Shown: piece by piece, positions 1 through 64,000 of the stretch | Numbering within the stretch: position 1 is the first letter of the stretch | Layout: the number at the start of each line of letters is the position of its first letter | DNA from: Candidatus Altimarinota bacterium | GTDB taxonomy: Bacteria; Patescibacteriota; Gracilibacteria; BD1-5; UBA2023 | DNA length: 64,000 nt | NCBI GenBank assembly: GCA_014377305.1 | Contig: JACMPW010000015.1 | Location: forward strand, 1-64,000 | Reading direction: 5' to 3' | Notes under the pieces: generated by a model | What the model was told of the DNA's origin: nothing | Database searches by the model: none | The model's input: the letters and a program-made list of their open reading frames with translations, nothing else | Program-made: the position numbers and the translations under genes

Positions 1-104
1 CCACAATCCTTGCATTTATACCTTTGTTTTCATCGCATGAATCCATCTCTTTTGATCTGATAACCAGAGCATTTTTTACATCGTTTTCTATAACTTTTAT
101 TCAT
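1..104 (-). CDS. Transposase N-terminal zinc ribbon (partial, cut by window edge)
   Basis: ATG at 104 reads leftward off the window. The 34 visible residues contain a zinc ribbon of the kind that opens IS1/IS1595-type transposases: two CxxC-like pairs (CKKC at residues 9-12, CKDC near 31-34) around a basic segment ending RYKCKDCG. One in-frame TGA is read as Gly in 'RGKQRYKC', where the family normally has Gly. Catalytic domain is outside the window, so family and integrity are unknown. Confidence 0.6.
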
Positions 105-120
105 CTCTCTAAAAAATAAG

Positions 121-150
121 GAGTATTTGGCTCTATTATGCTAAATACTC
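121..150. repeat. Inverted repeat upstream of the transposase
   Basis: Eight-base arms GAGTATTT (121-128) and AAATACTC (143-150) flank a 14-nt loop just upstream of the transposase start. It could be part of an insertion-sequence end or a hairpin limiting transposase expression. Only one end is visible, so this is a suggestion. Confidence 0.35.
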
Positions 151-250
151 ATTATTTTAGCCACACACTATTTTCTAATATGCCACAATAAATGATAGTA
201 ATATTAGTATACTATCGTACTTTCTCGACCAAGCACCACCACAAAAAAAT

Positions 251-280
251 AAAGTCACTCTCAGAAATGAGAGTGACTTT
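251..280 (-). terminator. Intrinsic terminator after rimO
   Basis: A perfect 13-bp stem (AAAGTCACTCTCA / TGAGAGTGACTTT) with a GAAA loop. On the minus strand it is followed by ATTTTTTT and lies about 30 nt beyond the rimO stop. Confidence 0.85.
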
Positions 281-307
281 ATTGGTTTCCGAGGTATATG
301 AAGAGAT

Positions 308-1744
308 TTAGTCGTGTCGATTGATCGTCTCATCTCGATGTGGAGATGCATCCTCTCTCAAAGTATATGTGATCTTGGATCCGATCTCTATCGTCCCTAT
401 GATATCCGATATGAGTACCTCGTCGTAGTCATCAATTTCTGGTGCTGCCATCTCTGGTCGGATGATCACGGTTGTATCCTTGATATCCATGATATATCCT
501 GCTTGTTTGTTTCATTTTCTCGCAGCGAACTTTGCATCATAGACAGAGTTCAGGATTGGTGTGATTTCTTTGATGCGATTTTTTGCGATAGATTCATCCA
601 CCTTGTTCGGGAGCTTGCTACTCGCAGCGAGTGGCTCATCATGGTACTCGAATATACCTACTGATTCGAATTGGTATTTGGCTACGAAGTCGAGAAGTAC
701 CTGAAAATCAGTATCCGTCTCACCAGGGAATCCGATGATGAAGCTTGTACGAACGAATGACTGTGGAAAATGAGCTCGGATATACTCGATGAAACTATCG
801 ATATGGGCCCGATCATAATGGCGACCCATGAGTTTGAGGATATTCTCACTCGCATGTTGGAATGGTATGTCGAAATAGGGGAGAAAATGTTTCAACTCGG
901 TGAGCTTCGATAGATGGTCGAGTGTGAGGATATCTGGATAGAGATAGTAGACTCGATACTTGGCTCCTGTAGCTGACGCTGTGATCGTCTCGTCGATCGC
1001 CTGGAGCATCTCGATCAGTCGAGGCTCATCATAGATATCTGTCCCATAGCGAGTTGTATCCTGAGAGATGATCTGGATCTCACGGATCCCTTGATCGAGC
1101 ATCATCTTGACCTCCGCCACGATGGACTCGATCGGACGACTTGTCTGGCGGCCACGGATTGTAGGTATAATACAGAATGTACAATTATTATCACACCCCT
1201 CAGCCACTTTCAGATACTCATATCCGAACGGAGCATGCATATATGCCCGTACCTCATCTCCTCTCCAGACGAATGCTTTTTTTCATTTTCCTGGTGCTGT
1301 GATCGATGCGAGATAGTTCGAGAGAGTTTTTTCTTTGGATTGCTTGTGTGCTTGTTTTGCTTTCACAATAGCCGAGAGGTTGAACTTGGATTTTTTCCCG
1401 AGTACGAGCTCCTCGATGACCGAATACGACATAAATGGTACAATTGATACGAGATTTTTCAAAGAAGATAAAAAAGCATCATCTTTCACACTCACATAAC
1501 ACCCCATGAGTATGAGCTTTTTCCCGAGATCATCGTAGTAGCTGAGCGTATTCTCACTCTCTTGGCGAGCTGATGAGAGGAATCCACACGTATTGACGAT
1601 GACATACTCGGTCTCACTTGACTCAGGATCCTCGATATACTCGATTGGTGCACGATCCGAGTACTTGAGTATCTCACCGATGGCGAATTCGAGATCGACC
1701 ATATTTTTGGAACATCCGAGATTGATAGCAGAAAAAGCGAACAT
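308..1744 (-). CDS. rimO: Ribosomal protein S12 methylthiotransferase RimO
   Basis: Radical-SAM methylthiotransferase that adds a methylthio group to an aspartate of ribosomal protein S12. The 478-residue length is normal. The N-terminal UPF0004 domain shows the three Fe-S cysteines C11, C53 and C82; the radical-SAM CxxxCxxC is at about 184/188/191 (EGCDNNCTFC); a TRAM-like beta domain forms roughly the last 65 residues. Two internal TGA codons (1283-1285, and one just before 'NKQAGY') are read as Gly; without this the gene looks like three fragments. The stop is TAA at 308. Close relative MiaB is less likely because the short C-terminal TRAM and the NLGCSKN start match RimO. Confidence 0.92.
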
Positions 1745-1770
1745 AAAAATGAATTATATGAATTTGCGTG

Positions 1771-1798
1771 AGTATAGAAAAAAACTTGCAAAAAGCAA
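1771..1798 (-). promoter_or_regulatory. rimO promoter
   Basis: On the minus strand, -35 TTGCTT (1793-1798), 16-bp spacer, -10 TATACT (1771-1776), then a leader of about 20 nt to the ATG. The spacer TTTGCAAGTTTTTTTC is almost identical to that of the ddl promoter. Confidence 0.6.
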
Positions 1799-1815
1799 GG
1801 AATGGGTTCTCTGTA

Positions 1816-2709
1816 TTAGATAGAGAGCATCTCTATAATCTCCCCTTCACTTTTCCCTGCCTTTTTCCACATCTTCGGGATGAATGATCCACTCGTGAAT
1901 CCTGGAATCGTATTGACCTCGAGAAAATAGAACTCTCGTCCATCATATCGCCAGTCTATACGTACAACTCACCGAGTTCCGATATATTTACATATTAGGA
2001 GACTCTCACTTGAGAGTCTTTTTTGGAGATCATCTTCTCACTCCATCCAGACCTCGTTAGAGCCATCAGTTTCATATTTTTCCTCGTAGTCAAAGAAGTC
2101 ATTTTTTAGACTCATGATCTCCATGATAGGCAGGGTGTGATATCCAGTTCTGTCTCGATAAACTCCCACAGTGAACTCGCGTCACTCGATGCACTCTTGG
2201 ATCAGGATATCATCATCCGAGATCGTTGCTTGAGTTCCGATCAGCTCACTGCGATCATCTACCTTGGTCGCCCCGATCGAGCTCCCTCACTTATTCGGTT
2301 TGGTGATCACTGGATAGCATACGAGAGGAGACTCGAGTATCTGGATACGCTGACCTCTCTGGAGGTAGAGAGATCTGGGTACCTTGACTCCGAGATTGAC
2401 AACGACTTGGTTGGTCAGATGCTTGTCGATACAGAGAGCATGTACGGTTGCATCTGAGGAGGCATATCAGCAACCGAGAGTCGCGAGAAATGCAGTTATT
2501 TGTCCGTCTTCACCATAGATCCCGTGGAGTACTGGGATCACGAGATCGTAGGTATCGTATTTTGAAAGAAAATCAGGTATATCAGTAGGGAAGTCGTAGA
2601 TATCACTCGTGTGTCCTGCAGTCGTGACCCAATCTTGCATATTGGCCCCGCTCCGGAGTGCGACAGCTCGTTCGGTGGAGATCCCTCAGGTGATGATAGC
2701 GATATTCAT
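1816..2709 (-). CDS. ddl: D-alanine--D-alanine ligase
   Basis: ATP-grasp ligase that makes D-Ala-D-Ala for peptidoglycan precursors in the cytoplasm. Reads as 297 residues once TGA is Gly. Visible family features are the N-terminal 'ITGGISTERAVALRSG', 'PVLHGIYGEDG' near residue 60, 'DKHLTNQV' near 90, and the C-terminal substrate-binding 'VNTIPGFTSGSFIPKMW'. The first Gly of 'GGIS' is a TGA. Stop TAA at 1816. Its own promoter lies directly upstream. The presence of Ddl says the cell retains peptidoglycan. Confidence 0.92.
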
Positions 2710-2730
2710 AACTTCAAAAAAAGAATAGTG

Positions 2731-2758
2731 AGTATATAAAAAAACTTGCAAAAATCAA
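2731..2758 (-). promoter_or_regulatory. ddl promoter
   Basis: -35 TTGATT (2753-2758), 16-bp spacer, -10 TATACT (2731-2736) on the minus strand. The spacer TTTGCAAGTTTTTTTA repeats that of rimO. The gene at 2802 starts divergently, so this is a two-way promoter region. Confidence 0.6.
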
Positions 2759-2801
2759 CCACTCTTATACTCTCTCATGAGTATATGTGAGCTCCATATT
2801 T

Positions 2802-5243
2802 ATGCAGAAAATCTGGATATTTTTAATATTATTATGACTCCCACTTGTGACCTTTGCAAGTGTAGAGTTTTTTGCACTCCTCCCAAATCCTGCCTGAGAT
2901 GATACCCTCTGAGAATATATCAAGATCCGCAATACAGGGTGTCAGACGGTGGATATCTGAGGATATCATCTCTATGATGCATCACTGAAGAATTATACGA
3001 TCCCAATTGGAACCAGTATATGATCACATAGTGATAGATCATTTCCATACTCGGAGACAAAGATATCTCTCAACAATAGTGGTATCGAGACAATCACACT
3101 CACGAGTACTACGGGATCGATTGTGGATAGTGAGACCTATTCTGGTACACAACGAGACAATGTTGTGATATATCTGACTCCAGTAGATGAGGATTGTAAT
3201 ATACCTCTTCCAGTAGAGAGCAATACTGGTATGACGAATACAGGAATGAGTTCGACAGGATCACAGGATAATAGTTCTACAGGAGGGACAAATACAGGAA
3301 CAATATATACTGGATCCTGAGCTCCAGAAACCTCAGGAAGACAGGGAACTGGAACAACAGATATATGAACCACGAATACAGGAATAACAAATACAGGAAC
3401 AACAGATTCAGGGAGTACAAATACCGGGACGAGTTCGACAGGAGCGATAACAGGTACGGGATCCATGGGTACTGGAGCAGTATATCCAGGAGCGATAAGC
3501 ACTGGAACAACGGATACAGGAAGTATGAGTATTGGATCAATCCAAGATCCGAATATTTCTTCAATTGATCATTCAAATACCTGAATCGTCTTTCCTAATA
3601 TATTTCCAACTCGCCAGGAACCGACCAATGCAATACTTTCCTGAAATATCTGGGACTGTGGCATGAATCAACCCTGTCGAGTCAATGTGACATTTGATCC
3701 GATTTTTACTGGAGGATTGCTCGCGAAGAACTATCTTTGTGAAGTGATCACGGCGACAGGCACGCTCACGACTTGCAATCCGAACATACTTTACTTTTCT
3801 ACTGATTCATCATTCTCCTTCCGACTCGTGAATAAGTCAGATCCGAGTCAATCGAGGACGGTGACTTGGGGTATCAGTTTTATAGCAAGACAAGATAACA
3901 GTTTGACAGGAAGTATAAGTTCTACAGGAGGAGTAATAGACACAGGAGTTACAAATACTGGCACTACTTCGTCCTCTTCTGGTATTACTTTTCCTGAAAT
4001 TGTCCCTACTTTCCAAAACTATACTAATACGACTCAATCTGGAGATATACTCACCTGTACGACGAGTCCGTGTCGTGTGAACTTCACTCTCGATCCGATC
4101 TTTACAGGTTCTTTTTTGGCAAAAAACTACAGTTGCGAGATCCGCTACGGAACTCTCGTATATGACTCGTGCAATCCAGCTCAGCTCTATCCGATCGGAA
4201 CTGGGTCGATTGAGATCGTATTGACTCATCGGGCATCCTGACAAAAAGAAAGCAAAACAATCGAAGTAATCCAATCCTTTCCAGTACCCATTAGTCCAAC
4301 CTCGTGAGTGGTATGAATAACTCCAAGTCTTCCGGATACCAATCCTCCGATCGCTATACCCGAATTCGATGGCAAGATGCACTCATACTATGAGCAAATC
4401 GATACTTACGAGTTCAACTGCTATACGCTCACTTGCTCGGTGAATCTGAGTGCAGATCGTTCCTATGATCCTGAGTGAGGCAAGGTCAGATTCCTCTGGT
4501 ACTATGGACCCAATGATATACGGATCACTCGTGATCCAGGTGGTCGCAAATATGCTATCTGAGATCATGAGATCTGGCTGCGTGTGATCGATATAGCGGG
4601 CAACGTCGCTGAGATCAGATATCGGATTCATGTCCTCGGCCCGAGAGACAAGGAGGAACAGGTAAAAACGAAGAAAATAAAAGATCCGTCAATTACAAAA
4701 ACGAAAGAATCCAGTAAAAAGCCGAAGAAGAAAAAACCAAAGAAAATGGACTTCTTCGATCCACCGATGATCGCTCTCCAGAAGTCCAAATTCATATTCT
4801 CGGACGATCGCTATATCTGTAAGACAACAACAAAAACCTGCTCACTCAACCTCACTCTCTCGGGTACTGAAAAGGGGATCATCTATATCTGGACATATGA
4901 TGATGGTGAAGTGATCTCGTCGAAGAATCCAAAATCGAAAAAACTCTCTATCGGTTTTCATGAGATCACCGTCGCCGCAGCCTATAGTGGATCCACTGAT
5001 ATACTCTGGACTCGCATATTATCAGTCGAAGTGGATAAGATCAAAAAAGCAAAAAAATCCAAAAAAATAAAAACCAAGAAAGCTCCGAAAACTGAGATAA
5101 AAAAAGAGATAAAACCAACTCTTGTATCACTTCCAGAGACGGAGCAAATCTCAGAAGATGATATCCCATATACGACGATAGCTCTCCTCTGAGGGATCAT
5201 ACCGCTTGCTCTGCTCAGGAGATTTCTCACAGGAGTGATATAA
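2802..5243 (+). CDS. Large secreted lamin-tail / PKD-domain surface protein
   Basis: A continuous 813-residue protein when about a dozen TGA codons are Gly. Order: signal peptide or anchor (1-19); lamin-tail-like domain (about 20-130, with 'PNPAGDDTLGEYIKIRNTG'); a Thr/Gly/Ser-rich stretch (about 139-243) built of TNTG/SSTG/TDTG units; two homologous Cys-containing domains (about 283-366 and 416-480) sharing 'PCRVN', 'DPIFTG' and 'LAKNY'; a PKD-like domain (about 530-616); a Lys-rich linker; a second PKD-like domain (about 663-744); a second Lys-rich linker; and a C-terminal hydrophobic segment (about 791-808) ending with 'LLRRFL'. CPR surface proteins often have this plan. The partner or ligand is unknown. 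ATG at 2802 is the only start giving an export signal. Confidence 0.82.
3220..3530 (+). repeat. Low-complexity Thr-Gly repeat tract
   Basis: Imperfect 9-15-nt units based on ACA GGA ACA AAT encode TNTG, SSTG, TDTG and similar. It is a flexible, possibly glycosylated spacer inside the 2802 protein and a likely site of length variation. Confidence 0.7.
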
Positions 5244-5252
5244 TACACGCCG

Positions 5253-5272
5253 AAGTCAATACAAATTGACTT
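5253..5272 (+). terminator. Weak terminator after the 2802 gene
   Basis: AAGTCAA/TTGACTT hairpin ten bases past the stop, followed by a short T-containing run. It overlaps the -35 of the next promoter. Confidence 0.45.
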
Positions 5273-5298
5273 GATTTCTCATAGTCTCGGACTATACT
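5271..5298 (+). promoter_or_regulatory. Promoter of the candidate ncRNA
   Basis: -35 TTGATT (5271-5276), 16-bp spacer, -10 TATACT (5293-5298). No good reading frame follows it before the terminator at 5506. Confidence 0.5.
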
Positions 5299-5304
5299 CG
5301 TATC

Positions 5305-5531
5305 AGTTCTCTCTTCTCTCGTGCATCTGGTCGGTATTTTTCTCTACAATTTACCGCATCCAAGAGCGGGTGCCATAGCCACCTATGGTGTTCGACTCGC
5401 TACACGGATATGTATGTTTGCTCTTTGATGAGTTGGTATATATATCTGACTGTTGCCTTCAGGGATAAAATAAGACCTAAAACGGTAAAGAGGGATTATA
5501 AAACACTTCATCTGCAAAGATGGAGTTTTTT
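5305..5531 (+). ncRNA. Candidate non-coding RNA (~230 nt), unidentified
   Basis: The stretch lies between a clear promoter and an intrinsic terminator and has no convincing ORF. Its ends can pair (TCTCTCTT near 5308-5315 with AAGAGGGA near 5488-5495), and an inner hairpin GCCATAG-ccac-CTATGGT (about 5372-5389) sits within AGCG/CGCT arms. The length would suit 6S RNA, but I see no diagnostic 6S, SRP, RNase P or tmRNA motif. The identity is open. Confidence 0.4.
5506..5531. terminator. Bidirectional terminator
   Basis: Stem CTTCATCT / AGATGGAG (5506-5525) followed by TTTTTT on the plus strand and a U-rich tract on the minus strand. It ends the candidate ncRNA and the minus-strand gene that stops at 5534. 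Confidence 0.7.
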
Positions 5532-5533
5532 AT

Positions 5534-6274
5534 TTAAAATGGTATCTCATCTAAATCATCATTGCGTGTGAGTTTATAGTTTTTTGAAAATTGTCCTTGA
5601 CTGGATTTATCTTCTCTATTACAAATAGGCACAAGGAGATGTACTCGACCTGTAATAAGTGAAGAAGCTATAGATGTGGAATTATCAATATATACTCATT
5701 TTTCATTAATAGCTTGGATTCACCTATGAAATCTGACTTCATCTCAGATGCAGATTATATCTTCTTTGACTCAATCTACTACTATTTTGCACTCATCACT
5801 AGGATTTGGTTTTGTGAGTAGAGATAGACTCTTACTAAGAATATCTGATCATTTTGCTCATGGATAATACCCAAGAAAACTAAAAGAATCAAAATCTCAA
5901 TAAAAAATTATTCTTAAACGATCAAAGTCATCTGGGCAGAGTTCCCTTGCTGTTTTTTCTATACTGGCATATAGAATAGATTGGTTGATTTTTTTATAAG
6001 TATTCAGAATATCTTTGAGTCACATAAAATTAAATCAGTAACCTTCATCTGATATTTCTAATAATATTTCATCTATCCATTCATGTCTATCAGGTCAATT
6101 CGGGAAATAGAGTTTAATATTATTGAGCAGTTTCTCTAGATGCCAATATTGACTTGTTCAGAGGTCAGAGAATTTTCACACTCTGAGATCACTCTGGTAG
6201 ATGGGTTGTTGCTCAAATCCAGGAAATGGAGTTGAGTCATCATATATGAATGCATCATTGAATGATAATGGCAT
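5534..6274 (-). CDS. Hypothetical protein with an SSB-like C-terminal tip
   Basis: 246 residues, with about a dozen TGA codons read as Gly. I do not recognise a fold. The striking feature is the end: a Ser/Gln-rich stretch followed by 'RNDDLDEIPF'. This closely resembles the acidic tip of bacterial single-stranded DNA-binding protein (E. coli ...DFDDDIPF), which docks PriA, RecQ, RecO, exonuclease I and others. It may therefore bind the same pocket or be a highly diverged SSB-like protein; no OB-fold motif is obvious. The start lies 3 nt after the stop of the gene upstream (6278), so the two are probably co-transcribed. Confidence 0.75.
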
Positions 6275-6277
6275 ATT

Positions 6278-7429
6278 TTACTCGTTTACCTCATAGCTAT
6301 ATCCCACCTTTTCCTCTCCATTTGTTTTGATCTCTGTTATTTTTTGTTTTCATAGTGTGAAGAGAGAATACAGATCTACAGCAATACTCGTGATCGGTGC
6401 TCGTGTATTGGTATTGGTTCTGGACTCTACTATGAGTGTGAGAATAGGGAATAGGAGATAGAGTCCCATCTGAGACGCGAGTCCTCTGGTCCATACGATG
6501 AGGATCGTGATGAGTGTGAGTGCGAGTCACTGGAGTATGAATGGAGTATATTCTCGATATTGGGATTGCCAGAGAGAGGGGAGTGTGATGATATTGGCCA
6601 CTGGGAGTCAGACGATCCAGATCGGTGCAAAATATGGGACTGTAGAGGATTTTATAACTGTATTATTCGAGAGGATTTGGGTGTATCGTGTCTGGTAGTC
6701 TACTCATTTCACTCCGCCGAATGCTATCCGACAGAAGTCATATATCGACATCAGACTTGTCTGGATATGTGACTCGAGCTCTGCGTAGGTAGGGATCAAT
6801 CGATAAAAAGAAAAATCCAGAAACCGAGATGCTCCGAAGAGCTGTACTGCTGTCGCCACGATGAGTCCGATATAGGCGAGTGTGACGATGAGAGTGAGGG
6901 TTGTGGTCGATCCTGAGAGGAATACGATACTCGTGAGTACGAGGAGTGCGAAGAGGCTCCCGACCTTGCGACCGATGAGTGTCTCTCGTCTCGGATACTT
7001 GCTCGCTATGATGATCCCGATCCACGGGATAAACGATGCGATGATACGGATCCCGTCTTCGTCACTATAGGCTCACTCAGTGAGAGTACTCGCTGGGAGT
7101 GCGATGGATCTCCATGATGTTTCATTCGCAGATATCCCATGATATGCCTGGTAGGCTCAGGCGATGAGAGCAAGCAATGTGATACTCACGATACTCGTGA
7201 CGATGATGATGTCGATAGATATACCAAAAATCCCGAATCCCAAATACGGATGTACGAGACGATAGAGGGAAAATATGATAGCTCCGATTGTTATGATGAG
7301 ACTCGCTCGTCTGGCATGTCCACGGACATATGGATCTGCGAGTGGAGTACTACTTTTTGCGAGGAGCATGATCGGCCCGAGGAAGAGGTAGGCGATGAGT
7401 GCGTTGATCCGAATAGAGATATCGGGCAT
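6278..7429 (-). CDS. Polytopic membrane protein, unknown function
   Basis: 383 residues with roughly eight to ten hydrophobic segments (for example 'LIAYLFLGPIMLL', 'FGISIDIIIVTSIVSITLLALIAG', 'LFALLVLTSIVFLSG') and a charged cytoplasmic tail. Five or more TGA codons fall in membrane segments and are read as Gly. No family motif is recognised. It lies between a flippase-like gene and the SSB-tip gene on the same strand, so an envelope role is possible but unproven. Confidence 0.8.
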
Positions 7430-7490
7430 ATGGAGAGAGTTATATTGTACTCATCATAGCAGAAAATGTGAAATAAGGCAAAAATCTCTC

Positions 7491-8786
7491 CTACTTTCTC
7501 TGTACTGCGATATATGTCAGTATGAGTAGGAGGATCTGTGTTGCGAGCGTCACCCATGCAGATCCGATGAAACTATATATCGGGATGAATATGATATTAC
7601 CGACTATATTGAGGATGGCTATACCAGCATTGATATACATCATTCTTTTTTGTTGGCCACGAGCGATCAAGATATAGGTGTAGAGTGACGAGACAAAGTA
7701 GACAAGAAATATCCACCCTACGATCCTGAGTGCATCCACTGATCCATATCCCATGACTGTCTCACTCGCGAACTCGGGTGTCGATATGAGAGTGATGACC
7801 CACGGAGCAAATAGTGCGAGGAACCCACTGGCAGTGATACCTCCAGCAAATAGGAGCATGAATGCATGATGAGTGAGTTTGGCAACTTTTTCGTTATCTT
7901 TTTTTTCTATAGCTGTTGTCAGGACTGGGAGGAGTGAGTTGAGAAATATTGTCCCATACATCATCCCGACTTCGACGATCTTCATCGGGAGTGCGTAGAG
8001 GGCGATACTCGTATCTGCGATATCTGCAGGCTCGAGGACCGAGAGGAGGATGATATCCACCTTGAAGAATATCACTCACAGAAACAGAGCGAGTCAATAG
8101 GGGAGTGATATCCGCAATATATGTCTGATATACTCGCTATCCCATGCGAATACTACTTTTTGCCACTTGCTCGCATACCACCAGGTCAGTCCCATCATCA
8201 CGATATTGCCTGCGAGACCTGCGAGCATCACGACAGTGAATACAGTTGTATCTGGAGTAGTCGAGCGAGGAAATAGTAACATCGAGAACATCAGTATCAT
8301 ACCAAATGTCAGGAGCTTGCCACAAGTATTGGCCACCAGTGAGAACTCCGTATGCAGAGTTGCCTGGAGGTAGCTCATCAGAGAACTATTGATGAGTCCT
8401 ACCAAGGTAAAAAGAGATACAATAGCAATTCCTATAAGTGCCGTGAAAGAGTTGTATCCCGTGAGTAGTGGAGCAATCGAGAGTGAGAGTAAGATGATGA
8501 GTATCCCCGAGAGTGTACGGAGTGAGAGGATATTTCCGCTGATTTTTGCGATCATGGCTCTATCATCCTGATATCTGGTTAGCTCTCGTACTGTGATCGT
8601 ATAGAGCCCGAGATCCGCGATGACGGCGAATATGGAGAGATAGTTGTATATCTTGGAGTAGAGTCAATATCCTGCGACATCGAGGTAGCTCGTGAGTACC
8701 TTGATGAGGAATATTGAGATCAGAGCGGTGATGATCTTGCCAGCGATCTGAGCGATGGTATTGGTGTAGATTTTTTTGGTGGGCAT
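7491..8786 (-). CDS. Polysaccharide biosynthesis (Wzx/MATE-like) flippase
   Basis: 431 residues, about 12-14 hydrophobic helices. The N-terminus ('NTIAQIAGKIITALISIFLIKVLTSYL') and the later 'KVDIILLSVLEPADIADTSIALYALPMKIVEVG' match the polysaccharide flippase / MVF superfamily that moves lipid-linked sugars across the membrane. Only two TGA codons are present, both at plausible Gly positions. The stop is TAG. Substrate cannot be inferred; MurJ is a less likely alternative. Confidence 0.85.
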
Positions 8787-8846
8787 ATAGATGAGGAGTA
8801 TATGGGAATATTGGGTAAAGTAAAACTAGACTTCAGTGAGTTTTTT

Positions 8847-8873
8847 TTGCTTTTTTCACCTTTTCTCTATACT
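8847..8873 (+). promoter_or_regulatory. polA promoter (leaderless arrangement)
   Basis: -35-like TTGCTT (8847-8852), 15-bp spacer, -10 TATACT (8868-8873), then six bases and ATG at 8880. The predicted transcription start falls on or next to the start codon. Confidence 0.5.
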
Positions 8874-8879
8874 CTGAGT

Positions 8880-10319
8880 ATGCAAAGAATAGAGAAAAAT
8901 CCCTTTGGCTATCGCCACCCCCCCTTGACAGGGGGGCAATTCAAATATACTGACTACTCCATCATCTCAGGACTCTCTGGTAAACGAGGAAAAAAAGACT
9001 GGGTCTCGTGGGCGGATGCTGAGCTAGAGCTGATACTCGAGGATACTCCAGAGAATCGAGTATGGGCACTCTCTCAAGTGGTAGGCAACAATGAAATCGA
9101 ATCATTCTATATCCTCACTCTCGAATCAGATCTCATCGGAGTACTCGTTCGGATGGAGACTGTCGGAGTCGCTTTTGATCGCAAAAAACTCGAAGATATC
9201 GGGCAGAGGATCAGAACAGATATCCGCAAGCTGGAAATAGAGATATATGAACTCGTCTGACCGATCAATATCAGTTCGCCGAAACAGCTCCAGACTCTTT
9301 TTTTCGAGACACTCGGGATACGGCCACTCAAAAAAAATAAAACAGGATACTCCGTCGATGTTGATGTCCTGGAGGAGATCGCCAAGACGCATGATATCGC
9401 GAGACTGATCCTCGAATATCGTGGACTCAGCAAATTGTCTGGTACCTATGTCGATGGACTCATGCGGGCAGCCTGAGCAGATGGGCGGATACATACGACC
9501 TATGATTCACTCGGGGCTGCGACTGGCCGTATGTCGTCCAACGATCCCAATCTGCAGAACATTCCAACCGGAGATGGCTATGCTAGGGAGATTAAGGAGT
9601 GTTTTATCCCATCAATGGATAATATCCTCCTCGTGGCGGATTATTCACAGGTGGAGATCCGTGTACTGGCATTCCTATCGCAGGATCAGAGCCTGATCGA
9701 TGCGTTCCAGAGCGGAGAGGATATCCATATGCGGACTGCCAAGTTCTTATTTTGAGAAAACCAAATAATCACGAGTCATATGAGACGTATCGCCAAGACG
9801 GTGAATTTCGGAGTGATCTATGGAATCACGGGTTTTGGTCTGGCGAAGACACTCGATTGTAGCGTCACTGAGGCTCAGCAATATGTTGATGCGTTCTATA
9901 CTCGCTATCCTGGAGTTCGTACCTACTATGATAGACTCCTCGCAGATGCTCGGACAAACGGCTATGTCGAGACCTATTTTGGGAGGCGTAGATACATCCC
10001 AGGAGTGGGTGATGCGAACAAAACAATGCGGTCTATCGCAGAACGAGAGGCGATGAATATGCCAGTACAGGGAACGGCAGCAGATATGATCAAAATCGCC
10101 ATGGTAGAGCTCGATCGTCGTATCACTAGTGAGTGACTCCAGGGCAAGATGATACTCCAGGTACACGATGAGCTCGTGTTTGATATACCAGTTGACGAGA
10201 AGGAAATATTCGAGGTGATGGTATGAGAGGTGATGGAGTGAGTATTGCATAGTAGCTGAGTATCACTCCCGATCATTGTGGATATATCAACAGGGGATAA
10301 CTGGGCAGAGGCAAAGTAG
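8880..10319 (+). CDS. polA: DNA polymerase I, polymerase domain only
   Basis: Family A DNA polymerase of 479 residues. Visible motifs are the thumb start 'GPINISSPKQLQ', motif A 'LVADYSQVEIRVLA', the O-helix 'MRRIAKTVNFGVIYG', and motif C 'LQVHDELVF'. The first 100 residues resemble only a remnant of the 3'-5' exonuclease domain; the 5'-nuclease domain is absent, whereas full PolA is about 900 residues. Several TGA codons are Gly, including those in 'YELVGPIN', 'AAGADGRIH' and 'ITSEGLQGK'. ATG 8880 was chosen over ATG 8802 because a promoter lies between them; 8802 would add a 26-residue hydrophobic leader. Stop TAG. Confidence 0.88.
8918..8936. repeat. G/C-run hairpin inside polA
   Basis: CCCCCC and GGGGGG arms flank TTGACA. 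It encodes 'HPPLTGGQ'. Homopolymeric G/C runs are rare elsewhere in this AT-rich window, and the loop plus TATACT 15 bases beyond the last G also looks promoter-like. Confidence 0.5.
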
Positions 10320-10328
10320 AACATCGAC

Positions 10329-10356
10329 TTGCAAATAGGAGCCCAGTCTATATACT
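10329..10356 (+). promoter_or_regulatory. Promoter with 6-nt gap to ATG
   Basis: -35 TTGCAA (10329-10334), 16-bp spacer, -10 TATACT (10351-10356), six bases, ATG 10363. A perfect hairpin CCCAGT/ACTGGG spans the -10. Confidence 0.6.
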
Positions 10357-10362
10357 GGGGGT

Positions 10363-10614
10363 ATGTTTGCCTTTCCACTCATCAACTTTGCATTTTTGGT
10401 TATTCTCTACCATATCCATCGTCGCATTTTCTGGGGTACTGCTCTTATAGAGCTGATACTCTATAGTGGTGGTATTTTTTGGATCTATGATACATTTGGT
10501 TCTATTTACAATCAGTCGCTCTATATGCTTGCTCTTACTGGAGCTTGATTTATTCTTGTTTTCATAGCATTTTTCGTAGCTATATTCGCCAATCATCACG
10601 CTCAGGAGCCATAG
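10363..10614 (+). CDS. Small membrane protein
   Basis: 83 residues with two or three hydrophobic helices (about 4-17, 22-38 and 50-75) and a short tail ending 'HHAQEP'. One TGA is Gly in 'LTGAGFILV'. No family recognised. It has its own promoter directly upstream and follows polA. Confidence 0.65.
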
Positions 10615-10669
10615 GATACTGCGGAGACTAGATATATAAAAAAGAGCCAAATAACTCAAAACTTCATCA

Positions 10670-10748
10670 AATTATGAGGCCTTGCCTCTTAGTTCTGCAT
10701 TCCGCTCAAAAATTTGAACAAATTCCATTTTCTCTCTCCATTTGAACT
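10670..10748 (+). repeat. Upstream element shared with 60410-60505
   Basis: Contains TATGAGGCCTTGCCTCTTAG, then TTCTGCATTCC, then a T/C-rich stretch and CCATTTGAAC just before ATG 10749. The same order of blocks precedes the unrelated mutT gene at 60506. The GAGGC/GCCTC part can form a hairpin. Confidence 0.55.
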
Positions 10749-11513
10749 ATGAATCGATTTCAGACACTCTTTTTCTCATCATATATTGCCCCAGAAGAGT
10801 CGATACAGCATATATTTCATCGACATTTTTTCGTGATTATCGAGGATATTATCCTCTGGATATTTTTTGCACTTTTTATCCCAGGATTTCTCTACTATCT
10901 CAACTTCGCACATATTCAGGATATACTCACTCTATGGCATATCTACGCATATCTTTTTACGATATATTTTATTCTTATATACAAGATATTTGACTGGTAC
11001 ACAGATGTATGGATCCTTACGGGTGAGACATTGATCGATCTGCGGTGGCAGTTTTTCACCTCGAATCTCGTCATCATCCCGTTCGAGAAGATCGAAGGCA
11101 TGGAGGTCAGGACCTACTCATGGATCTACTCAGTTCTCGGTATCTCTGATATCGTGGTGAAGCTCCTTGGTAATGAGTCACTCATACTCCGCAATGCGAG
11201 TGAACCAACAGATGTCATCCATGCACTCCAAGAAGCAGTAAAGCCTCATAAAAAATGATACGATGATGCCGATAAGGAACCATTTGATATCCTTGTTGAT
11301 ACTCTCTCCGATGTCGTCAAGTGACACCTCGTAACAGGTGGCAAACAGTATATCACTAGAGACTATATCGAGAAGCTGGATGAGACACTTCACTCGGGCA
11401 AGCCGATCGATCTACGGACACAGACAGAGAAGATCGTCATTGAGAATTGGAAATCCAAATATGAGAAAAAAGAAAGTGATGAACACGAAGAATGACATGA
11501 CAATAACCACTAA
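10749..11513 (+). CDS. Membrane protein with PH-like (YdbS/bPH2-type) region
   Basis: 254 residues. Two helices at about 25-75 are followed by 'WILTGETLIDLRWQFFTSNLVIIPFEKIEGMEVRT', which resembles the bacterial PH-domain (DUF304) fold seen in YdbS-like proteins. The C-terminal third is charged and probably cytoplasmic. Three TGA codons are Gly. Function unknown. It has the repeated upstream element and is followed by a ribosome-hibernation-like gene. Confidence 0.72.
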
Positions 11514-11544
11514 TTTAGTTTTTACTCCCTTACTACTCCATATT

Positions 11545-11841
11545 ATGACACACGAAATCATCATCCATGCTCCACAATTCACTAATGAATCCGAATATAT
11601 CAATACCGAAGTTGGAAACAATCTCTCGGGCAAGCTCGATGCCTATATCCGCAAAATGGCAAAAGAAGATGATAAAATCAGAGCAGAGCTCACACTCACT
11701 CGTGACAAACTCGGGAGTACGGGCAAACTGGAGATATCATTCCCAGGGCACGCGTATCGCTCATCTCGCGAGAACTATGCGAAGCTCGATGATCTCATCA
11801 ATCATCTCTTCATTCATATCAAGGAACAGATGGGGAAATAA
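11545..11841 (+). CDS. Ribosome hibernation factor-like (HPF/RaiA) protein
   Basis: 98 residues. The order of elements fits the short HPF/YfiA fold: an opening beta strand, a helix 'LSGKLDAYIRKMAKEDDKI', strands 'RAELTLTRDK' and 'GKLEISFPG', and a C-terminal helix 'YAKLDDLINHLFIHIKEQM'. Members bind the 30S decoding region and silence ribosomes. Sequence identity looks modest, so the family call is moderate. No TGA codons. Confidence 0.6.
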   Translation: MTHEIIIHAPQFTNESEYINTEVGNNLSGKLDAYIRKMAKEDDKIRAELTLTRDKLGSTGKLEISFPGHAYRSSRENYAKLDDLINHLFIHIKEQMGK

Positions 11842-11874
11842 TTTTATACTTTCCATTTTTAATCCCAAAAATAC

Positions 11875-13053
11875 ATGTCCATCTTCCTCGGCATCCTCCT
11901 CACCCTCATCGTCCTCCTCATCGTCGTGATGATCCATGAACTCGGACACTTCGTCACAGCTCGTCTCACCGGTATGCGAGTAGAGGAGTTCGGTATCGGG
12001 ATACCACCACGAGCGAGATCACTATGGACTGACAAAAAAGGAACTGAGTATACACTCAACTGGTTACCGATCGGTGGATTTGTCCGGATCCTCGGGGAGA
12101 ATCCACAAGATGGGAATAATACCGCGAAGTGATCATTCATCATCAAACCATGGATATCTCGTGTGATCGTCCTCGCAGCGGGTGTGACGATGAATTTTGT
12201 TCTCGCATTCGTCGTATTCACCGGACTATTCCTCTACTGAATGACCCCTATGGCAATCATCCCGCTTGAGTGATATCAGTCTCAGATACTCCCATCCGCT
12301 CATGAAGCTATCGCGAGTAGCTATCTCACGCATAACGGACTCATCGTGACGAGTATATCAGGGAGTATAGCAGAGCGAGCTGGAGTAGGATCCGGAGAAT
12401 ATGTAGTGGATATCAACTCTATTCACCCACAGACGGCTCAGGATATCATCGATATCATCACCAAAAATGAAATTATAACCCTGACTCTCTGAACACCGAG
12501 TGTGCCTCCCAATACCCGAGTCGTGCATATGAATCCGAAAAATGGAAAAGTCGGAATGCAGATCGGATACCGAGATCTCCATATCAACACAAATAAACAG
12601 ATCCAGTATAGTGGATTCGAGGCTCTATCGATGTGAGCTCGTGAGACCGTCGCGACAACTCGCATCACTCTCGCATTCCTCTCGCAGATGGTAGTTGGAC
12701 TCTTCGCAGCTCGGAGTGAGGTAGAGCACACCGAGGCAAAAAATATGCTCGCAGGACCTATTGGTCTTGGTTCCACTTTTGTCCAGATCGTCGAGGATCA
12801 TGTCCCACTCGCGACTATCCTCGTGATGATCGCTCTCCTCTCGATCAATCTCTGAGTCATCAATATCCTCCCATTCCCAGCACTCGATGGGGGACGGATC
12901 GTGACCACAACACTCTACTCGATATCATCATATTTCCCTCATGGCAAGCAGTATTTCTCTCGAGTCGAGGGAGCTATCCATGCTATCGGATTTATGCTCC
13001 TCCTCGCTTTTATGCTGTACGTCTCGGGGCTCGATATTTTGAGATTTTTCTAA
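11875..13053 (+). CDS. rseP: Site-2 membrane metalloprotease (RseP/MmpA type)
   Basis: Intramembrane zinc protease, 392 residues. HExxH is at H21-E22-H25 in the first helix ('VMIHELGHF'). A PDZ-like region (about 155-225) follows, and the third zinc-ligand motif 'NILPFPALDGGRI' is near residue 328. Family members release membrane-bound anti-sigma factors or clear signal peptides; the substrate here is unknown. At least seven TGA codons are Gly, including those around 'LLSINLGVINILPFP'. Confidence 0.88.
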
Positions 13054-13063
13054 TTTTATTTTT

Positions 13064-13270
13064 ATGCAATTCTTTTGATTTTCGGCTTTGATTTTCGGAC
13101 TTGTCATCATCGCATTTCCTGAGTTTCTCGCCTATCTGATTGGTTTCTTTTTCCTCATATTGGGAGTCAATATCCTCCTGGTATCGACCCTGTTTCGCAA
13201 GGGGAATCCATCTACTTCTCAGCAATCATGGAAAGTTGGATGATATGAGATACTCAAGAATAAGAAGTAG
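13064..13270 (+). CDS. Small membrane protein (68 aa)
   Basis: Two hydrophobic helices (about 2-20 and 22-45) and a basic tail ending 'KNKK'. Starts 10 nt after the rseP stop and ends just before the PrsW-like gene, so probably the same operon. Two TGA codons are Gly. Not recognised. Confidence 0.6.
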
Positions 13271-13286
13271 CCTTAAAACATAACCT

Positions 13287-14129
13287 TTGTCTCAAATATT
13301 GCTCGCATTCTTAGCCTTCCTAATCACTCTCTTCCCAATATATTTGTGGGGATATGGAGTATCATACTTGCTCGATACTCCATGGAATCGTCGTAGATTC
13401 CTCCTCGGGATGTCGATTTGAGCTATATCAGTGGCTATCGTTTGGATATTTTCATATGTTGGAACTCATAGTGTCTATACCATATCGGCAATCAGTCTAT
13501 TTGTACTGATACTCGCAATCAGTCTCTATATACTCATACGGTCAGGATCAGTCTATGCGAGAATATTGCTCTGACAACTCGCAACAGTGAATATTTGTAT
13601 CATATCTCTACTTCTTATCACAGTAGTGAGTATATCGAGTATCATTCCATGATGAGTTGTTCTTGCTCTCAGTATAGCTCCTCTCCTTATTTCCTCAGTT
13701 ATCGAGGAATCATCGAAACATCTTATGAGTATCTGACTCATGAGTCAGGACTTCGCATTTTCTCGTCGAGATATCATCATATTCACACTCTTCGTCGTCC
13801 TCGGGTTTGTATTTTCCGAGAACTTGCTCTATTTTTTTATCTCAGATACTGGACTTTCTACTTGGATTTTTCGCTCACTTTTCTCACTCACCGCTCATCT
13901 CCTCGCGAGTGCTATCTGTGTATATGGATGGTGGCGAGCTCTCTCATATGAGCCATACTCTCTTCGCTATATTAGCATATTCACTATCTGATTCATCATT
14001 GCCATTCTCATACATCTTGGTTACAATATGATACTCAGAGAGGGGAGTATGATAGGACTCTTTGTATATATGATAGTGGGATATGTCGTAGTGACGAGAC
14101 TATTATTACAAGAAAAATCTATAGTTTAG
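13287..14129 (+). CDS. PrsW-type intramembrane metalloprotease
   Basis: 280 residues, about eight helices. PrsW family (M82) signatures are all in order: 'SSVIEESSK' (EExxK, near 140), 'GFVFSENLLYF' (FxxxEN, near 180), and 'RSLFSLTAHLLASA' with a later 'HLGYN'. PrsW cleaves anti-sigma factors in Bacillus; substrate here unknown. With the RseP-like protein 200 bases upstream, this gives two membrane proteases in one cluster. The start is taken as TTG at 13287 because the first ATG would delete a helix; this is uncertain. Stop TAG; the 3' end overlaps tsaE by 11 bases. Confidence 0.75.
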
Positions 14130-14535
14130 TGATAATAATTTTCCGTTTCCCATCCTCCATCAACTCGATGGAGATTTTTTTGGTCGGTTTTATGCTTTCC
14201 CCAAGTATCTCTGGCCATTCGATGAGGGATATCGTATTGTTGTCTTCGAGGATTTCCGTACCTCATATAGAGACAAAAGTATCATAATCTTCCAGACGAT
14301 AGAGATCCATATGATAGATATTTGCTCAGTACTGCTGATAATAGGTATATGTTGGGGAGCGTACTATGAGAGTCGGATCATCCAGATACTTCCTGAGAAT
14401 ATATCTGATATAGGTACTCTTGCCAGCTCCGAGGTCGCCAGAGAAGCATATACGATCACCAGGAGTGAGATCGAATACGATATCGTCAAGTTCTTTTTCA
14501 TTTGTTACGATGTATTCGATTATGGATTTTTGCAT
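14119..14535 (-). CDS. tsaE: tRNA threonylcarbamoyladenosine ATPase TsaE
   Basis: Partner ATPase of TsaBD in t6A37 tRNA modification. 138 residues, normal length. Walker A 'GDLGAGKST' at 33-41 and 'IVRSPTYTYYQQYG' with the following 'HMDLYRLEDYD' are diagnostic of TsaE. Two TGA codons are Gly ('QQYGANIYH' and 'SIGGTEIL'). Convergent with the PrsW-like gene and divergent from the pilus cluster. Confidence 0.9.
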
Positions 14536-14584
14536 TTTGCTCGCTGATATGATATGCTCGATACTGTATCTATAATTCTATCAT

Positions 14585-15127
14585 ATGCAAGAGACTCCTA
14601 CATCTATTATCCGAGAGCCGAGCCAATTTGCTTGGTTCGCGTCCCTCTCATTGCTCACTCTGACTCTCGTATCCTGCCTCGCACTCTGGGGATATCATTT
14701 TGTCACTGCTTCTCGCCTTGTTACTCTCACGGTAGAGACTCAAGCGATCGATGCTGATATCGCTACATCCACCAAGGATAGAGATATCATCATCGCTGAT
14801 ATTCTTGCATCTGCTCAGATCAGACCATCTATCGACCTCAAAGCCCTTGTGAGATCTTTTCGTGTAGCGGCAACCCAGGCTGGAGTCAGATTCCAGTGAT
14901 TTTCAGTACATGACGACGTGATATCATCATCGCTCATCGCGAGTCGTGATGTGACGAGTATGATAGATCCTGTGGAGACTATCATCGCTATGATGCGATC
15001 AGATAGTACCACATCAGGACTCGCACTCCAACCAATTCGCTCTGTCCAAGGCTCCAATACTGAACGTACTACGGGCATATTACTGCGTATCCTACCTACT
15101 AACTCTGCTACTCATGCAATCAAATAA
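14585..15127 (+). CDS. PilN-like pilus assembly protein
   Basis: 180 residues: short cytoplasmic N-terminus, one membrane helix (about 16-40), a coiled segment, and a globular remainder. Topology and position, directly before a PilO-like gene and PilC, match PilN of the type IV pilus alignment subcomplex. No diagnostic motif is visible, so the call is mainly from context. One TGA is Gly. TATAAT ends 8 nt before the ATG. The stop overlaps the next ATG by 14 bases. Confidence 0.6.
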
Positions 15128-15698
15128 TACGACCAGTCAAAAAAATCGAGTCTATGCACCTATCATCATAGGTCTCTCACTCCTCATCATCATATTTGGT
15201 CTCTATCCACTCTATACGAACTATGTCGATGGGAGTGTCGAACTCGCTAGCCTCACAAAGATAAGAGCTGAAAAAACAGCAAAAATCGATGCTATCAAAA
15301 GGATGCAAGCTCTCTTTGCTGGAACAGGATCAAGCGATATCAAGGCTCGAGTTGATAAGTATAAAAATAAATTCAATACCAGTGATATCATGGAGACAGT
15401 TATGGTGAATAACTATACCAAAAATAGCCCGCTCACTCCTGCATCTATCAATATAGCCAGTATCAATATCGATACAGGTCGCAAGTTACCAAGTGGACTC
15501 TCTCTCGGAAATGTAACACTCTCACTCTCGGCCGATACTCCTGATCAGATTATTGATTATCTCACCTATCTGACAACAGAGTCTCGTTTTGCATTCACCA
15601 TCGATAGTATAGCTCTCCCTCTTGATACAGCGAGTATCGCTCCTACGACTACGGGTATATCGCTCTCGATCACACTCGGTGTATATTACTATGAATAA
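15114..15698 (+). CDS. PilO-like pilus assembly protein
   Basis: 194 residues. One helix (about 15-32), a coiled coil (about 40-65), and a ferredoxin-like globular domain containing 'ADTPDQIIDYLTYLTTESRFAFTIDSIAL', which resembles the PilO core (strand, helix, strand). Translationally coupled to the PilN-like gene. No TGA codon. Confidence 0.65.
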   Translation: MQSNNTTSQKNRVYAPIIIGLSLLIIIFGLYPLYTNYVDGSVELASLTKIRAEKTAKIDAIKRMQALFAGTGSSDIKARVDKYKNKFNTSDIMETVMVNNYTKNSPLTPASINIASINIDTGRKLPSGLSLGNVTLSLSADTPDQIIDYLTYLTTESRFAFTIDSIALPLDTASIAPTTTGISLSITLGVYYYE

Positions 15699-15709
15699 AA
15701 AATAAATCT

Positions 15710-16780
15710 ATGTTCCCATCTCTCAATTCATCGATATCACTCGCTGATAAGATACTCTTCTATGAGTCTATATCAAATCTTCTCGAATGAGGTATTACGC
15801 TCCTTGCGAGTTTCAAGTGACTCCTTTCTCGGACTCATCCAGGTGCCCTCCATGATACCCTTGAGAATACGATATTTTTTATTGAGAGTGGAGATAGCCT
15901 CAATATTGCGATGAGAAAGTTCCCAGACTTCTATACGCAAAAAGAAATCGCAATAGTCGAGAGTGGAGAACAAACTGGTATGCTCAAGGATGCATTTATG
16001 GCGATCGCATCGGAGCTCCGTATGCAAGAAGACCTCAGACGTAAGGTGATTGGGGCACTCACATATCCACTAGTGATTATGTTTTTTCTCGTGCTCGCAC
16101 TCACGGTCGTGATGATGTATGTTGTTCCACAGATTATGCCGATCATCGCTGAAATGACAACTGAGATATCACTCTCTACACGGTCACTCATATGGGTGAG
16201 CAACTTTCTCAGACACAATATCGTATTTATTATCATTGTTCTCATTGCTCTTGTTTTGATTTTTCGTGGCTATACAGTCACAGATATTGGCAAGAGGTGG
16301 CTCGATAGAGTCAAGCTCTATACGCCTATCACAGGTACAATCTACAAGAACTATATCGTTGTGCAGGTGATGTCAACATTTCACCTCCTATCATCCTCTG
16401 GAGTCTCGATCGTGAAGGCTCTGCGTCTCACTGGTGCATCAGCTGGTAACTCAACGATAGCTGATATGTACTCCTATATCGCCGACGAGGTATCAAAATG
16501 AAAGAAAATCAGTGAAGCCATGTTCGAGGTAGATAAGGAGGGATATGTATTTTCATCGGATATCATCCAGATGATCGAGAGTGCAGAGAAGACGTCGACC
16601 GTACATCAGATCTCCAAAAAAATAGCCGAGCAATATCGCCGCGAGGTTGATGCATCACTCGCCGTGATGGTGAAGCTGATTGAGCCGATCGCACTCCTCA
16701 TGGCCTGAGTATTCGTGATGTGGTTTGCGATTGCTATATTCTCATCAATCATGCAGGTAGTCGGAGTGGCAGGGAACTAA
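15710..16780 (+). CDS. pilC: Type IV pilus inner-membrane platform protein PilC/GspF
   Basis: 356 residues. Two copies of the T2SSF domain: the first with 'LLASFKGLLSRTHPGALHDTLENTIFF' and 'IVESGEQTGMLKDAF', the second with 'YKNYIVVQVMSTFHLLSSSGVSIVKALRL' and 'DIIQMIESAEKTSTV'. Membrane helices are near 125-150, 165-190 and 325-350. Four TGA codons are Gly, at positions where the family has Gly ('LLEGGITLLASFKG', 'SKGKKISEA'). No PilB or PilT ATPase is in the window. Confidence 0.9.
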
Positions 16781-16787
16781 CCATACT

Positions 16788-17357
16788 ATGATTTTCAAAA
16801 ATACTACATCAGGATTCACTCTCGTTGAGATGATGATAGTAATCTCTATCATCGTTATCCTCCTCGGTATTGCTATGTTCCCGTACAGGTACTATATGCA
16901 GAGAGGTTATACAGAGCGAGCAGCCGATGGGATTGCTCAAGAGTGGGTACTTGCACATAGGACAATCAGATGAGGACTCGAGTTTGATCCGATTGTAGGT
17001 CGCCACGCTCGTTTGTTTTTTGTATTCCAGACTGGATCATCTACTGTCGAGAGTTATCTCCTCTCAGGATCTACTCTGCCTGATATCGCAAATATATCTA
17101 CTGATACTAATCTCGTACAAAAATACAAAACCCTCATACTCGATGATGGAGTAGAGATTCTTGGTTTTACGGGTTCTCTTTCGGGGAGTGGGGACCGAGT
17201 CTGATATATGATATCACCTCCATATGGAGATGGAGTATTTTTTACATCGACTGCATCGTGATATTTCTCTGATGCTCGTATTATTGTTTGATATCCAGGT
17301 GCTGATACCACTACAGGTAGAGCCAGAGAGGTACTATTGCGGACATATCTGAGGTAG
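16788..17357 (+). CDS. Type IV pilin-like protein (pseudopilin 1)
   Basis: 189 residues with a canonical prepilin start 'TTSGFTLVEMMIVISIIVILLG': prepilin peptidase cuts after Gly9, leaving Phe+1 and Glu+5. Starts 8 nt after pilC. Four TGA codons are Gly. Stop TAG. Confidence 0.85.
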
Positions 17358-17369
17358 TTGGATTTGGTT

Positions 17370-17396
17370 TTGACTTCTCCCTTTTTCAACTATACT
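17370..17396 (+). promoter_or_regulatory. Internal pilus promoter (leaderless arrangement)
   Basis: -35 TTGACT (17370-17375), 15-bp spacer, -10 TATACT (17391-17396), six bases, ATG 17403. It allows the minor pilins to be expressed apart from pilC. Confidence 0.55.
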
Positions 17397-17402
17397 GACC
17401 AT

Positions 17403-18077
17403 ATGATCATCCGCCCTACTACATCAGGATTCACTCTCATCGAGCTCATCGTCGGTATGACGATATTCTCGATCGGGCTCGCAGGGATCTATGCACTCCT
17501 CCAAACGACGATGTCGAGCGTGAGATACTCACAAGATGAGATCATCGTATCAGGACTCCTCCGAGAACAGATGGATCTCGTCAACAATATCCGAGATACC
17601 AACCTGCGGAACTATATTCCATGGGATTCTGTGCTCATATCTGCATCGAATTGATCTATGAGTTCTACTATCCTCATGGGAGCTGTCTATACTATAGAGA
17701 ATAGTTTTTCCGCTTCAGGACTCACCTTTGACCCAATACTCAATGATGGGACGATAGTAAAAAGTCCGATCAGACTCACAAAAATCGACCCGACTACTTC
17801 ATTCGCAACTGATCTAGAAAAATGGAATAAGACACAGCTCATACTCGACGATCATGGAAGATATATCCATACTGGATCAACTACTGGAGCTCCCACACAA
17901 TTTGCATCCTATATCATCGTCTCGCCACTCGGATATACTGGATCTACCTGATTCACTGAAGTGCGAAAAGATCAGAAAAATCAATGATGGATCATTGATG
18001 CTCGTGTCCTCGTCAAGTACAATGGAGGATATCGTGAGTATGATGCAAAGAGTATGATCACTGATTGGCAAAAATAA
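17403..18077 (+). CDS. Type IV pilin-like protein (pseudopilin 2)
   Basis: 224 residues. Prepilin start 'TTSGFTLIELIVGMTIFSIGLAG', with cleavage after Gly9 and Glu at +5. The rest is soluble with several TGA-coded Gly. Resembles minor pilins of the PilV/PilW type by position. Confidence 0.85.
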
Positions 18078-18093
18078 AACCCCCATTTCTCTT

Positions 18094-18756
18094 ATGCGAT
18101 TTTTCTCCAAGTCTTCATCCTGATTCACCCTTGTCGAGCTCATGATTGCTATGACTATTTTTGGTATGATGAGTGTTATGGTTATGACGATATATTTTTC
18201 TACGACGAATACTACGAGAAAACTCAATGCAGAACGTCAACTGGCTGAGTCAGCCCGTGAGATCGTCGAGCGGATATCGGAAGACGTACGAGAACACTGA
18301 TTCTCTGGTTCAGCCACATCATTTGACATCAACTATGACCTCTGGAGATCATATGACTATAGCGGGTCGGGGAGTGAGTACCTCAATCTGAATAATGGAC
18401 GATATGTATATGGAAAAAAAAATACTACTGGAATAATTCCATGTATCGATACACCTCTCGAGCAAACAAAAACAGATCCTCGAATTCACTGTGGACTATA
18501 TCTCATCGATTATGCCGATAATGGACTATCTAGCTATAATCTCGTCGATAGTTTCACTCCTCTAGAAAGTCGTAAGCGAGTCAAGGTATCGAATCTCAAA
18601 TTCTATATATCAGGTGATGGAATGAGCACGGCTCATAAAGTATTGCTTTCAATGGATCTTACACTCATCCCGATGAGTGGCTTATCTACGACATTCGTAT
18701 CCAATACTTCACTTCATATCCAGACGACTCTCTCTGAACGGGGATGGAAAAAATAA
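18094..18756 (+). CDS. Type IV pilin-like protein (pseudopilin 3); TGA at the cleavage Gly
   Basis: 220 residues. Reads 'SSSGFTLVELMIAMTIFGMM'; the Gly before Phe+1 is TGA (TCC TGA TTC ACC). Prepilin peptidase needs Gly at -1, so this position is strong evidence for UGA=Gly. Other TGA codons follow in 'EHGFSG' and elsewhere. Starts 17 nt after the previous gene. Confidence 0.85.
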
Positions 18757-18762
18757 AAATCT

Positions 18763-19698
18763 ATGAAAACCAAAATAATAAACTCATCAGGATTCTCTAT
18801 TCTCATGGCAATCGGTACTACTTGAGTACTCTTGATTCTTGTGACATCTCTTGCGATCAGCTATATCCGTGAGTCCAGGCTCTCACGATATTCCTATGAT
18901 GAGGTGATTGCCTCTACTGCGGCTGAGGGAGAGTTTGAGTATGCTATGCTCAAGGTACGTAATCATAGGGATGGATTCCAAGATACAACATTCTCAGGTG
19001 AACTCGATGGCAATCTTCTCGATCTCTCGACACCCAGATCCGTATGACTCCATAGTCAATATCAGATATCGGCTGCGAGCACTGCTCAGATATTTACTCT
19101 TTCGGGACAACAACATCTCATAGTTCCTCTGTTTGTAGGCACTGGGACTATACTCTCTGGATTTTCCAAAAATCCAAATTATGAAACAGGAGTAGACAAT
19201 ACGAGAGGACTCAATATATCTGGCATATCAGGACTCTCATGGGCTATAACTGCTATGAGCGGATCCGAGAGTATAGCGATCACTGGAGTTGGAGATATAG
19301 GTGATACTACCCTATGAAAAATCAGGGTCAAGGCGATACAGTGTTATGATGAAAATGGTATACTTGGTCTACATCCCACAGATCTGGATAGTCTCGGGAA
19401 TTGTACTGGAGTATATAGTGATTCTCAGTCATGAGAGACTGTCGCATATTCCTATGATGTGACTGAGTCTATTTCCCTATTTCTTTCGACAAAAATAGAT
19501 CCATATTTCATCATCTATAATGCAGATAATATGGCTCATGATATCACATTTTCATCTACTACTCCGTTTGCATTACCAACTCTCATACTCAGGGCAACTG
19601 CGAGCAAGTGAGAGAGTTCTCAGGTATTCCAGTTCGTTGAGGACAAGGGTAAGTATTATGATGCACTCAAATATGGAGTATACAATACAGGACCATAA
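18763..19698 (+). CDS. PilX-like minor pseudopilin
   Basis: 311 residues. N-terminus 'NSSGFSILMAIGTTGVLLILVTSLAISYI' has the Gly|Phe prepilin site but lacks Glu+5, as PilX/GspK-type tip pilins do. 'EFEYAMLKVRNHRDGF' follows the helix. Soluble domain unrecognised. It starts 6 nt after the previous stop. Confidence 0.78.
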
Positions 19699-19717
19699 TA
19701 AAAAATAGTCTCAAAAT

Positions 19718-19747
19718 TTGACAGAGAGTAATCATATATGCTATACT
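19718..19747 (+). promoter_or_regulatory. Adhesin promoter
   Basis: TTGACA (19718-19723), 18-bp spacer, TATACT (19742-19747), then a leader of about 20 nt to ATG 19775. Confidence 0.5.
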
Positions 19748-19774
19748 ATTTTGGTATTTCATATTCTATTACCT

Positions 19775-21745
19775 ATGTTCTCTCTCCAATTCAGATATTT
19801 CCTCTATGGAGCTATCCTCTCAACATCACTCATTTCTCTCTCTGTTCAGGCCGGAACCAATGATGGTGTATTCGGTGACTACTTCACTCGTATTATAGGT
19901 GGCTGCCCTTCCAATACTGTTATCACAGGATTTGACTCAACATCCTCTACCTATGGAACACGCCAGTGTAGCTCTCTGCAGTCACTCCTTGGTACTCTAT
20001 TTGGTTCGAGTATTGCACCAGATTGACAGGCGATGATCGGATTCAATCCGGATGGTAGTCCCATGTATGGAGATATAAACTGGAAAAAAACGGCTTCAAA
20101 TATCTCTTATACAGGAGGCAATGTAGGTATCGGTACCTCTGCACCATCTGCCAAGCTGGATGTAGTAGGAGGAGACGCTAAAATCAATAGTATAACTGTA
20201 GGACGAGGAGGAGGGAATATTCCTAACAACACCGCAAATGGATTAAATGCACTTTATTACAACACTACCGGAGATTACAACACCGCCAATGGAGTAAATG
20301 CCCTCCAATTCAACACCACCGGACTTTTAAATACAGCCAATGGATTTCAAGCCCTCCAATACAATACCACTGGACAAGGCAATACCGCCAATGGATTAAT
20401 GTCTCTCGCCTCCAACACCACCGGATCCTACAACACCGCCAATGGAAATGGTGCCCTCCTCTCCAATACCACCGGATATTACAACACCGCCAATGGAGTA
20501 AATGCCCTTTACTCCAATACCACCGGAATCTACAACACAGCCAATTGAACAAATGCCCTCTTCAGCAACACCACCGGAAATTACAATACTGCCAATTGAC
20601 TATTTGCTCTCTACTCCAATACCATTGGAAGTCAAAACACCGCCAATGGAGTACACGCCCTTCAATTTAACACTACCGGAAATTTCAATACCGCCAATGG
20701 ATTATATGCTCTTTACCTCAATACCACAGGAAATTATAACACTGCTAATGGATCACAAGCCCTTCGATCTAACACCACCGGATACTATAATACCGCCAAT
20801 GGATTAGATTCTCTTCGAGACAACACTACCGGATACAAAAATACCGCTAATGGAGTTGCTACTCTCCTTTTTAACACTACCGGATATAATAATACCGCAA
20901 ATGGAATAAATGCTCTATATTATAATACTACAGGATTTGAGAACACTGCCAATGGATCACAAGCCCTTAGCAACAACACCACCGGAAACAACAACACTGC
21001 CAACGGAATGGGTGCTCTCCTTAGCAACACCACTGGAATTAAAAACACTGCGATGGGAGGTTATGCTATGGCATTGAATACCGATGGATCTAACAATACC
21101 GCCATTGGAATGAATGCTCTTTTCGGTAACACCAGCGGATACAACAACACCGCCAATGGAGTAAATGCCCTCCAATTCAACACCACCGGATCCAACAATA
21201 CGGCTATATGATTTGGTGCTCAGGTCTCAGGTGGTACTGCGTCTAATCAAGTACAAATAGGAAATACTGCTGTTACTTACGCAGGTATTCAAGTAGGTTG
21301 GTCGACTACCTCGGATATCCGTTGGAAAGATCAAGTTAGAGATCTCCCATATGGACTCTCTTTTCTCCGAGATCTCCGACCCGTAGATTATATCCGCAAG
21401 AATAATGATAAGCATACTCGAGAAACAGGATTCATAGCTCAAGAGGTTGAACAAACCCTCAAAAAATACAAATATGATGACCAAGGCTTCCTCACCAAAT
21501 CTGATACTGGGTATCTTGAGCTTCGTTATAACGACTTCATCGCTATGATCGTGCGAGGAGTACAAGAAATAGCTGACACTCTCGAGAGTGTCACTAATCG
21601 AGTAAATACCAATGAGAGTGAGATTGCAGCTCTCAAAACATCTAATGAAACCCTCAAAACAGCCAACCAAAAACTCGAGTCAGCCAATACAGCTCTCTCA
21701 TCTCGTCTCGATGCTATCGAGGCTCAACTCAGTAAATATTTCTAA
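19775..21745 (+). CDS. Repeat adhesin with C-terminal peptidase-S74 chaperone domain
   Basis: 656 residues. Signal peptide (1-25, ending 'SVQAG'); a head with 'NVGIGTSAPSAKLDVVGG', a common tail-fibre/adhesin motif; 19 full 17-residue repeats (about 152-474, consensus NTANGxxALxxNTTGxx); an S74 intramolecular chaperone domain (about 509-610) with 'TTSDIRWKD', 'LRPVDYI' and 'GFIAQEVEQTLKKY'; and a C-terminal heptad coiled coil. S74 domains drive trimerisation of beta-helical fibres and then may cut themselves off. Units 7, 8 and 20 have TGA where all others have GGN. It follows the pilin genes, so a pilus-associated or cell-surface fibre is likely; a phage origin of the module is possible. Confidence 0.88.
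20228..21196 (+). repeat. Nineteen tandem 51-bp coding repeats
   Basis: Exact period of 51 nt (17 codons), beginning at AAC ACC GCA AAT GGA. Protein-level conservation is strongest at NTANG and NTTG. Units differ mainly at third bases and at four or five variable residues. Confidence 0.92.
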
Positions 21746-21829
21746 CTTTATATTTTACGTGAATTAATCGTTAACTAAAACTTGTAGTCTGCATCAATCT
21801 ATGTTGCAATATGAGAGATTACTTATCTC

Positions 21830-22353
21830 ATGACTATTTGTACCTTCTCGCGCGCAATTGCTACACTCTTAATTGTTAGTATATTACTCTCTCACTCAGC
21901 TGTCGCTGCTCAGTCGGATGTAGTAAGTGCGGTTAATCAAATTCGCCTCTCAGACCCTAATGTACTAGTCGGTACTCCAAATCATCGAGGATTTGGAGGA
22001 ACTATTATTGATAATATGTTTTATCCTGATGGATTAAAGGAAGGAAAAATCCGTCCAGAGTATCTTGATATTGGTAATATTACAGGAACCCTTACAGATC
22101 TCAACTCTGCAGGAACTGCTAGTTATATTCTAAAATACACGGCTACAGGAGTAACTATCGGTAACTCTGCTATTTTTGATAATGGTACCAATATCGGTAT
22201 AGGTACAACGTCATCATGAGCTCGTCTGGATATAGCAGGGACGATAGTATAGCGGATGGTGGATTTCACTCAGGACGAGTACTCACATCAGATGCGACGG
22301 GTCTCGCATCATGGCAACCCTCTGTGAGTAATGCAGACTTTTCTTTTTTCTAA
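21830..22353 (+). pseudogene. Frameshifted adhesin N-terminus
   Basis: Starts with signal peptide 'LIVSILLSHSAVAAQ', then a short domain ending 'NIGIGTTSSGARLDIAGTIV' and TAG at 22250. One base back, the other frame continues the family motif: 'IADGGFHSGRVLTSDATGLASWQPSVSNADF' runs to TAA at 22351. Tail-fibre/adhesin heads normally read LDIAGTVKIADG...GRVLTSDATGLASW, so one frameshift (near 22246-22250) has split the gene and the distal repeats/S74 part is missing. If translated, the intact product is 140 residues (21830-22252). Confidence 0.65.
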
Positions 22354-22356
22354 TAT

Positions 22357-22385
22357 TTGCAATAATTCTCAACGCATGCTATGAT
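22357..22385 (+). promoter_or_regulatory. Promoter with 6-nt gap to a GTG start
   Basis: -35 TTGCAA (22357-22362), 17-bp spacer, -10 TATGAT (22380-22385), six bases, GTG 22392. Confidence 0.6.
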
Positions 22386-22391
22386 ATTTAA

Positions 22392-23732
22392 GTGTTTTTA
22401 ATATTCTTCTTTATGTTCTCACTCACTCTCTCTCGTCCACTCATTATATCACTCGCCGTCGTCTCTACTATCGGTGTTGTCTCTGCTGCATTCTTCCAGT
22501 TCTCTGGAACTGCTGGCACCTCTCATTCTCCCGGTCTTTTTTTCTCAGATGATACTGGCAATGCTGGTATAGTATCATTCCAGTCTGGTGGCATAGCTGG
22601 TATTGATTGAGATAAGCTCACGGGTACTTTTTATTCTCAGACGATCGGACTCATCACATTTAACTCAGATGCTCAGATCACGCCACCCGCTAGTGGTCGA
22701 CCTACTGATCTCTGGTCAGTGGTTGGCACAGCATCATCGCTCGCGGGTCCTATCGAACTCGCAGGAGTCAAATACAACCCAGTGACTCGATCATTCATTG
22801 GATATGGGATGAACTATTGAGTTGGGAGAGTTCCATTTGGTATTGCTCCATTAACTACTGATCCTCTCACAGAGCTGCCAGTAACTCCCCCAGACTCTAT
22901 CACGAGTACGACGGTCTCAGCTGGATTCGAGTGACGAGTCAAGGTGCTTGGGAATATCGGTGGCAATAGTGCATTCAATACACTCACGGCCCTTGGTTCT
23001 AGATTCAATGCATCTCTCATGAACGAGACACTCCAGAAAGTTCGCAAAAATGTAGCACTTCTCACGAGGAATATCCCATCTAGATTTGCCAATGTATTCA
23101 CTGATACAACTCCACAGGCACTTGCTAATAAACTCATATATATTAATACATCAGCCACCGTCTCAACTCTAATATATACTGGTTCTATGGTGGGAGAATT
23201 CCCAACATCGAATACTGACTCTCTCATCTTGATTGGAGGAGATCTGATCATCGATGCAAATATCATGAATACAGATCTTAAAGCTAAGGGTATCATCGTA
23301 CTCAAAAATGAAGCCTGAGTGGGTGGCAACATCATCGTGACCAATATTGTCAAAAAAATCGAGAGCTCTATATTTCTAGAAGGGTCTCTCTATAGTGGGA
23401 ATAACAGATATGATCTTTACAACGATACTACAGCCGAGGTGGCTACTCTCGGAGAGAATCAACTCTACATCCGTGGATCACTCATCTCTCGTAATACGAT
23501 CGGAGGATCATTCACTACCCCAAATGCAACATGTGTATATGGTGAGACTGCTGCCACATGTACTGCTGAGCGATCAATCCAATATGATCTCAACTATTTC
23601 CGACAGACTCCTCCTACTCGATCTAGTACAGTGCCAACAACTAGATCATTTGGAGATAGCTCACTTGATAGCTACTCACTCATCATCGAGCTCGATCCTC
23701 GTATCGCTACGACTCCACCTCCAGGATTCTAA
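22392..23732 (+). CDS. Exported protein of the pilus/adhesin cluster, unknown function
   Basis: 446 residues. GTG start at 22392 fits the leaderless spacing; ATG 22413 in the same frame is the alternative. A signal anchor (about 12-38) is followed by a soluble domain. The region about 185-390 has repeated beta-strand patterns ('GDLIIDANIMN', 'KGIIVLKNEAGVGGNIIVTN', 'NQLYIRGSLISRNTIGG'), suggesting a right-handed beta helix. Ends 'ATTPPPGF'. Four TGA codons are Gly. No family recognised. Confidence 0.75.
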
Positions 23733-23748
23733 TATATATCTCATCCAC

Positions 23749-23784
23749 AAAAATCCCACTGCTTTAAATCGGAGTGGGATTTTT
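23749..23784. terminator. Bidirectional terminator between 22392 gene and dnaB
   Basis: AAAAATCCCACT / AGTGGGATTTTT stem, 12 loop bases, U tracts on both strands. Confidence 0.85.
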
Positions 23785-23788
23785 ATAA

Positions 23789-25156
23789 TTAGTATCATCC
23801 ATTAGGTTCTCTTTCGTATTCTCGCTGTTCCGATTTTCTCTCCAGTTCATAGAATTTTTGTTGAGACTTTTCGAATTTGAGATCAACTTGTCCAGTGGGT
23901 CCGTTTCGGTTTTTTCGGATCATGATATTGGTTATGCCAGGAGTCTCAGAGAACTCGTTGTAGTAGTCATCACGATATATCATGGCTATTATATCAGCAT
24001 CTTGCTCGATTGATCCTGACTCACGGAGATCTGACATCACGGGTCGCTTGTCTGGACGAGCCTCGACGGCACGAGAGAGCTGTGAGAGTGCGACGATAGG
24101 GACATCCAGCTCTCGAGCAAGTGATTTGAGACCTCTAGATATATCTGAGACCTCTTGTACCCGATTCATCGAGTTGCCTGATGACATGAGCTGGAGGTAG
24201 TCGATGATGATGAGATCGAGTCCTGATTCCATTTTGAGGCGGCGAGCCTTGGACTTGATCGAGAGGAGTCACTCACCAGCTGGTGAGTCATCGAGATAGA
24301 TCTTGGATCTCGATAGTGATTCGAGTGCGTCTCCCATCTTTGAGAACTCATCTTCGGAGAGTTTTCATTTTTGGAGTTTCCAGCTGTCGACAGCCATCGC
24401 GGCTGCGATAAGGCGATCGGTGATCTGTTCTTTGGACATCTCGAGTGAGAACATAGCAACATTTCGTCACTTTTTGGCTACATTTTGAGCAAAGTTGAGA
24501 GCCATAGCAGTCTTTCCCATACTCGGACGAGCTGCGAGGATGATGAGATCTCCACGCTTGAATCCTCAGAGCTTCGCATCAAAACTCGGATACCCAGTCG
24601 AGATCGTATGACGATCAACCAGCTCAGGATCCGCATGAATCGCGGCGAACTCTTCATATCGAGCATTGAGAATATCACGGATAGGGACGAGCTTGTTCTG
24701 GATGAATGTCTGAGTCACGCCGAATAGTGACTTTTCCGACTTCTCAAGGAGCTCTGTCGTCTCAGTTGCCTCATCGTAGCCATTCATGATGATCTCATTA
24801 CCAGCTCGGATCAGCTTGCGGAGTATCGACTTATTCTTCACAATCTGAGCATACTGGAATATATTGGCACTCGTGAATACTGATTCCATCAGTTCTGCAA
24901 GGAACACATTACCCCCAATGGATTCGAGTTTTTTCAGATCATCGATGACCTCTCGTACCGTGATCGAGTCGATCGGACGGTTGCGAGCGTAGAGATCCAG
25001 GATGGCATCATAGACGATAGAGTGAGCAGGATCGTAGAAGTCATCTCGTGCGAGGAGATTGGCAACATGGATAATACCATCCTTGTCGATAAGGAGAGAC
25101 CCGAGGACTCATCGCTCGGCGTCGATACTATGTGGGGGAGTGGTGAGATTAGACAC
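23789..25156 (-). CDS. dnaB: Replicative DNA helicase DnaB
   Basis: 455 residues, typical length. N-terminal '[21 protein letters not shown]' and C-terminal RecA core with Walker A '[15 protein letters not shown]' (near 209), '[10 protein letters not shown]', and Walker B '[15 protein letters not shown]'. The start is GTG at 25156. TGA-coded Gly fall at family positions ('[14 protein letters not shown]', '[14 protein letters not shown]'). No TGA is used as a stop; the gene ends TAA at 23789. Confidence 0.93.
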
Positions 25157-25177
25157 GATTTTCTTGGAAATTATAGA

Positions 25178-26077
25178 TTAGGATTCCTTCACTTCAAAAT
25201 TACCTGCGAGTTCTTCTTCAAGAAGGAGTTTCTGAAGTATTTCTGTAATTTCACTGGAGTATGGAGTGAGATTTTTGAGGGTCTTATAGGTTTCTATAGC
25301 ATCTCGTCTGAGTCAGAGTCGTGCCTGGGTGGTAGCGAGTAGGGCAATAATCTCAGGATTTTTTGGCCACTGGAGGACATACTGCTTAGCATACTGGAGA
25401 GTAGACTGACTATCCTCTAGTGTATTGGATATATGTGTGAGCATATACAGAGTTGTCTCAGTATTGCCAGTTAGTGTCAGGATTTTTTTATATATCTCAC
25501 TTGCGATCATATATTTTTTTTCTACGATGAGTACATTCGCCAGTTTCTCGAGTATCTCTATATCATCAGGATGGAGATCAGCCATATCCTTGTATATATA
25601 CTCGGCACTCGGATACTGTCCATCTCCCTCATATATCTGTCCGAGGAGGAGATTGAGATCTCGGTGATACTTGTCGAGTGAGAGTCCCTCGACGATGAGT
25701 ACTTGAGCCTCTGCTGTCATCCCACGAGCTATGAGAGTGCGGACACTGGATACAAGTCCAGCGAGTTTCTCGATATTGGATGCATGAACTCTATTTTCTT
25801 CAGTGACTGCAGTTGCTATCTCTACTGCAGGAGATATAGAATCGGATTCTCTATTCTCTGGTAGAGCATGAGGAGTTGACTCTGCTTGGTCTAGATGACT
25901 AGGCGTCACGATATGTGGTAGACCCGAGATACGGATGCGATTCGTACCGAGAGCAGTCTTGACTCTACCTATCCATGCGTAGAGATCAGCTCACCATATG
26001 ACTATGAGCATGAGGAGGAGTAGTATGAGTATGAGTATCTCTACGGTATTGCTCTGTGTGAGAAAAAAGAATTCCAT
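25178..26077 (-). CDS. Membrane-anchored TPR-repeat protein
   Basis: 299 residues. One membrane helix (about 11-28), a polar linker, then TPR-type helical pairs from about 90 ('DLNLLLGQIYEGDGQYPSAEYIYKDMADLHPDDIEILEKLANVLI' spans two, written here as a region at 125-170). The C-terminus faces the cytoplasm if the helix is a signal anchor. Stops 22 nt before dnaB, so the two may be co-transcribed. Partner unknown. Confidence 0.75.
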
Positions 26078-26129
26078 GACTAAAGCGGAGCGAGAAAATA
26101 AAGTGAAACGAACCAAAAAATACCAACAC

Positions 26130-26157
26130 ATAATAGAGAAAAAACCTTTTTTTGCAA
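26130..26157 (-). promoter_or_regulatory. Promoter of the TPR/dnaB unit
   Basis: -35 TTGCAA (26152-26157), 16-bp spacer, -10 TATTAT (26130-26135) on the minus strand. Confidence 0.55.
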
Positions 26158-26173
26158 ATAATACCCAAAAAAC

Positions 26174-26200
26174 TTGCAAAATATATATTTTCTATATAAT
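26174..26200 (+). promoter_or_regulatory. rplS promoter
   Basis: -35 TTGCAA (26174-26179), 15-bp spacer, -10 TATAAT (26195-26200), leaving a leader of about 60 nt before rplS. Divergent from the TPR/dnaB promoter. Confidence 0.55.
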
Positions 26201-26266
26201 CCACCCATTCGTTGCGTGAGCCATGCTCATCTAAATGGAGTTCTAAATCCTAAAATCATAAATAAT

Positions 26267-26629
26267 ATGTCAGATGTCGCACTCGTCAAGGCTATCCAAC
26301 AGAGCACTATAGCAGAACCAAAAGATACTGTAATCGTCTACGAGACGGGTATGGAAGTAGAAGTACATCAGATAATCCGCGATGGTGAAAAAGAGCGTAC
26401 ACAAAAATTCCGTGGACTCATAATAGCTATGAGAGGTTCGACGGCATTCGATCGTGTACTCACTATCCGATCTGATGTCGATGGTATCGGTATCGAACGA
26501 CTCATACCAGTCAATGCTCCTACTATTACAAAGATCGATATTCTCCGCAAATTCAAAGTTCGTAGAAAAAATATCAAGTTCATCCGTGAACTCACTGGTA
26601 AGGCTGCTCGTCTCAAAGAAATCAAATAG
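26267..26629 (+). CDS. rplS: 50S ribosomal protein L19
   Basis: 120 residues. 'FRGLIIAMRGSTAFDRVLTIRSDVDGIGIERLIPVNAPTI' (written as region 55-95) and 'VRRKNIKFIRELTGKAARLKE' are classic L19. L19 sits at the 30S-50S interface. ATG 26267 gives the normal length. No TGA codons, as in the other translation genes here. Confidence 0.93.
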   Translation: MSDVALVKAIQQSTIAEPKDTVIVYETGMEVEVHQIIRDGEKERTQKFRGLIIAMRGSTAFDRVLTIRSDVDGIGIERLIPVNAPTITKIDILRKFKVRRKNIKFIRELTGKAARLKEIK

Positions 26630-26643
26630 TTTTTCATTTTAAA

Positions 26644-26677
26644 AAATCCTTCTACGAAAAGTAGAAGGATTTTTTTT
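26644..26677 (+). terminator. Terminator after rplS
   Basis: AATCCTTCTAC-gaaaa-GTAGAAGGATT stem followed by eight T. Confidence 0.88.
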
Positions 26678-26917
26678 AGTACCATTTCGTAAAAATTTAG
26701 AGAAAATTATATGAGATTCTCTCTCGTATAGAAAATGTGCAAAACTATTTTTTCACGAGAAAAATATTCACTCAATATTCATATATCATTTGCCAGTTTT
26801 GCGTGTGTATATCCACAGGACACTACCTCGTGTTCCTGATCTAGGATTGTATACAATAGGGGCTGTCAAGGTGGTTTTTTCTTTTGACTTTGAGGGTTTT
26901 ATGAATAAAAAGGGTAC
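26678..26917. other. AT-rich intergenic region upstream of dnaA (possible oriC)
   Basis: About 240 bases with an AT-rich stretch (26700-26790) and one near-consensus DnaA box ATATCCACA (26809-26817, one mismatch to TTATCCACA). Only one box is convincing, so the origin call is weak. Confidence 0.3.
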
Positions 26918-28336
26918 ATGATTTTTAGCTTTTCCCATCTTACTGCGTCAGTCGAGATCATGTCGAGAGAGATCAGAAAACAAGATTTTCTGACTTATTT
27001 CAAGCGGTTCTCACTGATGGCGAGTTCCGAGACGAGTGTGACAATCGGAGTACTTTCTTCATTTCATCAGGACAATCTCTCAAAAAAATTCTACACTGAA
27101 GTGAAATCTGCTATTGTGAGCATAGTACCTACTATCGAGGTGGTGGATTTTATCGTTGATGATAGTATCGAGATGCGTGCACTCGACGAGGTGATCGATT
27201 GTCGTGACATGCAACGAGCCTCAGAGAAGCGAACCAAAAATGAATCCGTCCATGGAGTTGAGATAGTCGAAGGAGTCAATAGTCGTCTCATATCTGAGAG
27301 GTATCAGCTCGATAACTTTATCGTTGGACCTGGTACTCAATTGGCTCATGCTGCTTGTGATGCTGTCGCTCGTCGTCCAGGATCTGCCTACAATCCCCTC
27401 TATATCTATGGTAATGTTGGTCTCGGCAAGACTCATCTTCTCCAGGGTATCGCCAATACTATCCGATCCAAACAAAAAGATCTCCGAGTTGTATATACAA
27501 CTGCTGACAAATTTCTCACGGACTATGTTGCAAGTATAAAAAGTCGTTCAGTAGATAAGCTCCGTGAGCGGTATCGCCAGATCGATGTACTCGTCCTCGA
27601 TGATGTCCAGTTTCTCGCAGGTAAGAAACAAACCCAAGAAGAGCTCTATAATATATTCAATATACTCTACGAGGGAGGCAAGCAGATAATCCTCTCCGGA
27701 GATCGTCCACCTCGTGAGCTCACGGAGCTCGAGGCGAGACTCCAGAGCCGATTCGAGTGGGGTATCACTGTTGATGTCGGTGAGCCTGACTATGAGACTC
27801 GTCTTGCGATCATCGGTGAAAAGGCTCGTACCAGAGAGTTCCTCCTCCCACAGAATGTTGCTGAGTTCATCGCTGAGAATGTCACAACCAATGTACGAGA
27901 AATCGAGTGAATACTCAATCAGATTATCGCAGAATACGATCTACGAGGTACACCACCCACTATAGAGAATATCGCGATGCGTCTATCGAAGCTCTCGATC
28001 CGATCGCTCACTCCATCGATGACCACATCGAAGAGTATCAGATCTACACACTGTAGCTACGAGGATCTCATTCAGGCGGTATCAGGACACTTCGGTATCG
28101 AAATACGAGCTCTCCTATCGGAGGATCGCAAAAAAGAAAATATGATCCCACGACAGGTAGCAATGTATCTCTTGAAGAACAAACTCCACTATACCTATGA
28201 GCGTATCGGGAATATATTCTCTGGTCGCAATCATACTGCTGTGATGTATAGTGTGAAAAAACTCGAAGAAGTCATGAAAAAGAATCAACAAGTTGTATAT
28301 GAACTAAACGTAATACGAGATAAGCTCTGAATATAA
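26918..28336 (+). CDS. dnaA: Chromosomal replication initiator DnaA
   Basis: 472 residues. Domain III Walker A 'GNVGLGKTHLLQ' near 165-176, Walker B 'VLVLDDVQFLAG' near 225, and the domain IV helix-turn-helix 'IGNIFSGRNHTAVMYSVKKL' near 435-455. The short domain I/II fits a compact DnaA. One internal TGA ('VREIEGILNQII') is Gly, matching the family 'NVRELEGALN'. ATG 26918 was chosen; a later in-frame ATG at 26957 is possible. The final codons are CTC TGA ATA TAA, so the protein ends KLGI. Confidence 0.92.
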
Positions 28337-28354
28337 TTGACATTTTTTTAAAAT

Positions 28355-28390
28355 ATATAAAGTATATATAAATTATTACATACTTTATAT
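28355..28390. promoter_or_regulatory. Operator-like inverted repeat before the 28392 gene
   Basis: Perfect 11-bp arms ATATAAAGTAT (28355-28365) and ATACTTTATAT (28380-28390), 14-nt spacer, ending two bases from ATG 28392. A TTGACA lies at 28338-28343. Likely a regulator site or a hairpin masking the start. Confidence 0.5.
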
Positions 28391-28391
28391 A

Positions 28392-29168
28392 ATGAAAAAG
28401 TGTCCATTTCATTCTTCTCTACGACCAAGTATAGTATCTCTTGGTGGGAGATTAGAAAAAGAAATTCTCAGAGCTTGAGAAGATGTTTCAGTCGCGACGA
28501 AATCTTATGAAGACTTTGGCGATCTGATATCCGAAATATTTCCACCATCTTTTTTTGAATCAGATATTGATACACAAGAGTTCTTTGGTATCTATCCGAT
28601 AGATTCTAAATCCCTATTTGAAAAAAAAGGAGAAAAACAAATTAAGAAATATTTTGAAACAGAAAAACAACGAGCAATAGAATTTGCTCCAAAGAAATGA
28701 ACAAAGCTCTACCCCTGATCACCAGAAGAGGCAATTATCCAATGATGGTCACATGCATGCTACATCATGGTGATATTTTTGAATCAAATTCTCAGAAAAC
28801 AATATACGGATTATGAATATGATGAATTTAGTAAAGAGGCTTATAAAATACTCACAGTTTTAGCAAGACAGCATCTCAGTGTAGAAAATGGTTTTGCACT
28901 CAATATTTATAGTATTCTCTCGAGGGGTGTAGATCGTACATCAACCATATATGATGATATTGATAAAATCAATTTTGTATGACTTCCTGCACTAGGATGT
29001 CCAGCTCTATTTTTTTGAGACAAGCGAGTTGGAAAGATGCTCTTTGATTGGATAACAAGACATATGATTATGGTATATTCAACAAAATCATGAAGCAAAA
29101 TTATTTCTGAAAAAATTCTACTTTCTTTTAGAAAAATTGTGAATAGAATCCAAGAAACAACCATATAA
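28392..29168 (+). CDS. Hypothetical cytoplasmic protein
   Basis: 258 residues, mostly helical, no signal peptide. Opens 'KKCPFHSS' and includes '[17 protein letters not shown]' and '[24 protein letters not shown]'. About eight TGA codons are Gly. No family recognised. It lies between dnaA and rsmI and has a palindrome over its start, suggesting its own regulation. Confidence 0.7.
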
Positions 29169-29172
29169 AATT

Positions 29173-29835
29173 ATGCTCTCAATAGTATCAACCCCTATAG
29201 GAAATCTGGAAGATATAACTCTGAGGGCACTCCGTATTCTCAAAGAAGCTGACTATATAGCTTGTGAGGATACTCGTATGACAGGGCAGCTCCTCCAACA
29301 TTATGATATTGGGAACGGTGGACGCCTCATTTCATTTCATTCACACTCTGGATTTTCGAAAGTCGAAAAGATCATCGAGCTCTTGATCGAGTGAAAACAT
29401 ATTGCACTCGTATCGGATGCAGGAACTCCCGGAATATCTGATCCAGGATTTATTCTTATCAAAAAGGCGATCGAAGCAGGTATCACCGTAACTCCGATTC
29501 CATGAGCCTCTGCGGTATTATCAGCTATCGTGGCATCAGGTTTCGATTGTCATCAGTATCTCTATCTTGGATTCCTCCCAGTCAAAAAGGGAAGACAGAC
29601 AATGCTCAAATCTCTACAAAACAAAGAATATACGGTCGTAGTATATGAATCAGTACACCGTATCGAGCGGACGCTCGCCGAGTTCGAGACCTATTTTGGT
29701 GCCGATACTCGGATCGTCGTCGGCCGTGAGATCACGAAAAAATTCGAAGAATTTAAACGAGGAACGATACATGAAGTTGTAGAATATTTCAAATGAGAAG
29801 GTAAAGTGAAGGGGGAATTCGTTATAGTATTCTAG
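29173..29835 (+). CDS. rsmI: 16S rRNA (cytidine1402-2'-O)-methyltransferase RsmI
   Basis: 220 residues of the tetrapyrrole-methylase fold. '[30 protein letters not shown]' (start region) is diagnostic, with '[15 protein letters not shown]' (SAM site) and '[13 protein letters not shown]'. TGA codons are Gly, including '[13 protein letters not shown]' where the family has Gly. Starts 4 nt after the previous stop; stop TAG. Confidence 0.93.
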
Positions 29836-29865
29836 ATATTTTCAAAAGTTACAACCGTTATATTT

Positions 29866-31155
29866 TTACCTTGGTATTGTTATAGCAATCGAGAGTCAAT
29901 GAGGAATATTATTCGAGATATCGAGTGATCCATCGTGAATCCGGACAATATGATCGATGATAGAGAGTCCGATACCCATACTCATATTAGCATCTCGAGT
30001 ACGTGACTTATCTACACGGTAGAATTTTTCTCTCACGAGTGATATCTCCTCAGTGGGTATACCAACTCCATTATCTGAGAATTCTATTCGGATAGTATCT
30101 TTTTCTCTTGAATATCGGCACTCTAGTGTTGTATTATTACCTGCATATTTGATAGAGTTGGAGAATATATTATGGAGAATTTGTACGAACATATTTCTAT
30201 CCATACGTACTGATACATCGATGTTTCCATATATTTGTACTTGTTGTTTTATTTTATCGAACTGAGGTCTATATTCATAGATGAGCTCTTCGATCTGAGA
30301 TCGTATATCGAATTTCTCGACTCAAATATCATCACTCACATGATGTGTGAGGCTCTCATATTCCATGATTTGTTCAGTGATACTCGTGAGCCTTGTGAGT
30401 TCAGTTTGGAGGAGTGGTATAGTCTTTGTATCCAATGTCATCATCCCATCTTCGATAGCTTCGAGATAACACCTCACAGCCGTTATCGGAGTACGGATCT
30501 CGTGGGAGATATCTGAGAGAAAATTTGAGCGAATATTTTCTTGCACTCTCAGTGATTTGTAGAGACTATTGATCGTCATGACAAGTGGTGAGAACTCATC
30601 ATCTCGTAGATAGCGTATTGTCTGAAATTTGGAGCTATCAATATAAGATCTCAGTCTACTCATGATGAGATTTATTGGTGCAAAAATATGACGTATCCAA
30701 AGATAGTAGAGACTCGTAACAAATAGAAGAAATACAATATTAGTTATAAGTAGGCGAGTCAGGAGTCAGAGTATGAGATTCCACTCTGGAGTATCTTTAT
30801 CCCATCATGTCGGATTCGTGATAATGGCTGTGATATTCGCGAATGGACTCGTTTGTGATGGAGGCGTAGATACTCTGAGTGCATATCCTCATTCTGACTC
30901 ATTACGATTAAGAGATCCTTTTTGGATATAGAGCTCAGGATTATCACTGATATTTTTGAGTGATGTCGATATAGTTGAGAGTTCACTCACTATAGCCTTA
31001 TATTCATCTTGTTTCTCAGTTGAGAGAGTGCTCACATCGAGTACAGCTCTGAGTTTCTCAGGTGATAGGCTTCCTTTTTGTTCATTGGATTGTATTTCTT
31101 GAGTATACTCTACAAAAAGAGTTCCCATAAAATATCGGAATGCTATAATATTCAC
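29866..31155 (-). CDS. Membrane sensor histidine kinase
   Basis: 429 residues from GTG 31155. Extracytoplasmic sensor flanked by membrane helices, HAMP-like linker, H-box 'SDISHEIRTPITA' (His near 213), N-box 'QILHNIFSNSIKYAGN', G1 'DNGVGIP', F-box, and G2 'GIGLSII'. Belongs to the EnvZ/PhoR class. No response regulator is adjacent, so it is an orphan here. The frame stays open upstream to TAA at 31249 and encodes more of a first helix ('YQIPLITGLAIIATTL'), but no ATG/GTG/TTG exists there, so the true start may be non-canonical. Confidence 0.85.
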
Positions 31156-31417
31156 GAGTGTGGTCGCGATGATAGCGAGCCCAGTAATGAGAGGGATCTG
31201 ATAGGAGAGACGGATGGGAAATAAAAGATAAAAGATAAAATATGGAAGTTATTATAGGAGCTTTTGCAAATCATACAAGGTCTTTTTAGTGATTTTATCG
31301 TGATCGCTTCCTCCTTGCTTTTTCCTTGCTTTTTCATATATTATATCTTATATATTTTATAATTTTTTTAATCCATAGTTCCCGAATTTTTCATTTTTAT
31401 CTTTTCATTTTTATCTG

Positions 31418-32887
31418 ATGTCATCTGTCCGTACTCGTCTCGCTCCATCTCCAACTGGATATCTCCATATCGGTAACCTGCGTACCGCTCTCTATGCGTA
31501 CCTCTGGGCAAGACACAATGAGGGACAATTCATAGTTCGGATCGAGGATACCGATCGGACTCGTCTCGTCGAGGATGCTGTGGACAAGATTATATCTACC
31601 CTCACACTCGTCGGTATGCGGCCTGATGAGGGGCCACACCATGATGGTGGATACGGACCATATACTCAGAGTGAGCGACTCAATGAATACGCACCACGAC
31701 TCAGACGACTCTGTGAAGAGGGAACTGCGTACTACTGTTTCTGTACTCCTGAGCGTCTTGAGCTCCTACATGAGCAACAGATCGAGCTCCACCTCGCTCC
31801 TGGGTATGATGGACACTGTCGACATCTCCCTCTCGAAGAGGCTCATGCTCATATTGCCAATGGAGACAACTATACTATCCGACTCAAGGTACCTCGCAAC
31901 GAGACCCTCATATTCAATGATATGATCCGTGGTCGTATCGAGTTCGATACTAACCAGACTGATGATACTATCCTCCTGAAATCTGACGGTATCTACCCGA
32001 CTTATCATGGAGCTGTTGTCATCGATGATCATCTCATGGCGATATCTCATGTGATGCGAGGCGAGGAGTGGATCAGCTCTATGCCGACTCAGATACTTAC
32101 CGCTCGTGCACTCGGCATCACTCTCCCAGAGTATGCACATCTCCCACTCGTACTTGGCAACGATAGCAAAAAACTTTCCAAACGAACGGGTGATGCATTT
32201 GTCTCTGACTATATAGCGAAGTGATACCTAGTAGAGGCTCTTCTAAATTTTCTTGCACTCCTCGGTTGGCACCCAGGTCATGATAACGAGATCATGACTA
32301 TGGATGAGATGATAGCCCTATTTGAGATCCGTGATATACATAAGTCCGGAGCCGTACTCGACCCCATCAAGCTCGACTGGATGAATGGAGAATATATCAA
32401 AAAAATGGAAATCTGAGAACTCCATACCAGATTAGCAAGTTATCTCGAAGGATATGAAACATCTTTTTATAAAAATATATTCAGTCAAAAAGACTATATC
32501 TATAATAGTCGTATCATAGCAGAAACTCAAACTCGTATGAAACGATTTGAAGAATTTGTCTCACTCACGAATTATCTCTATGGAGACGCGAGTATCCGTC
32601 TTGATCTCCTCATCAATCCCAAGATGAAAATCGAAACCGAAGAACAAGGGCTCGATGCACTCAGATTCGTACTTCCACTTATCGAAGGAGCTGACTATAG
32701 CTCTCTCGAATCACTCAAGGCTCCTATTCTCGCTGCTATCGCAGTCGCTGGAAAGAAAAATGGACAGATACTCTGGCCACTCCGAGTAGCACTCTCAGGT
32801 GAAGAATTTTCACCTGGAGCATTCGAACTCGCATATATCCTCGGTCGTGATGAGTCAGTTCGCCGAATACAGAAAAATCTTGCCTAA
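31418..32887 (+). CDS. gltX: Glutamyl-tRNA synthetase
   Basis: 489 residues, class I. HIGN at 17-20 and KLSKR near 251-255 are the two ATP-binding motifs. 'LAPSPTGYLHIGNLRTALYAYL' region and 'MRGEEW' are typical. With gatB in this window, GltX may also load tRNA-Gln with Glu for the amidotransferase. Two TGA codons ('IAKGYLVEAL', 'KMEIGELHTRL') are Gly. Confidence 0.94.
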
Positions 32888-32911
32888 ATTTATTATCTAG
32901 ATTCACTCTCT

Positions 32912-33289
32912 ATGCCATATATATTCCTCAAAAACATCCTCGAATCGGTCATAGCAAACTATGTATGTACTGATTGTCAGAGTCGGACTGCCGCAGAACA
33001 GATTACTATAACTGGGATGAGTTCTCGTGGACTCGATCTCAATCTCATATGTGGACTCTGTGGTCTCCATTCACACCTTGCTGCAGAGGTCAATACGATG
33101 GCATCAGAGCTCCTCACGAGCGAGTGATGACAACAGTTTTTCAGTGAATTCATCAAAAATGGTGGAACTACTGGAGCTACTATGAAAAATAAGAAAAATA
33201 TACATGATACAGGTATCAATGCTGCAGATATAGAAAAAATCGGTGAAGATATCGCCAATGCAAAAACTATCGAAGATCTTATGGGTTAA
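32912..33289 (+). CDS. Small zinc-ribbon protein
   Basis: 125 residues. Two Cys pairs, CTDC (about 18-21) and CGLC (about 47-50), suggest one zinc site. The C-terminal half is polar and helical. One TGA is Gly. 24 nt after gltX. Function unknown. Confidence 0.65.
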
Positions 33290-33316
33290 TTTATAGCCTT
33301 ATTAACCTACTATTTT

Positions 33317-33682
33317 ATGTTTTCTCGTCTTATCTGATTCATCGCAGTCGTTGCATTTTCATACTTGCTCTGAGTATTTGCCCTACCCAGTATCTCAGAT
33401 CAATACTGAGACCCAATTCTCAATGCAAAAATACGCAATATAAAAAATGTATCTCTCCAGTTCGCATCTGGATGAGATTCTGCGGGTTCTATCGTGGATA
33501 AGATAAAAAATACAGCAACTCCATATATTGATGATACCAAAAAAGCGGTCGAAGATATAAACTCAACCATAAATAATAAAGTAAATCAAGTGCAAGAGGC
33601 TGCAAATGCTGTCCAAAATGCGTATAGTGGAGTTATTGATGCCAAAAATAAAATCGAGAATTTCACAGGAAGCGGGAAATAA
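33317..33682 (+). CDS. Small membrane-anchored helical protein
   Basis: 121 residues: hydrophobic N-terminus (about 1-25), then a long amphipathic helix rich in Ala, Asn, Lys and Val ('KKAVEDINSTINNKVNQVQ'). Resembles YtxH/apolipoprotein-like proteins by composition only. Four TGA-coded Gly. Unknown role; precedes mltG. Confidence 0.6.
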
Positions 33683-33714
33683 AACCCTACACTAACTATA
33701 ATTTACCAGTATCT

Positions 33715-34758
33715 ATGTCTTCATTTTCTCAGCAACCTATTTCTACTCGTCAGGGTAGGCGTCATCAGGATTCTCGATCGATCCGTTTTTTTGCTTTTTT
33801 ATTTATTGCAGTATTTATTTTTCTAGGCTATCTTGTGGTAGCTGTTTGAACTACCAATATTCCTAATTCCAAGTACTCTATCGAGAAATGATACACTATT
33901 TCTACGCTTTCTGATAAACTCTGATTCGGTATGGCATCATGGAGATATCGTCTCTGGGTTCGGTTTTTTGCACCAGAAAATCTCGTTATCAATGCTGGTA
34001 CATATGAGACAACTACTCCGACGACGATTGCAGATTTTCTCACGAAAACCATGCGTTCTCCACTCTATGTCGATCAGACGATCACGATCCTCCCAGGATG
34101 GAGCTCCTACGATATCGATGCATATCTTGCAACAAAAGGAATTGGTTCTATTGGTGATTTTCTCGAGACAGCTCGACTCAATTTTGCTACATATCAACAT
34201 GACTATACGTATCTCGCTCTTGCTCCGAGTATCGAGTGATATCTCTATCCAGATACCTATCGTCTCAAACAAGATGCTACGATGGATGATGCTATCCGAG
34301 TAATGTTGCGTGAATTTGATCGAAAAATTGGTACCGAATACAAGAGTCTTGATCCCAAAAAAGCCTATCAAACTCTCATCCTCGCATCGATTGTTGAACG
34401 AGAAGAATGATCTCCCACCAATCAACCGATCGTTGCAGGGATACTATCTAAACGAGTCACTGAAAGTATTGCAATGTGAGCAGATGCAACCGTGTGTTAT
34501 GGATATGCTAAGACTCAGAAACAATGTACTCCGAGTTTTATCGGTACTATTATCCAGGATAAAAATCCATACAATACGAGGAATAAACAAGGATATCCAC
34601 CAACTCCAATATCTAATATGACTATATCAACCTGGATTGCTGCCCTGCATCCTGATATATCTCCATACTACTACTATCTCCATGGGAGCGATGGGCAGAT
34701 CCACTATTGACGAACCAATGACGAGCATATAGCGAACAAGCAAAAATATCTGGAATAA
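33715..34758 (+). CDS. mltG: Endolytic murein transglycosylase MltG
   Basis: 347 residues. One N-terminal helix (about 26-44), a LysM-like region, and the YceG domain with 'LPGWSSYDIDAYL', 'EGYLYPDTYRL', and the catalytic 'LASIVEREEG' (Glu near 226). 'VCYGYAK' and 'NPYNTRNKQGYPPTPISN' are typical of the C-terminal half. MltG cuts nascent glycan strands. Six TGA codons are Gly at conserved sites (EGYLYP, REEGSP, MGADATV). Confidence 0.92.
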
Positions 34759-34817
34759 TTTTAATTTATTTTAAGGTCATATCCATATACTATCATTTTT
34801 TATTAAAATAGCTCACC

Positions 34818-36269
34818 ATGGTACCCACAATCAACAAGTATCTATTGCCTCTAGAAGATCTCATCAAAAATAATCGAAAATATATCGGTTATTTTTTGAT
34901 ATTTCTATCTTTTGTCTCTCTCGGATTTTTATTGTATCCCAATTCAACCAAAGATAGTGGTGGCTATGCAATAACTCTACTGTGGATCATACTGTGGATA
35001 CCGATTTTCTCTCGAGTTTTTGGACTCAAAATAGCTCAGGTAGTTATCCCACTGCGCAGAGAACTCGGCATACTCATGGGGACACTAGCATTTGTCCATG
35101 GTGCAGGATTTATGATTGCATATCCGAGCATGGTTGCTAGTACGAGCTTTTGGTGGTCAAAAGGATCTATTACATATACGGCGGTAGGATTCGTAGCACT
35201 CCTACTCTCTATCCCACTGACACTCACATCATCGAGTTGGGCGATGGCAAAGCTCGGTAAAAACTGGAAACGACTCCATCGTGTCGTCTATATTATCATT
35301 ATATTGACGGTCTTACATGTTGTATTGCTTCGTTTTTCTCGCAATTTCGAGATTGCTCCTGTGATATTTCTCTGTATATATTTTGCGTTCAAAATATTGG
35401 AATGGCGAGGTATAAAACTCTACACAAGTGAAAATAAAATCTATCCAATCGGGCAAAAGTGGCTCTGTATCCCTTGTGGATATATCTATGATCCACTTAT
35501 CGGGGATCTAGATAGTGGAGTTGCTGCAGGTACGGAGTTCTCAGGTATCCCAGATGACTGGAGATGTCCTGTGTGTGGGGTGACCAAGGCAGATTTTGTT
35601 CCATATATCGAGTGACAAGAGCAGGAGACACTGGGAGCCAGAATAGTCTCGAAACGATACCTCAATCCTACTACTATAGAACTCATCATCGAGACTGTTG
35701 ATACTCTTACATCTCAGATATGACAGTTCGTATCATTCGTCTGGGATGATGAGCAGTGAGAATTCACGAGACAATACTCGATCGCAAAACAGGATGGACG
35801 GAAACTCACATTCCTCATCAAGATAACGGAACTCGGTAGAGGATCGCGTATCTTATCGACCCTATCTACTGGCACAGAGGTACGTATCAACTGAATATTC
35901 GGAACATTCCGCCTCCAAGAGAGTCAGAATCCAAAAGTATTCATCGCAACAGGGACAGGTCTCGCTCCGATCTATAATATGATCACTTCACTCCCAATAG
36001 CTAGTAGGGGGACCCTTTACTTCACAGCCGCGACTGCTACTGATCTCTTTTATATAGATCAGCTCAAGTCTATAGAGTGACTCGATCTCCATATCCACAT
36101 AACCCGTGAAGAGGTTCCTGGTTGTATATTTGGACGAGTCGATGTTGACATGATCATGGCAAGTCCCGACACTGAGTGGTATTTCTGTGGCAACCCCCGT
36201 ATGGTTACAGAAGCAGTAGACAAGCTCACAAAAAAAGGATATACCAGGATATATCGAGAGGAGTTTTAA
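34818..36269 (+). CDS. Ferric-reductase-like membrane domain / rubredoxin / FNR fusion
   Basis: 483 residues joining three modules. (1) A six-helix ferric reductase-like domain (about 1-195) with candidate haem His in 'LAFVHGAGF' and '[21 protein letters not shown]', as in MsrQ/FRD proteins. (2) Rubredoxin (about 213-262): CIPCG at 217-221 and CPVCG at 250-254. (3) A ferredoxin-NADP reductase module (about 268-483): flavin motif 'RQYSIA', and the nucleotide motifs 'ATGTGLAPI' and 'WYFCGNPRM'. It could pass electrons from NAD(P)H via flavin and the rubredoxin iron to haem or an outside acceptor. It converges on the persulfide operon. Four TGA codons are Gly. Confidence 0.85.
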
Positions 36270-36275
36270 TAGTTT

Positions 36276-36530
36276 TTATAGCCCGATTTTCTCCACCAGT
36301 TCTCACCGATCATGCAGTGCTGCGATATCTGTATATCCTCCGAGACACTCATCTCATAAAAATATCTGAGGAAGCGTTCGCATTCGAGATTTTGCTACGA
36401 TTTCCATGAGGAGTTCATGATTGTTCGTGACATCGACCGCTTCGTAGATGGCACCGAGAGATGTGAGGAGATTCTTTGCGAGTATGCAGTATGGACAATT
36501 ATCTTTGCTATATATGGTGATTTTTTTCAT
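36276..36530 (-). CDS. Glutaredoxin
   Basis: 84 residues. 'IYSKDNCPYCILAKNLL' has the CPYC redox site (C12/C15 region), followed by 'RTLPQIFLGDECLGGYTDIAAL', the glutathione-binding cis-Pro and GG motif. Two TGA codons are Gly. The last gene of the sulfur operon; the upstream gene stops 11 nt before its ATG. Confidence 0.88.
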
Positions 36531-36540
36531 AGTTTTTGGA

Positions 36541-37251
36541 TTATTTTTGATTGTCATAGATCCCAAGTTGCATATTTGCTGGGAGTGCGATATCGATATA
36601 TTTCGGATAATCGAGATTGACGGCTTGCATAGTTTCTACGAATTCTACGAGTGTAGTGGTATCCTTGATTCGGGTGTTGTATGATTTTTCCTCTCATACT
36701 GTACTCATTGTCTGTCCAGTATAGTCATGCCCTGGATATATCTGAGCCGTATCAGGTAGTGTATAGATCTTGCTCTGGATCGAGTCATAGAGTCGCTCTG
36801 CAGATCCTCACTGGAAGTCTGTCCGTCCCGTCTTGCGGATGAGAAGAGTATCACCCGTGAATAACATATCTCAGATGAAGTAGCTCGTACATACGTCAGT
36901 ATGTCATGGTGTAGATATTGCTTTCACCCTGATATCGCCTACCGTGAATATCTCTCCATCTGCGAGCAGTATATCTGGTTTAGCTATATGAGCTCATTCT
37001 CACATCGCGATTTTGGCTCCAGTTTTTTGCCTAAGGAGTCCCGATCCAGTGATATGATCGGCATGGATATGGGTATCGAGAATATGGGTGAGTGTGATTC
37101 CGAACTCTGCGATCAACTTGAGGTCACGATCGATCTGATCGCGAACAGGGTCGATGATGAGAGCTTCTTGAGTCTCGCTATCTGCAAGGATGTAGGTATA
37201 TGTCCAGGACTTTTCATCGAAGAGCTGACGGAAGATAATATTTGAATTCAT
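36541..37251 (-). CDS. Persulfide dioxygenase-like MBL-fold hydrolase (ETHE1 type)
   Basis: 236 residues. Metal motif HIHADH at 61-66, a second ligand region 'VKAISTPGHTDVCTSYFI', and 'GDTLLIRKTGRTDFQGG' and 'YPGHDYTGQTMSTV', which are typical of ETHE1/Sdo persulfide dioxygenases rather than glyoxalase II. The enzyme oxidises glutathione persulfide to sulfite. Neighbouring rhodanese, glutaredoxin and YeeE-like transporters support the call. TGA codons are Gly (MGENAH, FQGGSAE). Confidence 0.87.
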
Positions 37252-37258
37252 ATATATA

Positions 37259-37603
37259 TTAGTTGAAATAACTTGGATCGAACTCCGCCGTGATCTCGAT
37301 GATATCTGATTGATCTCGATAAAGTGCTTCGATGCTACCGGCGACATTTGTTGCCGTTTTTCATTCTCACTCGAGCCATTGACAAACTTGTCCGCTGCGT
37401 GATCATGACCGACAGAATATATAGATAGGTTTGTTAAAATCGATATCTCAGATACGGAATTCGATGGAGGAGAGGGGAATGAGTTTGGCTCCGGGGATGC
37501 GGATCTGATCCCATTCTTTTTTCTCACGAACATCGATGAGCTCGATATCGGCGTGATTGTGCGTGAGGATCTCGAGTTCTTTTGAGGATATTTCTTTATA
37601 CAT
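37259..37603 (-). CDS. Single-domain rhodanese; TGA in the active-site loop
   Basis: 114 residues. Active-site Cys64 in 'FCRSGSRSGQ'; the Gly67 of this loop is TGA. 'IDVREKKEWDQIRIPGA' is the first conserved rhodanese motif. Transfers sulfane sulfur. Its ATG overlaps nothing but lies 2 nt from the YeeE-like stop, and its stop is 8 nt from the next ATG. Confidence 0.9.
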
Positions 37604-37604
37604 A

Positions 37605-38030
37605 TTATTTTGTGGTGAATTTTTTATAGAAGAGCATACTCACTATCATCGAGACGGTGAATACGAGAATGTATGGATCAAGAAACACGATGCTCCCGAT
37701 CGCTGGACCCGGACAGAGTCCACCGATGCCCCATCCGATGCCAAATAACGCGGATCCAACGATGAGCTTATTATCGATGATTCCTTTTTTTACCCAAGGG
37801 AAATGCCACTTCTCTGCGAAGTGTGGAGTTTCTTTTTTGGATAACAAAAAATGTCAGATCACAGATACTGTGACAGCACCCATCATCACAAAAAGAAGTG
37901 TCGGATCCCATTTTCCCGTGATATCGAGAAATCCACGAACTCGATCTGGCGAAGTCATATCCGAGAGTACGAGAGCAAATCCAAAGAGGATGCCCGCGAC
38001 GAGGGAGATGAGATTGGTAGTTTTGGACAT
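37605..38030 (-). CDS. YeeE/YedE-like sulfur transporter half (C-terminal type)
   Basis: 141 residues, four helices. 'VGSALFGIGWGIGGLCPGPAIGSI' is the hallmark of this family, which imports thiosulfate or other sulfur species. Pairs with the next upstream gene as a two-part transporter. One TGA-coded Gly. TAA at 37605. Confidence 0.87.
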
Positions 38031-38035
38031 AGTGT

Positions 38036-38452
38036 TTAGGAGAAGAAGTGAGTGATATATACTGCGATCATGCCACTCGAGACGAATACGAGAGTCGCGA
38101 TGAGAGACCTGAGAGAGAGACGACCGATACCGCAAACAGCGTGCCCACTCGTGCATCCATTTGCCATGCTGGTACCGACTCCGACGAGTATCCCCGCGAT
38201 GATGGCGATGATATATGACGGATTCGTATTGGCCATATGATATCCGGGGACGACCTGACTATAGAGTGCGACGCCGAGTGGCAGCCCGATGAGGAAATAG
38301 TATCTCCAGTATTCGCCTTTTGTGACCTTGCCAAGGACTCATTTCAATATACCAGAGACACCCATCACGCGCCCGATCCCTCCTGCAAAAAGAAGTGCCG
38401 AGAGTCCAATGAGAGCTCCACCGATGAGAGCTAAGATATAGAGAGGATTCAT
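38036..38452 (-). CDS. YeeE/YedE-like sulfur transporter half (N-terminal type)
   Basis: 138 residues, four helices. 'NGCTSGHAVCGIGRLSLRS' matches the conserved GCTSGH segment of YeeE/YedE proteins, with Cys proposed to relay sulfur. Stop is 5 nt before the next gene's ATG. One TGA is Gly (ILKGVLGK). Confidence 0.87.
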
Positions 38453-38461
38453 GATATAAAG

Positions 38462-38758
38462 TTATGGACAGTAGATAGAGGAGAGTGATGTAAGGAGCTG
38501 TAGTATTTCGGGGTTGCTGATGCGGTAGGTGACGTAGAGTCAGGATTTCTCACATGTGAGGATTCACTCCTCTCGCATCTTAGTGAGGAATTGTGAGAGC
38601 TGGGACTGCGAGATATGACATGACTTCACGAGTGCCGTGACAGTTTGTGGTCAGGATGATAGACGACAGAGGATGAGGAGCCTCTTGGGATGAGCAATTG
38701 TTTTGAGGATTTCGGATATCTTTTCGGCTTGTATTTCGAGATCAGTGATATTTTTCAT
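38462..38758 (-). CDS. ArsR-family repressor of BigR/SqrR (persulfide-sensing) type
   Basis: 98 residues, winged helix-turn-helix. 'IAHPKRLLILCRL' places Cys31 in helix 2, and the C-terminus 'LSSIYCP' has Cys97. This Cys pair is where BigR/SqrR/YgaV proteins form a tetrasulfide when reactive sulfur is present. The DNA-recognition helix is 'ISQSQLSQFLTKM'. It heads the YeeE-YeeE-rhodanese-ETHE1-glutaredoxin operon. Three TGA codons are Gly. Sensing mode is inferred from the cysteines and context. Confidence 0.85.
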
Positions 38759-38781
38759 ATATTTTCGTTATCTATTGGTAG

Positions 38782-38810
38782 TATATTATGAATATGTAAT
38801 ATAATGTCAA
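38782..38810 (-). promoter_or_regulatory. Promoter and operator of the persulfide operon
   Basis: Minus-strand -35 TTGACA (38805-38810), 16-bp spacer, -10 TAATAT (38783-38788). A palindrome TATATTA-N8-TAATATA (38782-38803) covers the spacer and -10, as expected for an autoregulating ArsR-type repressor. Confidence 0.6.
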
Positions 38811-38912
38811 AAGATTTTTGTTATATTTTGCAAGTGATTTTCGGGTATTTTATTTTGTGAAACGATAGAAACCCATACTATAGGGACTATTATCCAGATA
38901 ATTCACTCCGAC

Positions 38913-40079
38913 ATGAAACTCTTCAATATTACTGATATATTCAACAATATCATCACGATGAGTCCCGAGACTCTCGAGGCATTCCATGATGAGCTGCGAG
39001 ACAACTACAAGGTGCTCGCCAAAGACGGAGATATCGACAATCTCCGAGTACTACGCAATCGACTCCAGACCATCCTCGATGCAAATATAGCAAAATTATC
39101 AAAAAGAGAGAATCGAAAACTCGATAAGCTCCGCAAGCTCCTAATCGAGATCGATGAGACGATCGAGGCAGTAGAGCTCTCCACACGTGAGGAGATCGTA
39201 CTAATTGATGTGATCGCCAAATACAAAAAGAAACATAAAACTCTCCATATACTCCCAGTAGACAAAAAGAAAACTCACGTCCTCAATGCCATACGCAAGG
39301 ATGAGATCTCATACGAAGAGGGGATGATCCGACTCCAGATCGAGATCGTAAAGCTGCAGAGCTATATCCAATCTACTGGTAAAAAGTGTCTCATCATATT
39401 CGAGGGACGAGATGCAGCAGGAAAGGGTGGCAATATCAAGAGATTCACTGAGTCACTCAATCCGAGATATTCAAAGGTGGTTGCCCTCATGAAACCTACA
39501 GAAGTAGAACAGGGACAGTGGTACTTCCAGCGGTATCTATCACACCTCCCGAATGCTGGAGAGATGATATTCTTCGACCGATCATGGTACAATCGAGCTG
39601 GTGTGGAACCAGTTATGGGATTTGTCGGGAAGCGTGACTATGAGAAGTTCATAGATGATGTGGTAGTACTCGAGAAGATGCTCACTCGAGCGGGGATCAA
39701 GATCATCAAGTTCTATTTCTCAGTGTCAAAAGAAGAACAAGCAGCTCGGTTCCACGAGCGACGCACCAATCCACTCAAGCAGTACAAGCTCTCTCCTATA
39801 GACCAGTTCTCACAAAAACTCTGGGATCGCTATACCCTTGCTGAATATCTGAACTTCTCACAAACGCATACTGAACACGCTCCATGGACAATCGTGAAGA
39901 GTGACAACAAGGAGATGTCTCGTATCAACGCGATCAAGTACCTCCTCTCACAATTCGACTATCCAGACAAGTGTGATGCGAAGTATCTCAAGATCAATGA
40001 TGATATTGTATTCTCTGGACGAGAAAAAGTGAAGATGCTCGCAAAAGAAATCGATGAAACAAAGAGCTTATTTGAATAA
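38913..40079 (+). CDS. ppk2: Polyphosphate kinase 2 family protein
   Basis: 388 residues. Walker A 'FEGRDAAGKGGNIKRF' near 162-176, Walker B/lid 'FFDRSWYNRAGVEPVMGF' near 222, and 'FYFSVSKEEQAARFHERRTNPLKQYKLSP' region. PPK2 enzymes phosphorylate NDP or NMP with polyphosphate, a way to regenerate NTP in a fermenting or host-dependent cell. An N-terminal coiled-coil extension (about 15-105) is longer than in the shortest members. No TGA codon in 388 residues. Confidence 0.92.
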   Translation: MKLFNITDIFNNIITMSPETLEAFHDELRDNYKVLAKDGDIDNLRVLRNRLQTILDANIAKLSKRENRKLDKLRKLLIEIDETIEAVELSTREEIVLIDVIAKYKKKHKTLHILPVDKKKTHVLNAIRKDEISYEEGMIRLQIEIVKLQSYIQSTGKKCLIIFEGRDAAGKGGNIKRFTESLNPRYSKVVALMKPTEVEQGQWYFQRYLSHLPNAGEMIFFDRSWYNRAGVEPVMGFVGKRDYEKFIDDVVVLEKMLTRAGIKIIKFYFSVSKEEQAARFHERRTNPLKQYKLSPIDQFSQKLWDRYTLAEYLNFSQTHTEHAPWTIVKSDNKEMSRINAIKYLLSQFDYPDKCDAKYLKINDDIVFSGREKVKMLAKEIDETKSLFE

Positions 40080-40117
40080 AAATATAAAATCCGTAATTTA
40101 TGCGGATTTTATATTTT
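40079..40117. terminator. Bidirectional terminator overlapping a stop codon
   Basis: AATATAAAATCCG / CGGATTTTATATT stem with a 9-nt loop. It serves ppk2 (plus) and the flavoprotein (minus), whose stop codon at 40098 lies in the loop. Confidence 0.85.
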
Positions 40118-41342
40118 CTACAATACTTCTCCCTACTATGTACCCACTGGCCCAACATATTTGTAAACTAAAACCTCCTGTATATCCATCCACGTTGAGA
40201 ACCTCTCCTGCGAAGTAGAGGTTTTTTTGGATTTTTGACTCCATAGTTTCTGGATCGATCTCATCGGTCGAGACCCCTCCTGCAGTCACAAACTCATCTC
40301 CAGGTCGACGATCAGTCAGCGTGAGCGGTATTCATATTCATAGGAGCTCTGCGATCTTTGCTCTATCGATCCGGGCGATCGATACCGGATAGGTAGTCTC
40401 GATATGTGGACAATATTCTCGGACGAATAGTTCTGCGAACCTACGGGGCAGTTTTTCGGATAGTATATTCGTGATGAGTTTTTTTGGATGATTCGCGAAC
40501 TCTAGTTTGAGGAAACTATCCCACTCAGCTACTCACATATCAGCAAGAGGGGATAGTTGTATAGTTTTTGGATTAGTTTTGTTGATAGCCTCCCAGGCTA
40601 TCTGAGAAGAATACATAAATGCGAGAGGGCCTGAGAGTCAAAAATGAGTCAGGAGAATGGGTCACTCGAGGTTCTCAATTCGAGCTTTTTCGAATGCGAG
40701 TCCAGAGAGTTCATGAGTCCATTTTTCTCTCGTTAAAAAGCTCGAAAGTGATGGTCAGAGCTGTGTAATACTATGTCCAATAGATCTCGCGAATGCGTAT
40801 CCATCCCCAGTGGAACCAGTGTGACTATAGGCATTGCCACCCGTAGTCACGACAACGATATCAGATTCATAGGCTCATTTTGGTGTTGTGATTTGATATC
40901 TTGTATCTATTTTTATAACCTCAGAAACTCATTCACCATAATGGAGAGTTACCTTGTCGCGATATTTCGCGAATACATGAGTGAATGCCTCGACTACCTC
41001 AGTTCCATCGTCTGAAATAGGAAATACTCTATTGTCAGACTCACATTTCATCGGGACTCCGTGTGATTCGAACCATTCTCGACACTTGCGTGGTGAGAAT
41101 TTTCCGAATGCTTTTTTGATGAAATCAGCCCCACGAGTATACTTACTCAGGAGTATTTTTTTATCTTCGATTCCTGTTGTTACATTACATCTTCCGCCAC
41201 CTGAGATGATTACTTTTTTACCTGGACTCGTATTCTTCTCGAATATCTGGATATGGTAGTCAGCTCACTTGCTATTCTCTAGTATGGTAGCAGCAGCCAT
41301 CAGTCCAGCAGCTCATGCTCAGATAATAGTAGTAGTTTTCAC
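40098..41342 (-). CDS. HI0933/BaiN-like flavoprotein
   Basis: 414 residues. The dinucleotide motif 'IIGAGAAGL' near 6-14 has TGA at two of its glycines. 'SGGGRCNVTT' and the C-terminal 'FAGEVLNVDGYTGGFSLQICWASG' are diagnostic of the HI0933 (YhiN) family of FAD-dependent oxidoreductases. Physiological substrate not known. Start is GTG 41342. About ten TGA codons are Gly. Confidence 0.9.
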
Positions 41343-41454
41343 AGACTGTGATATGATAATTAGTAAAAATACAAAAAGCATTACCAATACTATGTGAGGT
41401 ATTTATTGGAAGTAAGTATGAAAAAGTTTTTGTTTGGAAGGATCAATCTCCATA

Positions 41455-42093
41455 TTACTTCAGTATTTCTCTATCTGAGAATACTACAAGTCTATCAGGA
41501 TATTTTTTCATACTTTTATTCCAAACTCCAGTACAAGTGATTAGATTAAGATGTGATAATCAATCATTCGAAATAAATACCTTTGATGCATCGGCAGAAC
41601 TCCTATAAGTTCGTAATTCGCGTACTATAAAAATAATTGTGGAGCCTTCTCGGTCCTTAATATAAATTTTATCCCCCTTCTGTAAATTATTGAGATTATT
41701 AAATACTCATAGATCCCCATTCTTCCATATTCAATAGTGTCCATCAATAACAGCATTTCCGATCTCGCCAGGCTGTGGACCCATATCCAACCATCCAGCA
41801 TTACTGGGTAGTACGGGTACATTCATAGCTCATTGGGGAGTGAGTCCAACTCGTTCGACAGTAGCATTAAGATTAATTTTTGGAATAGTCAGGTGAATTG
41901 GAATAATTGATATTATGGGTTTTATAAAAGTTGATGATTCTCATAAAAAAGACATACCCGTAATAGGTATACTACTTTTATAAGTAAGTTGACTATTAGA
42001 AAAAGCAGATATTTTAGTAAAATCTGAGTTTCCAAACAAGCCAGAAAATAAAGACAGTGTAACTATTATTAATCATGTTCAAATAACTCTCAT
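41455..42093 (-). CDS. Class F/D-like sortase
   Basis: 212 residues. N-terminal membrane anchor (about 5-20), then the sortase beta barrel with His119 in 'VIDGHYG', Cys187 in 'LNLITCTG', and Arg201 in 'YPDRLVVFSD': the full His-Cys-Arg triad. The spacing and TCTG motif fit class F (or D) sortases. It cuts LPxTG-like signals and joins the protein to the wall. Its likely substrate is the adjacent gene at 42227. Seven or so TGA-coded Gly. Confidence 0.9.
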
Positions 42094-42147
42094 AATGGGG
42101 TGTATTCATGTTGATATAATTTGTGATTGCATATTTTTTTAGGTCTT

Positions 42148-42185
42148 ATATATAAAAGTCCTGTTATATCAGGACTTTTATATAT
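42148..42185. terminator. Terminator after the sortase substrate gene
   Basis: Perfect 16-bp stem ATATATAAAAGTCCTG / CAGGACTTTTATATAT with loop TTATAT. Confidence 0.85.
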
Positions 42186-42226
42186 GTATAATAGCCTATA
42201 GGACTATTTGATTATAGGGAAATAAA

Positions 42227-43603
42227 TTATGATATGTATTTTTTCTGTATGATGATACATACACTAAAAATAAATAAGATACTTGAGATAAGTAAAATGA
42301 CATTTCATTGGGGATTTTCTTCTTTTGGAGCAATTCCCGTATTAGGAAAAAGAGGAACGATAGGTATAGGAATAGGTATAAATGGGCTTTCAAATACAGG
42401 AGTATATATGACTGTTCCAGTATGATTTACAATTGGCACTACTGGTTTTACGGTATCGATAGTAGTACCTGTATTTATCACAACTGTAGTGATATCACAT
42501 TTTCCATCATTGTAATTGCCAGAGTAGTCTCCAGTTGGACAATTATCAGATACTGATCCACCACCAGGTCCACTTGTTATAGGTGGTGGTGGGGGTATAT
42601 AAGTGTTAGTAATTATACAAGTTTTATCTTGATTTGGGAGAAGGGTTACACTCCCTGTTGAGCTACAATCCCCACTGAAGGTTGGGGAATAAGAACTATT
42701 TATATCTTCACTTATTACATATGTTGCACCCGTAAGTGAATAAGAGGTTCCAGGAAATGAGGTTCCTGATGCGAAAAGATCCACACCAGAGCCAGTATTT
42801 TTTACATGTAGCATAAAATCAGAAGGCACAGCTATCCCTCCCCCCGTATTTACCACTTGTTTTATAACATGTAGAGTAGCCTGAGTAACTCCACATATAG
42901 GCGTAGTAATGTTAGTACCTGGTGCGGTTGTAACTGTTCCTCCAAAAGCTAATGCTTTTCCTCCCCATGTTACAGTGCTCCCTATAGTAATACCCGCATC
43001 ATCAATAACTGTTCCAAAAAATGTAGAATTGGCACCGAGTGTAGTTGCAGCAGTTGGAGTCCAGAAAACATCACAAGATGACGCACCGCTGAGTGTAACA
43101 GATGAATTAGCTACAGTGTTTAATGCTCCATTAATCCTGAATATATATGTTCCAGCACCATTTAGGACTATACCAGCTGGTGTTCCGATGGTTACAGCAC
43201 CAGTAGCACAATAAATACCTGGAGTATAGATCCCAATGGCACCATGCCCCACATCAGTAGCAAGATCTATGGCCCCAGGTGGAAATATATATGTACAAGG
43301 TTGTGAATTAAGACCAGATAAGAGACTTCCTTGATCTATTCCTGCTGTAGCATAGGGGGCAGCAGATCCATAATTTGTATGAATACCTGCAGGTACAACT
43401 GCTGGAGCTGTAGTGAATCCGATATCACCATTTACAGTAGCTCCTGCTGCCGTATTAGTATAAGTACTAGAAAGTATACCATACGTTGCTGTTGTTCCAG
43501 GAGAAGGTGTTGTTGCAGCAAATGCTGTAGTATGAGTATAGAGACTCATGAGAGAGATAAATAACAATGTAACCACTTTCAAATTTCTATGATATTTTTT
43601 CAT
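42227..43603 (-). CDS. Sortase-anchored ice-binding-like (DUF3494) surface protein
   Basis: 458 residues. Signal peptide (1-29, 'AFAA'); DUF3494 beta-helix (about 32-225) as in type-1 ice-binding proteins ('NGDIGFTTAP', 'LNGAGTYIFRINGAL', 'ANSTFFGTVID'); a SpaA/prealbumin-like domain (about 235-340) with 'IKQVVNTGGG'; a Pro/Thr linker; sorting signal F419-P-N-T-G423; a hydrophobic stretch (about 434-450); and a basic tail 'QKKYIS'. The TGA at 42305 is Gly; reading it as stop would delete the membrane segment and hide the sorting signal. DUF3494 is widespread and need not bind ice. Confidence 0.88.
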
Positions 43604-43633
43604 ATTTCATATTTTTATAAATAAACTCTATCC

Positions 43634-43661
43634 TTTATATGTTTTCACACTCTAAAGTCAA
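43634..43661 (-). promoter_or_regulatory. Promoter of the DUF3494 surface protein
   Basis: -35 TTGACT (43656-43661), 16-bp spacer, -10 TATAAA (43634-43639) on the minus strand; leader about 25 nt. Confidence 0.6.
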
Positions 43662-43777
43662 TAAAAAGATTATACGATAATATCCACATAATCCACCATC
43701 CGCTCTGAGTCAAGCAGTAGCACCTATTGCTAGGGTTTAGTTAAGAGTTCAGAATGATATGGCAAAATTCTTTGGAT

Positions 43778-43963
43778 TTAAAAGTAGCTAAAATCTAGTT
43801 TGAGTGCTTTTAGGTGAGCATGACTAGGAACGCTAATAGTTGCAGGAGCTTTTTCTTTGCTTGTACCTGCCTGAGTTGCAATCACTCCTGCTGGTGTTCT
43901 AGGAGTGGTAGAGATTAACATAATAAAGACTTTCGCTGAGTCTGATAATAAAAGATAATACAC
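43778..43963 (-). CDS. Doubtful small ORF
   Basis: A 61-codon frame with GTG start and TAA stop in an otherwise empty stretch (43662-43972). The product 'MYYLLLSDSAKVFIML...' has no recognisable feature and no TGA codon. It may be spurious; nothing else is seen in this stretch. Confidence 0.22.
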   Translation of the reverse strand: MYYLLLSDSAKVFIMLISTTPRTPAGVIATQAGTSKEKAPATISVPSHAHLKALKLDFSYF

Positions 43964-43972
43964 AAAAACATC

Positions 43973-43997
43973 TCCAGAATTGGAGAGATTTTTTTAA
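43973..43997 (-). terminator. Terminator after tRNA-Trp
   Basis: Minus-strand hairpin CTCCAATTCTGGAG followed by TGTTTTTGTG, just beyond the tRNA. Confidence 0.55.
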
Positions 43998-44006
43998 TAT
44001 TTTTTA

Positions 44007-44081
44007 TGGCAGCCCCACTTGGAATCGAACCAAGATAAACGGCTTTGGAGACCGCTACACTAACCATTGTGCTATGGAGCT
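44007..44081 (-). tRNA. tRNA-Trp (CCA anticodon)
   Basis: 75 nt including an encoded 3' CCA. Acceptor stem AGCTCCA/TGGGGCT (one G-U), D arm with GGTTAGT loop, anticodon stem GCGGT/GCCGT... with loop CTCCAAA (anticodon CCA), and T arm CTTGG-TTCGATT-CCAAG. Anticodon CCA decodes UGG only, so UGA is not read as Trp by this tRNA. Confidence 0.95.
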
Positions 44082-44091
44082 ATAAACTAAA

Positions 44092-44235
44092 CTAGTGACT
44101 AGTTCAGTTATTTTGATTGAGACAATCACGAACTAATATACGAAATAACTCAAGGTATTTATCATAACTAATATCTCGATTATACATCTGTGATTCGAGT
44201 TCTTTGAACTCTACCTCAAACTGATTAGATAGCAT
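44092..44235 (-). CDS. Small acidic protein overlapping the end of tsf
   Basis: 47 residues, helical and charged ('FEVEFKELESQMYNRDISYDKYLELFRIL' region). Its ATG overlaps the tsf stop by 11 bases, suggesting translational coupling. One TGA is Gly; stop TAG. No family recognised. Confidence 0.5.
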
Positions 44236-45013
44236 ATCGATAAAATGCTATAATAGAATCTTTACCAATTACTTCACCCACTTTTTGATCTGGATTGACG
44301 ACGAATGGCTGAGTGAGGAGAGCGTTCTCTTCCCGGAACTTTGTCATCTTGCCATCTATAATTTTTTCGAGGATTTCTTTTGGTTTACTAGCATTTTTTG
44401 GATCTTGTTCCATGAGTGCGAGCTGGATCTCTTTTTCTTTTGCTACATCAGCATTAGATATATCTGATGGAGAGATAACCTGAGGAGCAGATGCGACGAC
44501 ATGCATGGCAACTTGCTTGAGTATATTAGTATCAGTACCAGCCTTTGCGACTACTACAGATCCATTCTTGTAGTTAGAGTGTACATATGAGGCTATGACG
44601 TCACCCTCGATCTTCGTGAGAGTGCGGATCTGCATATTTTCACCAACCTTGAGTGTATACTCTGATGCCTTGAGTTCTTCTGCCTTGGCAATTGCTGCCT
44701 CATCGGTTGTCTCACCTTTGCGGATAGTGATAAAATGATCGAGCATACCCTCAAATACATCATTGCGAGCAACGAAGTCTGTCTCACATGAAACGACCAC
44801 AACATATACTGCATTTCCGTCAGCAACGATTTTGATACGCCCCTCAGAGGTCTCGTTACCAGAACGTTTAGCAGCTTTTGAGAGTCCCTTTTTGCGGAGA
44901 AGGTCGATAGCTGTATCCATATTTCCATCTGCTTCGACGAGTGCATTCTTGCAGTCGGACATACCGACACCAGTTCGCTCGCGGAGTTCTTTGATCATCT
45001 GAGCTGTTACCAT
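44225..45013 (-). CDS. tsf: Elongation factor Ts
   Basis: 262 residues. 'KELRERTGVGMSDCKNALVEADGNMDTAIDLLRKKGL' (start region) and 'VVVSCETDFVARNDVF' are canonical. Catalyses GDP/GTP exchange on EF-Tu. Shares a strand with rpsB, but a membrane-protein gene sits between them. No TGA codons. Confidence 0.95.
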   Translation of the reverse strand: MVTAQMIKELRERTGVGMSDCKNALVEADGNMDTAIDLLRKKGLSKAAKRSGNETSEGRIKIVADGNAVYVVVVSCETDFVARNDVFEGMLDHFITIRKGETTDEAAIAKAEELKASEYTLKVGENMQIRTLTKIEGDVIASYVHSNYKNGSVVVAKAGTDTNILKQVAMHVVASAPQVISPSDISNADVAKEKEIQLALMEQDPKNASKPKEILEKIIDGKMTKFREENALLTQPFVVNPDQKVGEVIGKDSIIAFYRYAI

Positions 45014-45047
45014 AGAATTATTGAGTTAGTATATAAATATTGAGAAA

Positions 45048-45398
45048 TTATTTCCCAGGGGTGAATATATTCGAGAGCCCAAGAGTCTGTATGAGTTTCT
45101 CGCTATTGGTATAGAGTATATCGATCACATGATCTTTGCCTGAGTATGCTTGGAACGCAAGAAATAATGAAGTAAAAAAACATATGAAATTGAGGAGTCC
45201 TATGATCCCAAAAAGGAACCAGAGAAATCCACCAACAATTGCTATAATCACTTCGATTACATTGATCATGAATCCCTGTTTCATATACTTCACGACGAAT
45301 GGAGTTTTCATATTCATCAGAAGTGGTACAAAAAACACAAATGATGCAAGAGCTCCTGCGAGTTTCTCTTGGCTCGGTACTGTACTATCAGATATCAT
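45048..45398 (-). CDS. Small membrane protein between rpsB and tsf
   Basis: 116 residues with three hydrophobic segments, resembling DUF4870/Tic20-like small membrane proteins by pattern ('LASFVFFVPLLMNMKTPFVVKYMKQGFMINV'; region 16-48). No TGA codon. Its position inside the normally adjacent rpsB-tsf pair is unusual. Confidence 0.75.
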   Translation of the reverse strand: MISDSTVPSQEKLAGALASFVFFVPLLMNMKTPFVVKYMKQGFMINVIEVIIAIVGGFLWFLFGIIGLLNFICFFTSLFLAFQAYSGKDHVIDILYTNSEKLIQTLGLSNIFTPGK

Positions 45399-45421
45399 AG
45401 AGTTACAACGTTACGGATAGA

Positions 45422-46204
45422 CTAGAGAGTTGGTGCTATTACTTCTTTTTTAGCTATTGGAGTGCGTGGAGTTGTTGATTTTGGAGCGATAGTCTCGACT
45501 CGTGCCATAGGCTTTTTGTCTTCGACTTTCTTTGATTTAATAGCTGATTTGACTTCACCGAGCATCCATGCGATAGCTTTGATGGAGTTGACATTGCAAG
45601 GGACAAAATATGTCGACTTGTCGATATCACCAGTAGAACCGAGGAGAGCGATAGAAGTGATTCCTATCACCTTTGCCTCTGCGAGAGCGAGATCCTCATA
45701 GTGTCCGTCTACTACTACAACTACATCTGGAGTTCGTTTCATATCCTTGACACCAACATAGGCTTCCTTGAGTTTGATGAGCTCATTGAGTTTGATTGCT
45801 TTTTCTTTTTTTGTGAGATTCTCGAGCATACCGTTCGCGAGTGATGTCTCGAGTTCGTTGTAGTATGCAATTCGTTTTTTGATCGTTGTATAGTTGGTAA
45901 GGAGACCTGGAACCCACTTCGTATTGACATAAAAATGTCCAGTAGAAGTAGCGATAGCCTCAACGAGATCCTTTGATTGGACTTTTGTACCAACAAAAAG
46001 GATAGATTTCCCCTTTGATGAGAGATCTTCGAGAACTACCTTAACTTCTTCGAGTTTCTCAGCTGTTTTGTAAAGATTGAATACATGGACACCATTCTGG
46101 ATACCATATATATAATCACGCATCTTCGGAGACCAGTATTCACGCTTGTGTCCGATGTGGACAGCGTTGTCGAGCATACTCTGTATGAGTGTAGCGGTAG
46201 CCAT
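45422..46204 (-). CDS. rpsB: 30S ribosomal protein S2
   Basis: 260 residues. 'MLDNAVHIGHKREYWSPKMRDYIYGIQNGVHVFNL' region, 'FVGTKVQSKDLVEAIA', 'WVPGLLTNYTTIKKRI', and 'PDVVVVVDGHYEDLALAEAKVIGI' are diagnostic. A basic, Pro/Thr-rich tail of about 35 residues follows the core. No TGA codon. A leader of about 130 nt precedes it (see 46205-46340). Confidence 0.95.
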   Translation of the reverse strand: MATATLIQSMLDNAVHIGHKREYWSPKMRDYIYGIQNGVHVFNLYKTAEKLEEVKVVLEDLSSKGKSILFVGTKVQSKDLVEAIATSTGHFYVNTKWVPGLLTNYTTIKKRIAYYNELETSLANGMLENLTKKEKAIKLNELIKLKEAYVGVKDMKRTPDVVVVVDGHYEDLALAEAKVIGITSIALLGSTGDIDKSTYFVPCNVNSIKAIAWMLGEVKSAIKSKKVEDKKPMARVETIAPKSTTPRTPIAKKEVIAPTL

Positions 46205-46340
46205 AATATAGAAAAAATAAAAAAATAATCCTTACCGAGACTTTTGTCAGATACGAGACTCGCCGTAGCGAGAGGAAGTATCCTTGTATAATCAAAAATC
46301 CCAACTCTTATTCTCATTTTCCGAGAAGGAGTCGGGAGTA
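46205..46340 (-). promoter_or_regulatory. rpsB promoter and structured leader
   Basis: Minus-strand TATACT at about 46330-46335 would give a leader of roughly 120 nt. It contains a hairpin CTCGC-tacg-GCGAG (about 46258-46275) and may be an S2-type autoregulatory leader. Inferred from length and structure only. Confidence 0.35.
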
Positions 46341-46367
46341 TACTATCGAAAATTAGAAAAAAGCAAG

Positions 46368-46760
46368 TTAATTTACATACATTAGTGACGGTTTTGTTCT
46401 CAATTGAGCTAATACTCATTCCAGAACAACTCTTTGTATCGAAAATGTTCAGTTTCTTCAAAATGTTATAGCAGTCCCATCATTTGGTTTATCTATAATA
46501 CTATCTAGCCATTTTGAGTATTGTGGATGAAAAATAGTCGCTGTGTTATTGGGATCATATAGTCATTGCTTTGCAAGATCAATAGTAGCAGGAATATAAT
46601 ATATTTCTTCTTCTCGTATGGCATCAATAATTTGTTGCTGAGTTGCAGTTTGAAATACTAGTATTTCTGATGGTTTTGCTCACAATGTTTCCATAAATCT
46701 CCTGCTACTCTCTGCACTTTTCGCATGAATACCAGAAGTTCACGTTGTTGATTGATTCAT
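46368..46760 (-). CDS. Hypothetical protein
   Basis: 130 residues, soluble. 'EILVFQTATQQQIIDAIREEEIYYIPATIDLAKQGL' (region 32-67) and 'RRFMETLGAKPSEI'. Five TGA codons are Gly. No family recognised. Its 3' end lies in front of the rpsB leader. Confidence 0.6.
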
Positions 46761-46891
46761 ATTTAGGAAAATGAAGAATTAAATTCAAAACACTTTAAAT
46801 ATATAAATTTACTTGTCAAATTTATTTATATACTTTCTCTGTCATTTTGTCTATTTTTGACTATAGTACCGCATATCACCAACTCCAATAT

Positions 46892-48334
46892 ATGACCAAT
46901 CCAGCTGACAAATACGAGATCGTCATGGGTCTTGAGACTCATGTCCGAATCAAATCCAATACCAAGATGTTTTGTTCGTGTGCGAATGCCCTCGAGCTCG
47001 CGAGTGAGCCAAACATCAATGTATGTCCCGTATGTATGGGATTCCCTGGGATGTTACCGACAGTATCTGCCGGTGTCATCGATCTCGCAGTCCGAGCATC
47101 ACACGCACTGAGATCTACAGTAGCAGAGACGAGTGTATTCGACCGCAAGAGCTACTTCTATCCAGATCTCCCGATGGGATATCAGATCACTCAGCTCTAC
47201 GAGCCCATAGCAGATGGAGGCGAGGTCAGAGCCCTGATCGATTGAGAACTCAGGACTTTTCGTATCCATCATATGCATATCGAGAACGATGCGGGCAAGC
47301 TCGTCCATGCAGGGTGAAAAACACTAGTAGACTACAATCGTGCAGGTTCACCACTCATGGAGATCGTGACACAACCAGACTTTCGCTCCAAGGCAGATGT
47401 CCTCGGATACCTCGAGGAACTCCAGAAACTGATGCGATGGTGTGGTGCGTCTGATGCTGATATGGAGAAGTGACAACTGAGATGTGATGTGAATATATCT
47501 ATCAGGATCAAATGAGAAACAGAACTCCGTAATCGAGTAGAGCTGAAGAACGTCAACGGATTCGCCTCTATCGGTCGTGCTATCGATGTCGAGTTCGCTC
47601 GCCAGATCGAGATATATGAGGCAGGTGGATCGATAGATCAGGAGACTCGTGGCTGGAGCGATGAGCGAGGAGTCTCTACTCCGATGCGATCCAAGGAAGA
47701 TGCTATGGACTATCGATACTTCCCAGATCCTGATCTCCCACCACTCACTCTCACACCTGAGTTCATCACGACCCGCGAGATCGGAGATCTGCCGATGGAT
47801 CGTAGGCTCAAATATCTGAATGAATATAAACTCATCGAGGATGATGCTCGTATATTATCTGAAGACCTGATAATAAGTAATTTTTATGAGGAACTCGTAT
47901 CTATAACAAAAGATCCGAAAAAATCTTGTTCGTACATCACGACGATACTATTTGCTCTATTCGAGGCACACGTGACTCGTCTGAATCTCTCAGATATCAA
48001 GTCTGAAACCCGAGAAATTGCCCGAGTCATCGAGCTCGTGAATGCAGATGAACTCTCATCGACGAATAGTAAGATAGTGATCGAAAAATTGGTTTTCGAA
48101 TGATGAAAAGCAGATGAATGGGTTGACTCACTCTCACTCCGCCAGACCAATGATACAGGAGCACTCGAGGCTATCGCGGATGCTGTCATCGCAGAGTCAC
48201 AGACACAACTCGCAGAGTATAAAAACTGAAAAGTGAACCTATTCGGATTCTTCGTAGGGCAATGTATGAAAAAATCAGCCGGGCAAGGTAATCCAAAGAT
48301 ATTCACAGAAATTCTCAAAAAAAAACTCTCCTAA
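46892..48334 (+). CDS. gatB: Aspartyl/glutamyl-tRNA amidotransferase subunit B
   Basis: 480 residues. '[13 protein letters not shown]', '[12 protein letters not shown]', '[16 protein letters not shown]', '[16 protein letters not shown]' and '[13 protein letters not shown]' are diagnostic. Converts Glu-tRNA-Gln to Gln-tRNA-Gln with GatA/C, which are not in the window. ATG 46892 gives the usual N-terminus; an in-frame TTG at 46847 would add 15 residues. TGA codons are Gly at conserved places (IDGELRTF, HAGGKTLV). Confidence 0.93.
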
Positions 48335-48350
48335 CTCGGGAGAGTTTTTT
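48320..48350 (+). terminator. gatB terminator overlapping its stop
   Basis: AAACTCTCC-taactc-GGGAGAGTTT plus T run; the TAA at 48332 is in the loop. Confidence 0.82.
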
Positions 48351-48357
48351 CTATTTT

Positions 48358-48385
48358 TTGCAATAATTAAATATTGTGCTAAAAT
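48358..48385 (+). promoter_or_regulatory. Promoter with 6-nt gap to ATG
   Basis: -35 TTGCAA (48358-48363), 16-bp spacer, -10 TAAAAT (48380-48385), six bases, ATG 48392. Confidence 0.6.
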
Positions 48386-48391
48386 AGGTAT

Positions 48392-49201
48392 ATGAAAATA
48401 ATACTTGTATCAATTCTCATCTCGTGTTCTATTCTAAAATCAGTCGATGCAGCAACTCTAACTCCGAGTTTGACTACTCAGATGCAACATCAAGAGCAGA
48501 TCAATACTAAGAATATATATACAGCGAGACTCGCAGAGATAGCCAACAAAAAAGCAGAAACAAAAGCGAGGTTGCTAGCACTCAAGAATAGATCCAATAA
48601 ATCTGTCACTCCAGTTATCACGAGTGCCCCAATCAAACCAACTATTGCCCCTCAAGCAACGCTCACACATACAGCTGTAGTAGCTCAGCAATCCAATATA
48701 TCATCTCCTCATAGTGTGGATATGTCTCGTGTGAAATCAACTTGGATCGGCTGGTACAATGGCGTGAGACAATCAGAGTGACTCGTCTCATATATTTATG
48801 ATACTCGCCTCGATGCTACTGCATACGACTGGAATCAGGTATTCGCGAGTGGTAAGTGACTCAATCATCATCGTCGCAATCCATGAGATAGCTACTACAA
48901 CTTCGCAGTGATAGATCAGTGGTTTACAGCTCGCGGGATCAATCCGCGGATCATAGGGAGAGCCAAACATACTGAGAATGTCGGATATGGATACTACTCT
49001 TGCAATTCTGGTGATTGTACTGATAGTCTAATTCGCTCTATTCGATCAACTTTTGATTTTTTCATGAGTGAGAAAGGGAAGTCATATGACGCTCACTATC
49101 AGAGTATCGTGCAACCCAACTTCTCGAAGATCGGACTCTCAGTGATCGTCGTTCCAGGCGAGCAGAGATACTATCTCACGGTACACTATATCACACAATA
49201 A
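48392..49201 (+). CDS. Secreted CAP/SCP-domain protein
   Basis: 269 residues. Signal peptide 1-20 ('SCSILKSVDAA'), a Lys/Ala coiled segment, a Thr/Pro linker, then a CAP domain (about 115-269) with 'YDWNQVFASGKGLNHHRRNPG' and 'KHTENVGYGYYSC', giving the His and Glu typical of CAP proteins, plus a Cys pair. CAP proteins act outside the cell as proteases or lipid binders. Three TGA codons are Gly. Confidence 0.85.
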
Positions 49202-49233
49202 AAAACTCTCCCGATTAATCGGGAGAGTTTTTT
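49202..49233. terminator. Terminator after the CAP gene
   Basis: AAAACTCTCCCGATTAATCGGGAGAGTTTT palindrome (30 bases, shown as arms ACTCTCCCGAT / ATCGGGAGAGT) followed by T; works on both strands. Confidence 0.85.
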
Positions 49234-49241
49234 GATGTATA

Positions 49242-49904
49242 CTATACTATCCCTCCCTCATCCTCAGTGAGTCGAATAGTTGTCAGCATATTGCGGATAG
49301 CCATCTGTTCTGGAGTTCCTGATTCATTTTTGCTCATCTTGCCCTCCACGATACCACAGATGATGAGTGCTGGGATGAGATCACCACTCGTGACTATATA
49401 GGCAGCATCAAGAGAATCAGTGAGATAGATATCTGCTTCATAGGTCATCATGAGATCAGTATTGATCGCTGGATCGTTCGGAGTTCGCTCGACGACGATA
49501 CCACCGACAGAGAGTCCATAATCCTCTACATAGTAGTCTTTTTGCTCGTTATATATCTCGAGGAATCTCGCTCCAGATATCCCAGTAATCCCATCTTCTG
49601 TATCAGTTTCATTTTGCTGAGTATATGGGATGAATACATTCGGCAGGATCACGTCTCCTATCTCGTGCATCATATCGACAGAGCGACCGAGATAAGGGAG
49701 ATAGATACGATCAGGATCCCAGTTATCGAGGATAGTTGGGAGCGTGATATCGATGTCAAATTCCTTGGAAAAAATCAGTATCCAGTCCCCCTTTTGATAT
49801 ACAATAAAATCAGCCGACGCCTCAGTAGGATTGCGACCGAGGGAGAGGCTCGCTACACAGGTATCTCGGACGATAGGATTGCGGGTAAAAATAATACGGA
49901 GCAT
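49242..49904 (-). CDS. Hypothetical protein, weakly phosphorylase/nucleosidase-like
   Basis: 220 residues, soluble alpha/beta. The order of 'LPYLGRSVDMMHEIGDVILPNVFIPY' (region 73-98) and 'LTDSLDAAYIVTSGDLIPALIICGIV' (region 160-185) recalls the purine nucleoside phosphorylase fold (central beta sheet, 'GDVILP'), but no catalytic signature is certain. No TGA codons. Confidence 0.7.
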   Translation of the reverse strand: MLRIIFTRNPIVRDTCVASLSLGRNPTEASADFIVYQKGDWILIFSKEFDIDITLPTILDNWDPDRIYLPYLGRSVDMMHEIGDVILPNVFIPYTQQNETDTEDGITGISGARFLEIYNEQKDYYVEDYGLSVGGIVVERTPNDPAINTDLMMTYEADIYLTDSLDAAYIVTSGDLIPALIICGIVEGKMSKNESGTPEQMAIRNMLTTIRLTEDEGGIV

Positions 49905-49962
49905 AAGATTTGCTTTTTAGGAATGTGAGGATACTATACAAAAAGACTCGAAAAGCAAAAAA

Positions 49963-50358
49963 ATGGATATACTTACTCTAGTTTTCGGTGGACTTGTCTG
50001 ATTTATTATTGGAGTTTTTATCATGCGGATAGTCTCACTCTACGAACACAAGTGAGTGAGAAAACAAGCCACGCAAGGTTCGCGTAGTGCTATATTCGGA
50101 GAAGTGTATGAAAAAATACTCCCAGCACTTCCGAACTTCCCATATGCACCAAAGGATATGGTATTCATCGGGAAAGGGTGTGACTATATCATATTCGACT
50201 GACTCTCTGAGGGTCACTTGCGAGAGATAGTATTTCTCGAACTCAAGAGTGGGAGTGCACAGATGAACAAAAATGAAAAGATGATACAATCAATTGTAGA
50301 TCGTAGACGAGTGAGATTTTCTGAGTATCGTATTGATAGCGTACGGAGCAAAGAGTAA
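49963..50358 (+). CDS. Holliday-junction-resolvase-related nuclease (membrane-anchored)
   Basis: 131 residues. N-terminal helix (about 4-23), then a PD-(D/E)xK core: 'KGCDYIIFDG' gives the Asp and 'IVFLELKSG' the ExK pair, followed by 'NEKMIQSIVDRRRVRFSEYRI'. This matches the endonuclease family related to archaeal Hjc. Four TGA codons are Gly. Could process incoming DNA; that role is inferred. Confidence 0.78.
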
Positions 50359-50425
50359 ATAGAAAAATATTTGTATTTTAGATAAGAAAATGATACAATC
50401 ACTATATCAATAATTTATAAAATAT

Positions 50426-50803
50426 ATGGCACTTACCGAATCCTGAGCTAATGCATATGGCGAGTTAGTAAACGACGCTTTAAAAAAATTATTCTGAGAA
50501 AATTTTGAGACTGATGTATGACTACAAGAAATATTAGATGTTGTTATACATAATAAAAAAACTCCTGCTGAACGAATATTTCGCATCAACAATTCTGGCT
50601 TGACTGATAATGTAAGAGTACTCTTATCTAATATCAATGGAGGTATAACTTTGGGTAAATTTGAGTACCATCCGAACAATACGGATTATTCAGCAATGCT
50701 TAATCTGATAAATTTAGCTAGAAAAACTTTAGGAAAAGCAGCTCTACTACAATTAAAAAATACTCCAGATGCAAAAGCAATGACTATACTCAATCTAGCT
50801 TAA
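50426..50803 (+). CDS. Hypothetical protein
   Basis: 125 residues, soluble. 'LQEILDVVIHNKKTPAERIFRINNSGL' (region 34-60) suggests mixed helix and strand. Three TGA codons are Gly. No family recognised; follows the nuclease gene by 67 nt. Confidence 0.6.
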
Positions 50804-50846
50804 TAATTTGATTCTTAAGATTTTTCACTTTTAACTTTTTACTCCT

Positions 50847-51599
50847 GTGTTCCTCCTCTCCACTTCATCACTTGCCGGATATGGACTCCATCGCATATTC
50901 TCACTTGCTAAACAAGCAGAATTCGATGGGATCGATATATCCGTCGATTTCGACCAGTACGATAGCTATGATGCGAGCTATATCGACTCACTCATCACGA
51001 GTACTGACTTGCCAGTCATGAGTATCACTGCTCCTGCACGCAAGCTCAACAAGAAACAATGTGATCAGATGCTCACACTCGCGAGTGAGCTCGGGGTACA
51101 AGTTGTGAATCTGCATCCACCACATCGTCTCGACCGAGAGCGAGACTGGTTCGGAGAATATCTCCAAGTAGTGGCAAAAAAATATCCAAATATCACGATC
51201 AATATCATCAACGCTCCACCAAAGACTTGGCTCTTCGTCATATCGGAGTATGGTGATGCGAGACCAGAAACAATCAAAAAAATCACGGCACATACAGCTC
51301 TCTCCATCGAGAATGTGGACCCAGAGAGTGGTGTCGATCTCATGAAGACACTCATACTCCTGGGCTCTACCATGGGACTTGTCTATCTCTCAGATAAGGA
51401 TGATGAGCAAGTATGACTCTTTCCTGGTGAGGGAACCATGCCACTCGAGTCTCTCCTCATCAAGCTCCGAGATATCGGCTATAGCGGACACTTCACTCTG
51501 ACAGTAGACCCAAAGGCACTCCTCGCTGGGGCCCCTGATGCAACAGTGATTGCCTGTATGCTCAGATCTCGTGACTTTTTATCAAAATACTTCTCATAA
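50847..51599 (+). CDS. TIM-barrel protein (AP endonuclease family 2 / xylose isomerase-like)
   Basis: 250 residues from GTG 50847. Alternating strands and helices with 'FDGIDISVDF', 'VVNLHPPH', 'LSIENVDPESG' and 'FTLTVDPKAL'. The fold matches sugar-phosphate isomerase/endonuclease IV-like proteins; metal ligands are incomplete, so activity is open. One TGA is Gly. Confidence 0.72.
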
Positions 51600-51600
51600 T

Positions 51601-51637
51601 ATAAAAATCTCTCCTAAGTATAGGAGAGATTTTTATA
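51601..51637. terminator. Bidirectional terminator
   Basis: AAAAATCTCTCCT / AGGAGAGATTTTT stem with a 6-nt loop between convergent genes. Confidence 0.85.
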
Positions 51638-51638
51638 T

Positions 51639-52271
51639 CTATTTGACGAATATTTTTTTGGCCCTGAGCTTCGCCTCGATAGTTCACTCTATTTCGAGAC
51701 GATCTCTGAGAAATATATTTCACTTCTGTGCGAGTATCGAGAGAACGAGTTTGTCATCATATTCGAGACGACCTGAGAAGTCATCGAGTGTCATGATGGC
51801 ATATTTTACCTTTTTTCCATAAAATGTCTTCTCGAGGAAGTTATTGAACTCGATCTTGTCGAGCTCTCCGATGATGAATATATCGACGATATTATTGGTT
51901 GTCTCATTGCGAAAATTGAGTACTGCATCAGAGATAGTCACGAGATCGAGAGTTTTGCGTCATTTGAAGAACTCTTTGACTGGCTTCATCACATCATAGG
52001 TCTTGAGAAACATCTCTACGAGATCTGGATAGATAGCACAGTTATGATTCATCTGATAGTATTTCTTTTTGTTTTGTTCATATGACTTGAGTATTCCGAG
52101 AGCTTCGAGATTCATCAGCTCACGTCTCACGGCATTGATCTGCTCATCCACATCTCGACAGAGTTCACGGATAAAAAATCCAGTACTTGATCTGGCGATC
52201 ACATCTTCGATAACGAGTTTTTCGAGGAGTTTGACTCGCGATCGCGAGCCGAAGAGTTTGACGAGATCCAA
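51639..52271 (-). CDS. Winged-helix transcriptional regulator with C-terminal domain
   Basis: 210 residues from TTG 52271 ('LDLVKLFGSRSRVKLLEKLV'). An ArsR-like winged helix covers about 1-85 ('FFIRELCRDVDEQINAVRRELMNLEALGIL' region 30-60). The C-terminal part (about 110-205, 'VDIFIIGELDKIEFNNFLE') recalls nucleotidyltransferase-like domains found after such helices. The start is chosen from a promoter (TTGCAT, 16 bp, TATACT at about 52293-52320); the frame is open further upstream. Stop TAG. Confidence 0.75.
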
Positions 52272-52411
52272 GAGGTATAGTACAAGGGATATATTGAGTT
52301 CTGAGTATATCGGAAAGAAAAAGAAATGCAAGCAAAAATAGCCAAGAGTCCAATAGGGAAGCGACGGATCCAAATACCCATATTTTTGTTCGACTTTTAT
52401 TCTATTTTTCC

Positions 52412-52417
52412 TATACT
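52412..52417 (+). promoter_or_regulatory. -10 box of pcrA, 6 nt from the ATG
   Basis: TATACT (52412-52417) followed by CGGTGG and ATG 52424. No strong -35 is seen. Confidence 0.45.
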
Positions 52418-52423
52418 CGGTGG

Positions 52424-54688
52424 ATGCTCAATTCCCAACAACAGATCGCCGTAGACACTATCGACTGACCGCTCCTCATCAATGCTGGAGCTGGCTCAGG
52501 TAAAACTCATACCATCACAGAACGCGTCGTATCGATGATCCATGAGCGGCATATCGATCCTCGTTCTATTTTTTGTGTCACGTTCACGAACAAGGCAGCC
52601 AAGGAGATGCGAGGCCGCATAGCAGTCAAGCTCGGACTCAACCCAGATGGACTCAACCCCTTTCGTGAACATCGCCTCCCAATGGTTGGGACATTTCACT
52701 CGACAGCGTCATTTTTTCTGCGTATGTTCATCGACCGTGTCGGGTATGGCAAGGATTTTGTCATATATGACTCTGATGATTGTCTGCGGGTGGTCAAGGA
52801 TATCATGAAAAAACAAAACATCGATGATAAGGAATTCAACCCTCGTGGAGTCCACGGGATGATCTCACAGACCAAGTGAAAATGAATGACTCCGAGTGAC
52901 TTCTCGGCTACCGTAGACTCCTACTATGCGTCCGTGGTACTCGAGATCTACAAGGAATATGCTGGCAGACTCAAGGCGGACAATGCACTCGACTTCGATG
53001 ATCTCCTCCTCTTGTTCCGTCAGGTACTCGATCTCCCTGAGGTACTCGAGTATTTCCATAATCGGTTCTCCTACTTCATGGTCGATGAATATCAGGATAC
53101 CAATCTGTTGCAATATGAGATTGTACGCATACTCGCGAGCAAGACGAAGAATCTCTGTGTCGTCGGTGATGACTGGCAGGGAATCTATTCATGGCGTGGA
53201 GCGGATATCGAGAATATCCTCTCATTCAAAAAAGACTATCCAAATGCGATGGTCATCAATCTCGAGGAGAACTACCGCTCGACTCAGATTATCATCGATG
53301 CAGCGAATGCCGTGATCAAAAACAATACCAATCAGATGAAGAAGACTCTTTTTACGTCCAATCCAGTAGGTGAAAAAATAGTCATCCTCGAAGGAATCGA
53401 CGAGAAACACGAGGCAGATCTCATCACCAATGTGATACGAGATAGTGAAGCGGGTAGCTATTCTGAATTCGCTATTCTCTACCGTACCAACGGACAGTCT
53501 CGACTTCTCGAAGAATCTCTCATCCGCAAAAATATCCCATACCGAGTATTCGGAGGAGTGAAGTTCTATGAACGCAAAGAGATCAAAGACATTCTTGCAT
53601 ATATTCGCATCATATTCAATCCGTTGGATTCTATGAGTCTGAAGCGTATTATCAATGTCCCAGGTCGCAAGATCGGAGAGAAGTCGCTCGAGAACTTTCT
53701 CGAGATACTCAATCGGGAACATATCTCGATAGCTGAGATGTCGGAGAATGAGTTCCTCCTGAACGCGATCACAGGCATCGGTGCAAAATGAATCCAAGGG
53801 TTTTCTTTTCTCTACAAGTGACTCCGCGAAATATCGAAAACAGCGTCAGTCGCTGAACTCATGGACAACATCATCAAGCGAACTGGCTATGAGGCATATC
53901 TCAAGGCAGAATATACAGAGGAAGAATTCGACGGCAAGATGGAGAATCTCGATGAGTTCCTCAATATGGCATCTCGCTACGACTGACTCATCTATCCTGA
54001 GAATATAGCCAGTTTCCTCGAGGATATCGCTCTCATCACGGATCAGGATAGAGATCAGGAGGACAAGCAAAAAACAGATACCGGGTTCGTCTCACTGATG
54101 ACGATCCATCTCTCGAAGTGACTCGAGTATCCGACTATTTTCATCGCTGGAGCAGAGGAGGGGATATTCCCACACTCTCGCTCTCTCGTGGACTCGAGTC
54201 AACTCGAGGAGGAGCGTCGCCTCATGTATGTCGCGATCACCAGGGCCAAGACTGAGCTCTATATCTCTCGGGCTCATGAGAGATATACATTCGGGAACTA
54301 TTCGGCGAATCCGAAGAGCCGATTCATCAAAGAGATACCCGCAGAATACCTCGAAGTCGAGTCCAATCGTGGGTCTGCACAGAGTATATTCGGAAATTGA
54401 GGGAGTGGATTCTCGAGTTTTGGGAATATGTTCAACAATTCTGAGGGCTCTAGCAGTCCTGCATTCTCGAATGGGAATAAGGGGCCTAGCTCTATGAATT
54501 CTTTTGTAAAAACAGGAATAAAACCAAAAAACTCAGCTGCCAGCTTCTCCACAGGATCTCGTGTCAAACACGCTCAGTATGGAGTCGGGACGATCGTGAC
54601 GATCGATGGAGCTATCGCGAGTATCGCATTCTCTGGACTCGGTATCAAGAAGATGAATGTAGAAATAGCACCGATAGAGAAGGTATAA
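52424..54688 (+). CDS. pcrA: ATP-dependent DNA helicase PcrA/UvrD
   Basis: 754 residues, superfamily 1A. Q-motif 'LNSQQQIAV', Walker A 'GAGSGKT' at 22-28, 'TFTNKAAKEM' (Ia), 'MVDEYQDTN' (II, near 220), 'VVGDDWQGIYSWRGA' (III), 'NYRS' (IV), 'LMTIHLSKGLEYP' (V), 'EERRLMYVAITRAK' (VI), and a C-terminal Tudor-like domain 'KHAQYGVGTIV' used to bind RNA polymerase. TGA codons are Gly at conserved sites, notably 'SKGLE'. Roles: nucleotide excision repair and replication-transcription conflict. Confidence 0.94.
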
Positions 54689-54689
54689 A

Positions 54690-55475
54690 CTATCTCCACA
54701 CCACACTCCGCATAGAGAGACTCCCCATAGCGATATCAGGAGTATGGAACTCGATCTGGTCATCCGTCGAGCTCGCACCCATGAGAGGAAATAGCGGGAG
54801 GAGATGATCATAACTCGGGTGTGCGAGACGAGATATATCTCACCAAGATCGGAAATCAAGGAGACTCTCCCACTCAGGAGAGTTTTTGCCTGATTGGATC
54901 CCATCTGCGAATCGAGCATCGAACTCTACTACCCATGGATGTATCCTCTCTCATGACCAGTCTATAGCTCCCAGGTTATGGACGATATTCCCACTTCATA
55001 TGATGAGAATACCTCTCTCGCGAAGTATCGCAAAAAATGCACCGAGCTCTATGAGATCGCGTGGAGTTGCACGATAGTCGAGACTCATCGTGATGACTGG
55101 GATATCTGCAGCAGGGAAGAGATGTATCAGTGTCGACCAAACTCCGTGGTCATATCATCTATTAGGATCAAGGGAAATCTTCGTATTTTGCAATAGAGAC
55201 GCAATCTCATCGGCAATCTCATGACTGCCTAGTGCATCGTATCTCACCCGATAGAGCTCAGGAGGGAATCCACCCATATCATAGATCATCTCAGGTTTCT
55301 CGTTCGTAGATATGCGAGTCTCTCACTCCGTGATCCAGTGAGCTGATAGCATCAATATAGCTCTCGGTTTCTCTAGATTTTTTGCTATTTGTTTCCAACT
55401 ATCAGTATACTGATTCGATTCTATAGCATTCATCGGACTCCCATGTCCGATGAATATGATTGGCATTTTAGACAT
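54690..55475 (-). CDS. ygiD: LigB-type extradiol dioxygenase (YgiD family)
   Basis: 261 residues. Metal-site histidines H11 ('GHGSPMN'), H46 ('LSAHWI') and H110 ('YDHGVWS') and a 'SGNIVHNL' segment match DODA-type dioxygenases. Physiological substrate uncertain. The stop abuts the pcrA stop, so the two genes converge with no gap. Five TGA codons are Gly. Confidence 0.9.
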
Positions 55476-55492
55476 AGTTTTTTCGAATTATA

Positions 55493-56362
55493 TTAGACAT
55501 CGAGACTCCCCATCTTCCCAGCATTGAGATCAGCGAAAGCCTGCATGATCTCGGTCTGAGTATTCATCACGAACGGACCATAGTGAGCAATTGGCTCGTT
55601 GAGAGGACTCCCTGCCATGATAAGAACTTTTGCAACAGTGTTCGCGGATATCGATACAGATGATCCAGATCTCGCGAAGTGAGCTATGTTGCCGTTTTCG
55701 AGTTTTTTGTTATTTGCGATGATCTCTCACTCAGTCACGAGGAGCATGGTCGTATAGTCCTCGGGAATCTCTATATCGAGTTGTCCCGCAGAGTCGAATC
55801 TGATATCGTATAGCTCCACAGGAGAAAAGGTTTTCGCTGCTCATTTTGTATCTCAGAACTGTCCGGCAATCACTCTCACTCGACCTCCATCAAACGCTAC
55901 CTCTGGGATATTGTCCCGAGTCAGTGCCTGATATCGCGGTAGGGTCATCTTGTGTTCTCGTGGGAGGTTGACCCAGAGTTGGATCGCATGTTGGACTCCC
56001 CCCATACGAGAGAACTCAGCCGTCATGAACTCGTTGTGGAGGAGTCCAGATCCAGCCGTCATCCACTGTACCTCGTCAGCCCCGATCACTCCACCATTGC
56101 CAGCTGTATCCTGATGCTCGACCTCGCCCGAGTAGACGATAGTCACCGTCTCGAATCCTCGATGCGGATGAAATCCCACTCCAGGACGATGATTGCTCTG
56201 AGGAGCGAGTTGCCATGGGGCATTGTAGTCGAGCATGAGGAATGGACTCGTATCATTCGACATTTCACGACCGTGACCAGGGACATATTGTACCACACGG
56301 AATCCGTCTCCCACCATATGAGCGCTACGAGGATGTTCGATTTTGATTATATTTTTTTGCAT
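55493..56362 (-). CDS. Pirin family protein
   Basis: 289 residues, bicupin. Metal ligands H65, H67, H109 and E111 ('GFHPHRGFETVTIVYSGEVEHQD', region 63-85; 'GSGLLHNE'). Bacterial pirins are redox-linked quercetinase-like proteins or regulators. Ends 17 nt before the ygiD start, likely co-transcribed. TGA codons are Gly (QFGDTK, VTEGEII). Confidence 0.92.
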
Positions 56363-56398
56363 AGACTCATTCTATGAAAATGAAACGAGAAAGCAACT

Positions 56399-56665
56399 TT
56401 ATTTTATAAAGTATAGTAGAACAAGAATCCAGAGAGTAGCAATAACAGGTATCCAGAGTCTAAACTCTCGTTTGCCCGCCTTGTGATACATCGGCCACTG
56501 CATCCCGAGCCATATACCGAAAACGCCTCAGGCGATCGCAAGTATCCAGAGGCTACGTTCGGGTATCCGCCACCACTGATATATCGACTTCAGCTTGTCG
56601 AGAGACATCGTGAGATAGGAGAGGATATTGAGTATCGCAATAGATATGAAGAGGTATTCTGGCAT
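56399..56665 (-). CDS. DUF1294-like small membrane protein
   Basis: 88 residues, three helices. 'LDKLKSIYQWWRIPERSLWILAIAGGVFGIWLGM' (region 22-55) matches the DUF1294 pattern (YDK...RIPE..L...A..GG..G...GM..F.HK). One TGA is Gly. Its ATG overlaps the stop of the cytidylyltransferase (TAATG). Confidence 0.82.
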
Positions 56666-57138
56666 TAGTTTTGAATTTTTATTTCATTACGCAGTATACT
56701 GCTCTTATATTTATCTACCTCGTATCCACCCACTCTCACTATCTCTATATGAGGAAAAATTTCTCTGATTTTGGATTCTGGTACCTTTTGATCATAGCCA
56801 AATACGAGGAGATCAGGATGTAGATCACGGATCGGGGCAAATATATCCGACTCATTCCCAAGGATCACACTCGCATCAGGGAACGACCTCTCTACGATAT
56901 CTCGCCTGAGTAGCTCTGTATGTACTGGATCTCGTCATTTGCCTGAGAATACTCGATGATCTCGAGCAATCACGATCGTCATATGATCAGCGAATCTGCT
57001 TGCCTCAGTGAGATAGTACTCATGTCCAGGATGGAATATATCAAAAGTCCCAAAACACATCACATGAGAAAAGTGTTTTTTTGGTGAATTTTTTGAGCGA
57101 TTTTTCGCATCTGTAGGAGTCTGCTCGGCAGATGACAT
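56665..57138 (-). CDS. Cytidylyltransferase-like nucleotidyltransferase
   Basis: 157 residues. 'GTFDIFHPGHEYYL' contains the HxGH signature (H36/H39) of the RfaE/TagD/FAD-synthase group, with 'RDPVHTELLRRDIVERS' and 'DLLVFGYDQKVPE'. It transfers CMP or AMP to a small phosphate; substrate not defined (FMN, glycerol-3-P or a sugar phosphate). ATG 57138 chosen; GTG 57183 upstream is in frame but would add a hydrophobic leader. Confidence 0.85.
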
Positions 57139-57210
57139 AAGAGGAGGAGAAGTCAAATAGACAAAAAGTATGTCACTGAACACAAAAGGTGTCCAATTTA
57201 TAAAAAAGTT

Positions 57211-57260
57211 TTGACAAGATATAGTGCAATGAGTAGATTGTATTACACAATATCTTGTAT
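57211..57260 (+). promoter_or_regulatory. nrdA promoter with two NrdR boxes
   Basis: -35 TTGACA (57211-57216), 17-bp spacer, -10-like TAGATT. Two sites fit the NrdR box acaCwAtATaTwGtgt: TGACAAGATATAGTGC (57212-57227) and ACACAATATCTTGTAT (57245-57260). Centres are 33 bp apart, three helical turns, as in known nrd promoters. Confidence 0.7.
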
Positions 57261-57381
57261 ATCTATGTGATACCCTATCTCATTTTCATCATTCGTCTAA
57301 TCGACCAATAGTATATAGAAACTCTCTGAGTTTCCAAGTAGTTTTTCGGTCGTTTTTTTATTTATCGTTTTATTCTCCTCT

Positions 57382-60012
57382 ATGGCTCTCTCGACTATCC
57401 GCCGCCGCAATGGTGAACTTGCTCCATTTGACCGAACTCGTATCGAAGAGGCGATCCTCGCAGCTGCAACAGCAGTAGGCGAGGCTGACAAGTCGTTCGT
57501 CCCTGTGGTGACAGACTTCATCGTGAAGGATCTCGATCACGTCTATGGTGAGATATTCACCAACCGTATCCCATCTGTCGAGGATGTCCAAGATATCGTA
57601 GAACGCAATCTGATGAAGTTCAACAAATTCGAAGTAGCCAAGCAATATATCATCTATCGAGCAACCCGCCAAGATGAGCGAGTTGAGGCACATGAGAAGC
57701 TCGTGAAAAAATTCGAGAAGAATGGGTTCAAAGTGATGAAAACAAGCGGAGATAAGGAGGAGTTTGACTTCGAAAAAATCGAGAAGATGTTTAAAATGGC
57801 AGTCAAAGGCTATGAGGAGAACTGTAGTTTCGACGACCTGATGGAAGCATTCAAGAAAAATATCGTCGAAGATATGAAGACCTCAGATATCGCGAAGCTC
57901 CTCGTCAAGACCTGTATCGATCTCGTATCAGTGGAGAATATCCACTGGGAACATGTCGCGGGTCGGCTCGCTCTGTTTGATCTGTACAAAAAAGCAGGTA
58001 AAAACCGAGGAATATCACAAAAAGAAATCTATACAGGAGACTCGTATGTGGCATTTTTCGAGAAATATATCGAAGAAGGCCTCTACTACAAGGACTTCAT
58101 GAACTACTATAGTCAGGACGATATCCGCAAGGCAGGGGAGATGCTCGCGAAAAAAGGGAAGATCACCGATATGAGCTATGGATATACAACCGTCCTCTCA
58201 CTCGCGAAACGCTATCTCCTCAATCCAAACAAATTCGTCCGTGAGCTCCCACAAGAGCTCTATATGTCAGTGGCACTGTTCTATGCTATTCCTGAGAAGG
58301 CTGAGAATCGTCTGGCGTTCGCATTCCAAGTATATGAGTACTGTAGTGAGCAGAAGATCTCACTCGCGACTCCAGCTCTGATCAATCCTCGTACCAATTG
58401 GCACCAGCTGACAAGTTGCTTCAAGCTCAATCTCGGTGATGATCTCAGATCGATCTATCATGGGATCGAGGATATCGCTCAGATATCGAAGTACGGAGGA
58501 GGCGTCGGAGTCTATCTCGGACACATACGAGCTCAGGGTGCAGCGATCCGTGGGATCAAGTGAGCTGCGGGGTGAGTCAATCCATGGGTCAAGGTCATCA
58601 ACGATACAGCAGTAGCGGTCAATCAGCTCGGAGCTCGTCTCGGTGCGGTCTCAGTCACACTCGATATCTGGCATCGTGACATCTATGACTTCCTCGAGCT
58701 CCAGACGGAGTCTGGTGACATCCGAGCCAAGGCGTTCGATGTGTTTCCTGCAGTATCTATCCCGGATCTCTTCATGAAGCGAGTCGAGGAGGACGGTGAG
58801 TGGTCACTATTCGACCCGTACGAAGTCAGCAAAAAATACGGCAAATGTCTCGAAGACCAATTCGAAACAGACTTCGAGGAGTTCTATGCTATACTCGAAG
58901 CAGACGATACACTAGATATGAAAAAAACGATTAAAGCGAAAGATCTCTTTAAGACTTTTCTCAAGACTACGGTCGAAACTGGTATGCCATATGTATTCTA
59001 CCGTGATACTGTGAATCGTCTCAATCCTAACAAACACGCATGAAAGATATACTCGACTCAGCTCTGTACGGAGATCTGTCAGAACTCATCTCCAGCCAGC
59101 TTCATCGAAGAGGTCATCGAAGATGGCAAAATCGTCATCCGCTACGAGCCAGGTGAGGTCGTGACCTGTAACATCTCATCGATCAATGTCGCCAAGGTCT
59201 ACGAAGAAAAAGATATCGAGACCGCTCTCGCTGTCCTCTCTCGCATACTGGACAACATCATCTCTCTGTCGAAATTCCCGATCAAGGCTGCAGAGATGAC
59301 AGCAGGGAAGTACAGAGCCATCGGTATCGGATATCTCGGTCTCGCCGAGTATCTCGCGACTCGCTCTATGGCGTACGACTCTCCTGAGGCTCGTGAACAT
59401 GTCGACTCATTATTTGAAAAATACACCTACTACACCTACAAGGCGTCAGTCGATATCGCTCGTGAGCGAGGTGCGTATCCACTCTTCCCTGGATCTGAGC
59501 ACTCGAAGGGGATCATCCTCGGCAAGGACGCAGCTATGCTGACCGCTGAGACCAAGAATAGTCATCTCGACTGGACGGCTCTCCTCGCAGATATGCAGGC
59601 GACTGGTTGCAGATTCGGCTATCACTCAGCTCCAGCACCGAACACCTCGACAGCAGGTATCGTCGGGACGACAGCAGCACTATTGCCTATCTACAAAAAA
59701 TACTTCGTCGAGACCAATCTCGCATCACCTACGATCCGTATCGCACCGAAGCTCTCTGCTGAGAACTTCTGGTTCTACAAGGAGTATGTGACGATGGATA
59801 TGAACGATGTCATCGATATGATCTCGGTTGTATACAAGTGGATCGATCAATCAATTAGTTTTGAATGGATGGTAGATCCAGCGAAGGTATCTCCTCGTGA
59901 GCTCTATGGATACTATATCAAGTCATGGAAGCAGGGGATCAAGACGGTCTACTATGTGAGGTCACTCTCGAGTGAGGTGAGTGGGGAGAATTGCGTGAGT
60001 TGTAGTGGGTAA
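57382..60012 (+). CDS. nrdA: Ribonucleoside-diphosphate reductase alpha subunit
   Basis: 876 residues. N-terminal ATP-cone (about 1-95, 'TIRRRNGELAPFDRTRIEEAI'), a linker, and the reductase barrel with 'LTSCFKLNLGDDL' (active-site Cys), 'QLCTEICQN', and 'TAPAPNTSTAGIVG'. The C-terminus 'ENCVSCSG' gives the mobile CxxC that is reduced by thioredoxin or glutaredoxin. Makes dNTPs. TGA codons are Gly: 'GIKGAAGGVNPW' and 'KHAGKIYS'. NrdB lies 3 kb downstream, split from nrdA by several genes. Confidence 0.93.
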
Positions 60013-60032
60013 TATATTATAACTAATATCAT

Positions 60033-60293
60033 ATGAATATGAAAATTAGATGGCATGCCATGTCCAAGGTTATCATATGAGCAGTTATACTTTTTATACC
60101 TAGATTTTTTCCTCGATCTCTTTTTCCATTAGTGGAAGTTGGACAAAATAACCCAGAAGGTAAATGATGGGCAGAATTAATAAATCTTTTGTTTTATATT
60201 TCTGCAAGCTGACTATTATTAGTCTTATCACTTTTTCTGATACTGTGGTGAATATTTGGTCTTTTAAAAAAGTCAGATATACCATCCAAATAA
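60033..60293 (+). CDS. Small two-helix membrane protein
   Basis: 86 residues. Helices at about 11-26 and 48-72, the latter with 'LLFYISASGLLLVLSLFLILWG'. Four TGA codons are Gly. No family recognised. 21 nt after nrdA, so possibly co-transcribed with it. Confidence 0.6.
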
Positions 60294-60347
60294 TAATCTC
60301 TTCGTTCTTCTGGTTTTCTAATCCCTATAAAACCTTACCTCCCAGTC

Positions 60348-60370
60348 TCCCACCAGAGTGGGATTTTTTG
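60348..60370 (+). terminator. Terminator
   Basis: TCCCAC-caga-GTGGGA followed by TTTTTTG. Confidence 0.8.
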
Positions 60371-60409
60371 TTTGATTTTCTCTCAGTAGTCATATACTCT
60401 CATCATACG

Positions 60410-60505
60410 ATCAAAACTATGATCCCTTCGGTCTCTTAATTCTGCATTCCATTCGCAGACCAAAAGTTCATTTCATTCCTTTTTTCTCCTCACTCCATTT
60501 GAATT
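60410..60505 (+). repeat. Upstream element shared with 10670-10748
   Basis: Blocks TATGATCCCTTCGGTCTCTTA, TTCTGCATTCC, a T/C-rich stretch, and CCATTTGAATT directly before ATG 60506, in the same order as before the gene at 10749. Confidence 0.55.
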
Positions 60506-60988
60506 ATGAAACTCGCAACACTCGGGTATATACATAGAGATGAACAGACCCTCATGCTCCATCGCAACAAAAAAGAGAACGATATCCACGAATGAAAGTG
60601 GAATGGAGTATGAGGCAAGTTCGAGGCAGGAGAGACTCCAGAGGAGTGTATGATCCGAGAGATCCATGAGGAGACTGGACTTATAGCGAGAAATCCAGTT
60701 ATGAGAGGGATGATCACGGCACCACTTTTTGCTGGTTGAGAGGACTGGTATATATGGGTCTACGATGTCTATGAGTTCGATGGAGAGCTGATCGAGTGTA
60801 GCGAATGAGATCTCGAGTGGATAGAGGATAGTAGAGTGCTCTCTCTCAATCTCTGGGAGTGAGATCGTCATTTTATCTCATGGATGCGAGAGGGGAGATT
60901 TTTCTCAGGCAAGTTCGTTTACGAGGATGGTGAGCTCATATCATACAGTGGAGTCTTTCACGATAGCATGAATAGTAATTGATTATAG
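60506..60988 (+). CDS. mutT: NUDIX hydrolase, MutT/MTH1-like
   Basis: 160 residues. Full Nudix box G37-x5-E43-x7-R51-E-I-H-E-E-T-G-L59. 'GKWNGVGGKFEAGET' resembles MTH1-type 8-oxo-dGTP hydrolases. Sanitises the dNTP pool, consistent with nrd genes nearby. Seven TGA codons are Gly, including 'GVGGKF'. Preceded by the shared upstream element. Confidence 0.88.
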
Positions 60989-61002
60989 ATATATTATTAT
61001 AT

Positions 61003-61029
61003 TTGACAATATTTTGTTTTCCTTATACT
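61003..61029 (+). promoter_or_regulatory. Promoter of the 61057 gene
   Basis: TTGACA (61003-61008), 15-bp spacer, TATACT (61024-61029); leader about 20 nt. Confidence 0.6.
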
Positions 61030-61056
61030 TATTTTTAGTTAAGAAATACTAAAAAT

Positions 61057-61581
61057 ATGAAGCTCACTATAGTAGATGGAGTTCCTGGCATAGGGGTGAC
61101 TCGCGGATTGAAATACGCAAAAACATCTGGTAGATCTGATGCGATCATACTCCCGAGTTTCGCTGATATACATATGGCCAATCCCTCACTCGCACCAGGG
61201 AATATGTCAGAATCCCTACTAAAAAATATCCACTCTCTCATCTGAGCCATAGAAGAAGCTGAGAAAAAAGATAAAAATCTCATTATCTGAGGATCGCCAG
61301 CTTCACTCTATGCCTATTCCCAAGTCTGTGGAAAAACTATCGATGGAGATACACTGAGAAGATATCTCGATATAATGCAAGAGGTAGGGAAAAAGTCGCA
61401 AATCATACTCATACGATCTCACCCATCTTATTATAGAGATATGAGAAGATTGAAAGTATTGACATGAGAACAGGTCGAAAAACTCGACCAAGAACTCCTG
61501 GGTGCATACCAGGAAATATCTCCTCCGGAAAACTTCAGAGAATCTCTGAGAACCCTAGATGGAAGTATAGAACTCAACTAA
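61057..61581 (+). CDS. P-loop protein resembling archaeal-type adenylate kinase
   Basis: 174 residues. The start 'KLTIVDGVPGIGVTRGLKYA' has a P-loop GVPGxGxT in which the usual Lys is absent, exactly as in archaeal adenylate kinase (GVPGVGxTT). 'NLIIGGSPASLYAY' and 'QIILIRSHPSYYRDMRRL' take the places of the NMP and lid strands. Could be an NMP kinase or a non-catalytic relative; moderate confidence. Three TGA codons are Gly. Confidence 0.6.
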
Positions 61582-61608
61582 AAATATAATTCTAATAAAA
61601 TCTATCAT

Positions 61609-62157
61609 ATGCACTCACTCACTATCAATAAAAAAGATATAGAGCCATATATGCCTCGTGGTATGTCAGATGGTAAAAAAGAAGATATATATCATCTGAC
61701 CAATCAAATATCAGATGCCGTCTCTTCACAGCTACCAATAGGATTTTCGTATGATGGCAACTCTCGTCTCCTCCTCCCTCATAGCCTCTTCCTCCAAGAT
61801 ACAATTCCATCGAGCATGAGCGAGGTACGGAGACCATGACATATCCATACGAGTATGAAATTCTATAAACAAGGAGCGAGACGAGCTATTGGTATAGATG
61901 CGTTTCAGATGTTTTCCCGAGATGAAGACTCGAGAAATGGATGGAAGACACTGCATCTCGATAGAGTCGATGATGCGAGATTGATGAAACGAGATGCGTT
62001 ATATAAGGCGTTTTCTATAGATGATGAGATCGATGATCATACACATCTCATAGACTGATTTGCTACAATATATGATTTTGTTCGTAACTGGAATCATTGG
62101 TTCAGAACTTTTCTCTTACAATCGCCTTCTCGATTCGATCTCAAGTGACCAAATTAA
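61609..62157 (+). CDS. Hypothetical protein
   Basis: 182 residues, soluble. 'LPIGFSYDGNSRLLLPHSLFLQD' and 'YKQGARRAIGIDAFQMFSRDEDS' (regions 42-65 and 86-108). Three TGA codons are Gly. Not recognised; 27 nt after the previous gene, probably one operon. Confidence 0.65.
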
Positions 62158-62172
62158 TAAATAATGCTACTT

Positions 62173-62200
62173 AATCTACTCAAATTTGAGTAGATTTTTA
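62173..62200 (+). terminator. Terminator
   Basis: Palindrome AATCTACTCAAATTTGAGTA... (arms AATCTACTC/GAGTAGATT) followed by TTTT. Confidence 0.8.
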
Positions 62201-62253
62201 GTTGGATTTTATTTGGTTCTCTATATAATCATCTGGTATATATTATTCATGCT

Positions 62254-62661
62254 ATGACTCTCCATCTCCATCATCGCAAGCTCATCACGGTTGCTATCAT
62301 ATTTCTCCTATCTTGGCTTTTGGGTACATTTTTCATCCACCGATTCGAGGCAGGATTTCCGATTGGAGTGAGTTATTTCAATGCGTTTTATTTTACTGTG
62401 ATCACAACTGCTACTATCGGATTCGGCGACCTCGTCCCGATGACGGTAGCAGGCAAGGTGCTCACTATGGGATATGCGATATTCTATGTTCCACTCTTTC
62501 TCTACACGATGAATATATTGATTCAGTCTCGATTTGACCGGATCCGTATCGCTGATGAGTTGATCGAACGAGAGATCCATGATGTCGAGGCAGATGTGAG
62601 TGCTATCATAGATAATACCAAAAGAGCACAAAAACCCCGTCGGCGAATCGCCAGCAAATAA
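62254..62661 (+). CDS. Two-helix K+ channel pore protein 1
   Basis: 135 residues. Helix (about 9-27), pore loop with selectivity filter 'TIGFGD' near 55-60, second helix (about 70-90), and a basic cytoplasmic tail. Ion_trans_2 family. No RCK domain. No TGA codon. Followed 15 nt later by a second pore gene. Confidence 0.85.
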   Translation: MTLHLHHRKLITVAIIFLLSWLLGTFFIHRFEAGFPIGVSYFNAFYFTVITTATIGFGDLVPMTVAGKVLTMGYAIFYVPLFLYTMNILIQSRFDRIRIADELIEREIHDVEADVSAIIDNTKRAQKPRRRIASK

Positions 62662-62676
62662 TCAATACGAACTCTC

Positions 62677-62982
62677 ATGGCCAAAAAATTCATCAAGAAG
62701 TCTCTCGGACAAATCTACTCTGGACTCACTCTCGGACAAAAACTCGAAATCGAGATTGCCGTAGTCATTGCCATACTCATCATCGGGATGTTATTTTATC
62801 ACTTCGCTGAGGGGTGGAGATATCTCGATGCTATATATTTCTCATCTACGACACTCGCTGCAGTCGGATATGGCGACTTCGCACCCAAGACAGATATTGG
62901 CAAGATATTCACGATTTTTTATCAGTTCATTGGGATTCCATTCTTTGTCTATACGACGAGTCTCTTCATCGATCGTAAATAG
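62677..62982 (+). CDS. Two-helix K+ channel pore protein 2
   Basis: 101 residues. Helix (about 26-44), filter 'AVGYGD' near 63-68, second helix (about 78-98). Also Ion_trans_2. The two pore proteins could form hetero-tetramers. No TGA codon; stop TAG. Confidence 0.85.
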   Translation: MAKKFIKKSLGQIYSGLTLGQKLEIEIAVVIAILIIGMLFYHFAEGWRYLDAIYFSSTTLAAVGYGDFAPKTDIGKIFTIFYQFIGIPFFVYTTSLFIDRK

Positions 62983-63004
62983 AATAAAAAACTCCGAAAA
63001 ACTC

Positions 63005-63031
63005 TTGCAATTCTCAAAAAAAAGATACTAT
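63005..63031 (+). promoter_or_regulatory. nrdB promoter
   Basis: TTGCAA (63005-63010), 15-bp spacer, TACTAT (63026-63031), leader about 28 nt. A second AT-rich box TAATAT ends 6 bases before the ATG. Confidence 0.45.
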
Positions 63032-63064
63032 ATATAGTGTCATCAGTAACCAATAATATACCAT

Positions 63065-64000
63065 ATGTCGGATACAGCTCAAGAAAAAATAAACAAGAAT
63101 CCTATATTCAATCCTGCAGGCAACGATGATCTCTCAGCTCGTACGATCATCAAGTGATCCACTACAGGACTTTTCAATCTCAATGCCGTCAAATACCCAT
63201 GGGCAAAGTCTCTCTACCAGGTCATGGTAGGCAACTTTTGGCTCCCTGAAAAAGTCTCAGGACTCAAAGATGATCAGAGAGACTTCACGAGTGTACTCAA
63301 CGCCGATGAGCAGCGAGCCTACAAATGAATCCTCTCGTTCCTGATATTTCTCGACTCTATCCAGACAGTCAATCTCCCTAACTTCTCCAACTATATCACG
63401 AGTCCAGAGATCAATCTGCTGCTCTCTATACAGGCATACCAAGAAGCAATCCACTCGCAGTCATATGCGACAATCCTCGAGTCAGTGATTGCTCCCGAGG
63501 ATCGCGAGGGGATCCACTACTTCTGGCGAGACAATGCTATACTCCTCAAACGCAATCAACATATCGGGCAGATCTATCAGAACTTCGTAGACTCGCCTAC
63601 TGATGAGACATTTTTTCGTGGACTTGTTGCCAACTTCCTCCTGGAGGGACTCTACTTTTACAATTGATTCGCATTTTTCGATACACTCGTGGATCATATG
63701 AAGATGCCAGCCACTGGCCGTATGATCGCCTATATCCGTCGTGACGAGCTCACACATGTGACACTATTCTCCAATATCCTCCGTGAGATCAAGAGAGAAT
63801 TCCCAGCTATCTACTCAGAGACCATCATCGAAGAGATGACTCGTACAGCGGTCGATCAGGAGATCGAGTGGGCTCAGCATATCCTCGGGAATCGTATCCC
63901 TGGGATCAATGGTGAGAGTACGGCGGAGTATACTCGTTGGCTCGCCAACCAGAGACTCTCGATGCTCGGGATAGCTCCGATATATACCGATGCGATCAAA
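63065..64000 (+). CDS. nrdB: Ribonucleoside-diphosphate reductase beta subunit (3' end missing)
   Basis: 312 residues to the window end. Di-iron ligands are in place: D in 'LDSIQT', E and H in 'QEAIHSQSY' (with the Tyr that would carry the radical), E in 'LLEGLYFYNGF', and E/H in 'RRDELTH'. The Gly of 'YNGF' is TGA. Works with NrdA. Confidence 0.93.

Follow-up and report, generated by a model that had tools for sequence, protein, structure and literature searches.

UGA is almost certainly read as glycine at the cleavage site of a type IV prepilin-like protein in a gracilibacterium with genetic code 25

The prepilin 3 gene in the window (the whole stretch of 64,000 nucleotides analysed here) carries an in-frame TGA in place of a standard codon for the glycine that immediately precedes the cleavage site, Gly(-1), and glycine is the correct reading of this UGA. 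We are nearly certain that the window comes from a member of the Gracilibacteria (Patescibacteria) that translates its genes with genetic code 25, in which UGA is an ordinary glycine sense codon. This meaning of UGA has been known since 2013-2014: its description for BD1-5/Gracilibacteria and SR1 dates from 2013, and proteomics confirmed it in 2014, when the peptides of a BD1-5 relative gave 97 UGA-Gly versus 3 UGA-Trp (PMC4032931). Code 25 of the Gracilibacteria and Absconditabacteria is cited in PMC8629427 and PMC6851277, the latter also noting the loss of RF2 in BD1-5, and the class-wide reassignment was noted again in 2026 (PMC13092985). The closest named relatives of the GatB protein from the window (85, 73 and 71% identity) are all Candidatus Gracilibacteria. 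One functional residue is enough for a reader without tools to find the genetic code. Annotation of this genome needs table 25; with table 11, the majority of genes in the window, and of the pilin genes in the cluster, would come out as fragments.

From the ATG at 18094, prepilin 3 starts with the codons ATG CGA TTT TTC TCC AAG TCT TCA TCC TGA TTC ACC CTT GTC GAG, which gives the N-terminus M R F F S K S S S (TGA) F T L V E L M I A M. If TGA is a sense codon, the frame stays open until the TAA at 18754-18756, and translation with table 11 would yield a peptide of 9 residues. When TGA is taken as glycine, the product matches both Pfam N_methyl (PF07963; 32.3 bits, cut-off 21.2) and the NCBIfam model TIGR02532 'IV_pilin_GFxxxE' (25.5 bits, cut-off 16.3), and the cleavage and N-terminal methylation motif of type IV prepilins is thus present. 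The original prediction had placed a TGA on the glycine before the cleavage site of this protein, and the placement is exact (18121-18123, S-S-S-TGA-F-T-L-V-E in frame). Of the order's 76 genomes, 71 gave matches to prepilin 3, and its orthologues within the genus (54-67% identity) retain 2-6 in-frame TGAs. Prepilin 3 resembles other type IV prepilins and type II pseudopilins (PF07963, TIGR02532) in its short basic leader, the motif G/F-T-L-V-E and the hydrophobic helix, as well as in the PilC/GspF-like gene adjoining the prepilin cluster (Table 1). It differs from them in having UGA as its Gly(-1) codon, a position at which the orthologues have GGN, UGA or Ala codons.

Table 1. Positions of the features discussed in the text, numbered from the first letter of the window.
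Feature	Position	Strand	Remarks
ddl (D-Ala-D-Ala ligase)	1816..2778	-	7 TGA; used in column test
PilC/GspF-type inner-membrane protein, T2SSF domain	15710..16780	+	Pfam T2SSF 134 bits; 4 TGA
Prepilin 1 (MIFKNTTSGFTLVE)	16788..17357	+	GGA at Gly(-1); 4 TGA elsewhere in frame
Prepilin 2 (MIIRPTTSGFTLIE)	17403..18077	+	GGA at Gly(-1)
Prepilin 3, type IV prepilin-like gene ('pseudopilin 3')	18094..18756	+	220 aa, 2 in-frame TGA; N_methyl and TIGR02532
TGA codon for Gly(-1), immediately ahead of the prepilin cleavage site	18121..18123	+	From sequence and frame
Second in-frame TGA (Gly) of prepilin 3	18298..18300	+	From reading frame
Pilin-like ORF, SSGFSILMAIG, no E5	18763..19698	+	GGA at Gly(-1); 5 TGA
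Metallo-beta-lactamase fold/persulfide dioxygenase-like protein	36541..37533	-	6 TGA; used in column test
tRNA-Trp(CCA), sole tRNA in the window	44007..44081	-	Reads UGG, not UGA
gatB	46892..48334	+	7 TGA; code test gene

With TAA and TAG as the only stops, a simple longest-ORF script, a few of whose calls may be spurious, counted 237 in-frame TGAs in the 18,251 codons of the ORFs called in the window. Most of the called ORFs contain in-frame TGA, among them the essential genes gatB, gltX, dnaB, ddl and that of RF1. We determined which residue UGA stands for by comparing seven proteins (Ddl, GatB, DnaB, the persulfide dioxygenase-like metallo-beta-lactamase protein, RsmI, GltX and, from contig 1, RF1) with their standard-code homologues in the PDB. 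An X stood in for each TGA to keep the comparison free of any presupposed residue, and the homologue residues were tabulated per codon. The TGA columns (29 columns, 69 residues) held Gly 38 times, Ala 6 times and Trp not once, against a Gly background of 7.0%, and Gly was the best residue for TGA, 25 log units ahead of the next. The control codons behaved as expected from the standard code, as GGA columns held Gly in 151 residues 92 times and TGG was best explained by Trp.

A second test compared GatB from the recoded side (24 sequences, namely that of the window and 23 others containing TGA, one of which is an Anaerolineae locus with a single TGA) with 55 sequences free of TGA, two of which are Gracilibacteria/Patescibacteria that happen to lack TGA in this gene. 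At columns that were at least 80% conserved in the 55 sequences, TGA fell on Gly 121 times, on Ala 15 times and on no other residue. For the TGA codons at aa 194 and 446 of the window's GatB, the column is Gly in 55/55 of the TGA-free sequences. The comparison of Gly and Trp in TGA columns that had been suggested as a check thus came out for Gly.

With regard to termination, the genome has a single class-I release factor (contig C1, 19142-20161), which is RF1-like as judged by its PET tripeptide, its best PDB matches (RF1) and its score with the prfB model, 251 bits where the cut-off is 370. This gene itself carries a TGA, at the Gly/Ala position of 'EVRA-TGA-VGGDEA'. RF2 (prfB) is absent from the genome. 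Across the order, RF2 was over the cut-off in one genome only (G058), and outside the order in nearly all genomes, the main exception there being family f13. The RF2 of G058 (L164, G058:C153) is full-length (508 bits) and occurs alongside an RF1 with 16 TGA, in a bin of 2.7 Mb and 500 contigs; its occurrence in a recoded order is likely due to contamination. Four genomes of family f13, which belongs to the same class (G086, G097, G106 and G115), have TGA inside RF1 and no RF2 over the cut-off, and none of them has a tRNA fitting the UCA pattern of the order. These four probably belong to the SR1/Absconditabacteria branch, in which the UCA tRNA would differ from that of the order.

A search of the tRNAs of two relatives located one with anticodon UCA, and the pattern derived from it was then matched against the genomes. 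It fitted 64/77 genomes of the order, among them two of four further congeners, versus 0/41 outside. An earlier pattern, TTCAA...GTTCRANTC, had been dropped since it gave mostly chance matches; the T arm of the real UCA tRNA has AACC, not ANTC. All 30 copies that were read (30/30) have G1:C72, C2:G71, G3:C70 and U73, which is the glycine identity rule applied in PMC8629427. In the window's own genome (16 contigs, 93% complete assembly) the tRNA was not found. An assembly gap is the likelier cause of this absence, because there is no Met or His tRNA among the 29 tRNAs detected in the assembly either, and the Elp3 gene, which lies beside the UCA tRNA in two congeners, is missing as well. The expectation that UGA is read as glycine is hence borne out by the Gly columns, the absence of RF2 and an order-wide tRNA(UCA) with glycine identity.

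The tRNA-Gly(UCA) of the order is unusual in being 79 nt long with an A-rich D loop, and most copies lack the GG pair (L141, L144, L134-L163). It reached only 42-46 bits against the tRNA model in the two genomes scored. ARAGORN labels it tRNA-SeC, and one copy taken in isolation gave no cloverleaf by folding energy. A gene for Elp3-type tRNA U34 modification adjoins it in 8/30 loci (L140, L141, L147, L138, L145, L136, L137 and L142). Such a modification could help to keep the UCA tRNA off UGG; Elp3 as a code-specific partner of this tRNA was dropped, as only 8/30 of the loci read have it.

Under code 25, RF2, the terminator at UGA, is gone and RF1 terminates at UAA and UAG. UGA would be decoded by a glycine-type tRNA with anticodon UCA, whose gene in this genome presumably lies in an assembly gap. 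The ribosome would then put glycine at codon 10 of prepilin 3, giving the leader ...SSSG/FTLVE, which prepilin peptidase would be expected to cut like those of the GGA-encoded neighbours. The features found agree with NCBI genetic code 25 (Candidate Division SR1 and Gracilibacteria) in UGA = Gly, the absence of RF2, the retention of RF1, the order-wide tRNA-Gly(UCA) and the Gracilibacteria lineage. We found no point of difference; the missing tRNA gene is most likely an assembly gap.

Several other readings of this codon were weighed. If TGA were a true stop, either prepilin 3 would be a pseudogene, or the TGA would be due to a sequencing error or serve as a switch with regulated readthrough, and under table 11 the ORF does end after 9 codons. 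However, in-frame TGA pervades most called ORFs, essential genes included, the pilin orthologues of the genus keep theirs at 54-67% identity, RF2 is missing, and both the PDB and the GatB columns speak against termination, which makes a stop extremely improbable. Loss of RF2 also goes with code 4 (PMC6851277), in which UGA means Trp as in Mycoplasma and a Trp would stand before the cleavage site. This is practically inconceivable given that Trp occupied 0/69 residues at the PDB columns and none of the conserved GatB columns, that the UCA tRNAs of the order bear glycine identity elements, and that no Trp codon occurs among the cleavage-position codons of the orthologues. The least credible of all is selenocysteine, a reading to which the anticodon UCA and the label given by ARAGORN point: SelB was over the cut-off in 0/76 genomes of the order, UGAs number in the hundreds per 64 kb and fall in Gly columns, and the acceptor arm of the UCA tRNA has the identity elements of glycine.

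The Absconditabacteria (SR1) code described in PMC8629427 shares UGA = Gly and adds CGA/CGG = Trp, and CGG = Trp has been predicted for some Gracilibacteria in the same work. For this genome it is highly improbable, as Arg was the best residue at both CGG (12/26) and CGA (37/76), Trp was not among the leading residues at either codon, and a tRNA-Arg(UCG) is present. The alignment columns accordingly point to plain code 25, with CGA and CGG remaining Arg. Tests with the columns, RF2 and SelB led to the rejection of code 4, code 11, a CGA/CGG reassignment of the SR1 type and selenocysteine alike.

Returning to the cleavage site of prepilin 3, of 29 readable homologues of the order, prepilin 3 included, 6 have TGA as the (-1) codon, 12 have GGN and 11 have GCN (Ala). 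TGA therefore swaps with Gly codons at prepilin (-1). The original prediction had called Gly(-1) obligatory; this does not hold strictly, since 11/29 have Ala. Because Ala is also accepted at this position, the cleavage column alone cannot separate Gly from Ala; unlike this single column, the genome-scale columns do so. A literature search for bacterial prepilin -1 mutants returned archaeal work only. The GGA at Gly(-1) predicted for the two adjoining pilins (16788 and 17403) was confirmed, and the pilin-like ORF at 18763 has it likewise.

TGA at Gly(-1) of prepilin 3 is what ordinary synonymous use predicts, and there is no sign that the site is special: TGA makes up 18.6% of the glycine codons in the window and its occurrence at Gly(-1) in 2/8 prepilins of the genome (prepilin 3 and one at C12:66135) matches chance, P(>=2) being 0.45. 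Conceivably, the unusual tRNA-Gly(UCA) of the order could decode UGA more slowly or under regulation, and UGA at the cleavage Gly would then tune pilin output. We regard this as very unlikely, and the statistics of codon usage at the pilin site lend it no support. Two ORFs named by eye, tsf-like (44225-45013) and rpsB-like (45422-46204), have 0 TGA among 16 and 14 glycine codons, respectively. This hints at a possible avoidance of UGA in highly expressed genes and would fit slower or regulated decoding.

The genes flanking prepilin 3 complete a pilin cluster. The protein encoded at 15710-16780 scored below the cut-offs of the GspF and PilC families themselves, and the pilin-like ORF downstream of prepilin 3 gave 0 matches in Pfam or NCBIfam. 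After the pilins comes an ORF (19775-21745) of 656 aa with short repeats of the NTTG..NTANG type, which is probably a surface or fibre-like protein.

Follow-up and report, generated by a model that had tools for sequence, protein, structure and literature searches.

Which protein does the sortase of a CPR bacterium act on, and is that protein encoded next to the enzyme? The question is raised by a locus of Candidatus Altimarinota bacterium (GTDB lineage Bacteria; Patescibacteriota; Gracilibacteria; BD1-5; UBA2023), for which we analysed a stretch of 64,000 nt, hereafter the window (assembly GCA_014377305.1, contig JACMPW010000015.1, positions 1-64,000 of the forward strand). At positions 41455-43603, on the minus strand and read with code 25 (TGA = Gly), a sortase gene and a gene for a DUF3494 protein lie side by side. 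Earlier papers describe sortases in over half of CPR genomes, as family fam000526 (Meheust 2019, PMC6744442), and in a Gracilibacterium (PMC6851277), with further reports in PMC4736985 and PMC7143001. What our enzyme has in common with fam000526 is being a CPR sortase; the passage on that family names no substrate or partner gene (PMC6744442), and no partner for CPR sortases is named in the literature that we searched. We consider, with good confidence, that the two genes encode a sortase and its dedicated substrate, the DUF3494 surface protein being anchored covalently by the enzyme. The genome (917,877 bases, 16 contigs) holds one DUF3494 gene and two sortases, the second unlinked to the pair; that this second sortase could also act on the DUF3494 protein counts against the pairing.

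The enzyme is encoded by the following features:
41455-42132, minus strand: sortase, class-F-like, 225 aa; a membrane helix near the N-terminus (residues 12-33) precedes the sortase domain (about residues 77-222)
42034-42099, minus strand: membrane helix predicted at residues 12-33 of the sortase (AF2 model)
41737-41739, minus strand: His132 codon (alignment of relatives)
41533-41535, minus strand: Cys200 codon, catalytic as in other sortases (alignment of relatives)
41491-41493, minus strand: Arg214 codon (alignment of relatives)

Membership of the sortase superfamily is indicated by the Pfam Sortase profile PF04203 (E = 5.8e-22, 78.2 bits against a cut-off of 26.6) and by the AF2 model (mean pLDDT 83; about 95-98 in the domain), which has the sortase fold, matching solved sortases of several classes at Z 15-17.7. 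The full His-Cys-Arg triad that the sequence-only reading had described is present as H132, C200 and R214, identical in all 67 aligned relatives, and we take these to be the catalytic residues, as in other sortases. Among NCBIfam classes, class F (NF033748) is by far the best (E = 5.3e-31) and is matched by 67/67 relatives at E up to 0.001; the window sortase misses the curated class F cut-off (107.4 vs 166 bits), which counts against the pair, and reaches none of the class C, E, D and GN cut-offs (27.5 bits or less).

Directly upstream of the sortase gene, 94 bases apart, lies the gene of the DUF3494 protein:
42227-43603, minus strand: secreted DUF3494 surface protein with C-terminal sorting signal, 458 aa (Pfam, fold model)
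43517-43603, minus strand: signal peptide, residues 1-29 (judged by eye; helix 2-22 in the model)
42899-43501, minus strand: DUF3494 (ice-binding-like) domain, residues 35-235 (PF11999 and fold)
42593-42883, minus strand: CnaB/prealbumin-like stalk domain, residues 241-337 (fold, Z 9.6 to 5u6f)
42335-42349, minus strand: FPNTG sorting motif, residues 419-423 (standard codons)
42305-42307, minus strand: TGA codon read as Gly433 under code 25, between the motif and the membrane helix
42230-42310, minus strand: membrane helix (residues 432-457) and basic KK tail of the sorting signal (model)
42148-42185, no strand: near-perfect inverted repeat of 38 bases between both genes (RNA fold z -6.7)

The Ice_binding profile PF11999 places the protein in the DUF3494 family (E = 5.1e-19, 69.2 bits against a cut-off of 28.7), and the fold of its head (residues 31-237) superposes on 7bwy_A with Z 30.8 and an rmsd of 1.3 over 194 residues. 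The head thus has the same fold as DUF3494 ice-binding proteins (FfIBP 4nu2, 7bwy and others; Z 28.9-30.8), the likeness being one of fold, whereas here it sits on a CnaB-like stalk that carries a sorting signal. Between the stalk and FPNTG lies a disordered, Pro-rich spacer, and the chain ends ...PLFPNTGIAPKEENPQ[TGA]NVILLISSILFIFSVCIIIQKKYIS. The motif, the hydrophobic stretch and the basic tail had been described from the letters and are confirmed here; together with the signal peptide, judged by eye, they make up a sorting signal. Neither the NCBIfam LPXTG profile TIGR01167 nor Pfam Gram_pos_anchor PF00746 matches the protein at E up to 1, which also counts against the pair. The inverted repeat between the genes is a possible terminator or attenuator, and the hairpin may lower expression of the sortase relative to its substrate; since it separates the two genes, their co-transcription is uncertain.

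Wall anchoring by sortases is a known system in Gram-positive bacteria, where SrtA acts on LPXTG proteins and dedicated pairs also exist, e.g., SrtB with a linked substrate. Our locus resembles that system in the signal peptide, in the (L/F)PxTG motif followed by a helix and a basic tail, and in a membrane-anchored enzyme with a His-Cys-Arg sortase domain. It differs in its CPR host with code 25, in the DUF3494 head of the substrate, in an enzyme that stays below every NCBIfam class cut-off, and in the motif (L/F)PNTG[ILFV]xP, which is the consensus among the relatives described below.

The stalk has no Pfam match at E up to 1 and is recognised by its fold, which resembles the CnaB domains of pilins (Z 8-10). 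Residues K248, E299 and N333 are kept in all 12 rows with a stalk domain (of 21 rows, one of them entered twice) and are predicted to be its isopeptide triad, a K-E-N pattern being typical of CnaB isopeptide bonds. Such a stalk would also suit a sortase with class C-like activity, one that builds pilus-like fibres from its substrate, whether as an alternative to wall attachment or as a step preceding it. Foldseek indeed ranks class C sortases first for the enzyme model, and the top VIA rows include class C (Z 17.7), but the Z scores of class A, C, E and F chains differ by no more than about 2. Furthermore, the locus consists of a single substrate gene and a single sortase gene; no minor pilins were recognised among the ORFs listed nearby, nor was a pilin lysine motif seen on inspection by eye. 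We therefore regard polymerisation as improbable and retain anchoring of a single DUF3494 protein.

The sequence-only reading had also held that the signal becomes visible only if TGA is Gly. In its literal form this is rejected for the window, where FPNTG is encoded by TTT CCT AAT ACG GGA, all standard codons. What stands is the loss of the rest of the signal: the sole TGA of the region is residue 433, ten residues past the motif, so that a standard-code reading still contains FPNTG, stops at NPQ and drops the helix and the tail. The same reading fragments the sortase, whose ORF holds eight in-frame TGA codons. The wording is literally true in three relatives (G031, G018 and G063) because there the Gly of the motif is itself TGA.

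Several observations indicate that TGA is indeed Gly. In addition to these three motif codons, three TGA-coded positions of the sortase correspond to Gly in most relatives: residue 101 in 61/66, residue 134 in 62/66 and residue 191 in 51/66, 63 of these 66 being on table 11. The tRNA-Trp in the window has the anticodon CCA. A reading of TGA as Trp was considered because TGA takes the place of the Trp of PWN found in standard-code relatives, and was rejected given the conserved-Gly sites and the anticodon CCA. At this position most standard-code relatives have Trp, the window, G024, G015 and G018 have TGA, G031 has TGG and G022 AGG, and G063 lacks the tail. The codon read there as Gly lies at 42305-42307 in the window and also occurs in the stretches L186, L207 and L213. 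Such a TGG-to-TGA change takes a single transition and turns Trp into Gly under code 25 only.

To what extent could such a motif arise by chance? Genome-wide pattern scans ([LIVFM]PxT followed by GGN or GCN codons; [LF]PxT followed by TGA) counted 105 places, of which 100 were listed and read, plus the rest of contig 16. They yielded two full sorting signals, that of the FPNTG protein and that of an LPATG protein (L010); two is a lower bound because other motifs, and [IVM]PxT followed by TGA, fall outside the genome-wide patterns. The LPATG protein is encoded on contig 7 of the same genome (G000; 1425-2318, minus strand), ends in LPATG, a helix and RKRA without any TGA, reaches the TIGR01167 cut-off exactly (15.9 vs 15.9 bits) and has no Pfam domain at E up to 0.01. 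Its neighbours are trpS-like and ftsW/rodA-like ORFs (names by eye). The sequence-only reading had proposed a proteome scan for further signals and had named their absence, together with motif loss in orthologues, as refuting it; a second signal was found. A filter for [LF]PxTG, a hydrophobic stretch and at least two terminal basic residues passed 2 of 1,665 ORFs in the analysed stretches of the genome, and 119 permuted motifs gave six matches in total (0.05 each). This makes a chance motif unlikely, the control being indicative only because the ORF set is enriched for motif-bearing stretches.

Pairing was examined within the order by searching 77 genomes with PF11999 and PF04203. DUF3494 is rare (nine genes in 8/77 genomes) and sortases are common (97 places in 74/77 genomes); 81 of the latter were examined, i.e., 80 fetched stretches and the window, the 16 low-scoring places being left out. 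Sortases of the window's type number nine among the fetched stretches, ten with the window, and DUF3494 lies directly upstream in 8/8 of those with upstream contig, G020 and G005 ending at a contig edge. Conversely, 8/9 DUF3494 genes of the order adjoin a window-type sortase. The remaining 71 fetched stretches hold sortases of different types, 70 of which resemble one another ('FGHSSN ... MTCWPxGT' or similar), and no sorting signal was found within 3 kb of any of the 71. Six of the eight order pairs have complete sorting tails; G063 and G004 keep the motif and lack the helix, with a stop seven residues past the motif in the former and a polar tail in the latter, which counts against the pair. 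The expectation that orthologues would retain the signal is thus borne out for the motif and fails in some for the membrane helix that follows. In G018 we noticed a second DUF3494 protein (L097, 823-3222, minus strand) without a window-type sortase nearby, whose C-terminal end resembles S-layer homology domains (by eye).

Beyond the order, a scan with one genome per species gave 155 sortase relatives, of which the best 80 were analysed. Nearly all of these 80 are from CPR groups (Parcubacteria, Saccharibacteria, Berkelbacteria, Peregrinibacteria, Gracilibacteria and others), with some records titled 'bacterium' only and one Actinomycetota record; the overlap with the order sample is slight (L218, L222 and L282 match G022, G020 and G018). 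The Actinomycetota record (L288, PKYG01000095.1), the sole one of the 80 from a named non-CPR phylum, has the same pair with an LPTTG signal and may reflect transfer or a misplaced contig. Of the best 80 relatives, 67 have a DUF3494 gene upstream in the same orientation. Because the jackhmmer profile used for this count may have drifted to neighbouring domains, it was rechecked with Pfam, which confirmed 67/67 (68/68 with the window protein). Several of the 13 relatives without a DUF3494 match begin at or near a contig end, and in five of the 13 (L219, L231, L249, L268, L281) another upstream ORF bears a motif.

By their tails, the 80 relatives comprise 59 with motif and helix, six with a motif and a non-hydrophobic tail, four with short tails, three fusions, one DUF3494 protein without a motif, and seven with nothing. 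The incomplete tails (10/80) count against the pair, one of them (L263, with a non-hydrophobic tail) being a chance motif match in an unrelated protein. Across 69 motifs, L occupies position 1 in 57, N position 3 in 40, T position 4 in 59, G position 5 in 68 and P position 8 in 47. In the phylum sample (379 genomes), 39 sortases score above 140 bits, and for 28 of them a DUF3494 gene is present in the 5 kb upstream; the 140-bit line was set after the scores were seen, and only five rows below it were taken in. That sample holds 46 DUF3494 genes, 29 of them paired; the 17 without such a sortase downstream count against the pair. Given a density of roughly one DUF3494 gene per 1-Mb genome, adjacency by chance is estimated at well under 1%.

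Some proteins encoded in these stretches carry peptidoglycan-binding domains. L219 has a sortase with the domain PF01471 (2777-3934, plus strand) that ends in LPSTA, a helix and RR and is possibly a sorting substrate as well. Next to the pair, L238 has a DUF3494 protein (1382-2557) that ends in a PG_binding_1 domain and not in a sorting signal, and L265 has another (602-1531) whose PG_binding_1 end is below the family cut-off.

In three relatives, both partners are joined in one ORF:
L238, 2564-4558: fusion of DUF3494, stalk, sorting motif and sortase domain
L254, 2741-4579: fusion of DUF3494, stalk, sorting motif and sortase domain
L284, 1901-4333: fusion of DUF3494, stalk, sorting motif and sortase domain

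The motif is LPKTG, FPNTG or LPNTA. Pfam recognises the DUF3494 and sortase domains in each, and the fused sortase domains keep His, Cys and Arg. No clear membrane helix was found between the DUF3494 part and the sortase in the fusions; the L254 linker holds a possible amphipathic helix (by eye). In L280, an A9 run (about 3020-3160) precedes the sortase, which continues in the -1 frame and has no evident start or membrane helix; this may be a fusion that has been split, the result of slippage or a sequencing error.

No other single observation argues as strongly as the fusions that the neighbouring protein is the sortase's substrate. The fusions bear directly on the possibility that the enzyme serves other proteins, the DUF3494 protein being retained in the membrane through its C-terminal helix. 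The second signal protein of the genome (LPATG) would suit that account, as would some relatives with other or no recognisable neighbours (13/80 without a DUF3494 match); yet adjacency is far above chance in independent samples, and the fusions place the motif between the two domains of one chain, making this account very unlikely. The claim of a sortase with its own substrate is accordingly strengthened by CPR-wide adjacency, the extended conserved motif and three natural fusions.

The fusions and the helix-less tails could also suit a sortase that frees the DUF3494 protein by hydrolysis, yielding a soluble ice- or surface-binding protein. Consistent with this, the fusions are of a secretion-only layout, and characterised DUF3494 proteins are often secreted. 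Sortases, however, usually transfer their substrate to an amine, and in the window the substrate has a complete retention signal as well as a long spacer; we consider release rather improbable for the window.

For a dedicated anchoring pair, the families involved suggest the following course. Sec would export the DUF3494 protein, and its C-terminal helix and basic tail would hold it at the membrane. The membrane-bound sortase would then cut FPNT/G through Cys200, aided by His132 and Arg214, hold the protein as a thioester and transfer it to an amino group at the cell surface, most likely that of a peptidoglycan precursor. The genome encodes Mur ligases (five matches) and penicillin-binding transpeptidases (three matches), which makes a peptidoglycan wall plausible. 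The DUF3494 head would stand on the cross-linked CnaB-like stalk and the Pro-rich spacer, where we infer an adhesive or ice/surface-binding role.

The system is thus of a known kind, whereas the DUF3494 substrate, the CPR-wide pairing and the fusions are undescribed as far as we searched: the literature covered, which leaves most subscription papers and all preprints outside, holds no report of a DUF3494-sortase pairing, and among the literature matches listed there is none of natural sortase-substrate fusions. Engineered counterparts reportedly exist in two self-cleaving sortase fusions, STEPL and BISOP, the latter said to join a protein of interest, LPxTG and sortase in one chain. L238, L254 and L284 have the same chain order; unlike these constructs, they are natural CPR genes, known from sequence. 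Tentatively, and at somewhat less than even probability, CPR bacteria might possess a self-contained module for surface display, with one DUF3494 adhesin for each of its sortases, the fused chain of some lineages, once exported, cutting itself at its internal LPxT(G/A) and anchoring its own head to the wall. If so, the fused chain would anchor itself in a single turnover and would be the natural equivalent of the engineered self-cleavage tags.

Code 25 hides surface proteins of this kind, as standard annotation cuts off the sorting tail and splits the enzyme. With this locus, an enzyme, its substrate and an extended motif are defined well enough to be tested with purified parts, and the fusions, if active, would be natural self-anchoring sortase proteins. 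The pair hints at how the host-dependent, very small cells of CPR bacteria may cover or attach their surface.
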